Shown: positions 1 to 32,875 of the stretch, one piece after another
How the letters are laid out: every line of letters starts with the position of its first letter
Position numbering within the stretch: the first letter of the stretch is position 1
Source of the DNA: a virus
IMG/VR virus record: IMGVR_UViG_3300034118_000632
Span: 1 to 32,875 of that record
Direction: 5' to 3' (one strand)
Length of the DNA stretch: 32,875 nucleotides
The notes under the pieces: model-generated
The model's input: only the letters and a program-made list of their open reading frames with translations
The model's database searches: none
Told to the model about the DNA's origin: nothing
Translations under genes and position numbers: made by a program

Positions 1-40
1 GCCGCGCGTGTTTTTCCGCAAAACGAAACGGCCTTTAGAC

Positions 41-502
41 ATGGCTAGACCAAGAAAACCAACCGCACTGAAAATCCTTCACGGCGATTTTGACAAAGAT
101 CCGCAGCGACGAAATCACCAAGAGCCACAGCCGTCGACTGACTCGCCAACATGCCCGAGTCAGTTGGGGATTGTTGGCCGAAACGAGTGGAGGCGTATAT
201 GTGCAGAGCTAGAAATGCTCGGGGTAATTTCTCTGGCCGAGCGGCCTGCTATTCTTCGGTACTGTCATGCGTACCAGCAGCATCACGACTTCGAGCGACA
301 GGCAAAGAAGGACGGTCGGTGGCAAGTCAGTGCGACCACAGGATTGATATCAGAGCATCCAGCCAGCAAGGCCGCAAGAGATCTGGCAAACCAGATGATC
401 AAGTTGCTTTCAGCTTTTGGGATGACCCCGACATCACGAACGCGATTAGCAGTTAAGGAAAAAACACAAGTTGACCCAGACGAAAAACTTTTCTTCGGAT
501 GA
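41..502 (+). CDS. terS: Terminase small subunit, P27 family
   Basis: Likely DNA-recognition subunit of the packaging motor, partnering with the large terminase encoded directly downstream. The protein of 153 aa begins MARPRKPTALKILHGD, the typical opening of P27-family small terminases. The rest is a charged helical protein with an HTH-like region around residues 45-75. An in-frame ATG at position 8 would add 11 residues, but the family start MARPRKP at 41 is preferred; neither has a strong Shine-Dalgarno. The 3' end overlaps the large terminase start by 32 bases. Family assignment rests on the N-terminal motif and on position next to terL. Confidence 0.85.
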   Translation: MARPRKPTALKILHGDFDKDPQRRNHQEPQPSTDSPTCPSQLGIVGRNEWRRICAELEMLGVISLAERPAILRYCHAYQQHHDFERQAKKDGRWQVSATTGLISEHPASKAARDLANQMIKLLSAFGMTPTSRTRLAVKEKTQVDPDEKLFFG

Positions 503-2057
503 GTTCTATTTCGACGACAATGAAGCGTTCAAGGTTAGTCGGTTTTTCAGCCAAATGCTCACTCATCCAAAAGGAGGGAGCGGAAAGCCAAAGCCGTTCA
601 TTCTTGAGCCGTGGCAGGATGAGTACGTTCGCAATTTGCTGGCATGGAAACACAAATCCACGGGACTCCGGAAGTACAGAACGACGTATTGCGAGATCCC
701 TCGCAAGAATGGCAAGACTACCCTAGCGGCTGGCATCCTGCTTTATATGCTTCTGGTTGATAAAGAAAACGGAAAGGAGGTCTATTCAGCGGCGACGACA
801 CGAGATCAAGCGGGGCTGGTTTACGAAATCGCTGCCGGCATGGTGTCTAACAATCCCATGCTGAAAAGCCGGTGTGAGCTGATTAAGTCGAAGAAGCGAA
901 TTGTCACAGCAGACGGATATTTTCAAGCCTGCTCAGCGGAGGCAGGGGCGGTTCACGGTAGCAATCCTCATTGCGTGGTCTTCGATGAGCTGCACTTGCA
1001 ACGCGATCGGGAAATGTGGGAGGCGTTTCACACTGGTTTCGGGGCTCGCTCTCAGCCGGTGTTCATCGCCATCACGACGGCAGGGCATGACAAATCAAGC
1101 GTCTGCTGGGAACAGCACGAGTACTCACGAAACATCATCAACGGGAATATCGAGGACGATAGTTTTTACCCGCTGCTCTTTGGGGCGGATCCAGAGGACG
1201 ATTGGACCGACGAAGCGACATGGGAAAAGGCAAATCCCTGTTTGGATATTTCACTGAATCGCGACTATCTAAAGGCGGAATGTAAACAGGCACAGGAAAT
1301 ACCAGGTCTCGAGAACTCATTTCGCCGCCTTCACCTGAATCAGTGGACCGAACAAGAAAGCAGACTGATTCCGATGCAGCAGTGGGACAAATGCGAGACC
1401 AGAGCACAGGTTGAAGAATTTGATGGGCAGGTGTGTTTCGGGGGGCTTGACCTGTCGTCGACCAGAGACGTGACTGCATTCGTTTTACTGTTCCCAAAAG
1501 CAGACGGCGTTCAAGTATTTCCGTGGTTCTGGATTCCAGAAGACAACATCAACAAAAGGGCGGCACAAGATCAGCGAGTCATTCGAGCGTTTGCGGATGC
1601 TGGCTATGTCGAAGTCACGGAAGGAAATGAGGTTGATGTGATGCACGTCGCGGCGCGTATCACTCAGATTTGCAGCCCGTTCGATCTTCGTCGCATTGGG
1701 TTTGATCCGTGGAACGCTGCAGGACCAACGCAGCGAATGAAAGAGTTGGGACTGCCGGAAGACGTGTTGGTTAAGATGCCACAGGGCACAGCAACATACA
1801 ACGAGCCGATAAAGCAACTACTTTCGATGCTCGGATCAGGGCGTTTTAAACACGACGGAAACAAAGTTTTGAGATGGATGGCATCAAACGCAGCAGGAAT
1901 GGAGGACAGCAATGGAAATCTGAAGTTTCACAAGGGCAAGTCAGGCGATAAAATCGATGGAATGACTGCACTAGGAATGGCCTTGGCGTTGTATATTTCA
2001 GAAAATCCAGAGGGTTCTGCATATAAGCAAAGCGGATCCGGCGTAATTTTATTCTGA
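471..2057 (+). CDS. terL: Terminase large subunit (ATPase-nuclease)
   Basis: Packaging motor: an N-terminal ATPase drives DNA into the prohead and a C-terminal RNase H-like nuclease cuts it. The 528 residues show a terminase-type Walker A (RKNGKTT, residues 78-84), Walker B (CVVFDELH, 168-175) and a coupling-motif-like ITTAG (201-205). The nuclease domain carries GGLDLSSTRD (acidic residue D327), followed by a region with IGFDPWNA. The start is TTG at 471 with AAGGA about 10 bases upstream; no ATG lies in frame until residue 29, which would remove conserved N-terminal sequence. It overlaps the small subunit gene by 32 bases and ends seven bases before the portal ATG. Confidence 0.95.
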   Translation: MTQTKNFSSDEFYFDDNEAFKVSRFFSQMLTHPKGGSGKPKPFILEPWQDEYVRNLLAWKHKSTGLRKYRTTYCEIPRKNGKTTLAAGILLYMLLVDKENGKEVYSAATTRDQAGLVYEIAAGMVSNNPMLKSRCELIKSKKRIVTADGYFQACSAEAGAVHGSNPHCVVFDELHLQRDREMWEAFHTGFGARSQPVFIAITTAGHDKSSVCWEQHEYSRNIINGNIEDDSFYPLLFGADPEDDWTDEATWEKANPCLDISLNRDYLKAECKQAQEIPGLENSFRRLHLNQWTEQESRLIPMQQWDKCETRAQVEEFDGQVCFGGLDLSSTRDVTAFVLLFPKADGVQVFPWFWIPEDNINKRAAQDQRVIRAFADAGYVEVTEGNEVDVMHVAARITQICSPFDLRRIGFDPWNAAGPTQRMKELGLPEDVLVKMPQGTATYNEPIKQLLSMLGSGRFKHDGNKVLRWMASNAAGMEDSNGNLKFHKGKSGDKIDGMTALGMALALYISENPEGSAYKQSGSGVILF

Positions 2058-2064
2058 GGTGGCT

Positions 2065-3669
2065 ATGGAATACGGTGTTACTCAATTCGTAGTCAACGCT
2101 ACGCCGGTCGGTCGCAACGAAGATCGAATGTGGAATCCTATGCCGTTCACAAACGGCGGCCAGTCGTCTGCTGGCGTGAAGGTTACACAGCGATCGGTGC
2201 TCGGGTATCCTCCTCTTTGGCGAGCCATTAACCTGATTAGTTCGAGCGTAGCGGGGCTGCCCTGTGATGTCTTTCGTCGTCAACGCGACGGCGGGAAAAA
2301 AGTGGACATGCGGCATTCGCTGCAGTATCTACTGGAAAAAAAGTCAAATCGATGGATTCACGCCTACACGTTCCGGCGAGCCATGACGGCCGTCGCTGCC
2401 CTGCATGGGAATTCATTTGCAGCAATTGACCGCATCGACGGGCGTCCTGCTGGCTTCATCATGTGGGACACGCAGAACACGCTGGTAAAGGTCGACAACG
2501 GGCGGTTGTGGTATGTGACTTACATCAACGGCAAGCCGGTTCGAGTTCCTGCGGAAGACATGCTTCACATTCGCGGATTTGGCGGTGATGGCGTCATGGG
2601 ATGGCCAATTCTGGAACTAATGAAGGACGCTCTCGGCGCAGGCATGGCGGCTCAGCAGTTTGCGGGCCGATACTTTGCCAACGGATCGAACATGAGCGGC
2701 CTGCTGATGGTGCCAGGCTCATTTAACGAGGAAAAGATTCGCAACACCATGCAAGCGTGGAACAGTATGCAGCAGGGGTTATCAAATTCACACAAAGTTG
2801 CATTGCTTCAGGACGGTGTGAAGTTCCAACAAATGACGATCCCAAACGATGCTGCTCAGTTTCTGCAGACACGCGAATTTGAAACGCGACAAACCGTGAG
2901 CAACATCACCGGTGTCCCTCCGCACATGCTCGGAGATTCCACACGCACTAGCCACAACAGCCTAGAAGCGGAAGGGCAGAGTTATCTGGATTACACACTG
3001 CAACCTTGGCTGCAGACTTGGGAGGCAGAGCTGGAAGACAAGGGGCTGACAGAAAAAGAAAAGGAAAAGGATTCGCACGTCGTCGAGTTCAATCGCGAGG
3101 CCCTGATTCAGATGACCTTCGAATCTAAGGTGAATGGTATTTATCGGCAGATCGAATCAGGCGTGATGACACGCAATGAAGGCCGCGCGCGACTGAATAT
3201 GCCGTCCACAGGCCCGGAAGGAGATGTTTTTTATCATCCAGCTAACTGGATGGTTTCAGGTGAGGAACCGGAACCAGCAACAGGAGCACAGCCTATGAAG
3301 GAAACGCCGGCCGAAGAGGACAACACGGAAAACCTGCTGCGGGCGATGGTGACGAGTAGCGTGACCGAGGCCCTGAAGATTGAGCGGGACCGTGTTGTTC
3401 AGCGTGCAGGGATGCAGGCGGCGAACTTCATGGGGGCAGTCAATGAGTTCTACGCCACGTGGACCGACAGAACAGTGTCTGCTTTGACGAATTCTGACGC
3501 TCGCCTGGCAATTATCAGCCATGCTGAAGAGTCGAAACGCCTTCTCAGTGACGTTCATAGTTGTTCCACGACATCGAGCCTCAAAGCAAATGTGTCTGAC
3601 GTGGTTGCGTCGTGGGATTCACGGGCCGACAATCTGGTGCAAAACCTCATGAAAGCGGTGCAAAAATGA
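2065..3669 (+). CDS. Portal protein, HK97 family
   Basis: Forms the dodecameric ring at the capsid vertex through which DNA enters and to which the tail is joined. The 534-aa product has HK97-portal features: a domain with PLWRAINLISSSVAGLP near the N-terminus, then the GVPPHMLGD segment with TSHNSLEAEGQSYLDYTLQPWL, highly typical of the family. The start ATG at 2065 has GAGGTG just upstream; a GTG at 2059 in frame is less well placed. A C-terminal tail of about 150 residues is charged and probably helical. It overlaps the protease gene by four bases (ATGA), consistent with translational coupling. Confidence 0.93.
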   Translation: MEYGVTQFVVNATPVGRNEDRMWNPMPFTNGGQSSAGVKVTQRSVLGYPPLWRAINLISSSVAGLPCDVFRRQRDGGKKVDMRHSLQYLLEKKSNRWIHAYTFRRAMTAVAALHGNSFAAIDRIDGRPAGFIMWDTQNTLVKVDNGRLWYVTYINGKPVRVPAEDMLHIRGFGGDGVMGWPILELMKDALGAGMAAQQFAGRYFANGSNMSGLLMVPGSFNEEKIRNTMQAWNSMQQGLSNSHKVALLQDGVKFQQMTIPNDAAQFLQTREFETRQTVSNITGVPPHMLGDSTRTSHNSLEAEGQSYLDYTLQPWLQTWEAELEDKGLTEKEKEKDSHVVEFNREALIQMTFESKVNGIYRQIESGVMTRNEGRARLNMPSTGPEGDVFYHPANWMVSGEEPEPATGAQPMKETPAEEDNTENLLRAMVTSSVTEALKIERDRVVQRAGMQAANFMGAVNEFYATWTDRTVSALTNSDARLAIISHAEESKRLLSDVHSCSTTSSLKANVSDVVASWDSRADNLVQNLMKAVQK

Positions 3670-4361
3670 AGCATAAAATTACACTTTCGCTGCCAAAACG
3701 CATCGAAAACGCGGTAAAAGACGAGAATTTTCGCGTGTTTTACAACGATTCCAGCGAGGAACTGGAGGTGTTTCTTTATGGCGTCGTTGGTGACGAATAC
3801 ACCGAATCAGACGCGGGAAGCATTTCCAGAATCCTTGCTGCCAATAGGAACAAACCGGTGACGATGCGGATCAACTCCGGAGGCGGGTTGGCGTTCGACG
3901 GGCTCGCAATTTACAACGCTCTGGCCGATCATAAGGGGCCAACCACGGCAATCATTGAAAGCCTTGCGGCATCGGCGGCCAGTCTTGCGGCGATCGGAGC
4001 CGACAAGGTAAAGATGTATAGCAACGCGACGTATATGATTCATGAAGGTATCGGTTTTGCTTACGGCCACATTGCTGAAATTAAAGAAACGCTCGAATGG
4101 CTGGAGTCATTCAACGCTGCGGCCATCACGACTTATGCGGAACGCACTGGAAAGCCGGAAAAGGAGATTGCAGCGGCGTTGCTCGGCGCGAATGGCGACG
4201 GCACGAAATACAACGCCACGCAGGCTTTAGAGATGGGATTTGTGGATGAGATTATTACGGCCGGCAGCGGCAAGAAGTCAAAGTCAAAGAACGAAACGGC
4301 AGTCGTGCAGGCCATGCTCAATTACCGAATTGCAAAATTAGGATTGACAAACCGCCGCTAA
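3666..4361 (+). CDS. ClpP-like prohead maturation protease
   Basis: Serine protease that would remove the scaffold-like N-terminal part of the capsid protein during head maturation. The 231-aa protein has the ClpP fold signature: INSGGG (69-74, oxyanion region), the nucleophile region ESLAASAASLAA with likely catalytic Ser103, and catalytic His126 in MIHEG. The start ATG at 3666 overlaps the portal stop. The order portal-protease-capsid is standard for HK97-like phages. The last about 25 residues (from GSGKKSKSKNE) are polar and probably disordered. The downstream 169-base gap before the capsid gene contains structured leader sequence. Confidence 0.92.
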   Translation: MKHKITLSLPKRIENAVKDENFRVFYNDSSEELEVFLYGVVGDEYTESDAGSISRILAANRNKPVTMRINSGGGLAFDGLAIYNALADHKGPTTAIIESLAASAASLAAIGADKVKMYSNATYMIHEGIGFAYGHIAEIKETLEWLESFNAAAITTYAERTGKPEKEIAAALLGANGDGTKYNATQALEMGFVDEIITAGSGKKSKSKNETAVVQAMLNYRIAKLGLTNRR

Positions 4362-4373
4362 GCTGTTTACTGT
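4344..4373 (+). promoter_or_regulatory. Weak sigma70-like promoter candidate for capsid gene
   Basis: A perfect -35 hexamer TTGACA at 4344-4349 is followed after 18 bases by TACTGT (4368-4373), which keeps the most conserved TA...T positions of a -10 box. It sits at the end of the protease gene, upstream of the long capsid leader. This is a motif match only. Confidence 0.25.
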
Positions 4374-4455
4374 CCACACATCAAGCCGTGATAGTATCAA
4401 GCGATGCGAGTCCGACACCTGCGATCTGAAGTGATAAGTTTCACGCCAGTCGTTT

Positions 4456-4527
4456 GCAGTTTTTCGATTTACGAAACACTGCCAGCGGTTGGCGTTTTTC
4501 GTTGACCCTGGCGAAACAGGAATCAAC
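4456..4527 (+). promoter_or_regulatory. Structured 5' leader of the major capsid gene
   Basis: Three inverted repeats lie in the 169 bases before the capsid ATG. (a) An 11-bp stem with one mismatch, 4456-4466 with 4472-4482, loop ATTTA. (b) A short stem GCCA...TGGC (4481-4484 with 4491-4494) followed by G and five T, terminator-like and sharing two bases with the first stem. (c) GTTGA/TCAAC (4501-4505 with 4523-4527) enclosing CCTG/CAGG (4507-4510 with 4517-4520), which covers the AGGA Shine-Dalgarno at 4518-4521. Hairpins (a) and (b) overlap and could compete. The rest of 4362-4455 shows nothing clear to me. Confidence 0.45.
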
Positions 4528-4530
4528 GAA

Positions 4531-5976
4531 ATGACACTTAAGGAATTGCAGGCAAAGCGTCAATCCCTGCTAGATGACGCTCAGAAGATCATTGACGCTG
4601 CTGGCGATCAGATGATGTCCGACGAAGACGCAGTGAAAGTGAAGGCTTCAATGGATGAAGTCGACACCGTCTCAGCGTCAATCGACGACCTCGCCAAAAA
4701 GGCAAATGAGCAGACTGAGTTGCGAAACAAACTGCACGCTGCCAAGAGCAAGCCGGATAACCCAACGATCCGAGCCATGTTCAGTCAGTTTGGTGGCACA
4801 ATGGCACCTTCGCTGCCGCATGTCGGCAATGGCGTCTCTCAGCTTCCGCGCAATGTGAAGCGATCTGCCGTCAAGAACTTCAAAGGCGAAGTTGATGGCA
4901 TGGAAGCTCAGGTTCGAGCGTACCGATTCGGCATGTGGGCCATGGCCACTCTGTCGCAGCAGTCAGGCGGCCGGTTCCGCAATCAGCAGGCCGTGAACTA
5001 CTGCCTCGAAAACGGGCTGATCACCAACGCAGCGCACGGCGAAGGTGGATCCGATGCCACCGGTTCACACATTTTCGTGCCAGACGAATTCGGAACTGAC
5101 CTGATTCTGTTGCGCGAACAGTTTGGCGTGGCTCGCCGGCTGCTCAACATCGTGCCGATGTCCTCAGACACGAAAACAGAACCTCGCCAGTTGTCGGGAC
5201 TGACTGCTTACTTCGTTGGTGAGAATTCAGCCGGCACCGAATCGACCATGAGCTTTGACGATGTCACTTTGGTGGCCCGCAAACTGATGGTTCTCGCTCG
5301 CCTGTCGAACGAACTGAATGCCGATGCTGCAATCAGCTTTGGCGACAAGCTAGTCGGTGAAATCGCCTACGCCTTTGCCAATAAGGAAGACGAGTGTGTG
5401 TTCAACGGCACCGGAACAAGCACTTACGGCCACATCACCGGCATCCGCACTCGGCTGGATGAACTGACGGCCGGAACGGCTCCGGGGCTCACTCTCGGAG
5501 CAGGTAACGCCTATGCTGAACTGACGCTCGCCAACTTCCAGAGCGTTGTGGGTTCGCTTCCGCAGTACGCAGACCGTCCGGGTGCTGGTTGGGTGTGTCA
5601 CAAGACGTTCGCTCACACAGTCATGCAGCGGTTGGCATTGGCGGCCGGTGGATCAACGGCAACGGAAATCATCAACGGCATCCCGACGCTGATGTTCCTT
5701 GGCTATCCAGTCACGATCAGCCAAGTGTTTCCATCTGTGGAAGCAAACAGTCAAATCCCCGTCATCTTCGGTGACTTGTCACTGGGAGCCATGTTTGGAG
5801 ACCGTGGACAGGAAACAATCGCATTCTCCACTGAGGCAACCGTCGGCGGTGAGTCCATGTGGGAACGGGATCAGATCGGCGTCCGCGGCACGGAGCGTTT
5901 CGACGCTGTTGTGCATGACTACGGCAGCAACTCTGTCGCCGGCCCGATCGTGGGCTTGGAAATGGCTGGCAGCTAA
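4531..5976 (+). CDS. Major capsid protein, HK97 fold, with N-terminal delta domain
   Basis: Builds the icosahedral shell. The 481-aa product starts with a charged helical coiled-coil region (about residues 1-75, beginning MTLKELQAKRQSLLDD), the delta or scaffold domain normally cut off by the prohead protease. It is followed by an HK97-like body including GGSDATGSHIFVPDEFGTDL, the E-loop and central region, and a C-terminal segment ending in DAVVHDYGSNSVAGPIVGLEMAGS. The start ATG at 4531 has AGGA nine bases upstream; an upstream in-frame TTG at 4489 lies inside the leader hairpins and is less likely. Position after the protease supports the call. Confidence 0.93.
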   Translation: MTLKELQAKRQSLLDDAQKIIDAAGDQMMSDEDAVKVKASMDEVDTVSASIDDLAKKANEQTELRNKLHAAKSKPDNPTIRAMFSQFGGTMAPSLPHVGNGVSQLPRNVKRSAVKNFKGEVDGMEAQVRAYRFGMWAMATLSQQSGGRFRNQQAVNYCLENGLITNAAHGEGGSDATGSHIFVPDEFGTDLILLREQFGVARRLLNIVPMSSDTKTEPRQLSGLTAYFVGENSAGTESTMSFDDVTLVARKLMVLARLSNELNADAAISFGDKLVGEIAYAFANKEDECVFNGTGTSTYGHITGIRTRLDELTAGTAPGLTLGAGNAYAELTLANFQSVVGSLPQYADRPGAGWVCHKTFAHTVMQRLALAAGGSTATEIINGIPTLMFLGYPVTISQVFPSVEANSQIPVIFGDLSLGAMFGDRGQETIAFSTEATVGGESMWERDQIGVRGTERFDAVVHDYGSNSVAGPIVGLEMAGS

Positions 5977-5999
5977 TTTGCTGACAGCGGCCTGACTGC

Positions 6000-6022
6000 G
6001 GAGGGTTCGACGTGAACCCTTC
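6000..6022 (+). terminator. Hairpin after the capsid gene (terminator or attenuator)
   Basis: A 9-bp stem (one G-T pair), 6000-6008 with 6014-6022, closes a 5-base loop. It is followed by GTGTTTCTG rather than a clean T tract, so it may be a weak terminator or an mRNA-stabilising hairpin. Such hairpins behind capsid genes often set high capsid mRNA levels. Confidence 0.45.
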
Positions 6023-6056
6023 GTGTTTCTGAAAACAATCCCAAAGGGGAAACAAT

Positions 6057-6479
6057 ATGATTCGAGAACGATTGGTGAATGACTCGCTGCTGATCTCTCC
6101 GCGATCGCAAACGAACACGCAGACGAATACAGCAAATCTTGACACCAAGGGGGCAAACTACGCCACCATTCGTGTCGCGTTTGCCAGTGAGCTGAACACG
6201 AACGCCGTTGGGCCTACGCTTGTTCTGTCACATTCTGACGACACGGTAGTGACGAATTTTGCAACGCTTGACACACAAACAGGCTTGGATTTGACTGCCG
6301 CGCGTGAAGTGCATTACGGCGTCGACCTGCGAGGCAAAAAGCGATACCTGCGACTGGCCGTCACCACAGCAACTGCGACCAACGACAATGTCACGTTTGC
6401 CGCAGTGGCAACACTCAGCGACCTCGAGAATTCTCCGAACGGAACGACCAGTGTGGCTGACACGACAGTGTTTGTGTAA
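6057..6479 (+). CDS. Small structural protein, possible capsid decoration protein
   Basis: Unrecognised 140-aa protein encoded directly behind the major capsid gene, with a good Shine-Dalgarno (AAAGGGGAAA) before ATG 6057. The sequence is rich in Thr, Asn, Asp and beta-prone segments (VGPTLVLSHSDD, YLRLAVTTATATNDNVTFAAV) and has no cysteine, signal peptide or membrane segment. This pattern and position resemble small beta-rich decoration or head-fibre proteins of other phages, but no motif proves it. It may share an mRNA with the capsid gene through the weak hairpin at 6000-6022. Its stop overlaps the next start (TAATG). Confidence 0.5.
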   Translation: MIRERLVNDSLLISPRSQTNTQTNTANLDTKGANYATIRVAFASELNTNAVGPTLVLSHSDDTVVTNFATLDTQTGLDLTAAREVHYGVDLRGKKRYLRLAVTTATATNDNVTFAAVATLSDLENSPNGTTSVADTTVFV

Positions 6480-7069
6480 TGAGCGGAAGCACGATCAATT
6501 ACGAGGCTGTCGCACCTTGGATGCAAGGGAAAGCCTTTAACGTCTACACACAATTTGGTGAGGACGGATTGATCGCGTTTGCGCTTGATAAAATTGGACC
6601 GAAAAACCGTCACTGCTTTGAAATTGGAGCAGCTGACGGTCGGTTCTTTTCCAATACATTACGACTTCGCGAACTTGGCTGGTATGCGGTGCTGATTGAG
6701 GCCGACCAGCGGCACTTTAACAAACTGCAGGCTGAATTCGGGCAGCAGTCAGCGTGCATTTTCGGAACGTGCGGTGACCTGGATGACATGCTCATTCGAA
6801 CCACAATCAACCGCACGCCTGACCTCGGAATTATCGACATTGACGGACAGGACTATTGGCTTTGGCACGACATGGTTGAAATCAGGCCGCGAGTCATGCT
6901 CGTGGAAATCAGCACGCAGGGCCGATCAATGCCAGTTCCTTTGCGTGGCGAGCCATACCCGGCACAGGCCGGACTTGAACAAATAACGCAGCTTGGAGCC
7001 TCAAAAGGTTACACGCTCGTCGCAACAACTTACTGCAACGCTCTTTTTATAGAAAACTCATGTCTCTGA
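6479..7069 (+). CDS. FkbM-like SAM-dependent methyltransferase
   Basis: Probable class I methyltransferase of 196 aa. It shows an SAM-binding motif I (HCFEIGAADGRFFSNT, about residues 41-56), an acidic ribose-binding motif II (VLIEAD) and IIDIDGQDYWLW. The latter resembles the IDIDGNDYW motif in FkbM-related enzymes often encoded beside glycosyltransferases; these commonly O-methylate sugars. It is inserted between the capsid and connector genes, an unusual place for an enzyme, and overlaps the methyltransferase-glycosyltransferase gene by 10 bases, so the two are probably co-translated and act together. Substrate unknown: a virion glycan or a host surface sugar are the obvious options. Confidence 0.65.
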   Translation: MSGSTINYEAVAPWMQGKAFNVYTQFGEDGLIAFALDKIGPKNRHCFEIGAADGRFFSNTLRLRELGWYAVLIEADQRHFNKLQAEFGQQSACIFGTCGDLDDMLIRTTINRTPDLGIIDIDGQDYWLWHDMVEIRPRVMLVEISTQGRSMPVPLRGEPYPAQAGLEQITQLGASKGYTLVATTYCNALFIENSCL

Positions 7070-8187
7070 AACTGAACATCGGTGCTGGCTCAACTGTTAT
7101 TCCCGGATTCACCCCGATCGACCGCAAGTTCGGTTCGGAGGCGTTTCCGTTGCAGTACGCCGACAATTCCGTGGATGAGATCAGAGCCTCGCACATCCTC
7201 GAGCACTTCAGCTTTGCGGACGCCCAGGAAGCCCTAAAGGAATGGACGCGAGTTCTGAAGCCCGGCGGACGTATTCGGCTGGCGGTTCCAGACATTGAGG
7301 CGAAGGAAAAGGCAGATCCGGACGAGTGGCCATTTATTATCATGGGCGGACAAACTGACGACAACGACTTTCATAAATCAGCATGGAACGAAACACGCCT
7401 ACGGGCTCACATGGAGCACTTCGGACTGCAAAGCGTCAAGCGATGGGAATCGCCAAACACAGACACGGCGGCTCATCCATGCTCATTGAATTTAGAGGGC
7501 GTGAAGCCAGCGGCAGCCGCCAAGAAAGCATTGACCGTAAAAGTCGGTGCGTATTTGACTCTTCCGCGTTACGAAGCGGTCGCAGCCAGAACGATCATTG
7601 AGCAAGCTTTGAAGCCACATAAGATTGACCTCACGACAACGCAAGGCGTGTTCTGGGGCCAGTGTATGCAACGCATGTTTCAAGACGCTGTCGACAAAAA
7701 CATCGACTGGATTCTGTCACTGGATTCAGACAGCCTTTTTAATCAAAAGCATATTTCCGATTTGTTCGCGCTGTTTGCGGCGAATCCACAGATCGACGCT
7801 TTGGCAGCTTTGCAGTGTCGACGCGGCGGAAAGTATCCGCTGATGACGACTGGCACCGGCGTGCAGGATGAACACGTACAAGTCGACGGCCGGCCGATCA
7901 AGGCGACAACGGCTCATTTTGGCCTCACGCTCATTCGCGTCAATTCATTGCGTGATGTGAAGAAGCCATGGTTCTGGTCGCAGCATGATGAAAGCGGCAA
8001 CTGGTCAGATAACAAGCTCGATGATGATATTTGGTTCTGGCATCAGTGGCGACTGGCCGGCAAGACGATTTACGTGGCTCCTTCAGTGTCGATCGGGCAT
8101 CTAGAAGAAACAGTTGCGATGTTCGATTCAGACTTGCAACCCAAGCACATCTACGTGCATGAATGGCGAAAGGAAAACGGGCTGTGA
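7060..8187 (+). CDS. Methyltransferase-glycosyltransferase fusion protein
   Basis: Two-domain enzyme of 375 aa. Residues 1-145 form a class I methyltransferase: KLNIGAG (motif I), IDRKFGSEAFPL, ADNSVDEIRASHILEHF and LKPGGRIRLAVPDI. After a short Ala/Lys linker, residues about 155-375 look like a GT-A glycosyltransferase: VGAYLTLPRYEA, a DXD-type SLDSDSLF for metal and nucleotide-sugar binding, and a C-terminal LDDDIWFWHQW and GKTIYVAPSVSIGHLE. The methyltransferase core begins at residue 4, which supports the ATG at 7060 despite no clear Shine-Dalgarno. The fusion suggests coupled sugar transfer and methylation on one acceptor; the acceptor is not known. Confidence 0.7.
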   Translation: MSLKLNIGAGSTVIPGFTPIDRKFGSEAFPLQYADNSVDEIRASHILEHFSFADAQEALKEWTRVLKPGGRIRLAVPDIEAKEKADPDEWPFIIMGGQTDDNDFHKSAWNETRLRAHMEHFGLQSVKRWESPNTDTAAHPCSLNLEGVKPAAAAKKALTVKVGAYLTLPRYEAVAARTIIEQALKPHKIDLTTTQGVFWGQCMQRMFQDAVDKNIDWILSLDSDSLFNQKHISDLFALFAANPQIDALAALQCRRGGKYPLMTTGTGVQDEHVQVDGRPIKATTAHFGLTLIRVNSLRDVKKPWFWSQHDESGNWSDNKLDDDIWFWHQWRLAGKTIYVAPSVSIGHLEETVAMFDSDLQPKHIYVHEWRKENGL

Positions 8188-8390
8188 TTGTCTTACTTAA
8201 ACCGTGGAACGGGCTGCCAGTCGGCTTCGTAAACACGGTGATCGGACGGGGGCCAGCGGCAGAACTGGTCAGACGCGGGATTGCTCGATGGTCAAACGAA
8301 TTTGAGAACGAGGACTCGAAATGCACCCAAGCCCAACCTTCAAAACGACCACGGGGCCGACCATCGAGCCCCTCACGCTCGACGAACTGA
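8184..8390 (+). CDS. Small head-region protein with AT-hook-like C-terminus
   Basis: Unrecognised 68-aa protein. A GTG start at 8184 overlaps the upstream stop (GTGA) and has AGGA at 8171-8174, nine bases upstream. The N-terminal half (MIVLLKPWNGLPVGF, then GRGPAAELVRRGIARW) looks like a folded domain. The C-terminal half is basic with KRPRGRPSSPSR, resembling an AT-hook (RGRP core). The last 70 bases overlap the start of the connector gene in another frame, so this tail is constrained by the other protein and could be fortuitous. The frame is open from the upstream gene and the start is well formed, so I think it is real. Confidence 0.6.
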   Translation: MIVLLKPWNGLPVGFVNTVIGRGPAAELVRRGIARWSNEFENEDSKCTQAQPSKRPRGRPSSPSRSTN

Positions 8391-8905
8391 AAACACGTCT
8401 TCGCATCACAACGTGCCACTTCGACACGGAACTGCAAGACCTGCTGAAGTCCGCACGAACAACAATTGAAAGTGAATGTTATCGACGGCTGATCACGCAG
8501 ACGGTGGAAATGCACATTCAGGACTTTCCTGGCACCTATGGCGACATTGAAATCCGGATGGCTCCGATTCAGTCCATCGCGCACATCAAGTATTATGATC
8601 AAGACGACACGCTGACGACGTTCGATTCGGCAAAGTATTACACCGACCTGACAAGCGTGCCTCCGCGAATCGTGTTGAAGGAATCACAGAGCTGGCCCAT
8701 CACACAGGAGGAGCGGCCAAACAAAGTCGTCATCACCATGCAGGCGGGATACGGTGCAACGGCAGCCAGTGTTCCTCCGGCAGCGAGACTGGCAATCGTG
8801 GAGTATTGCCGAACGCATCGCGATGGCTGCGAAGGATCGAATGCACGCTACAAGGCGTTGGTGTCTGAACTGCAATGGACGGCGTTTCATAAGGTCTGGG
8901 CATGA
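8321..8905 (+). CDS. Head-tail connector, gp6-like
   Basis: Adaptor that docks under the portal and starts the neck. The 194-aa sequence has the family pattern: EPLTLDELKTRLRI near the N-terminus, DTELQDLLKSARTTIESECYRRLITQTVE, then an RMAPIQSIAHIKYYDQDD beta region, and ITMQAGYGATAASVPPAARLAIVEYCRTHRDG near the end. This pattern is typical of phage gp6-like/phiE125 gp8-like connectors. The ATG at 8321 has GAGGA nine bases upstream. The 3' end overlaps the next gene by ATGA. Position in the head-to-tail order fits. Confidence 0.9.
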   Translation: MHPSPTFKTTTGPTIEPLTLDELKTRLRITTCHFDTELQDLLKSARTTIESECYRRLITQTVEMHIQDFPGTYGDIEIRMAPIQSIAHIKYYDQDDTLTTFDSAKYYTDLTSVPPRIVLKESQSWPITQEERPNKVVITMQAGYGATAASVPPAARLAIVEYCRTHRDGCEGSNARYKALVSELQWTAFHKVWA

Positions 8906-9249
8906 AACACGACTGCCAAACACGCGACAAACTCGTTCGCATTGAAAAACTGATCGGGCAAACCGCGGACGCTCACGGCCAGATTGATCAGACAACAAAT
9001 GCAAACTGGGGGCAGCACTGTTCAGCCTGGTGTTGGGTAGTCAGTAAAGGCGGCCGGGAGTTCTGGAAGGTGCAGCAAACAAATGCAGATGTGTCGCATG
9101 TTTGGAAAGCGGACTGGACGCCGGAATTAGCTGACGCATTACCTGCCATGCGGCTGATTCACGAGGGCAACACATACGAGATTCTGAGTGTGATCGACAT
9201 TGATTTGAATCACATGGAAATCGAGATTCAGACAAAGCGAGCGGTGTGA
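8902..9249 (+). CDS. Head-closure (head-tail joining) protein
   Basis: Stopper that seals the DNA-filled head before tail attachment (SPP1 gp16-like, Phage_H_T_join family). The 115-aa protein has the usual small beta-barrel pattern: WCWVVSKGGREFWKVQQ, DVSHVWKADWTPEL, AMRLIHEGNTYEILSVIDID and a final strand with IEIQTKR. The motif order (H.W..DWTP, then MR..H.G..YEI.SV.D.D) matches family members. It overlaps its neighbours by 4 bases each side, indicating translational coupling in the neck-gene cluster. Confidence 0.85.
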   Translation: MKHDCQTRDKLVRIEKLIGQTADAHGQIDQTTNANWGQHCSAWCWVVSKGGREFWKVQQTNADVSHVWKADWTPELADALPAMRLIHEGNTYEILSVIDIDLNHMEIEIQTKRAV

Positions 9250-9746
9250 TGTCGGCAGTGTCGGGTTTTGAGGATTTGGACAGAGTGTTTCGCGAATTGT
9301 CGAAAGGAATGGCAAACAGAATCGCGAGACCGGCACTCGGAAAGGCCGGGCGGTTGGCCGTAAAGAAGGTCAAGGCGACCATTCCAAGTCGCTACAAGGA
9401 CATCAGGAAGTCAATCAAGTCGCGGTCGATCAAAACGAAATACAACGGCGGATTAGCCGGTAATAAAGTCGGAGCAGGCGTCAGTAGAAAACGAGAGACG
9501 AACCCTAAAGAGCGATCGGGCAAAAAAGGCGTTGGTATCGGAGCAAGGAACGTTCACTGGTGGTTCGTTGGGACTGGCGAGCGACGAACAAAGGCAGGCA
9601 AAAGAACTGGGCGAATGCCGAAGCATGCTGTCGGAGTCAGTGAAGTCGTCGGAGCGGCAAAAGGCGAAATCGCAGCGATTTTAAAAACCAACATCGAAAC
9701 AGGCATTGAAAAAGAAGCGGCACGACTCGCAAAGAAACGATTATGA
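9246..9746 (+). CDS. HK97 gp10-like neck/tail completion protein
   Basis: Probable neck protein linking head and tail. The 166-aa product is very basic (many Lys/Arg) with an N-terminal helix GFEDLDRVFRELSKGMANR, PALGKAGRLAVKKVKATIP, and a central HWWFVGTGERRTKAGKRTGR. This last segment fits the aromatic-plus-G.. pattern of HK97 gp10-like proteins, and the C-terminal part is helical. The start is GTG 9246 or the adjacent ATG 9249; both are compatible with overlap of the previous stop. Its place between the closure protein and the tail terminator is the standard one. Confidence 0.8.
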   Translation: MMSAVSGFEDLDRVFRELSKGMANRIARPALGKAGRLAVKKVKATIPSRYKDIRKSIKSRSIKTKYNGGLAGNKVGAGVSRKRETNPKERSGKKGVGIGARNVHWWFVGTGERRTKAGKRTGRMPKHAVGVSEVVGAAKGEIAAILKTNIETGIEKEAARLAKKRL

Positions 9747-10144
9747 AAAGCGGATTGGTTTCACTTCTGACGGGCGAAGCGACGGTGTCTGCAATTTGCA
9801 GCAGCCGAGTGTATGTCAATCGCGCCCCGCAGAATGCAATCTTTCCTCATGTAATCATCACGCAAATGGGCAGCGAAGAAAACGCAACGTTGGATGGAGC
9901 CAGTGGCCAATTGCGATTTATCGACTTTGATATTGATTGCAAAGCCAAGTCATCCGTACAGGCCGAGAGCTTAGCAAACGCTGTTAGAGTATTCATCGAC
10001 GACTACAGCGGAACAGCGGGCAGCTTCACAATCGGGGCCGTTTTAATGAATGATGAATCAGACGATTATGAGCCTCCTCAAGATGGCTCAGATGTTGGTG
10101 TGTTCGTGGTCACTCTGGATCTGACGGTCCATTACAACACTTGA
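9743..10144 (+). CDS. Tail terminator, DUF3168-like
   Basis: Likely hexameric ring that caps the tail tube and sets the head-tail interface. The 133-aa protein contains ICSSRVYVNRAPQNAIFPHVII, the typical run of DUF3168 proteins (secretion of a strand-turn-Pro-hydrophobic pattern), and ends VFVVTLDLTVHYN. In between is AESLANAVRVFIDDYSG, a conserved helix of the family. It overlaps the gp10-like gene by 4 bases. Family assignment is from motif recognition and gene order. Confidence 0.8.
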   Translation: MKSGLVSLLTGEATVSAICSSRVYVNRAPQNAIFPHVIITQMGSEENATLDGASGQLRFIDFDIDCKAKSSVQAESLANAVRVFIDDYSGTAGSFTIGAVLMNDESDDYEPPQDGSDVGVFVVTLDLTVHYNT

Positions 10145-10157
10145 AGGGGCCTGAGAA

Positions 10158-10595
10158 ATGGCGAAGTTAAAAGTAAAAGGAACTGTGTTATCGTTGGGGT
10201 CTGGTACGACATACACGCCAGTCGCGCAGGTGCGATCATTTGGCGTCGATGGTCTCGAAACAGAAACCTACGACAGCCGGACACTGGATGGAACGGCCGG
10301 AGTCGAATACGACCCAACAGGCTACGTGGAAGGCGGATCAACTACCTTTGAACTGCTTCACGATCCTGCTTTGGCGGGACACCAGAATATTCACGACTTA
10401 GTGACATCGGCTTGCTTGAATACCAACGGCACGGCAAACAAGACCAACTGGAAAATCATTTTTGCCAATACCGCATCCACAGAAATGACGATGGTTGCCG
10501 CCGGCGTAGGATTTTCGATCACTGGAGAGGCTTCATCCGGATTGGCGGCATCCGTTACGCTTAAGCACGATGGCTGCCCCGTCCTCCCTACTTAA
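10158..10595 (+). CDS. Tail tube (major tail) protein
   Basis: Forms the stacked rings of the tail tube. The 145-aa protein is beta-rich with the pattern of siphovirus tube proteins: TVLSLGSGTTYTPVAQVRSFGVDGLETETYDSRTLDG at residues 9-45, YVEGGSTTFELLHDPALAGHQNIHDL, and a C-terminal FSITGEASSGLAASVTLKHDG. The pattern 'vag..si.g..... tyd.t....g...' is common in this family. Upstream GGGGCCTGAGAA before ATG 10158 provides a modest ribosome site. The gene lies right before the tail chaperone and tape measure genes. Confidence 0.85.
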   Translation: MAKLKVKGTVLSLGSGTTYTPVAQVRSFGVDGLETETYDSRTLDGTAGVEYDPTGYVEGGSTTFELLHDPALAGHQNIHDLVTSACLNTNGTANKTNWKIIFANTASTEMTMVAAGVGFSITGEASSGLAASVTLKHDGCPVLPT

Positions 10596-10607
10596 TGAGG
10601 TGTTGAC

Positions 10608-10928
10608 GTGAAGTGCTTAACGAACAGAGATATTGACGCTGACGTAAACTGTTTTCCGAAATACGTCAGCGAAACCGCGGTCGGCAAAAAGGTAATTAAG
10701 GCGGGAACCATTATTTGTCGCGATGAGTTTTCACTGGCTGATTGCGTGTCGTTGGTGCTTAATGGATTAGCCACGCCAGCCGATGAGGAATGTCGCAATG
10801 CGTGCAATCGATCAGAGGCACAAATCATGGCAGCCAAGGCAGCAATGGACCGGCTGTTAAGCGGCAAAGGAATGGCTGAAGATAAGGAAGAGGAAGACGA
10901 AAACGAAAACGAGGAGGATGACGAGTGA
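10608..10928 (+). CDS. Unknown acidic small tail-region protein
   Basis: Not recognised, 106 aa. GTG start at 10608 with GAGGTG 8 bases upstream. Residues 1-75 contain four or five cysteines and look folded; the tail beyond residue 85 is extremely acidic (a run of Glu/Asp/Asn). It sits between tube and chaperone genes, where small acidic proteins may act in tube assembly. It overlaps the chaperone start by ATGA. Confidence 0.55.
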   Translation: MKCLTNRDIDADVNCFPKYVSETAVGKKVIKAGTIICRDEFSLADCVSLVLNGLATPADEECRNACNRSEAQIMAAKAAMDRLLSGKGMAEDKEEEDENENEEDDE

Positions 10929-11323
10929 CGCGGTCGGTAGTTTCGGCAGAAGAGTTTCTAACATCACCAGCACTGGAACGCCAAAAAATTGACGTTCCTG
11001 TTCCGGAACTCGGAGAGGGTAAAGTCATCCCGGTTTGGGGAATGACACCTCGCGAGCGGACGGAATTCGATGATCGTCAGGCTCGGTTGTCGAAGGCGCA
11101 ACGAGCAAAGCAAAAGACAGAGATCCGGGAGCGAATCCTAGTTGAATGCTGCCGGAATGATGACGGCGTGAAACTATTTACCTTTGACCAGATCGCAACA
11201 CTCGGGCAGCGTCGAGGGGATGTTGTCGAACGACTTGTCAACGTTGCTTTGGATCTATCCGGATTCACCGGACAGGATTTGGAGGCCCTCACAAAAAACT
11301 CAGAAGAAGCCATCGAAGGCTAA
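10925..11323 (+). CDS. Tail assembly chaperone, short form (gpG-like)
   Basis: Functional analogue of lambda gpG, which binds the tape measure protein and recruits tube subunits. The 132-aa product has VPVPELGEGKVIPVWGMTPRERTEF, common to chaperone proteins of this class, then a helical region and a final LDLSGFTGQDLEALTKNSEEAIEG. The last codons include ACA AAA AAC, giving a zero-frame A AAA AAC slippery heptamer at 11293-11299; slippage continues into the overlapping -1 frame. Position before the tape measure gene is characteristic. Confidence 0.85.
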   Translation: MTRSVVSAEEFLTSPALERQKIDVPVPELGEGKVIPVWGMTPRERTEFDDRQARLSKAQRAKQKTEIRERILVECCRNDDGVKLFTFDQIATLGQRRGDVVERLVNVALDLSGFTGQDLEALTKNSEEAIEG

Positions 11324-11619
11324 CGGCACTTCGGCTGGCTGAATTTGTCGAGCACACAACAGACGTTGATGGAATGATGGATCGAATGACGCACGCTCAG
11401 TTCGACGAGTGGTGTGCAAAGGATTTAATCGAGCCGATCGGAAGTCGCGGAACGAACGAAATCATGACTCGGCTGGCAATGATGATTGCGGGATTTCTTG
11501 GGCAGGAAAACGTGAGCCCAGCAGCGTTTGCGTGGTGGATCGAAAGCAAAAAGGACAAGCCTGTCGATGATGATGTTGCGATTGCGGCATTGGAGGCGAT
11601 AGGAGCAAGGAAAACCTGA
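10925..11619 (+). CDS. Tail assembly chaperone, -1 frameshift fusion (gpGT-like)
   Basis: The long form made when the ribosome slips back one base at 11293-11299. Reading then continues from 11299 in the -1 frame, without a stop to 11619, giving LRRSHRRLTALRLAEFVEH, then MMDRMTHAQFDEWCAKDLIEPIG. The fusion would be 231 aa (125 + 106). The downstream domain includes ARMAQFDEW-like and ends in AIAALEAIGARKT, consistent with the T part of gpGT. It would otherwise have only a weak internal start (ATG 11374, no good Shine-Dalgarno). The G and G-T pair is a general feature of long-tailed phages; the site here is seen directly, its use is inferred. Confidence 0.8.
11293..11299 (+). promoter_or_regulatory. 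Programmed -1 ribosomal frameshift site (A AAA AAC)
   Basis: A canonical X XXY YYZ heptamer in the correct frame: zero-frame codons AAA AAC at 11294-11299 preceded by A at 11293. The shift takes the ribosome from the frame of 10925 to the frame ending at 11619. Short GC-rich complementary segments downstream (AGCC 11309-11312 / GGCT 11318-11321) could form a stimulatory hairpin, but I cannot fold it. Confidence 0.85.
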
Positions 11620-13121
11620 TGGCTGTCATTGCTGGCGATCTCGTAACACGGCTGGGAATCGACGGTCGCAAGTTTCAAAGCGGTTTGCAAAACGCACGAG
11701 GCGAGGCACGCTCTTTCGTCGCGGACGTTGGCAAGATCGTTTCCGGGCTGGCGCTGTATGACATCGGCAAAAGTGCAGTCACAGGCATTTTCGGCCTTGC
11801 GAAAGAAACGGTGAATCTCGCCGCAACGGCGGAAACGGCGGCCGTCCAGTTCAAAGTGCTGACAGGTTCAGCGGAGTCTGCCACGGCTGTCATGGCGGAC
11901 ATCAATAAGTTTGCAGCGGATACACCGTTCGAATCGATGGAGATTACTGAAGCCGCGAAACAGCTGATTGCGTTTGGCGGAAATGCTGGAACTGTCATCA
12001 GTGAACTGCAGACGCTGGGTGACTTGTCGGCAGGCATGGGTATTCCACTTACGGAACTTGCCGAGCTGTATGGCAAAGCCCGAATTCAGGGGCGGCTGTT
12101 TATGGAGGACATAAACCAATTGCAGGGACGGGGAATAAATGTTACTGCTGAACTGGCTAAAGAGTTTGGCAATGTTCGTGACGCTGTCGAAAAAGGGCAG
12201 GTCAACTTTGGGCATCTTGAGCGTGCGTTAAAGGCGATGACATCGGAGGGCGGTGCGTTCGCGGGCATGATGCAGGACATGAGCAAGACGTTTGAAGGGC
12301 AAACATCCACACTCATGGACAATTTCAAAACGATCGGGAGAGATTTAGGCGAGATGGTGCTGCCAAAACTAACCGAAATCGTCAGCGAAGCGAATAAGAT
12401 TTTAGCCGCGTTCAATGCTCTCGGAGACGCACGCTGGAAGTTCCTTGGTGATGTGATCGTAGCCTCATTCGATGTTGGCATGGAAACAATCAAGCTTCAC
12501 TGGTCAGACATGCTGAACAGCATGATCGATCAGGTGAGTGAGATTGACTGGTCTGCATTGCTAAACCCGTTCGCTGGGGTGAATATCAACGATCTCAGGC
12601 CGGAGGGCAAGCCGCAGAACTTGGCAGACGCACAGGGGCGACTCAATGCCCTTATGGGCAAACTGGCAAATGCTGGTGCCCAAAATGACATGACGAAACC
12701 AGGCGCAGCGAATCCGGGGTTTAACCGGAAGTGGATGGATCGCGAAGTTCCGAGGACGACAGCAGAAGCGGCCACAAGTTTATTCGAAAAACTGCAGGGC
12801 AAGTTCGCCGGTGCAAAAATGGGTGCTCAGGGAATCGCAGACCGTGCAAAGATTCAAGCGGGAGCCCTGGGCGGAATGTTCGAGAACTGGTTCGGCTCGC
12901 CTGACTGGGAAAAGAACAAGCAAAAGCAAGAAGAGCCACGGCTTGCCGGAGCAATGCAGAAAGGATCTCAGGAGGCATTTTCCACGATCTTTGCGGCTAT
13001 GTTGAATCGCGGGAAAGATCCCGTTGTTAAGGCCACAGAAAAAGGTGCGGCAGCCGTCGTTAAAGCCATCAAAACAAATAAGCCGCAAATGATCTTGGCG
13101 ATGGGGGCGGTGAATCCATGA
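11619..13121 (+). CDS. Tape measure protein
   Basis: Sets tail length and is delivered through the tube. The 500-aa protein opens MAVIAGDLVTRLGIDGRKF, then SAVTGIFGLAKETVNLAATAE, and contains a TMP region, FKVLTGSAESATAVMADINKFAADTPFE...ITEAAKQLIAFG, which is the phage tape-measure N-terminal domain; residues 135-235 include the LYGKARIQGRLFMEDINQLQGRGI pattern. At only 500 residues it is short for the family, predicting a rather short tail. SD AAGGA lies about 8 bases before ATG 11619, which overlaps the chaperone stop by one base. Confidence 0.9.
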   Translation: MAVIAGDLVTRLGIDGRKFQSGLQNARGEARSFVADVGKIVSGLALYDIGKSAVTGIFGLAKETVNLAATAETAAVQFKVLTGSAESATAVMADINKFAADTPFESMEITEAAKQLIAFGGNAGTVISELQTLGDLSAGMGIPLTELAELYGKARIQGRLFMEDINQLQGRGINVTAELAKEFGNVRDAVEKGQVNFGHLERALKAMTSEGGAFAGMMQDMSKTFEGQTSTLMDNFKTIGRDLGEMVLPKLTEIVSEANKILAAFNALGDARWKFLGDVIVASFDVGMETIKLHWSDMLNSMIDQVSEIDWSALLNPFAGVNINDLRPEGKPQNLADAQGRLNALMGKLANAGAQNDMTKPGAANPGFNRKWMDREVPRTTAEAATSLFEKLQGKFAGAKMGAQGIADRAKIQAGALGGMFENWFGSPDWEKNKQKQEEPRLAGAMQKGSQEAFSTIFAAMLNRGKDPVVKATEKGAAAVVKAIKTNKPQMILAMGAVNP

Positions 13122-13957
13122 GCGTAATTTTCAAAGAAGAAATTGGAAGCGGTCGCAAGGCAACCAACAGCAAAGGAATGCGAAGTTACTCGCGACAATT
13201 CCGGCTCGAAACCACATCGCGATCAGATGGACCGTATGCGGTTGGTAGCGACACAAACCTTCCGGCAATCGGCGCGACGCATCCAGAAGATTCTGGGGCA
13301 TGGTGTACGACGCTGAGTGTGGAGAATACCGAAGACTGGAAAGGCTGGACGGTCACGGCGGAATACTCAAGTGAACGCGAGCTGTCAGAAACGCCAACAT
13401 CCGACCCTGTATTTATCACATGGAATTCAGAGCAGTTCCAGCGACCGGCAATCGTAGACCAGACCGGCAACGCGATTGTCAATAGTGCTGGAGATCCGTT
13501 TGATCCTCCATACATGATGGACGATTCACGGCGAGTCGTGACGGTGACGAAGAATCTGACAACAGTGCCAACATGGATTTTGACATATCAGGACGCGGTG
13601 AACTCAGACACATTCACGGTAGATGGTGTTTCAATCGCCGCAGGCAAAGCAAAGATGCAGGCCGTGACGGTCAGCGAGGTACAGACACGCAACGGAATAG
13701 CGTTTCGCACTGTGGTGTTTTCAATCCATCTTCAGAAAAATGGCTGGTTGCTGGAACCGCTGGATGCGGGCTTTCGAGAAAACATCGCTGGTGTAATCTC
13801 GAACATCAGGAACGACGGTGATGATGAGCTTCCAGCAGCACCAGTTCCGCTGAATGGATCGGGGGCTGTGCTTTCAAATCCTACACCAGCCACGGCCGTA
13901 TATGGTTCGTTTACTGTGTACGAAACCAAGGCGTTCTCCTCTTTGCCACTGAGCTAA
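13118..13957 (+). CDS. Tail-associated protein (distal tail candidate)
   Basis: Unrecognised 279-aa protein directly following the tape measure gene (ATGA overlap). This is the usual place of distal-tail or tip proteins. The content is beta-rich with many Asp/Thr/Ser, aromatic residues (WCTTLSVENTEDWKGWTVTAEYSS, WNSEQFQRPAIVD) and no cysteine except one near residue 63. The first 45 residues (FKEEIGSGRKATNSKG...SYSRQFRLETTS) resemble a conjugate strand typical of tail rings. Function is inferred from place and composition. Confidence 0.5.
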   Translation: MSVIFKEEIGSGRKATNSKGMRSYSRQFRLETTSRSDGPYAVGSDTNLPAIGATHPEDSGAWCTTLSVENTEDWKGWTVTAEYSSERELSETPTSDPVFITWNSEQFQRPAIVDQTGNAIVNSAGDPFDPPYMMDDSRRVVTVTKNLTTVPTWILTYQDAVNSDTFTVDGVSIAAGKAKMQAVTVSEVQTRNGIAFRTVVFSIHLQKNGWLLEPLDAGFRENIAGVISNIRNDGDDELPAAPVPLNGSGAVLSNPTPATAVYGSFTVYETKAFSSLPLS

Positions 13958-13961
13958 AAAC

Positions 13962-14330
13962 ATGGCTGATGAAATTAAAGTAAACCAGTCCGTTCGGCTA
14001 CTCAAAGGTGCTCTAAAGCATGAGTTTACGCCGCCTCAAATCTTGATGACGATGACAGGGGCATTGGTTTACGATGTAACGCTGAGCGTGGGCACATCGG
14101 AAGAGACCGCTGGCCCAGCATTTGGAGATATCGGAACAGAGGGGTTGTGCGTCGTCTATAACCTTGACTCGGTCAATTATGTGCAGGTCGGCTTTGCCAC
14201 CACCGTTTATGGCATGCGGCTGTACGGTGCAGGGACTCCGGCAACGTTTACTATTGAGCCCGGAGCAACATTATACCTGAAGGCCAACACGGCATCTTGC
14301 AACGTTCGCATCATCGTCTACGAGAAGTGA
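13962..14330 (+). CDS. Small beta-rich tail-region protein
   Basis: Unrecognised 122-aa protein. It begins MADEIKVNQSVRLLKGALKHEF; the body has VYNLDSVNYVQVGFATTVYG, PATFTIEPGATLYLKANTASC and VRIIVYEK, a pattern of alternating strands that looks like a jelly-roll or small beta-sandwich. This could be a tail-tip subunit or a carbohydrate-binding module. Two cysteines only. It follows the 279-aa gene by four bases and precedes the Cys-containing genes with equally small gaps, so it is probably part of the tail-tip operon. Confidence 0.5.
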   Translation: MADEIKVNQSVRLLKGALKHEFTPPQILMTMTGALVYDVTLSVGTSEETAGPAFGDIGTEGLCVVYNLDSVNYVQVGFATTVYGMRLYGAGTPATFTIEPGATLYLKANTASCNVRIIVYEK

Positions 14331-14334
14331 TCAA

Positions 14335-14784
14335 ATGTCAGATCCTGTAGTTGGATTCGACGCAAAAGGCGCAGAGCAATACAAAAAGATTGCTCGTGAG
14401 GTTATGCGTCGAATGATGAATCCCGCTCAGGTGCGAGGGCGTTGGCAGCAACGAGAAGGCGGTTCCGGCGGCGGCCATACAATGTGGTTTGTCATCGCTG
14501 ATGTTCTCTGCCCTGACGGCTATAAAGTCACGCAAAACACAATTCGAGTTACCCCGCTATGGTACACAGGAAACTGCGGCACAGTTCCGCCGGGCCGACA
14601 GGATGACGGATATTGGCACGTTTATGACATATGCAGTTATTTGTCTGGGCAGGTCGCTGACGATTTGCCCGGAACAACTGGCAGAGCGACGTATTACTAC
14701 CCGTACACAGCCGACGATTACGATCCCCCACCTTGCGTTCCGGCATGGATCTTGAGCGACCTTTGCGCACAGCCGGAGTGCTGA
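14335..14784 (+). CDS. Tail-region protein with Cys-rich C-terminus
   Basis: Unrecognised 149-aa protein. The N-terminal about 30 residues are helical and basic (YKKIAREVMRRMMNPAQVRGR); the middle is Gly-rich and then beta-like with WFVIADVLCPDGYKVTQ; the C-terminal third has closely spaced Pro, Tyr and Cys (PPPCVPAWILSDLCAQPEC). Six cysteines in all suggest a metal site or disulphides, as in the larger Cys-rich neighbour downstream. It may be a fibre or tip component. No signal peptide. It ends three bases before the next start. Confidence 0.5.
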   Translation: MSDPVVGFDAKGAEQYKKIAREVMRRMMNPAQVRGRWQQREGGSGGGHTMWFVIADVLCPDGYKVTQNTIRVTPLWYTGNCGTVPPGRQDDGYWHVYDICSYLSGQVADDLPGTTGRATYYYPYTADDYDPPPCVPAWILSDLCAQPEC

Positions 14785-14787
14785 CGA

Positions 14788-16014
14788 ATGCCATCACGCT
14801 ACCTTCGCAGATCGTCACCAGACAGGCTCAAGCCATGCTCAGAGCGAATGGTTGACGTTTGCGACATCGAAACGGCTGATGGCTGTTGTGGTGTGATTCC
14901 TTGCAAGCTTTGCATTGAATGGGAAACCTACGACGACGGCATCGCCTACGGTTCAGCGACATTCGCTGGCTCATCATGGACAGGCACGGTTGGCGGCCAT
15001 GCGTTTGTATCGTACTGGGAGAGGAATTACGAGACCGACGAATGCGAATATGTTGTTACTCTCGACGACGAGGAAGTGTACCGCGCGAACTGCTACGAGG
15101 GGGCAAGCTGCCGAGATCCGAGCGGCACGGTGGCAGTGGCAACGGCATATCTCGAAGGCACGTTGAGCTGGAGCAAGCACGAGCCACGAGAACTAGCGTT
15201 GATTGTTGATCCTGACACAGGCTGCAATGATTTCTTTTGCGGTGATTGCCGTTGCTCGTGTGATTGTCTTTGCGTAACGATTACGCCCTACAGCGGCGAT
15301 ATTGTCGCGGGTGAGATTTGCGATACGTCATATCATTGTGATCCGCCGGTCTGGGAAGGCACGGTCGGCTATTACGATCTGTCGATTGCGCTGGGCCGAG
15401 ACGATTACGGAAACTGCATTATCACCGTAACCTCGGACGGTGAGGAGCAAGAACCAGTTGCGGTGACCGGCTGTGCGGATTTGTCGGCGAGCGTCACGCT
15501 GCCAAATGGCGATCTGATTGAGGTTAGATGCAAGCAGTGTGACTGCGAAGAAATACCTCCCATAATCGGTGATTGCATTTGCGGCCGACCAATGGGTGAA
15601 ACGCTCAGGTTGCTTTGGTCATCTGGAAACGGTACGCATGGATCAGCAGCAAGAGAGTTTTTGCTGTATTATGGAATGCAGGACGAAGATGGGATCAGTT
15701 GCGAGCCGTGGTCGCCTAGTGCTTTTCCGGGATATCGCGGAAGCGTTTCAGGAACGTTTCCGTTGCCGATGGGTGGCACTCGGTCAGACACACTTGAAGT
15801 GATTCTAGTTTGCGAGTGTATCGGATGCACTTATTGCATATACTACCGGTGGCTGGAGGGCGACACGCCTACAACGTGGTATCAGCTCGCTTACACTGTG
15901 TCGAGTTGTGACTGCCCAGCGATATTAGACGTGATCGACGGGTTCACCTCTGGCAATCCATTCGGCTATCAGATTTCGGACGTTACGGTCTACGAACTGG
16001 AAAGCAACTGCTGA
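14788..16014 (+). CDS. Cysteine-rich repeat protein, candidate tail tip or receptor-binding protein
   Basis: Unrecognised 408-aa protein with 33 cysteines by my count (about 8%). Clusters include a C-rich knot near residue 150 (CNDFFCGDCRCSCDCLC), RCKQCDCEE, DCICGRP and VCECIGCTYC. Between them are beta-sandwich-like modules. Two show a matching pattern: SWTGTVGGHAFVS...CEYVVTLDDEE and VWEGTVGYYDLSI...CIITVTSDGEE, and a third more diverged unit follows (RLLWSSGNGTHG). So it is likely an internally repeated protein stabilised by metal or disulphide bonds. Position after the tape measure and tail-tip genes makes a host-contact role plausible. No secretion signal. The start ATG at 14788 has only a weak ribosome site. 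Confidence 0.55.
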   Translation: MPSRYLRRSSPDRLKPCSERMVDVCDIETADGCCGVIPCKLCIEWETYDDGIAYGSATFAGSSWTGTVGGHAFVSYWERNYETDECEYVVTLDDEEVYRANCYEGASCRDPSGTVAVATAYLEGTLSWSKHEPRELALIVDPDTGCNDFFCGDCRCSCDCLCVTITPYSGDIVAGEICDTSYHCDPPVWEGTVGYYDLSIALGRDDYGNCIITVTSDGEEQEPVAVTGCADLSASVTLPNGDLIEVRCKQCDCEEIPPIIGDCICGRPMGETLRLLWSSGNGTHGSAAREFLLYYGMQDEDGISCEPWSPSAFPGYRGSVSGTFPLPMGGTRSDTLEVILVCECIGCTYCIYYRWLEGDTPTTWYQLAYTVSSCDCPAILDVIDGFTSGNPFGYQISDVTVYELESNC

Positions 16015-16166
16015 TGTTACGACTGATCGGCGTTTTGTTTCTGGCTGTTGTCGCACAGTTTATTGTGCATGGATGGTCCGAGTTTGCGGCAGCCAGCGGA
16101 GATCATGCAGTGCAGTTATGGAAAAATGACCTCGCCCGATTAGCGGAGAAGGCTGGCCGTGAGTGA
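16014..16166 (+). CDS. Small membrane protein (50 aa), possible holin-like
   Basis: Short gene starting at ATG 16014 that overlaps the Cys-rich gene stop (TGATG) and runs to TGA 16166. The product begins MLRLIGVLFLAVVAQFIVHG, a hydrophobic segment of about 18 residues, then a polar helical part with Lys, Arg, Glu. It is a one-pass membrane or secreted protein. At this position in the genome such a protein could be a holin or spanin-like lysis factor, but there is no endolysin next to it, so I do not claim that. It overlaps the next gene by 8 bases. Confidence 0.5.
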   Translation: MLRLIGVLFLAVVAQFIVHGWSEFAAASGDHAVQLWKNDLARLAEKAGRE

Positions 16167-17406
16167 CTGTCAGTGCGAACTGTCTGGATTTTGCAGCGTG
16201 CGAAACGTCGCATTGAAGGTGACGCACCAGATGATTTGCCGGGAAAACAAGCCGCGAATTGACGCGATGCTGGCAGGTCAAAAGTGGGTCAATCCGCAGG
16301 CAAAGAAGGCTCCGCAGCGCAAGCCATGTAACACGGCGAAGCGTGGGCGATGCACCGACTGCTCCGACGCTGGCACACTCATGATGGCAGCGATTCAAGC
16401 TGACACGGGTCAGCCTGTTTCGTGCGGGAGTTGCAAGACCTACCTGTTGTCACTCAATCGCATGTCCGCACACGATCATGCGGCCATCGTCCAGAAACTC
16501 TACGCGGAAATCTCATGGCCTCCATCATGGCGAGCTAAACACGGTGATAAAGAAGGCCAGCGAAAACGGATCGGTGAAATCGTTTCGAGTGCTTTGGCAG
16601 TAGCCACGACGACTTGCGCAACGACGAGGCCAAAGCCAGCCCGCAGAGCAGTAGTACAAAAAAACATTCCGGCGGTCAGCAGGCAACCGCTGGCTCAGAT
16701 TACGCCAAGGCCATTCACTGAAAAGCCACGACTAACTCTGATTTTTCACTGCTGGCCGAATGGTGAAGGATGGAAGCGTCACGTTGATTATCTCCGGCCA
16801 GTCAGCGGAGTGTTCGACCGAAAGATAATGGGGGTCGCAACTGGGCCGGGCACGGCAACGCTGGCCGAAGTCCGGGCTGCGTTCGGAGACTCGTGGGAAT
16901 ACCTCGCAGTTAAGAACGACAAATCGCTGCGGGAGGTTGTGACCTATCGCACAATGCTGGAAATGGTGCGGTCAACAGACATAAACGATGTTACGTTTTG
17001 CTTGCACTCAAAGGGAGCACAAAGCCATACGGCTGCGAGTCGGCAAATCCAGTGGTGGACTGAGGCGATGTATTCGACAGTTGTCCACAACTGGCAGAAC
17101 GTGCTCAGCAAAATGGAGCAAGGCTATCCCGTAGTGGGTTCGTTTTTGCGAGTCGGTAAACACCTGCAGGCCCGCTATGGCTGGCATTTTTCAGGGACGT
17201 TCTACGCATTTCGAAATGCCGTAGCGTTTCAAAATGGCGCGCCTGGCTTTGCCAGTAACTTCTACGGCACGGAATCATGGCCGGGGCATCATTTCGCGAG
17301 GCATGAAGCAGCCTGCATGTTTGCTGAAAACTGCGGAGACATCTACAAAGAAAACCCGCAATTGGAATTGGAACTTAACGAGTGGAGACGACTGAATGAA
17401 ACTTGA
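16159..17406 (+). CDS. Cys-rich zinc-binding-like domain plus glycosyltransferase-like domain
   Basis: Unusual 415-aa two-part protein. Residues 1-105 hold about ten cysteines: C4, C6, C12, C27, then PCNTAKRGRCTDC and SCGSCKTYLLSLN; this looks like one or more zinc-binding modules. After a Pro/Arg/Lys-rich linker (about 145-190), residues 190-410 resemble a glycan-related transferase: LTLIFHCWPNGEGWKRH, FCLHSKGAQSH, WWTEAMYSTVVHNW, and YGTESWPGHHFARHEA. The C-terminal half reads like rhamnan-synthesis/GT-type enzymes seen in other bacterial surface loci, but I cannot name a family. GTG start at 16159. It is followed by methyltransferase and dioxygenase genes, suggesting a modification cassette. 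Confidence 0.5.
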   Translation: MSDCQCELSGFCSVRNVALKVTHQMICRENKPRIDAMLAGQKWVNPQAKKAPQRKPCNTAKRGRCTDCSDAGTLMMAAIQADTGQPVSCGSCKTYLLSLNRMSAHDHAAIVQKLYAEISWPPSWRAKHGDKEGQRKRIGEIVSSALAVATTTCATTRPKPARRAVVQKNIPAVSRQPLAQITPRPFTEKPRLTLIFHCWPNGEGWKRHVDYLRPVSGVFDRKIMGVATGPGTATLAEVRAAFGDSWEYLAVKNDKSLREVVTYRTMLEMVRSTDINDVTFCLHSKGAQSHTAASRQIQWWTEAMYSTVVHNWQNVLSKMEQGYPVVGSFLRVGKHLQARYGWHFSGTFYAFRNAVAFQNGAPGFASNFYGTESWPGHHFARHEAACMFAENCGDIYKENPQLELELNEWRRLNET

Positions 17407-17923
17407 AATCGGCGGCGGAAATGATTTTGCGAGAGGCGACGGTTGGACCAACATGGACCAACTGCCGGGGGCGGACATTCAGCACGATCTGAACGTAAGA
17501 CCGTGGCCACTGTCCGACGACAGCGTTGACGCAATTTACACGTCGCATTGCATTGAGCACGTTCAATGCCCGATCAGCTTTCTGCATGAGTGTGCTCGAA
17601 TCGGCAAGGTCGGATGCACGGTTGAAATCCGTTGTCCAAGTCCTTATTCAGACCTCGCAATGGTCGCGGGGCACGTGTCCGTTTTTTCTCCGCAAGCCGC
17701 GCGAAACATGGACGTGCATTTTCCGAGACTATTTTGGAAAGACAAGAAACGCCCTCGGCTTGTGTCCTGGCATTTCGGAGCAAATGAGCGTCTGCATGAG
17801 GCGAAGCAGGAGCTGCCGTTTCTCAAGGGCCTCTCCGATCACCTGATCATGAAATACATTCCGGGTTGTGCTCACGAAACAGTTTTTCAGTACGTCATTC
17901 AGGCCAATGAATATGCCAGCTAA
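17396..17923 (+). CDS. SAM-dependent methyltransferase, type 11-like
   Basis: Class I methyltransferase of 175 aa: KLEIGGGNDF at the N-terminus (motif I), WTNMDQLPGADIQHDL (acidic residue for SAM), LSDDSVDAIYTSHCIEHV (post-motif) and a C-terminal region VEIRCPSPYSDLA, MDVHFPRLFW. The enzyme core begins at residue 2, supporting the ATG start at 17396, which overlaps the preceding gene by 11 bases. It resembles the N-terminal domain of the 7060-8187 fusion in motif order. A partner for the GT-like protein is likely; target unknown. Confidence 0.7.
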   Translation: MKLEIGGGNDFARGDGWTNMDQLPGADIQHDLNVRPWPLSDDSVDAIYTSHCIEHVQCPISFLHECARIGKVGCTVEIRCPSPYSDLAMVAGHVSVFSPQAARNMDVHFPRLFWKDKKRPRLVSWHFGANERLHEAKQELPFLKGLSDHLIMKYIPGCAHETVFQYVIQANEYAS

Positions 17924-18470
17924 GGTGATCGAAAACGTAATTCCTCGTTCGCTTGTCCTCGCCGCTGAGGCGGCATGGCCATCGCCTGAATGGCCCTATT
18001 GGCACCGCTACAACGGAGCGACCGCAAACAAATACGGATCAATGGATCGCAGCCGAATTCCTCCAGCCTGCATTGCGGCTCTCGATGCGCTGGCGTTGGC
18101 GGTCGCAGATCAAATCGGGGATTCCTTTATCGACTACGATCTGCACGCGGCTGGAATGCACATGATGCCTCCAGGTGGATTTCTCGGAAGACATCTTGAC
18201 GCTGAGTGTCACCCGATCAGGCCGTGGAAAAGAACTCACTCGATCGTGCTGTCGCTGAACGAAACCATGGGCGGCAATCTCATCCTTGAGGGCATCGGCA
18301 AGTTTTCACCGGAGCCAGGGAGAGTAATTGTGTTCGAGACGGCTAGCCAGTGGCATGAGGTCACGCAAGTAGCGGCTGACTCGCAGTGGCGCAAAACGCT
18401 GGCCCTGTTCGCATGGCAGATTGACCACAATTGCGACGGCAGGACATCTGCGAACTTTCAGAAGTCATAG
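17907..18470 (+). CDS. 2-oxoglutarate/Fe(II)-dependent dioxygenase
   Basis: Probable prolyl-hydroxylase-like oxygenase, 187 aa from ATG 17907. It has the iron ligands H96-x-D98 (GRHLDAE), distal H150 (QWHEV), and R162 (WRKTLALFAW) for 2-oxoglutarate, in the right order and spacing for the double-stranded beta-helix fold; THSIVLSLN, GGNLILEGIG and EPGRVIVFETAS are strands of that core. Such enzymes hydroxylate protein side chains, sugars or nucleic-acid bases. The start overlaps the methyltransferase gene end by 17 bases (ATG 17913 is an alternative). Location next to transferases suggests it creates the acceptor hydroxyl; that is inference. Confidence 0.75.
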   Translation: MNMPAKVIENVIPRSLVLAAEAAWPSPEWPYWHRYNGATANKYGSMDRSRIPPACIAALDALALAVADQIGDSFIDYDLHAAGMHMMPPGGFLGRHLDAECHPIRPWKRTHSIVLSLNETMGGNLILEGIGKFSPEPGRVIVFETASQWHEVTQVAADSQWRKTLALFAWQIDHNCDGRTSANFQKS

Positions 18471-18497
18471 TTACGGCAGCGGCGTCATGACCCGCAA

Positions 18498-18548
18498 AAA
18501 CGCAGTCTGGGAAGGGCCGCATCCGATCGGGTGCGGCTCACTGCGTTT
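18498..18548 (+). terminator. Compound palindrome, probable bidirectional terminator
   Basis: An outer perfect 9-bp inverted repeat, 18498-18506 (AAACGCAGT) with 18540-18548 (ACTGCGTTT), encloses an inner 10-bp GC-rich stem (one G-T pair), 18516-18525 with 18528-18537. On the minus strand the outer stem is followed by a T5 run, on the plus strand by TTT. It lies in the 250-base gap between the dioxygenase gene and the next coding unit, fitting an end-of-operon terminator. Confidence 0.6.
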
Positions 18549-18603
18549 CCGGATACACGCAAAAACACGGGCAGAACAAAATTTTTCCCGCAATCCTGCA
18601 AAA

Positions 18604-18646
18604 TGATATCACCAACCATTGACGCCCCTGCCGATAGTGATATCAT
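18604..18646 (+). promoter_or_regulatory. Promoter flanked by two TGATATCA operator-like palindromes
   Basis: TTGACG (18619-18624), 16-base spacer, TATCAT (18641-18646): a good sigma70-like promoter for the unit starting at 18721. The 8-bp palindrome TGATATCA occurs twice: 18604-18611, just upstream of the -35, and 18638-18645, covering the -10. The starts are 34 bp apart, roughly three helical turns, as expected for a cooperative repressor. The repressor is not identified; the RHH-like protein at 19116 or winged-helix-like protein at 19474 are candidates. Confidence 0.6.
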
Positions 18647-18690
18647 GCCCGCATCGAGACGCAGTGTGTGACTCGGACGCAAACCAAAGT

Positions 18691-18705
18691 GAGGCCGCAA
18701 GCCTC
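18691..18705 (+). promoter_or_regulatory. 5' leader hairpin before the 64-aa gene
   Basis: GAGGC (18691-18695) and GCCTC (18701-18705) form a 5-bp stem with a 5-base loop, ending just before GGGGAG (18706-18711), which is the ribosome site of ATG 18721. The hairpin abuts but does not cover the ribosome site. Confidence 0.35.
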
Positions 18706-18720
18706 GGGGAGAATTGAGCC

Positions 18721-18915
18721 ATGAACGACTTTTCCGCAAAGACTGTAAAAGCACTGGCCAAAAAAGGCGTTACGCTCATCGGATTGCAGGCTATTCCTGA
18801 CATGACGAGCAGTATGCCGTGGGCGAATGCTACACGCGGCTATGTGATGAACGACAACGACTGCTGCCGGGTTCTGACATTTAGTGAAGTGCTGGATCTT
18901 GCAAAGGCGTGCTGA
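18721..18915 (+). CDS. Unknown small protein, first gene of control region
   Basis: Unrecognised 64-aa protein in a promoter-hairpin-gene-hairpin unit. The sequence is MNDFSAKTVKALAKKGVTL with AIPDMTSSMPWANATRGYVMNDND and FSEVLDLAKAC. It looks like a helix, a loop/beta part and a C-terminal helix; no known motif. The ribosome site is GGGGAG with nine bases before ATG. A palindromic terminator-like sequence follows (18921-18990), so it may be the only product of a short, strongly regulated transcript. That makes it a candidate for a regulator or anti-host factor; function unknown. Confidence 0.6.
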   Translation: MNDFSAKTVKALAKKGVTLIGLQAIPDMTSSMPWANATRGYVMNDNDCCRVLTFSEVLDLAKAC

Positions 18916-18920
18916 TTCCC

Positions 18921-18990
18921 TCGCCAGTCCGGTGCGGCCATAAGCAAGCTGCACCGGCCTCGGCTGGTTCAATCCGGACTGGCGACTTTT
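18921..18990 (+). terminator. Compound palindrome with T4 tract, terminator-like
   Basis: A perfect 12-bp inverted repeat, 18921-18932 with 18974-18985, closes a region that contains a second stem (CCGGTGC 18929-18935 with GCACCGG 18951-18957; shares 4 bases with the outer stem). The outer stem is followed by C and TTTT at 18987-18990. The two stems overlap, so alternative folds are possible. It would end the transcript from the 18619 promoter after the 64-aa gene. Confidence 0.55.
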
Positions 18991-19005
18991 CAGGGCTCAC
19001 TGCAA

Positions 19006-19119
19006 ATGCCAACACTCGCAAAAATCCGAAACCTGCAAGCCCGCATCATTTACGCGCAGCACGACGGCAACCACGCCGAAGTCCTGCGGCTAAAAAAGGA
19101 ACTGGAGAACCTGAAGTGA
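19006..19119 (+). CDS. Tiny coiled-coil-like protein (37 aa)
   Basis: Short ORF from ATG 19006 to TGA 19119, overlapping the next GTG start by four bases (GTGA). The product has a helical pattern, MPTLAKIRNLQARI then EVLRLKKELENLK, with heptad-like Leu/Ile spacing. It is too short for certainty, and the ribosome site is poor (GGGCTC only). Coupling to the RHH-like gene suggests it is a real small partner or leader peptide. Confidence 0.45.
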   Translation: MPTLAKIRNLQARIIYAQHDGNHAEVLRLKKELENLK

Positions 19120-19271
19120 CAAAGAAAGTTAAAGGCAATCCTCAACTGCTGCTGCGTGTCCCGCCGGAACTGCAAAAGCCTTTGGCGGATGAGGCGACGA
19201 AGACCGGCGAAACGAGGCAGGGCGTGTTGTGGCGGATCGCTGCGAAGTATTTCAAGGGGCGGAAAGCATGA
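19116..19271 (+). CDS. Ribbon-helix-helix-like small DNA-binding protein
   Basis: A 51-aa protein beginning MTKKVKGNPQLLLRVPPELQKPL, with a short strand followed by two helices (PPELQKPLADEATKTGETRQGVLWRIAAKYF), the layout of the ribbon-helix-helix (Arc/CopG-type) fold. GTG start at 19116 has GGAG (19104-19107) eight bases upstream. An open frame extends upstream but with nothing plausible before this start. It could bind the TGATATCA sites or act on other phage promoters; inferred. Overlaps the next gene by 4 bases. Confidence 0.6.
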   Translation: MTKKVKGNPQLLLRVPPELQKPLADEATKTGETRQGVLWRIAAKYFKGRKA

Positions 19272-19477
19272 GTCGTGACATTATCCTACTTATCGACGGC
19301 GTGATTTATCAGGCCAGCCCGTGGCCGTCACAAATGCCGAATCCGGGCAAGAACAAATACTTGGTCTATCGCAACAGTGAATTCGTCGCGACGGCAAAGA
19401 CCAAAAAAGAGTTTGAGGGTAAGTGCAGGGATGGCTGGTATGACGCTTGTTCGTCTGCGGTGGAGGCCGCCCGATGA
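19268..19477 (+). CDS. Unknown small protein
   Basis: Unrecognised 69-aa protein starting at ATG 19268 (overlaps previous stop by 4 bases). Beta strands MSRDIILLIDGVIYQASPWP and KYLVYRNSEFVATAKTKKEF followed by a helix ending in DGWYDACSSAVEAAR. A small alpha/beta domain; no named family. It overlaps the next start by 4 bases, making a tight unit of four genes. Confidence 0.5.
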   Translation: MSRDIILLIDGVIYQASPWPSQMPNPGKNKYLVYRNSEFVATAKTKKEFEGKCRDGWYDACSSAVEAAR

Positions 19478-19800
19478 ACCAGCTCACCCTCTTTGACACG
19501 CCAGCCCGCATCTCCCGCAAATCAGACCCAATCACGTCGCAGAAATCAGCAGTCGAAACAGAGCTGCGAATCAACACGTTACAGGGGTTCGTCCTGCAGG
19601 CAATCAAGGACGCATCAAAGCCAATCACGGCAAACGAAGCTGCACACGAAGCGGCCAAGCAATACGTCGCGAACATCGAAACGTTTCGCAAGCGAGTCCG
19701 TGAACTGGTACGGTTGGATTTGGTGGTTGAGTGTGAGGACCGAAAATGCGAAGTGACCGGCAAATCAGCGATGACATTCACGGCAAAGGGGCAGACATGA
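19474..19800 (+). CDS. Winged-helix-like DNA-binding protein
   Basis: Probable regulator, 108 aa from ATG 19474. An N-terminal segment MNQLTLFDTPARISRKSDP is followed by RINTLQGFVLQAIKDASKPITANEAAHEAAKQY, a helix-turn-helix pattern, then ETFRKRVRELVRLDLVVECEDRKCEVTGKSAMTFTAKG. That helix and beta wing fit a winged-helix fold. The same order occurs in many small phage proteins of this type. Start chosen at the ATG that overlaps the previous gene by 4 bases. Confidence 0.6.
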   Translation: MNQLTLFDTPARISRKSDPITSQKSAVETELRINTLQGFVLQAIKDASKPITANEAAHEAAKQYVANIETFRKRVRELVRLDLVVECEDRKCEVTGKSAMTFTAKGQT

Positions 19801-20099
19801 CAGCAAACGTCGGCAGACCACAAAAACGAACACCACCGATCCCACCAGCAGGATCGCGGCTCACTGTGATCCGCTATATGTTCACCGTATCGCAGTGGGA
19901 CAACGCCGGTGGCTATCAAGTGTGGCGATGTCGTTGTTCATGCGGAGAAATTGTTGACACCCATCGATCGCGCATTCAGAGTGGCGGAACTAAATCATGC
20001 GGCTGCCTGCGTCGCGAGATGGCTCGGGAGCGAATCAAAAAAGCTCAGGACGCTCATGTCGAGGCGGCAAAGAAAAGGAGACTGGCAAATGCTAAATGA
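19797..20099 (+). CDS. Zinc-finger-like protein
   Basis: A 100-aa protein with a Cys pattern RCRCSCGEIVDTHRSRI followed by GTKSCGCLRREMARERI, matching the C.CG...l..G.tkSCGCL domain found as an appendage of HNH and AP2 phage proteins and as small free proteins. Four or five cysteines likely bind zinc. It begins ATG 19797 overlapping the previous gene by 4 bases and ends with a long charged helix (QDAHVEAAKKRRLANAK). DNA binding is plausible; no catalytic domain is visible. Confidence 0.65.
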   Translation: MTANVGRPQKRTPPIPPAGSRLTVIRYMFTVSQWDNAGGYQVWRCRCSCGEIVDTHRSRIQSGGTKSCGCLRREMARERIKKAQDAHVEAAKKRRLANAK

Positions 20100-20229
20100 G
20101 ATTATTGCAACAGTTTTACTGATCGTCCTAGCGTGGTTTGCGGCCGGATCATCGCAGATCGCTGACGAGCGAAGCCAGATTAAGCGTGGAAACAAGTGGG
20201 CGAAAGACAACTACCCACCAACTTACTAA
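20089..20229 (+). CDS. Small single-pass membrane protein (46 aa)
   Basis: ATG at 20089 with AAGGAG (20075-20080), eight bases upstream, an excellent ribosome site. The product, MLNEIIATVLLIVLAWFAAG followed by a polar, basic tail ending KDNYPPTY, has one hydrophobic helix of about 17 residues. It could be a holin-like, antiholin-like or membrane-associated regulatory protein; there is no lysis enzyme nearby. Overlaps the previous gene by 11 bases. Confidence 0.5.
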   Translation: MLNEIIATVLLIVLAWFAAGSSQIADERSQIKRGNKWAKDNYPPTY

Positions 20230-20267
20230 CCGGCGAGAGCAAGGGTTCACCGGATCAAATCGGAACG

Positions 20268-20459
20268 GGCAGATCGTTTTTGTCCGGCCCGCTGTCAACG
20301 GCGGCGGGCGAATCTGCCTCAGAGCCTGCTGCATTGAAAAATGATTTTCAACGGCTGGCCCCCGCAAGCCAATGAAGGCGCGGCAGGCTCTGAATTTGTT
20401 ATCCCTGTGAACAGTCCGCCAGCGGTGGCGTTTACGGTCGTCAATGGCTGTTCACAGGG
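20268..20459 (+). repeat. Three tandem palindromes upstream of csrA
   Basis: Palindrome 1: 20268-20274 with 20312-20318 (7 bp), inside it GCCCGC 20287-20292 with GCGGGC 20304-20309. Palindrome 2: 20320-20329 with 20383-20392, a perfect 10 bp, inside it TTGAAAA/TTTTCAA near 20334-20350. Palindrome 3: 20403-20414 with 20448-20459, a perfect 12 bp, followed by a T5 tract 20462-20466, so it looks like a terminator, or an attenuator before the CsrA gene. The 258-base gap 20230-20487 holds no convincing gene. Confidence 0.6.
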
Positions 20460-20487
20460 TGTTTTTCTCTCAATGAAAGGACTTCAA

Positions 20488-20757
20488 ATGCTAGTGCTCA
20501 GACGGGCTGTTTCGGAAGAGATCATTATCACGGTCGGCGAAGAAACGATCGTCGTCAAGCTGGTTGACACAATCGGAACTAATCACGCACGGCTCGGCTT
20601 CACCGCATCAAAGAACGTGCGGATTGATCGCAAGGAAATTCACGACGCCATTCAGGAAACTGGCTTTAACCCGGAGGCGTTTCCAATCGCTCCGCTCGTG
20701 CCAGTGATTCGAATCGGCGATCGTCTTCCGGGCGAACTCATGCGGAGGAAAGTGTAA
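20488..20757 (+). CDS. csrA: CsrA-family RNA-binding regulator
   Basis: RNA-binding protein that normally represses or activates translation by binding GGA motifs near ribosome sites. The 89-aa protein shows MLVLRRAVSEEIIITV at the start, the VxLVDTIGTNHARLGFTA core and NVRIDRKEIHDAI, the signature of CsrA, including the conserved R6 and the R of DRKEI (R48) that contact RNA. A family member is usually about 60 residues; here a 35-residue extension follows. ATG 20488 has AAGGA (20476-20480), which is itself a CsrA-type GGA site, so autoregulation is possible. An open frame continuing upstream through the palindromes is rejected as a longer start. Confidence 0.85.
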   Translation: MLVLRRAVSEEIIITVGEETIVVKLVDTIGTNHARLGFTASKNVRIDRKEIHDAIQETGFNPEAFPIAPLVPVIRIGDRLPGELMRRKV

Positions 20758-21008
20758 TGACACGACGCAAGAAAGCCGGGAAGAAATCCAACAGGCTGCA
20801 CGCTTCAGTCGATCGCAAGCCAATGACGCGAGATCCATCATTAGAAGAGATTTGGGGCACTGAAGCAACTATCGGACTGGCGGAATCGATCCGCATGGAA
20901 CGGCCTGATCTTCCAGAGGACAAAGGCTTGTATCGGCCGTCACAGATTCGTGAGTGTTCGACGCAAATGCTTCCAAGTGGCAGCGGCGTTTTGAGGGGGC
21001 AGGGATGA
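20757..21008 (+). CDS. Small protein, copy 1 of a duplicated module
   Basis: Unrecognised 83-aa protein. The first 20 residues are basic (TRRKKAGKKSNRLHASVDRK); the rest, from KPMTRDPSLEEIWGTE on, including IRMERPDLPEDKGLYRPSQI and RECSTQMLPSGSGVLRGQG, is nearly the same as the C-terminal part of the product at 23439-23903 (53 of 63 residues). The DPSLEEIW segment is a common opening of small phage proteins. It overlaps csrA by one base and RusA by four. No catalytic motif. Confidence 0.55.
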   Translation: MTRRKKAGKKSNRLHASVDRKPMTRDPSLEEIWGTEATIGLAESIRMERPDLPEDKGLYRPSQIRECSTQMLPSGSGVLRGQG

Positions 21009-21009
21009 G
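20816..21009 (+). repeat. 194-bp duplicated segment, copy 1
   Basis: Aligns without gaps to 23711-23904, about 162 of 194 bases identical by hand count. It covers the C-terminal part of the 83-aa gene up to and including the ATGAG start of the next gene (RusA here, HNH endonuclease at the other copy). Reading frame is the same in both. Confidence 0.9.
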
Positions 21010-21418
21010 AGAGTTCGTCGTGTACCACGAGCCAGTTGGACAGCCACGACATCGCATATCGACACACGGGAAACATGCTCGCATGTATCTTCCAGCGAAG
21101 CATCCAGTTCACGCATTTAAGCGGGCAGTCCAAGCAGAGTTCGGAAAGCGACTGCCATTCCATGAGGCGGTGGAGATTGTCGTCAATGCTTGGTTTCCTC
21201 GGCCGAAATCGAAGACGTGGAAAACAAGGCCGATGCCATCGTATCGGCATATCAAAAAGCCTGATGCTGACAACGTGCTGAAGGCCGTGCTTGATGCGTT
21301 GAACGGGCTGGCGTGGGTCGACGACGCGCAGGTGTTTTCAGCGACCGTAAGAAAATTTGTGTGCAGTGGTGAGTGTGTTCCAAGGTGTGAAATCGTTATT
21401 CGCGGGGTGAGCGAATGA
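21005..21418 (+). CDS. rusA: RusA-family Holliday junction resolvase
   Basis: Resolves branched DNA before packaging. The 137-aa protein begins MREFVVYHEPVGQPRHR and contains the family core KPDADNVLKAVLDALNGLAWVDDAQV (residues 85-110), with the metal-binding acids D87, D89 and D106/D107 and Lys93, equivalent to the catalytic set of E. coli RusA. ATG 21005 overlaps the previous stop. It lies next to recombination and replication genes. Confident call. Confidence 0.92.
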   Translation: MREFVVYHEPVGQPRHRISTHGKHARMYLPAKHPVHAFKRAVQAEFGKRLPFHEAVEIVVNAWFPRPKSKTWKTRPMPSYRHIKKPDADNVLKAVLDALNGLAWVDDAQVFSATVRKFVCSGECVPRCEIVIRGVSE

Positions 21419-21810
21419 GTGAAGTCTTCTGCATTAGTTTCACGCCATCGCACGAATACTGTGCGCACATTCATCGGCGTTACATCAACGAACGCAGTTT
21501 CGGGGCAACAGCCGGAGACTCGTATTGGCTCGGGCTTGGAACGTATGACGTTGTCGATCCGTTTGCACGGTATCGCGACGACGAACGAAAGCCGATCACT
21601 CATCCGATGTGGCGGGCAAGGATTGAGAAGGCAAAACGAGACATTGAGAAGCATAAATCAGAACAGCGAGTGCAGGTGCTCGCTGAACAATTAACCGACG
21701 AAACGATCTTTTTAGAAATCGAGGCAATACGAAAATGGGCACGATCACTACTACAACCAACACGGTCGGAGACTGGCTCACGCGAATTGACGCAAGCCGG
21801 AACGAACTGA
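21415..21810 (+). CDS. Unknown protein with helical C-terminus
   Basis: Unrecognised 131-aa protein. A beta-rich N-terminal part (EVFCISFTPSHEYCAHIHRRYINERSF) is followed by YWLGLGTYDVVDPFARYRDDERKP and a helix MWRARIEKAKRDIEKHKSEQ. The last 25 residues overlap the next gene by 76 bases in another frame, so that tail is of doubtful importance. ATG overlaps the RusA stop by 4 bases. Confidence 0.5.
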   Translation: MSEVFCISFTPSHEYCAHIHRRYINERSFGATAGDSYWLGLGTYDVVDPFARYRDDERKPITHPMWRARIEKAKRDIEKHKSEQRVQVLAEQLTDETIFLEIEAIRKWARSLLQPTRSETGSRELTQAGTN

Positions 21811-22697
21811 TTGACGCAGCAAAGAATGGATCACGAATCAGCGCGGCGTTTGCGATGGCAGAGGCTCGCATTCAGTTAATCGAATCGCTGACCGATGAGA
21901 ACATCAAGGCCCGTCTGCTGCGAATGACGGACCCGAGAATTAACATGGTTGAACTCGCCAACAATCCAACCGACGAGGACCGGATTAGAGTTTGTGCGAT
22001 TGCCATTTTGAGTGGCTTCTGCCCCGGTGATGATCAGTTTGCCGTGTTCGGCGGCAAGGGCGGCGGAAAGCTCTACACGAAGGAAGCGGGTTTCCGAACG
22101 CTGTTTGCTCACCTTGGAATCGTTCCAGAGGTTTCGGTTGGGCATCCTGAGTTCGTGCCGCTTGGAAAGTCAGGAAAGAAAATCTGGCGAGTCGAAGGAA
22201 GGGCGTCTTGCTCCTACGGCGGCAAGGAATACGCGGTCGAGTTCTCTGGGGCGATGGCCTTGGGCCTTCCGGGCTATGAGTCGGACAATGTGGCGGGAAT
22301 CACTGCTAAGGGCCGTAGGCAGCTTCTGAAGGCTTTGTGGACGAAGGTCTCACCGATTCTGAATGATGACCAGGCGGACGAAGTGGAAGTTATGCCGCAG
22401 ACGATGCTGATTGAGGAGCCTCGACAGCCAGTGGCGGTCGAGCCTGAGCCATCGGAAACCGAAAAGCACGAGCCATCGCTCGCACGCATCCGGAAGATCC
22501 TCAGTGACAATCCGGACCAGCTCACGTTCGTTGAGTCGGTTTGGAATGAGATCGCAGCGGCAAGGACCCATGAGAAGCTGGAAGAGGCTGGTAAGGAATT
22601 GGCAGCGATGAAAGCCAGCGTGAGCAGTCAGGTGCTGTCACTGGTGCGGCCATACTATCAGGCTCGGCAGGCGGAGCTGAAAGGCGGTGCGGCATGA
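21735..22697 (+). CDS. Putative phage recombination (RecT-like?) protein
   Basis: A 320-aa protein of which residues 85-215 resemble phage annealing-type proteins: DQFAVFGGKGGGKLYTKEAGFRTLF, then HPEFVPLGKSGKKIWRVEGRASCSYGGKEYAVEF and a helical DNVAGITAKGRRQLLKALWTKVSP. The pattern of a strand-rich core with a K-x-Y-T-K-E-A/G motif is like that in RecT-type or similar single-strand annealing proteins, but I cannot name a family firmly. The C-terminal 100 residues are acidic and helical, as in SSB-interacting tails. Neighbours (RusA, Sak4-like ATPase, DUF669) support a recombination role. Confidence 0.45.
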   Translation: MGTITTTTNTVGDWLTRIDASRNELIDAAKNGSRISAAFAMAEARIQLIESLTDENIKARLLRMTDPRINMVELANNPTDEDRIRVCAIAILSGFCPGDDQFAVFGGKGGGKLYTKEAGFRTLFAHLGIVPEVSVGHPEFVPLGKSGKKIWRVEGRASCSYGGKEYAVEFSGAMALGLPGYESDNVAGITAKGRRQLLKALWTKVSPILNDDQADEVEVMPQTMLIEEPRQPVAVEPEPSETEKHEPSLARIRKILSDNPDQLTFVESVWNEIAAARTHEKLEEAGKELAAMKASVSSQVLSLVRPYYQARQAELKGGAA

Positions 22698-23245
22698 GTC
22701 GGCCATCATGGATGTTGCCGGAGATTCAGTCAATAGCGGAATTCCCCGCAGAACAGATCGCACGGCAACTTGGAAAGCTCTGCCGATACGCCGGAGCAAC
22801 GCCAGATCATTACAGCGTGGCTCGGCATTCTTTGGTTGTTGCGGCATTGGCTCCTGACGATCCAGAACACAAGATGGCGGCGTTGTTGCACGATGCACAT
22901 GAGGCATTGACTGGCGACATCCTGCGACCGATGACGCGGCTTCTTAGCATGTCCTCGCGAATGGAGATCCTCTGCGAGCAACAAGCCATTGACAGGCAGT
23001 TGTATTTACTGATTGGATTCGATCCGTCAATCGCTGTGCTAAACGCGGTCAGCACTGCCGACGACACGGCCTGCAAGCTGGAGATGCAGTTGCTGGGCAA
23101 GTCATCCAGCGAGATCACGGACGCACTGCCAAATCTCAGGGAAGCAGCTTGGCAGTTGGCGTTTCACGGAAACGCACAGATTGACGCGATGCACTGGCTA
23201 GTGTCGTTCAATGAAACACTGAAAACGCTGGAGGCCATGCGATGA
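22694..23245 (+). CDS. HD-domain phosphohydrolase (YfbR-like)
   Basis: Likely nucleotide phosphohydrolase acting on dNMPs. The 183-aa protein has the HD-domain ligands H45 (SVARHSLVVA), H66-D67 (ALLHDAHEALTGD) and D123/D124 (STADDTACKLE), in the order of YfbR-type 5'-nucleotidases, which often occur in phage genomes. They may remove unwanted nucleotides or shape the dNTP pool. The start overlaps the previous gene by ATGA and the stop overlaps the next gene. Confidence 0.85.
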   Translation: MSRPSWMLPEIQSIAEFPAEQIARQLGKLCRYAGATPDHYSVARHSLVVAALAPDDPEHKMAALLHDAHEALTGDILRPMTRLLSMSSRMEILCEQQAIDRQLYLLIGFDPSIAVLNAVSTADDTACKLEMQLLGKSSSEITDALPNLREAAWQLAFHGNAQIDAMHWLVSFNETLKTLEAMR

Positions 23246-23442
23246 CCAAACGCAAAACACGATTTCACGACGAATGGTTTGCGGTCTATGGCTACGAAAT
23301 GCCTGCTCACGTGGAACGATTGCCGATCGGGCAGATTCAGGAAGCGATTGACTTTGGCAGGAAGAAACACAGGCCGGTGACAGAGACAAGCGGCAATGAT
23401 GATTCGATGGTCTTTGAGGATAACCACAACAATTTGACATGA
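23242..23442 (+). CDS. Unknown small protein (66 aa)
   Basis: Unrecognised. MTKRKTRFHDEWFAVYGYEM with PAHVERLPIGQIQEAIDFGRKK, then an acidic tail. The segment 'P..hveRLPi.qI.eAi' has loose resemblance to a segment of the 68-aa product at 26621 (PEEIRRLPLKKICKAVM), suggesting a small shared domain. Overlaps its neighbours by 4 bases each side. Confidence 0.45.
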   Translation: MTKRKTRFHDEWFAVYGYEMPAHVERLPIGQIQEAIDFGRKKHRPVTETSGNDDSMVFEDNHNNLT

Positions 23443-23903
23443 CACGAATAGCCACAGATAACCACATGCACGAATTACTCGAACAAATTGCAGCGATGCC
23501 GCTTGCCCAGAAAGTGGCGGCTATTAACGACCTAAAGCGAATGATTCACGATGTGAGCCCATTTAAGGACGAACCTGTCGATTGCGTGCTGTGGATCGCA
23601 TCGGAAAACATCACGGCAAACGAGTACAACCCCAACAAGGTCGCGCCGCCAGAGATGGAATTGCTGGAGGTGTCAATCGTCAATGACGGCTACACGCAGC
23701 CGACAGGTCACAAGCCAATGACGCGAGATCCATCGCTCGAAGAAATCTGGGGCACGGAAACAACGATCGGGCTGGCAGAAATGATCCGATTGGAACGGCC
23801 TGATCTTCCACAGAATAAGGGGCTACATCGGCCTTCACAGATTCGGCAGTGTTCAACGCGGATGCTTCCAGGCGGTCGCGGCGTTTTGAGGGGGCAGGGA
23901 TGA
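23439..23903 (+). CDS. ParB-like N-terminal remnant fused to a duplicated module
   Basis: A 154-aa chimera. Residues 40-90 look like the start of a ParB/Srx-type nuclease domain (VDCVLWIASENITANEYNPNKVAPPEMELLEVSI, ending NDGYTQP). But the following core that carries the conserved GFHR/K region is missing; instead residues 91-154 continue as a second copy of the DPSLEEIW module (KPMTRDPSLEEIWGTETTIG). So it looks like a deletion-fusion or domain swap. ATG 23439 overlaps the previous stop. The ParB part cannot be catalytic as it stands. Confidence 0.6.
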   Translation: MTRIATDNHMHELLEQIAAMPLAQKVAAINDLKRMIHDVSPFKDEPVDCVLWIASENITANEYNPNKVAPPEMELLEVSIVNDGYTQPTGHKPMTRDPSLEEIWGTETTIGLAEMIRLERPDLPQNKGLHRPSQIRQCSTRMLPGGRGVLRGQG

Positions 23904-23904
23904 G
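23711..23904 (+). repeat. 194-bp duplicated segment, copy 2
   Basis: Partner of 20816-21009, in frame in the fusion protein and ending at the ATGAG start of the HNH gene. The last 25 bases or so are identical to copy 1, strongly at the 3' end. It could have been a site for homologous exchange between the two regions. Confidence 0.9.
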
Positions 23905-24277
23905 CCGCAAAGCGAAGACTGACAGAGTCCCCCGAACTCGCGCCGGTGGTGAGTGGACTGAAGCTGCGTTTTGGGGATTTATCCGCTCCGGTCTTCGTCA
24001 GTTGTCACGTCGATGGCCTCCGTTAGTTCGTCATGCACTGGAACGAGTGAAACGCAAAAGCCAGAGCGACAACAAACGACTGAAATGGGAGTTTCTATGC
24101 GAACGTTGCGACCAATGGTTCGCACGCAAGGAAGTTGAAGTCGATCACATCGAGCCATGTGGCTCACTGAAATCATTTGCCGATCTGAGCGTGTTTGCCG
24201 ATCGGCTGTTCTGCGAATCGGATGGGTTGAGAGTGTTGTGTTCTAAGTGTCATTTAGAGCGGAGAAAAGAGCAGTGA
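23900..24277 (+). CDS. HNH endonuclease-like protein
   Basis: Probable HNH nuclease of 125 aa. CERC (67-70), VDHIEPCGSL with D82-H83, and VLCSKCH (112-118) supply the metal-binding and catalytic elements. The middle Asn of the usual HNH motif is not obvious (an Asp, D108, stands near). N-terminal region WTEAAFWGFIRSGLRQLSRRWPP is typical of a phage HNH subfamily that lies close to recombination genes. ATG at 23900 overlaps the stop of the fusion gene. It is likely a free-standing or recombination-associated nuclease, not a terminase partner (terS is far away). Confidence 0.75.
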   Translation: MSRKAKTDRVPRTRAGGEWTEAAFWGFIRSGLRQLSRRWPPLVRHALERVKRKSQSDNKRLKWEFLCERCDQWFARKEVEVDHIEPCGSLKSFADLSVFADRLFCESDGLRVLCSKCHLERRKEQ

Positions 24278-25041
24278 AGATCTTGAAAGGCAAACAGGGC
24301 GGACCACGTCGCGTCCTGTTTCATGGGACGAACTTTATCGGAAAGACAACGTTTGCTTCGCAGGCATTTGGCGGGGCGTTACTTGCGAATCTGGAAGACG
24401 ATAGAGACGTTGACATGGACAAAACGCCGCCAATTCGAACTTGGGACGAGTGGCAGGAGTTTTGGCTCTACTGCGACACGTCATCGGCAAAAGGCGAATT
24501 CCCGTATCGCTGGATCGCCATTGATACGATCGACGCCTTGCAGCGGATCATCGAAAAGCAGATCTGCAAAGAGAAGAACGTCGAAAGCATGGCCGACGAC
24601 AAGTTTTCGTATGGTAAGGGCAACAAGTTCATTGAGGCGATGTGGGACAAGATCAAGTTCCAACTGGATTGGCTGCACACTGAACGCGGGCTCGGAATCA
24701 TCCTGCTCGCACACAGCGAAGCCGTGAAGATCACTCCGCCAGATGCACCATCATACGAACGCTGGGAGCCGTCCGTTTGTGAGTTCGCCAGGGATCTCCT
24801 TTGCGATTGGTGCCAAGAAGTTTTCTTCGGATCGTTCCGAACTTACGCAGTGAAAGAAGACACCGGATTTAATCGCACTCGAAACATCGCGGCGGGTGGC
24901 AGCGAGCGTTTCGTTAGGACGCAGCCAACGGCGGGTGTCCGTGCGAAGAACCGTTTGAACATGCCGGAAGAAATGGTTGAGTTTTCGTTTGAGAAGTATG
25001 CAGAGTTTTTTGTCCCGAGTGAAGTTTTGAAAGGTAATTGA
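24274..25041 (+). CDS. RecA-like AAA ATPase (Sak4-type)
   Basis: Single-strand annealing or strand-exchange ATPase of the phage type. The 255-aa protein has Walker A GTNFIGKTT (18-26) and Walker B IAIDTIDAL (81-89), a RecA-like core and LGIILLAHSEAVKI, whose His/Ser resembles the sensor motif of RecA/Sak4-type ATPases. GTG start at 24274 (GTGA overlap with HNH stop, GGAG nine bases upstream) is chosen over the upstream GTG 24247. DUF669 follows immediately, a pair often seen in phage recombination modules. Confidence 0.75.
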   Translation: MKILKGKQGGPRRVLFHGTNFIGKTTFASQAFGGALLANLEDDRDVDMDKTPPIRTWDEWQEFWLYCDTSSAKGEFPYRWIAIDTIDALQRIIEKQICKEKNVESMADDKFSYGKGNKFIEAMWDKIKFQLDWLHTERGLGIILLAHSEAVKITPPDAPSYERWEPSVCEFARDLLCDWCQEVFFGSFRTYAVKEDTGFNRTRNIAAGGSERFVRTQPTAGVRAKNRLNMPEEMVEFSFEKYAEFFVPSEVLKGN

Positions 25042-25042
25042 G

Positions 25043-25492
25043 ATGGCTGATTTAGGTGGATATGACGCATCGCAAGTGAAGGACAGCGAGTTTGAGGCTT
25101 TGCCTGCGGGCGAGTATCGGGCTGTCATGACTGAGAGCGAACGCAAGAAAACGAAGGACGGGGCGAGCGAGTTGTTGCAGGTCAAACTGCAGATCGTCGA
25201 CGGGCCGTTTAAGAATCGAACCGTGATCGATCGGTTCAACCTTTGGAACAAGAATCCAGAGGCAACGACGATCGCTCAGCAGCAGTTTAAAAAGGTTTGC
25301 GAGGCTCTCAACATTCCGAAGCCTCCCGACTCTTCAGCCCTGCACATGAAACCGCTGATGATCAAGCTGGCCGTGAAGGAATACAACGGCACGAATCAGA
25401 ACGAGGTGAAGGGATACAAAGCCTGCCTTCCTGCGTCGTCTTCTACTCCGGCGGAAAAGACAGCAACCGCTGGCAAGCCTGCTGGCTGGTAG
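25043..25492 (+). CDS. DUF669-family protein
   Basis: A 149-aa protein with the DUF669 pattern: LPAGEYRAVMTESERKKTKDG near residue 20, LQVKLQIVDGPFKNRTVIDRFNLW, ATTIAQQQFKKVCEAL, and LMIKLAVKEY near residue 110. Its members often sit beside phage recombination ATPases and may bind ssDNA; biochemical role is not settled. ATG 25043 follows the ATPase stop by one base. The last 30 residues are low complexity (Ala/Ser/Thr/Pro). A strong terminator follows. Confidence 0.85.
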   Translation: MADLGGYDASQVKDSEFEALPAGEYRAVMTESERKKTKDGASELLQVKLQIVDGPFKNRTVIDRFNLWNKNPEATTIAQQQFKKVCEALNIPKPPDSSALHMKPLMIKLAVKEYNGTNQNEVKGYKACLPASSSTPAEKTATAGKPAGW

Positions 25493-25504
25493 TCTCAACA
25501 ACAT

Positions 25505-25532
25505 AGGCGCGGGGCAACCTCCGCGCCTTTTT
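25505..25532 (+). terminator. Strong intrinsic terminator
   Basis: A perfect 7-bp GC stem (GGCGCGG 25506-25512 with CCGCGCC 25521-25527, extendable by A-T at 25505/25528), 8-base loop, followed by TTTTT (25528-25532). Ends the recombination operon after the DUF669 gene. Confidence 0.85.
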
Positions 25533-25552
25533 CGTCGACGGAGGGAATGCAG

Positions 25553-26542
25553 ATGGGCAGAACAACGATTGACCACAGCGGAATTTACGAACAGGAGGAA
25601 CAAGTGCAAACACAAGAACTCACGATGACAGACAGGGCCGTTCAGGAGCTGTCGACATTTAATGCGATGATTGAACAGGTTTTGCCCTATGGTCTTTTGA
25701 CCGTGGCAGAGGCCGGAATCGGACAGGTTGAAGAGGCTCACAAGTTTGTCAAGAAGCTGAACGCGAACATTGAGAAGAAGCGAAAAGAACTCAAGGCCGA
25801 TGCTTTGGAATACGGGCGGACGGTCGACAGCATCGCGAAACAGTTGACCGAAAAAGTCGACGGAGTCGAAGCAAAATTGAAGGCCGAACGCGACGCCTTC
25901 GACGCTGTTGAGAAAGCCGAGAAGGCTGCAAAGGAAGCTGAGAAAGTCGCGAAGAAACAAAGCCGCATCAACGACATGGTAGCGGCCGGAATCGCGATCG
26001 ATTGGGTTGCTGCTGAAATGCCCGACGAAGAATGGATGTGGTGGTTCTCTAAGGCAAAGAAAGCCGCTGCGGAGCAGGCCGCGATTATTGCTGAAGAGAA
26101 ACGCATCGCTCAAGAGTTTGAGGCGAAGCAACGCAAGGAACGCGAAGAACTGGCCGCGAAGATGGCTGAAGAGTCGAAGCGACAGGCCGAAGAACTGCGC
26201 ATCCGCGCCGCAGAAATGGAGAAGCAGCGACTGGCTGACGAAGCTGCGTTGGCCGAACAACGCAAGGCCATGGAGGCAGAGCGGGAAGCATTGCGACAGC
26301 AGCAGGAGCAACTTCGAAAAGCAGCCGAAGCGAAAGCCAAAGCCGAACGCGAAGCCGCCGAAGCCGCAAGGCTCGAAGCACTGAAGCCGGAGATTGAAAA
26401 GGCTCAGAGCTTTGCCGAGTGCATGATCACGGACGCTCAGGATTCTCTGATTCATCTGGGGAATCCTGAGTGGGGTAGCGATGCGATGCACGCAATTCGT
26501 AATTGCGGTGCAACCATCATCTCTTTGGTGCAGTGTCGATGA
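25553..26542 (+). CDS. Coiled-coil protein, phage recombination-associated
   Basis: A 329-aa protein dominated by coiled coil from about residue 60 to 280, rich in Ala, Glu, Lys and Arg with clear heptads (KQRKEREELAAKMAEES, EREALRQQQEQLRK). The N-terminus, TMTDRAVQELSTFNAMIEQ, resembles DUF1351-type phage proteins. Two starts are possible: ATG 25553, with GGAGGG (25540-25545) seven bases upstream, or GTG 25604, with AGGAGG upstream. Both sites look functional. A role as a scaffold for nucleases or replication factors is possible; not shown. Confidence 0.55.
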   Translation: MGRTTIDHSGIYEQEEQVQTQELTMTDRAVQELSTFNAMIEQVLPYGLLTVAEAGIGQVEEAHKFVKKLNANIEKKRKELKADALEYGRTVDSIAKQLTEKVDGVEAKLKAERDAFDAVEKAEKAAKEAEKVAKKQSRINDMVAAGIAIDWVAAEMPDEEWMWWFSKAKKAAAEQAAIIAEEKRIAQEFEAKQRKEREELAAKMAEESKRQAEELRIRAAEMEKQRLADEAALAEQRKAMEAEREALRQQQEQLRKAAEAKAKAEREAAEAARLEALKPEIEKAQSFAECMITDAQDSLIHLGNPEWGSDAMHAIRNCGATIISLVQCR

Positions 26543-26557
26543 TCGACGCTTACGACA

Positions 26558-26595
26558 AAAAGACTGGCGACGGCCAATGGCTTCGCCAGTCTTTT
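26558..26595 (+). terminator. Perfect 13-bp palindrome, bidirectional terminator
   Basis: AAAAGACTGGCGA (26558-26570) pairs perfectly with 26583-26595, with an inner GCC/GGC stem. It has A tracts upstream and T4 downstream, so it would stop transcription in either direction. Placed right after the coiled-coil gene (stop 26542). Confidence 0.75.
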
Positions 26596-26620
26596 CAAAT
26601 CTTACAGGAGGCAATTGAAA

Positions 26621-26827
26621 GTGTTCAGCGAACTAAAAGCCAGATGGCTGAAGAAGACCGGGGAGCCAATGCCGGAAGAGATCAGACGGTTACCGCTCAA
26701 AAAGATTTGCAAAGCCGTGATGCTGGTTGAGGCTGGCGTAACGGTTGTGGTTCCGAAGGAACTGACACCAGTTGTCAGCGATGGCGGCGATTCAATAACA
26801 GAGTGGGATTCGCACAAGGAGTTTTAA
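26621..26827 (+). CDS. Unknown small protein (68 aa)
   Basis: GTG 26621 with AGGAGG (26606-26611), nine bases upstream; a TTG at 26615 is too close to the ribosome site. The product is MFSELKARWLKKTGEPMPEEIRRLPLKKICKAVM followed by a beta segment with TVVVPKELTPVV and an acidic end. A loose resemblance to the 66-aa protein at 23242 is noted. It is the first gene after a terminator and just before the helicase gene, so it may be translationally linked to it. Confidence 0.55.
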   Translation: MFSELKARWLKKTGEPMPEEIRRLPLKKICKAVMLVEAGVTVVVPKELTPVVSDGGDSITEWDSHKEF

Positions 26828-28516
26828 ATGCTGTCCCCTCGATGGTATCAGTCACAAGCCAACGAAGCCGTCTGGAAGTATCTCAATGAGAAGTCCGGCA
26901 ACTGCGTTGCTGTTCTTCCTACCGGAGCCGGAAAGAGCCTCCTGATTGCACTGCTGATTCAGCAGGCTCTTGAGTTCGGCGGGCGCGTGGTTGTTCTGGC
27001 TCACCGCAAGGAACTGCTTCAGCAAAACGCCGACGAGATCAGGGGATTGATTCCCGGCGTTGATGTCGGGATCTATTCAGCGGGCCTGAAGTCAAAAGAG
27101 ATCCACAACGCAGTTGTTGTCGCTGGCATTCAGTCCGTGTTCCGCAAGGCTGAAGATCTTGGCAGGCGGCACCTTGTGATTGTTGATGAAGCTCACCTCA
27201 TTAGCGATCTCGAAGAATCGATGTACGGTCAGTTCCTCACGTCCATGAAGGCCAATGAAGGGCTTCGCATTGTGGGCCTGACCGCGACGCCGTTCAGAAC
27301 CGGGGCCGGTCCAATCTGCGGACCTGATCGACAGTTCCAGCGGATTGTCTTCGAGGCAAAAACGGCTCAGCTAATTGCAGAGGGTTTTCTCTGTCCGATC
27401 ACAAACAAGCCATCGGACCTGAAGATCGACACTGACAAGGTCGGTCTTCGCGGTGGTGAGTTCGTCGAATCGGAAATGCAGGCTGCGTTCGATGTCGACG
27501 AAAAAGTTCAGGCCGCTTGTGCGGAGATCATTGAAAAGACACAGGGCAGGCACAGCGTGCTGGTCTTTGCGTCTGGTGTTCATCACGCCGAACAGATCGC
27601 GGAGTTGCTGCCGGGGTCTGCTGTCGTCACTGGCGAAACGCTGCCAATAGAGCGAGCGGAAACGCTGCGGAGATTTGTCGCGGGTGAATTGAGGTTTCTC
27701 GTCAACGTCGATGTTCTCACCACCGGTTTCAATGCCAAGTGCGTCGACGCGATTGCCATCCTTCGCGCAACGATGTCGCCTGGCCTTTTCTGTCAGATGG
27801 TAGGTCGCGGGTTGCGTTTGCACGCCAGCAAAGCCAACTGCCTACTCTTAGACTTTGGCGGGAACATCGCTCGGCATGGTTCAATCGATGACGAGAACTT
27901 CGGGCGGTCGGAGGGAAAGGGGCGAGCGGGGGTTGCTGCCGAAAACGGACGCGGGAAGAAATGTCCGTCTTGCGAGCTGGATGTGTCGCCATCAACAGTC
28001 GTCTGCCCTGAGTGTAATTTCATCTTCCCTCGTGAGCGGGAACTGAAGCACGACACGACAGCGGACGAAAGCAGCCAGTTGACAGGCTCAATGCCTCCCG
28101 AGGAATGGGACGTTAAAGACGTTGTCGTCCGGGTCCACACAAAGAAGGATGACGGCGAAGCTCCGCAGACAGTCCGTGTTGATTACGTTTGCACCAAAGA
28201 AGGCGAATCCGGAAACCTCGCAACGATCACAATTGCTGAGTGGACCTGCCCTGGGCATCAAGGCTTTGCACGCTCGAAGTTTCTGGCGTGGTGGGACGCT
28301 CGAAGTCTTTGCGATCCACCGGACAACGCAACGGACGCTGTGGCCCTGATCAACATGGGCGTCTGCCGGAGGCCGGTAAGAATCATGACGAAAAAAGATG
28401 GGCGCTGGCATCGCATCACTGAGTGCTTTTTTGAGTCGGAGAAGCCGACTGAGTTGGCCGCGACGCCAGAGAGTGGGAAAGTGTTTTCAGGGATTGAGGA
28501 CGATTGTCCGTTCTAA
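26828..28516 (+). CDS. SF2 DEAH-box helicase with zinc ribbon
   Basis: ATP-dependent DNA or RNA helicase, 562 aa. Motif I PTGAGKS (31-37), II DEAH (120-123), III TATPF (152-156), and VI QMVGRGLRLH are present; the C-terminal part carries CPSCELDV and CPECNFIF, a zinc ribbon, followed by about 160 residues of unknown fold. The layout matches phage replication-associated type III/RecG-like SF2 proteins. AAGGAG six bases upstream of ATG 26828 gives strong translation. A role in replication or recombination is likely. Confidence 0.92.
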   Translation: MLSPRWYQSQANEAVWKYLNEKSGNCVAVLPTGAGKSLLIALLIQQALEFGGRVVVLAHRKELLQQNADEIRGLIPGVDVGIYSAGLKSKEIHNAVVVAGIQSVFRKAEDLGRRHLVIVDEAHLISDLEESMYGQFLTSMKANEGLRIVGLTATPFRTGAGPICGPDRQFQRIVFEAKTAQLIAEGFLCPITNKPSDLKIDTDKVGLRGGEFVESEMQAAFDVDEKVQAACAEIIEKTQGRHSVLVFASGVHHAEQIAELLPGSAVVTGETLPIERAETLRRFVAGELRFLVNVDVLTTGFNAKCVDAIAILRATMSPGLFCQMVGRGLRLHASKANCLLLDFGGNIARHGSIDDENFGRSEGKGRAGVAAENGRGKKCPSCELDVSPSTVVCPECNFIFPRERELKHDTTADESSQLTGSMPPEEWDVKDVVVRVHTKKDDGEAPQTVRVDYVCTKEGESGNLATITIAEWTCPGHQGFARSKFLAWWDARSLCDPPDNATDAVALINMGVCRRPVRIMTKKDGRWHRITECFFESEKPTELAATPESGKVFSGIEDDCPF

Positions 28517-28527
28517 GGATTTTGAAA

Positions 28528-29007
28528 ATGTTCGACAAGTTCAAACCGCGAAAAACAGAGTTTCGTGGGGTTGTTTTCAGGAGTAAAAGCGAAGCGTGCT
28601 TGGCTAAGTATTTTCATGACGCTGGATTCCAGTGGACTTACGAGCCAGATGGGTTCGAGGTTGATAATTATTTACCAGACTTCTGGGTTAGCTACAAAGG
28701 AGTTAACGGATCTGTACTTAAGTTTGTTGTTGAATATAAACCATCAGAGCCGACCATGACATACATGGAGGGGCGAGCTAATGACCTGCGAGATTTGACA
28801 TTCCAGCATTCGACTCCGTTTGCTGTTCTCTGTGGATCATTTTTTGAAAGCGAAGATAAGGTTCCAACAAAAACATATGTGTTCAGGCCTGGCACAATGG
28901 ACATTATGTATGTTTGGAACGGCTGGTTTTGCGACAACGGAAGGGCTGAGTATTACACGCGGCAGGCAATCGCAAGAAACAGATTCGACTTGCGAGGCAC
29001 TTACTAA
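28528..29007 (+). CDS. PD-(D/E)XK-type nuclease-like protein
   Basis: A 159-aa protein with the expected order of catalytic residues: E22 (RSKSEACLAKYF), P50-D51 (YLPDFW) and E69-Y-K71 (VVEYKPSE). The surrounding pattern, FRGVVFRSKSEACLAKYFHDAG with YEPDGF, is seen in Vsr/T7 endonuclease I-like and DUF1064-type phage nucleases. It is probably a branched-DNA or mismatch-type endonuclease. ATG 28528 has AAGGA (28516-28520) before it. Lies between the helicase and the primase, with a TAATG overlap to the latter. Confidence 0.7.
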   Translation: MFDKFKPRKTEFRGVVFRSKSEACLAKYFHDAGFQWTYEPDGFEVDNYLPDFWVSYKGVNGSVLKFVVEYKPSEPTMTYMEGRANDLRDLTFQHSTPFAVLCGSFFESEDKVPTKTYVFRPGTMDIMYVWNGWFCDNGRAEYYTRQAIARNRFDLRGTY

Positions 29008-31235
29008 TGACCATGCAACATAGCATCGCTTTGCGACTTGCTGAACTCGGTTGGCATCTTTGTCCAATGGAAACTGGGACCAAAAACCCCGGCTCCATTC
29101 TGGGCAAAGACTGGCCAGCGAAATGCACGAACAATCCTGATGTGATTACACAGTGGCCCGTGGGCTGCAATGTTGGCGTGTTGCTCGGGAGTCGCTCTGG
29201 ACTTATCGACCTTGAGTTTGATAGTGAGACTGGCGAACAACTGATTGAATCGTGGCTGGAAGATTGTGGCAATCCGCCAACGCCGAGCTATCGCAGCGCA
29301 AAGTCTGTCCACCGGCTGTTCCGATGGGAAGAAAAGTTTTCTTTCGAAAAGAAAGCTTTCGGCCGTTTGGGCGTCGAGTTTCGTTTTGGCAACGACGCCG
29401 CTCAGTCAGTCATCCCGCCGTCCATCCACGAGTCGGGAGCTGTCTACCAATGGCTCGAAGGGCTGAACCCGTGGGATGTTGAGGTTGCTCCACTGCCGGA
29501 CTTGATCTATCGGCAGTATCTCGCCCTCCGTGCCAGCGAAGAAAAAGCGACAGCAAAAGCTTGCCCCGTCGATCCGCGATACACGGCTGGCGATTCACTG
29601 CTGACCAAGGCGCGAAACTTCGTCGAAGAAACCAACACATGGGAAGCGATCTTGGCTGGTGACGGCTGGAAGTTGGCCCGCAATCGCGGAGAGGCTCAGG
29701 ATTGGTGGAGGCCGGGAAAGTCGAGAGGAAGCATTTCAGGAACGGTAAACTTTGGCGGCAGTAAGACACTGCGGATCTTCTCCACATCGACGGCATTGAA
29801 GGGCGAATCTTCTTACGACAAATTTGCTTACCTTTGCGCGACGCAATTCAATGACGACCCCGTGAAGGCTGCCTTTGGCCTCTGCCCTGAAGAGGTGCTT
29901 GGTCGCAAAGCAATATCCCCCGTGGACATCTCTGCGTTTTACCGCGAAGACAGTGAGCCCCCGGACGCAGCGGAATTCCTTGAGGCGATGATTCCTCAAG
30001 ACGGTTTGATTCGATGGGTTTACGAATTTTACCGCAACGTCTCCCAGTTCCCTTCCCCGGTGATGGGGATGGCGACTGCGTTAAGCTTTTGTGAAACGAT
30101 ATTTGGCCGGAGGATACGCAGTCAGACTGATTTAAGAACCAATGATTATAACGTGGTGATGGCCCCCACGGGCAGCGGTAAGGAAGCCTGTGAAACGACT
30201 ATCATTAAGCTGTTTGCGGCATCCGGATATGATATGAGCCATCCACCAGATGTCCAAAGCGGCAACGGATTGCTGGCGATGATTGCGGATAAACCTTGCG
30301 GGGTTTGGGTCTGTGATGAATTCGGAAAGACGCTGGAGGCATTGCTTGACAGGCGAGCAAATCAGCATCTAAAGCAGATCGGAACGCACCTCCTGAAATT
30401 GTACGGCAAAGCGGCGACGGTTTACGGAGGAGCTGCTCACGCAGCCGGATCAAAAAACAGAATCGACCAACCGCACTTGTGCTTGCTAGGACTGACGACA
30501 CCAAAAGTGTTTTCGTCCATCACGGCAGACCAAGTCGACGACGGTTTGTTTGGCCGGTTGGCGTTCTTCGTCTGTCAGGATCGGCCAAAGATGGTAATCA
30601 GCACAGCGACATCGCCGCCAGATTATTTGGTGACGCAAATTAAACGATGGGTTGAGTGGGCTCCGCGCGGAGAAGGAAATCTGGAAGGGCCATCCCCTGC
30701 CATCTTAAAAATGACGGCCCCGGCGTTCTCACGATGGACTGAGCACAGCGAGAAGATCCGCGAGCGGATGGACTGCGAAGGCGAGTTGCGGGCCGGAGTC
30801 TGGTGCCGAGTCGCGGCCAGAACAATGAAGCTTGCAATGGTTCATCGGGCGGCCCGATTGAGAGATGACCCCTCAATCACAGACTGGCTTTTTCTGCATA
30901 TTGAGGCAGAGGATGTTGAGTGGGCAATCGGATTGAGTAATTTTCTGGCGCGTACTTCGTGCAACCTGTTGTTGGATGATGTCATCGACGAACAGCAGCA
31001 TCAAGCACAAAAGAAAATCCTCAGCGCAGTGGCGGCCCTTGGGGAGATCTCGCAACGCGAAATAAACCGACGCCATCAGAAGATTACATCCGCGCAATTC
31101 ATGGCCGCTGCCAAGTCTTTGGAGGCCAGCGGACTGATCGAAATTGAAACGCAGAAACCAAACAACGGAGGCCGGGAAAAAATAGTGTACAAGAAGCGGA
31201 AAACAGATGATGACAATCGACTGACAATCGCATGA
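29007..31235 (+). CDS. Primase-helicase: prim-pol domain plus P-loop ATPase (DUF3987-like)
   Basis: Starts DNA replication. The 742-aa protein has an N-terminal prim-pol domain (GLIDLEFD, with D68 and E70 as the D-x-E metal ligands; HLCPMETGTKNP and VHRLFRW also fit). A C-terminal ATPase has Walker A APTGSGK (386-392), Walker B GVWVCDEFGK and DDGLFGRLAFFV, similar to DUF3987/SF3-type phage replicative proteins. ATG 29007 overlaps the nuclease stop. The origin-like repeats begin 24 bases before its stop, which supports a role in origin recognition or melting. Confidence 0.8.
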   Translation: MTMQHSIALRLAELGWHLCPMETGTKNPGSILGKDWPAKCTNNPDVITQWPVGCNVGVLLGSRSGLIDLEFDSETGEQLIESWLEDCGNPPTPSYRSAKSVHRLFRWEEKFSFEKKAFGRLGVEFRFGNDAAQSVIPPSIHESGAVYQWLEGLNPWDVEVAPLPDLIYRQYLALRASEEKATAKACPVDPRYTAGDSLLTKARNFVEETNTWEAILAGDGWKLARNRGEAQDWWRPGKSRGSISGTVNFGGSKTLRIFSTSTALKGESSYDKFAYLCATQFNDDPVKAAFGLCPEEVLGRKAISPVDISAFYREDSEPPDAAEFLEAMIPQDGLIRWVYEFYRNVSQFPSPVMGMATALSFCETIFGRRIRSQTDLRTNDYNVVMAPTGSGKEACETTIIKLFAASGYDMSHPPDVQSGNGLLAMIADKPCGVWVCDEFGKTLEALLDRRANQHLKQIGTHLLKLYGKAATVYGGAAHAAGSKNRIDQPHLCLLGLTTPKVFSSITADQVDDGLFGRLAFFVCQDRPKMVISTATSPPDYLVTQIKRWVEWAPRGEGNLEGPSPAILKMTAPAFSRWTEHSEKIRERMDCEGELRAGVWCRVAARTMKLAMVHRAARLRDDPSITDWLFLHIEAEDVEWAIGLSNFLARTSCNLLLDDVIDEQQHQAQKKILSAVAALGEISQREINRRHQKITSAQFMAAAKSLEASGLIEIETQKPNNGGREKIVYKKRKTDDDNRLTIA

Positions 31236-31548
31236 CGATCGACGATTGGCAGTGGAAGAAAAAGGCCGGAAGTGTTCTAGTGTTCAGTGTTTGGCGGTTT
31301 CCATCGGTCGATTGTCACTGACAATCGGTCGATTGTCAGTCGATTGTCACTGACAATCGACCAGAGAAGATGGGCAAGATAGGAAATGGCAAAAGAGATA
31401 AAAGATACAATTTCCTATAATAATAATGTGTTATTATATGTTGTTTGTGTTGTCGTTTAGTTACTCTTTACCAATGTCATTGAGTGGTGGGGGTATCTTC
31501 ATTCTCTTTCCTCTCATCCTTCTCTAAGTCGATTGTCATGACAATCGA
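31211..31548 (+). other. Candidate replication origin with iteron-like repeats
   Basis: Copies of TCGATTGTCA or its reverse complement TGACAATCGA occur at 31211, 31222, 31233 (one mismatch or more), 31308, 31319, 31329, 31340, 31351, 31529 and 31539. Neighbours start 10-11 bp apart. Copies at 31308/31319, 31340/31351 form dyads with one base between; 31529-31548 is a perfect 20-bp palindrome. Between 31375 and 31470 the DNA is AT-rich (with TATAAT at 31416-31421), suitable for melting. A pyrimidine-rich stretch lies at 31498-31526. No gene fits in 31236-31576. Confidence 0.65.
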
Positions 31549-31576
31549 ATAAAAACTACTGAACAAGGAATCGGTC

Positions 31577-31834
31577 ATGCTTGGCGAAACAAAGTTTTTT
31601 GGAGCCGAGTCTGTTTCAGGTGATGGAGCCCCAGGGCGGCCCGCATCTCCATTGCGAAAGCGAATGGACACACTGAATGTCGGCGAAGGATTTGAGGTCA
31701 ATCCAGAATCAGACTGGATGCGAGAAAAACAAAGGGCGCAGACGATAGCAAACAACCTAAATCCGAAAGGTAAAAGCTTTTCAATTCGATGGATCGAGGC
31801 CGGTAAAACATTTTGCGTGATCAGAACGAAGTGA
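31577..31834 (+). CDS. Unknown small protein after the origin
   Basis: Unrecognised 85-aa protein, ATG 31577 with AAGGA eight bases upstream. Contains GDGAPGRPASPLRKRMDTLNVGEGFEV, then WMREKQRAQTIANNLNPKGKSFSIRW, a beta-alpha-beta pattern ending in FCVIRTK. The segment L..R...L.vGe.F.V appears in small phage DNA-binding-type proteins but I cannot name a family. It might act at the neighbouring repeats. Confidence 0.55.
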   Translation: MLGETKFFGAESVSGDGAPGRPASPLRKRMDTLNVGEGFEVNPESDWMREKQRAQTIANNLNPKGKSFSIRWIEAGKTFCVIRTK

Positions 31835-31882
31835 GCGTCGGATCGCAGCGGCGATCAGGGCGGAAAAAGAAAAGAACGGTTG

Positions 31883-31908
31883 AACAGCGGAGTGGAACAT
31901 CCGCTGTT
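31883..31908 (+). promoter_or_regulatory. Leader element, copy A (with 11-bp hairpin)
   Basis: AACAGCGG, ten bases, then CCGCTGTT. This copy also forms a perfect 11-bp hairpin, 31881-31891 with 31900-31910, and lies 27 bases before ATG 31936. One of four related elements (others at 32177, 32444, 32744). Confidence 0.45.
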
Positions 31909-31935
31909 CACAAAAACATTGGGGAAAGTGCTTAA

Positions 31936-32178
31936 ATGAGTCACGATAAAATTGAAGTCGAATGGGAAGTTGCAGACGGATACGCGGGCAAATCGCGTCC
32001 ACAAACGACTCGGATACGCTGCGAAGACATCGAATCGGCCATAGATGAAGCCGATGTCAGGGAAATCATTGAGCAGAGCATTCAGTCGGATTTTGAAAGC
32101 AGGATTGCACCAGACTACGGCGAATCTGTTTACACAGAAGCCTTGGAGATTTGGAAGCAGGCACAGGCAGAAAAGTAA
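31936..32178 (+). CDS. Unknown small acidic protein
   Basis: Unrecognised 80-aa protein, MSHDKIEVEWEVADGYAGKSR then RIRCEDIESAIDEADVREIIEQ and a helical C-terminus (ALEIWKQAQAEK). GGGGAAA nine bases before ATG 31936 serves as a ribosome site. Strongly acidic; the beta start and two helices look like a small adaptor. Function unknown. Confidence 0.5.
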   Translation: MSHDKIEVEWEVADGYAGKSRPQTTRIRCEDIESAIDEADVREIIEQSIQSDFESRIAPDYGESVYTEALEIWKQAQAEK

Positions 32179-32201
32179 ACGCGGTACTTGTATGCTCTGT
32201 T
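32177..32201 (+). promoter_or_regulatory. Leader element, copy B
   Basis: AAACGCGG (32177-32184), ten bases, then CTCTGTT (32195-32201), 16 bases before ATG 32218. Related to copies A, C and D but lacks a stem. Confidence 0.35.
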
Positions 32202-32217
32202 AAAGAAAGCAGCAAAG

Positions 32218-32430
32218 ATGGCAAAATCGTGGAAGGTTGATGAGTTGATTCGCGTTCGTGCGGACAATGGCGGCTGGAGGGTTTGGCGTGTTGTTGGGGT
32301 GTTTCTCGGCGCAACGAATCAGGAAGACGTGATCGAGTTGGAAACGTTGGACAGAGATAAAAACACGGAGGGACGAATGTGCGTTCCGCGTGAGTTGCTG
32401 AACGCATCAATGGGTGCGTCAGCCTGTTGA
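32218..32430 (+). CDS. Unknown small protein (70 aa)
   Basis: Unrecognised. MAKSWKVDELIRVRADNGGWRVWRVVG with LGATNQEDVIELETLDRD and RMCVPRELLNASM: a small beta-barrel-like pattern. ATG 32218 is chosen; a TTG at 32188 in frame would start inside the leader element. Ribosome site is weak (AGAAAG). Confidence 0.5.
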   Translation: MAKSWKVDELIRVRADNGGWRVWRVVGVFLGATNQEDVIELETLDRDKNTEGRMCVPRELLNASMGASAC

Positions 32431-32443
32431 AGCAAACAGAATC

Positions 32444-32471
32444 AACAGCGGTATTCCGTTCCGCTAGGCGC
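32444..32471 (+). promoter_or_regulatory. Leader element, copy C
   Basis: AACAGCGG (32444-32451), nine bases, CCGCTAGGCGC (32461-32471); AGCGG/CCGCT can pair. It lies 16 bases before ATG 32488 and shares CTAGGCGC with copy D. Confidence 0.45.
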
Positions 32472-32487
32472 GCAGAAAGGGTTGAAA

Positions 32488-32745
32488 ATGTCCTCGTTTA
32501 ATTGCGAAAAATGTGGTGCAATGCTGACTGATTCGGAATTCGGCTACGTGACTGGGTGTGAGCATTACCCAGTCAAGCAGAAAGAGGTCTACAGGTATCT
32601 GCTGAAGCAGTTGTGTCTGTTGGATAACTCGCTTCCGTTTTTGGCTCGCGTGGCGGATGAAAGCAATCATTTTTCTGCGCAGCCACTCAAACGTTGGTCG
32701 CAGGATTTGAAAACAACGATCGGCATCATGCTGGGCGGGAAGTAA
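32488..32745 (+). CDS. Small zinc-binding-like protein
   Basis: An 85-aa protein starting ATG 32488 with AAGGG upstream. Near the N-terminus are CEKCGAMLTDSEFGYVTGC followed by EHYP, a Cys4-like metal site of a common small-phage-protein family (the C..CG, D..GY.TGCEHYP pattern). The rest is helical (YRYLLKQLCLLDNSLPFLARV). Role unknown; likely nucleic-acid or protein binding. Confidence 0.6.
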   Translation: MSSFNCEKCGAMLTDSEFGYVTGCEHYPVKQKEVYRYLLKQLCLLDNSLPFLARVADESNHFSAQPLKRWSQDLKTTIGIMLGGK

Positions 32746-32771
32746 ACGCGGATCGTGGTTCCTCTAGGCGC
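32744..32771 (+). promoter_or_regulatory. Leader element, copy D
   Basis: AAACGCGG (32744-32751), nine bases, CCTCTAGGCGC (32761-32771); AGGAGA follows as the ribosome site of GTG 32783. Same CTAGGCGC end as copy C. Confidence 0.45.
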
Positions 32772-32782
32772 AGGAGATTGTT

Positions 32783-32875
32783 GTGAATCGAAAAGAAAAA
32801 CGCGATCGGAAGAACGCGAATCATCGCAGGAATGAACGTCGACGGCATACGCTGAAGATGTTCAAAAACGCAGAG
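32783..32875 (+). CDS. Partial small basic protein (cut by window end)
   Basis: Begins GTG 32783 with AGGAGA six bases upstream and is open to the last base (31 codons). The visible part is strongly basic and helical: MNRKEKRDRKNANHRRNERR, continuing with HTLKMFKNAE. Probably a nucleic-acid-binding small protein; the rest lies outside the window. Confidence 0.5.
   Translation, partial: MNRKEKRDRKNANHRRNERRRHTLKMFKNAE

What the first reader, a model, noticed from the sequence alone, without database searches (positions are those of the whole stretch)
6479..8187. Modification enzymes inserted in the head module
An FkbM-like methyltransferase and a methyltransferase-glycosyltransferase fusion stand between the capsid/decoration genes and the neck genes. 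Structural modules are usually strictly ordered, so insertion of enzymes here suggests they act on a virion protein made at the same time, such as the capsid or the 140-aa putative decoration protein.
Basis: inference. Interest (0 to 1): 0.75.

Follow-up and report, generated by a model that had tools for sequence, protein, structure and literature searches.

The report
Phage capsid sugar-coating gene cassette
Between its capsid and neck genes this uncultured phage carries a sugar-transferring enzyme and methylating enzymes, and well over a hundred related uncultured phages keep a sugar-transferring enzyme in that same spot while swapping the accessory enzymes, so they probably decorate their own capsid shell with a modified sugar, which is rarely reported for bacterial viruses.

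Summary
The cement gene (6057-6479) is followed, without gaps, by an FkbM-like methyltransferase (6479-7069), a methyltransferase–glycosyltransferase fusion (MT-GT, 7060-8187) and the neck genes. It is not a peculiar insertion: in related uncultured phages the order capsid–cement–[slot]–MT-GT–neck is the rule. I found 165 distinct full MT-GTs with the cement gene upstream (113 clusters at 90% identity). Of 64 contigs fetched by capsid similarity with room to tell, 53 carry the glycosyltransferase. Its DXD and other catalytic residues are 99-100% invariant; the modelled GT-A domain resembles STIV A197 and collagen glycosyltransferases. The slot between cement and MT-GT holds different glycan enzymes: FkbM, PAPS sulfotransferase, GDP-mannose dehydratase with or without GDP-fucose synthase, or nothing, with at least 22 changes on the MT-GT tree. 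The 140-aa protein resembles the BPP-1 cement protein. No membrane segment or flippase is present, and the family was not found in isolate phages or sampled bacterial genomes apart from one phage-like MAG contig. Best reading: a virion-glycosylation cassette with a constant GT and exchangeable tailoring enzymes, most likely acting on cement or capsid protein. The acceptor, sugar and function are inferred, not shown.

The parts
4489..5976 (+). HK97-fold major capsid protein (ORF from TTG 4489; likelier start ATG 4531)
   Evidence: Pfam Phage_capsid 6.7e-34, phrog_10 6.6e-55; candidate acceptor
6057..6479 (+). 140-aa cement/decoration protein, Thr-rich beta-sandwich; candidate acceptor
   Evidence: phrog_5707; one relative hits Pfam Bbp16 2.1e-4; model matches BPP-1 cement 3j4u_H Z 9.3, 106 aa, 17% id and Carin1 capsid 8cjz TM 0.52, 23% id
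6479..7069 (+). FkbM-like SAM methyltransferase in the variable tailoring slot
   Evidence: 14 of 21 relatives match PF05050; conserved alignment A3
7060..8187 (+). Methyltransferase-glycosyltransferase fusion (MT-GT)
7060..7509 (+). class I SAM methyltransferase domain (aa 1-150)
   Evidence: Methyltransf_11 2.5e-8; 3dli Z 14.1; G8, H45, E48, H49, H105 at 99-100% and G10 at 97%
7531..8187 (+). GT-A glycosyltransferase domain (aa 158-375)
   Evidence: 2c0n STIV A197 Z 18.5, LH3 17.9, mimivirus R699 17.1
7723..7731 (+). DXD motif D222-S-D224
   Evidence: both Asp 100% conserved in 163 sequences
8020..8028 (+). D321-D-D323, predicted catalytic/ED-like motif
   Evidence: D321 and D323 99% conserved
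8098..8100 (+). H347, predicted metal ligand (GH)
   Evidence: 99% conserved
8163..8390 (+). 75-aa small head-module protein overlapping MT-GT and connector
   Evidence: homologues at the same place in most contigs
8321..8905 (+). gp6-like head-tail connector
   Evidence: phrog_442 9.4e-21
8902..9249 (+). head-closure protein (Phage_HCP)
   Evidence: Pfam 1.7e-11

Best explanation
The two genes are the window's version of a virion-glycosylation cassette built into the head operon. The GT-A domain transfers a sugar from a nucleotide-sugar donor onto a structural protein made by the same operon, most likely the neighbouring Thr/Asn-rich cement protein (about 50%) or the major capsid protein (about 25%). 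The fused methyltransferase and the FkbM-like enzyme then O-methylate that sugar, or its donor. In related phages the FkbM slot holds a sulfotransferase, sugar-nucleotide synthesis enzymes or nothing, so the core sugar transfer is fixed and the outer chemistry is exchanged, as expected for a surface coat under diversifying ecological pressure. Shown by sequence and model: gene order, conservation, domain folds, invariant catalytic residues, slot exchange. Inferred: acceptor, sugar, order of reactions and purpose.
For: (1) Order: MCP within 400 nt of cement in 159 of 162; MT-GT overlaps the next head gene in 108 of 146. (2) Linkage seen from independent queries: 53 of 64 MCP-retrieved contigs and 94 of 96 cement-retrieved contigs with room carry the GT; one of the two exceptions (L271) does start an MT-GT at its contig end. 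(3) Catalytic residues 99-100% invariant in 163 sequences. (4) Fold: STIV A197 Z 18.5, collagen GTs LH3, R699 and COLGALT1; A197 is essential and possibly glycosylates the glycosylated STIV capsid protein B345 (PMC10551542). (5) Slot enzymes fit glycan building: GDP_Man_Dehyd 4e-115 to 4e-143, an epimerase directly after it in L279, Sulfotransfer_1 down to 4e-11; at least 22 slot changes on the tree. (6) GT-only versions keep the position (L297, L307, L309, L310). (7) No membrane segment: maximum 19-residue hydropathy 1.21. (8) No + strand promoter or terminator match between capsid and neck genes beyond the hairpin before MCP. (9) GT profile absent from 776 sampled genomes of two bacterial groups other than the phage-like contig.
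Against: No biochemical or mass-spectrometric data, and no isolate carries it. Thr richness does not single out the cement protein: tail-tube proteins are equally rich (14.0 vs 14.6%). Cement proteins with a GT partner hold twice the Asn (6.5 vs 3.2%), but only 4 of 5 phylogenetically independent pairs agree (sign test p 0.125). Cement C-terminal Ser/Thr does not differ. The slot can be empty and the GT itself is missing in 11 of 64 MCP relatives, so it is not essential to capsid building. Adjacency alone cannot exclude another target.
Confidence: 0.72

Rival explanations
1. The enzymes alter the host's surface polysaccharide (superinfection exclusion or serotype-conversion-like), and sit in the late operon only for expression.
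For: Phage glycosyltransferases and methyltransferases often modify O-antigen (general knowledge); GDP-mannose dehydratase and sulfotransferase are also polysaccharide enzymes.
Against: No membrane segment, no GtrA/GtrB-like flippase or lipid-linked GT in the cassette, position locked to MCP and cement rather than a moron site, GT family absent from sampled bacterial genomes. Late co-expression with capsid is a poor time for exclusion (inference).
Confidence: 0.1
2. The GT glycosylates phage DNA bases (hypermodification).
For: Phage GTs do glycosylate DNA (Pyle 2024, cited in PMC12619734); a 2OG-Fe(II) oxygenase lies at 17868-18470.
Against: No hydroxymethylase or base-hypermodification gene was recognised among the genes scanned; that oxygenase is in a separate tail-region trio found only in this contig among the relatives searched; the nearest folds are protein, polysaccharide and lipid GTs; the cassette travels with cement, not with replication genes.
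Confidence: 0.05
3. The cassette modifies another late protein (tail tube, tail fibre or the small 75-aa head protein), not cement or capsid.
For: Mycobacteriophage GTs modify tail tube as well as capsid (PMC12363180). The tail tube here is Thr-rich, and the 75-aa gene lies directly downstream of MT-GT in most contigs.
Against: The tightest conserved neighbours are cement and MCP; the tail module lies several genes away.
Confidence: 0.13

Closest known systems
STIV A197 glycosyltransferase (archaeal Turriviridae; PMC10551542)
   Same: GT-A fold, closest solved structure (Z 18.5, 161 aa, 2.5 A), viral, proposed to glycosylate the virus's own capsid protein
   Different: 13% identity; stand-alone GT in an unrelated kind of virus; no fused methyltransferase or exchange slot described in the passages read
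Mycobacteriophage virion glycosylation (Che8 gp110, Corndog gp38; Freeman et al. 2023, via PMC12363180 and PMC11256854)
   Same: Tailed phages that glycosylate capsid and tail tube with their own GTs
   Different: In the F1 phage Maravista the GT genes lie near the genome's 3' end, not between cement and neck; the window's MT-GT had no full-length relative among INPHARED phages by tblastn
Bordetella phage BPP-1 cement protein Bbp16 (PMC3863775)
   Same: 140 aa, jellyroll on the outer capsid surface; structural match to the window's 140-aa protein
   Different: 17% identity, model of moderate confidence (pLDDT 74); no glycosylation mentioned in the passages read
Collagen hydroxylysine glycosyltransferases (LH3, COLGALT1, mimivirus R699)
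   Same: Next-best GT folds (Z 14.8-17.9), protein-directed GTs
   Different: 8-18% identity; eukaryotic or giant-virus; a fold match does not show the same acceptor
FkbM-family methyltransferases (PF05050)
   Same: Relatives of the 196-aa protein match the Pfam profile weakly
   Different: The window's own protein is below detection; substrate unknown

Membership tests
GT-A-fold glycosyltransferase | Rossmann-like GT-A fold | tested here: met
   aa 158-351 aligned to 2c0n Z 18.5 and many GT-A enzymes
GT-A-fold glycosyltransferase | DXD metal/nucleotide-sugar motif and conserved acidic catalytic residue | tested here: met
   D222, D224 100%; D321, D323 99%; H347 99% of 163 sequences
GT-A-fold glycosyltransferase | sugar-transfer activity | not testable with these tools
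   needs an enzyme assay
FkbM methyltransferase (PF05050) | profile match | tested here: inconclusive
   window protein no hit; 14 of 21 relatives match at E up to 1, best 7e-4
Class I SAM methyltransferase (Methyltransf_11) | profile match and GxG SAM-binding loop | tested here: met
   2.5e-8, above cut-off; G8 100%, G10 97%; 3dli Z 14.1
Bbp16-like capsid cement protein | beta jellyroll matching BPP-1 cement | tested here: inconclusive
   Z 9.3 over 106 aa, but other beta-sandwiches score 9-12; one relative hits Pfam Bbp16; position next to MCP supports
Bbp16-like capsid cement protein | binds outer capsid surface | not testable with these tools
   needs cryo-EM or proteomics
Phage self-virion glycosylation system | phage-encoded GT | tested here: met
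Phage self-virion glycosylation system | glycan on a virion protein | not testable with these tools
   needs mass spectrometry
Gtr-type serotype conversion / superinfection exclusion | multi-pass membrane GT and flippase | tested here: not met
   max 19-residue hydropathy 1.21 and 0.82; no such neighbour among the head-module genes

The most novel reading that the evidence does not exclude
Capsid glycosylation is a near-core trait of a large, uncultured lineage of tailed phages: a fixed GT decorates the cement layer, and a hot-swap slot installs methyl, sulfate or 6-deoxyhexose chemistry, giving each phage its own capsid glycan, a bacteriophage analogue of variable surface glycan coats.
Probability: 0.45. 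Interest if true: 0.88.

Novelty: new variant of a known kind. Interest (0 to 1): 0.7.

Why it matters
Phage virions are regarded as typically unglycosylated, with a few exceptions such as mycobacteriophages (PMC11256854). Here a GT with intact catalytic residues is locked to the capsid and cement genes in 165 distinct instances (28 clusters at 50% identity), while the accessory chemistry is exchanged. If right, sugar-coated heads are common in environmental phages, and the cassette gives a ready test system and toolkit for cement/capsid-directed glycosylation in bacteria. It also offers a way to annotate 'methyltransferase/glycosyltransferase in head module' genes that are now left unexplained.

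Tried and rejected
Nucleotide and protein searches of INPHARED for an isolate relative: only a 21% partial match in an uncultured record and weak FkbM-only matches in S-SM2. Host origin: of the 80 best genome-contig hits only L111 matched over the full length, and it carries phage head genes; the rest match essentially the MT half. A GT profile in 777 genomes gave only that contig; the Planctomycete-phylum search had no positive control, so its emptiness is weak. Thr content as acceptor evidence: rejected as non-specific. Cement C-terminal Ser/Thr: no difference. Asn enrichment of cement: strong raw difference, not significant after phylogenetic pairing. PDB sequence search with FkbM, cement and GT profiles: nothing convincing. 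The pdb_via list for cement is led by p24/TMED GOLD domains and birnavirus VP2, so the BPP-1 match rests also on position and Pfam. Rfam: nothing in the window. Literature: no paper found describing this cassette; only openly licensed papers are held, and Freeman 2023 itself could not be read. Two genome searches failed for want of a handle.

Full report
WHAT IS THERE. The window is a 32,875-base IMG/VR virus record. Its left half is a standard head-to-tail module: TerS, TerL, portal, ClpP-like protease, HK97-type MCP, a 140-aa protein, the two genes of the finding, a 75-aa protein, connector, head closure, gp10-like, tail tube, tape measure. The genes touch or overlap: cement stop/FkbM start at 6479, FkbM/MT-GT overlap 7060-7069, MT-GT/75-aa overlap 8163-8187, 75-aa/connector overlap 8321-8390. 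No + strand sigma-70-like promoter or terminator match lies inside; the only + strand terminator-like hairpin (4480-4494) is just before the capsid gene. That points to co-expression with the capsid genes (inference).

THE ENZYMES. MT-GT was modelled with 30 relatives (pLDDT 88.7). Residues ~158-351 form a GT-A domain: best matches STIV A197 (Z 18.5, 161 residues, 2.5 A), human LH3 (17.9), mimivirus R699 (17.1), B4GALNT1, COLGALT1, Mnn9, SpsA. Residues 1-150 match SAM methyltransferases (3dli Z 14.1). Across 163 distinct relatives D222, D224, H286, F287, G288 and T290 are 100% conserved, D321, D323 and H347 99%; in the MT half G8, E48, H49, P77, G96 and H105 are 100%. The roles of D321/D323 and H347 are my reading from GT-A enzymes in general. 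Selection is purifying: dN/dS 0.06-0.07 for MT-GT where computable (synonymous sites near saturation, so the figures are rough). The 196-aa protein has no own profile hit, but 14 of 21 relatives match PF05050 and one relative carries a clear FkbM domain fused to MT-GT (L101, 1.8e-17).

THE 140-AA PROTEIN. It is all-beta in the model (pLDDT 74) and resembles the BPP-1 cement protein (3j4u_H, Z 9.3 over 106 residues) and a Carin1 capsid chain; one relative reaches Pfam Bbp16 (2.1e-4). BPP-1 cement is itself 140 aa, a jellyroll with an externally exposed C-terminus (PMC3863775). Other beta-sandwiches score similarly, so this is a likely, not a proven, cement protein; its fixed place after MCP supports it.

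IT IS THE RULE, NOT AN INSERTION. Relatives were fetched by MT-GT, FkbM, cement and MCP. In the close set the order MCP–cement–[FkbM]–MT-GT–75 aa–connector is near-universal. Over all sets there are 165 distinct full MT-GTs with the cement gene upstream, 113 clusters at 90% and 28 at 50% identity. MCP lies within 400 nt of cement in 159 of 162; MT-GT overlaps the next head gene in 108 of 146. MCP-retrieved contigs are the fairest sample: 53 with GT, 11 without. On the MCP tree GT presence changes at least 7 times. In L356 and L364 the cement gene is followed directly by the 75-aa and connector genes, so the cassette is dispensable for head building.

THE EXCHANGE SLOT. Between cement and MT-GT stand: nothing (98 of 165), FkbM (48), sulfotransferase (8 counted rows, two of them the paired MT-GTs of L383; L104 has FkbM plus sulfotransferase), GDP-mannose 4,6-dehydratase (L111, L240, L279; also L271, whose MT-GT is cut by the contig end, and L281, downstream of MT-GT), with an epimerase in the GDP-fucose synthase position after it in L279, and a cytidylyltransferase-like protein in L380. 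On a 111-row tree slot content changes at least 22 times and FkbM presence at least 11 (quick tree, weakly supported in places). Some relatives have a GT without the MT domain at the same place (L297, L307, L309, L310). L104 and one L383 copy have GT before MT; L378 is an FkbM-MT-GT fusion of 681 aa. So the GT is the constant part and the rest tailors. The slot enzymes that could be named make, methylate or sulfate sugars (by family; not assayed), which is what turns 'two odd enzymes in the head module' into a plausible glycan pathway.

WHO ELSE HAS IT. No INPHARED isolate has a full-length relative. In genome contigs only L111 has the full protein, on a 14-kb MAG contig with TerL, portal, MCP, cement and neck genes. 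A GT profile found nothing else in 385 genomes of its class or 392 of the phylum of L130 (a Fimbriiglobus MAG) (the second has no positive control). The family is thus phage-borne and, as far as searched, uncultured.

HOW IT PROBABLY WORKS. During late expression the GT loads a sugar onto cement (or capsid) protein in the cytoplasm; the fused MT and FkbM cap it with methyl groups. Precedents: STIV A197 is essential and may glycosylate the glycosylated capsid protein B345 (PMC10551542); mycobacteriophages Che8 and Corndog glycosylate capsid and tail tube by their own GTs, which shields particles from antibodies (PMC12363180). For environmental phages the benefit is unknown; protection from surface-binding, proteases or grazers, or adhesion to a substrate are guesses.

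LIMITS. Acceptor not shown. Thr is enriched in cement (14.6% vs 7.3% in MCP) but equally in tail tube. Cement proteins that have a GT partner contain twice the Asn of those without (p 1.5e-6 raw), but after pairing on the tree only 4 of 5 pairs agree, p 0.125: a lead, not evidence. Counts are of contigs retrieved by similarity, capped at 80 per scan, many of them fragments.

VERDICT. Observation confirmed; interpretation well supported by comparison but untested biochemically. Known kind of function (virion glycosylation), new arrangement: constant GT with an exchangeable tailoring slot in the cement-neck interval of a large uncultured phage group.

Noticed in passing
window 16159-18470: A second modification-like trio in the tail region: a 415-aa protein without Pfam or PDB match, a class I methyltransferase (17396-17923) and a 2OG-Fe(II) oxygenase (17868-18470), overlapping each other. 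The 415-aa protein has relatives in the tail region of L013, L058 and L061; the other two have no close relatives among the loci searched.
   Followed up: partly
L104 8042-9361; L383 9795-11171: Domain order reversed (GT before MT) in the same gene family, showing the two domains are shuffled as units.
   Followed up: partly
L101 6183-7955; L378 5132-7177: Three-part fusions with an FkbM domain in front of MT-GT.
   Followed up: yes
L237 and L383: Two MT-GT genes in one head region.
   Followed up: no
L321 6554-7933; L330 6183-7547: Contigs lacking the GT profile match carry instead a ~455-aa protein with a different methyltransferase domain and an unidentified C-terminal half in the same slot, possibly an analogous enzyme.
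   Followed up: partly
window 20757-21008 and 23439-23903: The same ~60-residue stretch (KPMTRDPSLEEIWGTE..IGLAE) occurs twice, each time just before a nuclease-like gene (RusA at 20954; HNH-like motif at 23849).
   Followed up: no
window 20341-20757: CsrA-like regulator gene in the phage (Pfam 1.5e-10).
   Followed up: no
window 4480-4494: Terminator-like hairpin just before the capsid gene; the listed TTG start 4489 lies in it, so ATG 4531 is the likelier start.
   Followed up: partly

Follow-up and report, generated by a model that had tools for sequence, protein, structure and literature searches.

T5 Llp and Cor are small receptor-blocking proteins that are encoded beside phage adhesins. 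Modular phage receptor-binding proteins (RBPs) combine an N-terminal anchor with an exchangeable receptor-binding domain (PMC10408124). Folds of the FGE-type C-type lectin (CLec) kind are general ligand-binding scaffolds (PMC6328139), and disulphides in the phage tail and baseplate have a precedent in Agrobacterium phage Milano (PMC10811340). Here we describe a locus in a virus record of 32,875 bp, referred to below as the window. The locus encodes CYS408, a putative member of a new family of modular phage adhesins with an unusually high Cys content. At a probability of about 0.68, we consider that CYS408 attaches an uncultured long-tailed phage to its host, with a scaffold, docking through a neighbouring 149-aa protein, and an exchanged tip that contacts the host. 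Feature coordinates are collected in Table 1.

Table 1. Features of the CYS408 locus, in window coordinates
Feature	Position	Strand	Remarks
Tape measure protein	11619..13121	+	TMP_3, PF20155
149-aa protein, putative adaptor	14335..14784	+	Backbone-specific N-terminus (aa 1-41); Gly hinge GGSGGGH (aa 42-48); conserved six-Cys C-terminal domain
CYS408	14788..16014	+	408 aa, 33 Cys; proposed virion adhesin (receptor-binding protein)
Module 1	14884..15249	+	aa 33-154; homologous to module 2 (hhalign E 1.2e-6)
Turn NYETDE	15025..15042	+	Module 1, aa 80-85; insert site of a 235-aa FGE-sulfatase/C-type-lectin domain in 13 relatives
Block replaced in L015	15118..18560	+	Edges approximate
Module 2	15253..15546	+	aa 156-253; homologous to module 1; holds Cys co-variation C160/C178
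Exchangeable C-terminal domain	15547..16011	+	Type B of at least nine types
50-aa protein gene	16014..16166	+	ATG shares TGATG with the CYS stop codon; a single hydrophobic segment, probably in the membrane, and a charged tail
415-aa protein, presumably glycosyltransferase-like	16159..17406	+	Third conserved gene of the cassette
Methyltransferase and 2OG-Fe(II) oxygenase genes	17396..18470	+	Inside the exchanged stretch

Cysteine content and relatives of CYS408

The original prediction singled out this gene for the length and Cys count of its product, which translation of the open reading frame reproduces, and for an extreme Cys density of about 8%. At 8.1%, the density indeed exceeds the maximum of 7.2% (median 1.35%) among 486 other ORFs, each of at least 150 aa, from related contigs. 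Dense Cys clusters were also claimed, and runs such as CGDCRCSCDCLC (residues 151-162) are present, but close spacing is only mildly enriched, with 14 close pairs (CC, CxC or CxxC) observed against 7.8 expected given 33 Cys (P 0.02). The traits of CYS408 that stand out are its Cys density and the near-absolute conservation of its Cys. In the first 254 residues, 21 Cys are kept in all or all but one of 37 distinct sequences, and identity by column in the family is 96% for Cys versus 70% for other residues.

CYS408 gave no match in Pfam, the PDB or 50,697 phage records, and a PHROGs search returned nothing significant. Its sequence matches none of the known fibre, tailspike or RBP families, although such a match is not strictly required of an RBP, and a description of the family was not found in a literature search. 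A genome scan with a profile of the CYS N-terminal part found no relatives. Two scans of IMG/VR gave 49 CYS loci, including two distant ones of about 30% identity (L058 and L059). Comparison of the capsid, primase, helicase and methyltransferase with phage records revealed no close phage, and a terminase scan for the host returned only terminases of about 40% identity, mostly from Bacillota and Actinomycetota, which is uninformative on the host.

Repeat modules and exchange of the C-terminal domain

Two matching modules, each with W.GTVG followed by a motif resembling C..VT.DDEE, had been predicted, and profile-profile comparison confirms them. Modules 1 and 2 align with a score of 39.8, against a best score of 24.7 among 200 column shuffles and 11.9 for the reversed profile, and the alignment spans the W.GTVG and C....T.DGEE motifs. 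These two related modules account for the N-terminal ~254 residues of the protein and contain 23 Cys. A diverged third repeat, also part of the prediction, had to be rejected: no type of C-terminal domain matches module 1 or module 2, so there are two repeats, not three.

The same N-terminal part precedes at least nine C-terminal types that are unrelated to one another by sequence. The genome of one locus, L015, matches the window at about 99-100% identity for ~10 kb, from 4788 to ~15118 (CYS codon ~111), after which DNA identity drops from ~100% to none and similarity is found again only at about 18561. The identity break of L017 is also inside the CYS gene, at codons ~45-80, and that of L051 is at yet another point than in L015. 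As in modular RBPs, the distal domain is swapped and the anchor remains tied to its phage backbone. The exchanged stretch continues for ~3 kb downstream and holds the CYS C-terminus, the 50-aa gene, the 415-aa gene, the methyltransferase and the 2OG oxygenase. As it takes in these neighbouring enzyme genes, linkage rather than receptor choice could account for part of the exchange. The trio of 149-aa, CYS and 415-aa genes is kept on unrelated phage backbones, including that of L058 at 30% identity.

A lectin-fold domain inserted in relatives

In 13 of the 49 loci, a 235-aa domain lies between R79 and E85/C86 with the reading frame open throughout; the copy of CYS408 in the window is without it. 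The insert belongs to PF03781 (Pfam E about 1e-33), and its closest PDB match is the DGR protein TvpA (2y3c, E 8e-25). A frameshift as the cause of matches starting at residue 85 was rejected, since the frame is continuous through the inserted domain. All 13 inserts have one set of junctions and are joined with at least five C-terminal types, so that a single acquisition followed by reassortment would be the simplest history. The insert site aligns with the turn preceding a conserved Cys of module 2 (R79..C86 with R204..C210), suggesting that it is a beta-turn.

An active DGR was rejected because a reverse transcriptase was found in none of 17 records (mostly incomplete contigs) and because the variation in the insert is mostly at third codon positions (131 of 181 variable sites) and low in the stretch equivalent to the VR, where the final 120 of 705 nt hold 19 of the 181 sites and the domain end shows no hypervariable region. 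Within the insert, the motif GGGWNSTAAEC seemingly has Ser in place of one of the two Cys that we take to be catalytic in formylglycine-generating enzyme.

Neighbouring genes

The 149-aa protein contains six Cys, as the original prediction of a Cys-containing neighbour would have it, and is encoded upstream of CYS in 46 of the 49 loci (tblastn). Its homologues have N-terminal types of 48 aa, ~133 aa and ~175 aa, with 432 aa in L058 (different structural genes), and by eye these types appear to track the upstream tail genes. The protein may therefore be regarded as a candidate adaptor that docks CYS408 on the tail. In the late operon, the tape measure gene is followed by genes for 279-, 122- and 149-aa proteins and then by CYS408, and there are few other adhesin candidates. 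The predicted tail-tip or receptor-binding position gains indirect support from this place after the tape measure protein, the adaptor-like neighbour, the exchangeable C-termini and the lectin-fold insert. The original prediction mentioned neither the swapping of domains, nor the FGE insert of relatives, nor the gene for the 50-aa membrane protein. In two loci an ORF is inserted between the 149-aa and CYS genes (L023, 9339-10001; L038, 3335-4033); a Pfam search with it was silent, and an HNH homing endonuclease was suspected by eye.

The 50-aa gene was previously unlisted, being absent from ORF lists with a 60-aa limit. A frame of 48-67 aa, similarly laid out, follows CYS at the same place in most loci, and five of the six pairs of such frames that were compared differ mainly at third codon positions. 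The sequence of the 50-aa protein tracks the C-terminal type of CYS, with a median alignment score of 108 within types versus 23 between them. A lipobox signal peptide was not visible by eye in most versions. It is tempting to speculate that the product is a cognate envelope protein, for example one that masks the receptor.

The 415-aa protein has no Pfam match above cut-off, and its glycosyltransferase-like function is presumed from related sequences. Several methyltransferase, glycosyltransferase-like and 2OG-oxygenase genes are found at 6479-8187 and 17396-18470, the second group being swapped with the CYS C-terminus. Other features of the window are a 197-nt direct repeat, 83% identical (20813-21009 and 23708-23904), which is inside two coding frames and has copies in several related contigs, and a CsrA-like regulator at 20341-20757 (PF02599, E 1.5e-10).

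State of the cysteines and role of CYS408

Both metal binding and disulphides had been put forward for the Cys clusters, and the pairwise gain and loss of Cys now favours disulphides and disfavours metal. Among 36 close-family sequences, 22 have both C160 and C178 and 14 have neither, with no discordant case; the Fisher p of 2.6e-10 is uncorrected for kinship, and these counts are of sequences rather than independent events, at least three joint changes being required on the tree. Two Cys of the type B C-terminus also co-vary (7 both, 7 neither). The number of Cys is even in 27 of 31 C-terminal domains and odd in 28 of 31 N-terminal parts, while for other residues it is even in 8-21 of the 31 sequences. 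The scaffold Cys left over by the odd count may stay free or bond to another chain. The cytoplasm in which tail proteins fold is normally reducing, which counts against disulphides in CYS408, and the window ORFs compared with Pfam did not include a recognisable thiol oxidase. Folding in the cytoplasm would suit a metal-stabilised tail protein whose Cys clusters bind zinc or iron-sulphur, and the CxxC, CxC and CxxCxCxC runs at the module borders resemble metal ligands. However, we regard this as quite improbable, given that Cys in the family are gained or lost in twos and not fours, that C-terminal domains hold even numbers of them, and that CYS408 matches no zinc or Fe-S family.

A receptor-binding role for CYS408 is likely because of the exchange of its C-terminus, the FGE/C-type-lectin insert of its relatives and the adaptor-like 149-aa protein; the adhesin reading is thus one from genetic architecture. 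In such an adhesin, disulphides would probably hold the first ~254 residues together as a rigid scaffold. The 149-aa protein would bind the tail through its backbone-specific N-terminus and carry CYS408 on its conserved C-terminal domain. Contact with the host surface would be made by the CYS408 C-terminal domain, joined in some relatives by the lectin-fold domain on the module 1 turn, and swapping of tip domains between phages would alter the binding target. CYS408 could instead be a structural or decoration protein of the virion, such as a tip plug or an anti-shear coat, as its N-terminal scaffold is conserved and presumably rigid and Milano stiffens its tail by disulphides (PMC10811340). 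We find this improbable, since at least nine unrelated C-termini and a lectin-fold insert fit specificity better and the late operon offers no better adhesin candidate. Very improbable, in our view, is a protein outside the virion that acts on the surface of the infected cell together with the 50-aa membrane protein and sugar-modifying enzymes. The overlap with the membrane protein gene would agree with it, as would the sugar enzymes encoded in the same cassette or exchanged stretch, but a signal sequence is absent from CYS408 by eye, and the gene has a fixed link to the 149-aa gene, whose N-terminal type is specific to the tail genes. The host-attachment reading could also be extended, in a form that we consider unlikely, to a portable cassette of adaptor, disulphide-locked adhesin, cognate 50-aa membrane protein and sugar enzymes that moves between unrelated backbones. 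Here the membrane protein would match the tip and, in the infected cell, mask the receptor that the tip binds, and a covalent bond would link the scaffold, through its odd Cys, to a partner subunit.

If CYS408 is an attachment protein, it would represent a new adhesin scaffold of uncultured phages, unmatched in the searched reference libraries, and would make it possible to recognise attachment proteins in many viral contigs that lack annotation. Nearly identical phages that differ in their tips would then be natural pairs for linking tip to receptor. CYS408 also lets one ask directly whether phages make tail proteins with many disulphide bonds, and its relatives provide a case of a putative phage tail protein in which an internal turn bears an entire lectin-fold domain.

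Comparison with known systems

The 50-aa protein resembles T5 Llp and Cor in being small and predicted to be envelope-directed, in adjoining a putative adhesin gene and in changing with the adhesin; most versions, unlike Llp and Cor, are without a lipobox Cys. With Milano, CYS408 would share disulphides in tail proteins, but the structural proteins of Milano average 2.1% Cys against 8.1% in CYS408, and the two are not compared as homologues (PMC10811340). Like the DGR variable proteins Mtd, TvpA and TaqVP (PMC6328139), relatives of CYS408 carry an FGE/CLec domain; the nearest solved structure to that of the relatives is TvpA. In the CYS relatives, however, the domain sits in an internal turn and not at the C-terminus, no reverse transcriptase was detected in 17 records, and there is little variation at the VR end. 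With modular phage RBPs (PMC10408124), the proposed system shares a backbone-bound anchor, an exchangeable distal domain and swaps across unrelated backbones. In contrast to these RBPs, the anchor and binding part are here split over two proteins, and the scaffold is Cys-rich, built of repeat modules and unlike any known fibre or tailspike sequence.

What the first reader, a model, noticed from the sequence alone, without database searches (positions are those of the whole stretch)
16159..18470. Second cassette: zinc-domain GT-like protein, methyltransferase and 2OG dioxygenase
Three overlapping genes encode a Cys-rich protein with a GT-like domain, a methyltransferase and an Fe(II)/2-oxoglutarate dioxygenase with a complete H-D-H-R set. 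Together with the head-module enzymes the phage carries hydroxylation, glycosyl-transfer and methylation activities, split across two operon positions. A plausible system is hydroxylation of a side chain, glycosylation of the hydroxyl, then O-methylation of the sugar. A DNA-base role seems less likely because no thymidylate-synthase-like, kinase or other base-hypermodification genes are seen.
Basis: inference. Interest (0 to 1): 0.85.

Follow-up and report, generated by a model that had tools for sequence, protein, structure and literature searches.

The report
Phage hydroxylase–glycosyltransferase–methyltransferase cassette
A bacterial virus, probably of planctomycetes, carries three overlapping genes (a sugar-transfer enzyme of an unnamed family, a methyltransferase and a prolyl-hydroxylase-like oxygenase) that recur together in many distant phages beside a cysteine-rich tail-region protein, which suggests that these phages chemically decorate their own particles.

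Summary
At 16159-18470 three overlapping late genes encode (1) a Cys-rich N-terminus plus a GT-A-fold domain that no Pfam model matches, (2) a class I SAM methyltransferase, and (3) an Fe(II)/2OG oxygenase with H-D-H-R invariant in 30/30 relatives. It is more than chance. Among 37 independent GT loci found by the GT domain alone, 18 have this oxygenase within 2.5 kb downstream, and all 18 oxygenase hits in 505 kb fall in that zone. The GT→MT→oxygenase order recurs in four other phage contigs and in a phage-like contig of an Elusimicrobia bin. The gene before the GT is Cys-rich in 45/59 loci (background 16%). The oxygenase resembles prolyl hydroxylases, not TET/AlkB. No thymidylate-synthase-type gene was found in the relatives, and the window has no C5-methylase, so DNA modification is unlikely. 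Best reading: a late, mosaic cassette that decorates a phage tail-region protein, with hydroxylation, glycosylation and methyl capping. The acceptor is unproven; no oxygenase-linked residue was found in the Cys-rich protein.

The parts
14788..16014 (+). Cys-rich (8.1% Cys) protein, 408 aa, end of tail module; candidate acceptor or partner
   Evidence: Homologous Cys-rich protein just upstream of the GT in the close family; Cys-rich upstream ORF in 45/59 GT loci against 16% of background neighbour pairs. No acceptor residue identified.
16014..16166 (+). 50-aa ORF with hydrophobic N-terminus; its stop overlaps the start of the GT gene
   Evidence: Sequence; conserved in L007 and L010. Role unknown.
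16159..16650 (+). N-terminal Cys-rich part of the GT protein (about residues 1-164): a C-x-C-x5-C module and a helical module with CGSC
   Evidence: Found on other catalytic halves: a phosphoribosyltransferase domain (L009), GT2 (L003), Rhamno_transf (L011); helical part 71-149 well modelled, residues 1-60 poorly. Zinc binding not shown.
16690..17406 (+). GT-A-fold glycosyltransferase domain without DxD; H-x-K-G at the end of strand 4 instead
   Evidence: AlphaFold and Foldseek; H283/K285/G286 at least 90% conserved in 67 relatives; no Pfam family.
17396..17923 (+). Class I SAM methyltransferase
   Evidence: Methyltransf_11 E 1.5e-5; motif E-I/L-G-G-G and D21, H51, E54, H55 conserved in relatives.
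17868..18470 (+). Fe(II)/2-oxoglutarate oxygenase of prolyl-hydroxylase type (start more likely 17907 or 17913)
   Evidence: 2OG-FeII_Oxy_3 E 2.4e-9; H-D-H-R invariant 30/30; AlphaFold pLDDT 93.7; top Foldseek hits are prolyl hydroxylases; profile hits in PDB.

Best explanation
The three genes are a late-expressed glycan-decoration cassette acting on a protein of the phage's own particle, most likely the Cys-rich tail-region protein encoded just upstream. The oxygenase, of the prolyl-hydroxylase type, creates a hydroxyl on a side chain (proline is the best guess); the GT-A enzyme, lacking the metal-binding DxD motif, adds a sugar there or extends a glycan; the methyltransferase caps the sugar. 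The Cys-rich N-terminal module of the GT protein is a swappable docking part. Shown here: enzyme families and folds, conserved catalytic residues, the recurrent GT-oxygenase(-methyltransferase) linkage, and the Cys-rich neighbour. Inferred: acceptor, sugar, order of steps and purpose (altered adsorption, or shielding from recognition).
For: GT-oxygenase linkage: 18/37 GT-only-selected loci, all 18 oxygenase hits downstream within 2.5 kb (binomial 5e-14); all complete oxygenase-selected loci carry the GT upstream. The same order GT-MT-oxygenase is in L039, L048, L050, L060 and in L088, a contig of an Elusimicrobia bin with connector, tail and terminase genes. Methyltransferases and 2OG-FeII_Oxy_3 are the two commonest Pfam groups among downstream neighbours. 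Cys-rich upstream protein in 45/59 loci, 22/25 of those with the oxygenase. Oxygenase closest to PPHD, HIF-PHD, Dictyostelium PHD and PBCV-1 vCPH by structure and to PolD, PPHD, OGFOD1 and HIF-PH by profile. Genes are in the late structural operon, overlapping and co-oriented. Co-inheritance by distance correlation. Hydroxylation followed by glycosylation is known elsewhere: Dictyostelium Skp1 (PMC3515798) and mimivirus L230 (PMC9614988).
Against: No proline, lysine or other residue of the Cys-rich protein tracks the oxygenase. Cys-rich neighbours are also common without the oxygenase (23/34). No collagen-like repeats were found. Distant planctomycete homologues of the oxygenase lie in polysaccharide gene clusters, so the substrate could be a glycan. 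The best profile hit, PolD, is described only as a putative hydroxylase and may act on a small molecule. That the Cys-rich protein is in the virion is inferred from its position only.
Confidence: 0.45

Rival explanations
1. The cassette modifies a glycan rather than a protein side chain: the GT and methyltransferase build or cap a host surface polysaccharide or nucleotide-linked glycan and the oxygenase oxidises the sugar, altering the receptor or excluding other phages.
For: Distant oxygenase homologues in planctomycete genomes lie among GT, sulfotransferase-like and sugar-biosynthesis genes (L132, L135, L137, L138; gene roles there read by eye). Cellular relatives of the GT domain lie near Wzy_C, epimerase and heptosyltransferase genes.
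Against: The phage enzymes are in the late tail operon beside a Cys-rich tail-region protein; nothing like a Gtr flippase was seen in the cassette; the oxygenase is nearest to prolyl hydroxylases.
Confidence: 0.22
2. The three genes are independent morons that collect at a permissive site after the tail module, without a shared pathway.
For: The site is highly mosaic: many GT, methyltransferase, phosphoribosyltransferase and cytidylyltransferase genes occur there in different combinations; GT and oxygenase distances are uncorrelated in the close family.
Against: 18/18 placement of the oxygenase after the GT; the same order in distant phages; Mantel r=0.62 in the distant subset and r=0.80 for MT-oxygenase.
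Confidence: 0.17
3. The oxygenase hydroxylates a host protein, for example elongation factor Tu, with which its nearest structural relative PPHD was crystallised, as part of host takeover.
For: PPHD, crystallised with EF-Tu, is the top PDB hit at 24-25% identity.
Against: Late operon position and constant linkage to a GT are not explained; PPHD is only a distant relative.
Confidence: 0.07
4. The cassette hypermodifies phage DNA: a TET/JBP-like oxygenase makes hydroxymethylcytosine and the GT glycosylates it.
For: Oxygenase + GT + methyltransferase sets also occur in phage DNA hypermodification (from my own knowledge, not tested here); the window has a dNMP-phosphatase-like gene.
Against: Tet_JBP match not significant (E 0.055, 13.1 bits against cut-off 34.9); no TET or AlkB in the 50 best fold hits or in profile hits at E<=0.01; no thymidylate synthase family in 20 relatives; C5-methylase absent from the window and present in only 2 of 14 relatives tested; late tail-operon position.
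Confidence: 0.06

Closest known systems
Pseudomonas putida prolyl hydroxylase PPHD and the HIF-PHD / P4H family (PDB 4iw3, 4j25, 6t8m, 5c5t)
   Same: DSBH fold, HxD...H + R, best structural and profile similarity
   Different: 24-25% identity or less; phage-encoded; linked to a GT; substrate unknown
Phage 2OG-Fe(II) oxygenases of PHROG 61, widespread and EGLN3-like (PMC12774648)
   Same: phage origin, PHD-like fold, weak PHROG 61 match (E 3.7e-6)
   Different: no tblastn match to this protein in 50,697 phage records; here tied to GT and MT genes; PHROG 61 functions are unassigned
Dictyostelium/Toxoplasma Skp1 prolyl-hydroxylation and glycosylation pathway (PMC3515798)
   Same: cytoplasmic PHD-type enzyme followed by glycosyltransferases on hydroxyproline; logic of the proposed mechanism
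   Different: eukaryotic, cellular protein substrate, no methyl cap known to me; no GT homology shown
Mimivirus L230 lysyl hydroxylase-glucosyltransferase (PMC9614988)
   Same: virus-encoded hydroxylation then glycosylation of a virus-encoded protein
   Different: fused, lysine in collagen repeats; here separate genes and no collagen repeats
Chlorovirus PBCV-1 A064R and A061L (PMC9614988)
   Same: virus-encoded GT + methyltransferase making a methylated virion glycan; A064R domain 2 is a cation-independent rhamnosyltransferase of a new family with a planctomycete homologue; L020 here has a tag-GT-GT-methyltransferase-like fusion; Foldseek hit M1IF74 has the length of A064R (638 aa)
   Different: no oxygenase; homology to domain 2 is a lead, not tested by sequence; identity of M1IF74 not confirmed

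Membership tests
2OG-Fe(II) oxygenase, prolyl-hydroxylase type | HxD...H iron triad and Arg binding 2-oxoglutarate on a DSBH fold | tested here: met
   H109, D111, H163, R175 invariant in 30 relatives; model pLDDT 93.7 with PHD folds as top hits
2OG-Fe(II) oxygenase, prolyl-hydroxylase type | sequence-profile similarity to known prolyl hydroxylases | tested here: met
   PPHD 1.7e-11, OGFOD1 2.9e-10, HIF-PH 1.9e-8, but PolD 1.9e-12 scores best
2OG-Fe(II) oxygenase, prolyl-hydroxylase type | hydroxylates a peptidyl proline | not testable with these tools
   needs enzyme assay or virion proteomics
TET/JBP DNA dioxygenase | significant Tet_JBP profile match | tested here: not met
   E 0.055, 13.1 bits against cut-off 34.9
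TET/JBP DNA dioxygenase | partner C5-cytosine methyltransferase | tested here: not met
   none in window; 2 of 14 relatives tested
GT-A glycosyltransferase | GT-A fold | tested here: met
   GlcAT-P 2.5e-5, GPGS 3e-4; IspD/TarI nucleotidyltransferases of similar fold also hit
GT-A glycosyltransferase | DxD metal-binding motif after strand 4 | tested here: not met
   HxKG occupies that place, conserved in at least 90% of 67 relatives; some known GT-A enzymes also lack DxD, so this does not exclude the fold class
GT-A glycosyltransferase | match to a described Pfam or NCBIfam family | tested here: not met
   no GT family in any of 67 members; NCBIfam none
PBCV-1 A064R domain 2 rhamnosyltransferase family | sequence homology to A064R-D2 | tested here: inconclusive
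   structural hits to unnamed viral proteins M1HWA2 and M1IF74; A064R sequence not available here
Class I SAM methyltransferase | motif I and Methyltransf profile above cut-off | tested here: met
   Methyltransf_11 26 bits against 21.2; EIGGG motif conserved
Viral hydroxylation-glycosylation enzyme (L230 type) | collagen-like Gly-X-Y acceptor encoded nearby | tested here: not met
   no Gly-X-Y runs found in window or loci
Skp1-type hydroxyproline glycosylation | glycan on hydroxyproline | not testable with these tools
   needs mass spectrometry

The most novel reading that the evidence does not exclude
A phage-encoded hydroxyproline-O-glycosylation pathway: a PHD-type hydroxylase, a metal-independent GT of a family unnamed in Pfam (possibly akin to the chlorovirus A064R domain 2 rhamnosyltransferase) and a sugar O-methyltransferase jointly decorate a Cys-rich tail protein, across phages of several bacterial phyla.
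Probability: 0.22. Interest if true: 0.85.

Novelty: new variant of a known kind. Interest (0 to 1): 0.62.

Why it matters
Hydroxylation-dependent glycosylation of proteins is known in eukaryotes and giant viruses; I found no report of it for a bacteriophage in the open-access papers searched. The cassette gives a concrete gene set, a candidate acceptor and a recurrent genomic context. It would also assign a role to one lineage of the PHD-like oxygenases that are widespread in phages without a function, and define a glycosyltransferase domain family that curated libraries miss.

Tried and rejected
DNA hypermodification: tested and disfavoured. Joint pathway with the head-module MT-GT: not supported. 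Acceptor residue in the Cys-rich protein by comparing 11 oxygenase-positive with 11 oxygenase-negative homologues: no column found. Collagen-like acceptor: none. Phage reference collection: no match for GT or oxygenase, only weak partial matches for the methyltransferase. PDB sequence search with the GT profile: only chance hits. Sequence test against chlorovirus A064R: sequence not available here, not written from memory. NCLDV capsid search in GT-bearing large contigs: nothing, and the controls were silent, so uninformative. Host by prophage: planctomycete terminase matches reach 42-43% identity against 36% in Pseudomonadota, but the four integrated examples examined show no cassette.

Full report
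Observation. Three overlapping + strand ORFs lie at 16159-17406, 17396-17923 and 17868-18470, directly after a Cys-rich 408-aa protein (14788-16014) and a 50-aa ORF, at the end of the head-tail operon. The window is an IMG/VR virus record. Pfam names the second protein a methyltransferase (E 1.5e-5) and the third a 2OG-Fe(II) oxygenase (2.4e-9), both above cut-off; the first has no significant family. The oxygenase start is probably 17907 or 17913 rather than GTG 17868, judged from homologue L015.

Enzymes. In 30 oxygenase relatives H109, D111, H163 and R175 never vary. The model (pLDDT 93.7) matches P. putida prolyl hydroxylase PPHD best (E 1.1e-8), followed by HIF prolyl hydroxylases, the Dictyostelium PHD, chlorovirus vCPH and OGFOD1, with a few others such as PolD among them. 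The profile search of PDB sequences gives PolD, PPHD, OGFOD1, HIF-PH and P4H, and no TET or AlkB. The first protein's C-terminal half is modelled with high confidence as a GT-A fold. None of 67 relatives matches a Pfam glycosyltransferase, and the usual DxD position holds a conserved H-x-K-G. That the site is metal-independent is an inference. The methyltransferase has the E-I/L-G-G-G motif and conserved D21, H51, E54 and H55.

More than chance. The GT domain was used alone to collect loci from viral and cellular contigs. Of 51 dereplicated loci, 37 have at least 2.5 kb downstream; 18 of these have the oxygenase there on the same strand, and no oxygenase hit in their 505 kb lies elsewhere (binomial 5e-14). 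Nine carry this methyltransferase type, seven carry both. The order GT-MT-oxygenase recurs in L039, L048, L050, L060 and in L088, a contig of an Elusimicrobia bin with phage connector, tail and terminase genes. Methyltransferases (15 of 97 ORFs by the commonest model) and 2OG oxygenases (13) are the commonest downstream Pfam groups. Distance matrices correlate (GT-oxygenase r=0.33, p=3e-4; MT-oxygenase r=0.80, p=2e-4), although not within the close family, where mosaic exchange is evident. These correlations do not control for the shared descent of whole phages.

Partner. One of the two ORFs before the GT is Cys-rich (at least 4% Cys) in 45 of 59 loci, against 16% of background neighbour pairs. 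This includes many phages whose Cys-rich protein shows no sequence similarity to the window's. It is therefore the best candidate for acceptor or partner. But it is also present without the oxygenase (23/34), and no residue in it tracks the oxygenase.

Module swapping. The N-terminal Cys-rich part of the GT protein is shared with proteins whose other halves are a phosphoribosyltransferase domain, GT2 or Rhamno_transf domains, and similar modules appear as stand-alone ORFs (L015 7072-7536, L037 6207-6713). I read it as a docking module. Zinc binding is not shown.

Interpretation. Late operon position, linkage to a GT, a PHD-type oxygenase and a Cys-rich tail-region neighbour favour decoration of the phage's own particle. 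Comparable logic is documented for Skp1 (hydroxyproline then five sugars; PMC3515798), for mimivirus L230 (hydroxylysine glucosylation of a viral collagen-like protein; PMC9614988) and for chlorovirus A064R/A061L (rhamnosylation then methylation of the capsid glycan; PMC9614988). A064R domain 2 is described there as a cation-independent rhamnosyltransferase of a new family with a homologue in the planctomycete Lacipirellula parvula. Two Foldseek hits, one of 638 aa like A064R, make a relation plausible, but it was not tested by sequence. PHD-like oxygenases are widespread in phages without assigned function (PMC12774648).

Against DNA modification: Tet_JBP is not significant; no thymidylate synthase family in 20 relatives; C5-methylase absent from the window and in only 2 of 14 relatives. 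A dNMP-phosphatase-like gene at 22694-23245 is the only hint the other way. Many of the relatives are fragments, so absence is not proof.

Host. Planctomycetota are the largest group among cellular contigs with the GT domain (7 of 15), and terminase matches are best in the phylum of locus L089 (Schlesneria; 42-43% identity against 36% in a sample of the phylum of Aquabacterium). A planctomycete host is likely, not shown.

Verdict. A real, recurrent enzyme cassette, of known kinds of enzymes but in a combination and context for which I found no description in phages. The mechanism is plausible and unproven.

Noticed in passing
L009 8001-9416; L003 8001-9971; L011 7983-10637: The Cys-rich N-terminal module of the GT protein is fused to unrelated catalytic halves (phosphoribosyltransferase, GT2, Rhamno_transf), as in a swappable docking tag.
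   Followed up: partly
L015 7072-7536 and L037 6207-6713: Stand-alone ORFs that consist only of the Cys-rich tag-like modules, next to tagged GT genes.
   Followed up: no
L020 5410-8004: 864-aa protein with tag + GT + GT + methyltransferase-like part, an arrangement like chlorovirus A064R.
   Followed up: partly
window 20341-20757: CsrA domain (Pfam E 1.5e-10) encoded in the phage early region.
   Followed up: no
window 22694-23245: Deoxynucleoside monophosphate phosphatase-like gene (PHROG 318, E 2e-26), near ParB-like and SSB-like genes.
   Followed up: no
window 6479-8187: Head module holds a second methyltransferase-GT2 fusion (7060-8187), 99-100% identical in phages that lack the oxygenase, and an ORF with a SAM-like FEIGAADG motif (6479-7069) without Pfam match.
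   Followed up: partly
L132, L135, L137, L138: Longer relatives of the oxygenase in planctomycete genomes lie in what look like polysaccharide biosynthesis clusters.
   Followed up: partly
L011 11429-11950: Cytidylyltransferase-like gene (CTP_transf_like E 1.8e-18) in the same cassette position, suggesting phage-made activated precursors.
   Followed up: no
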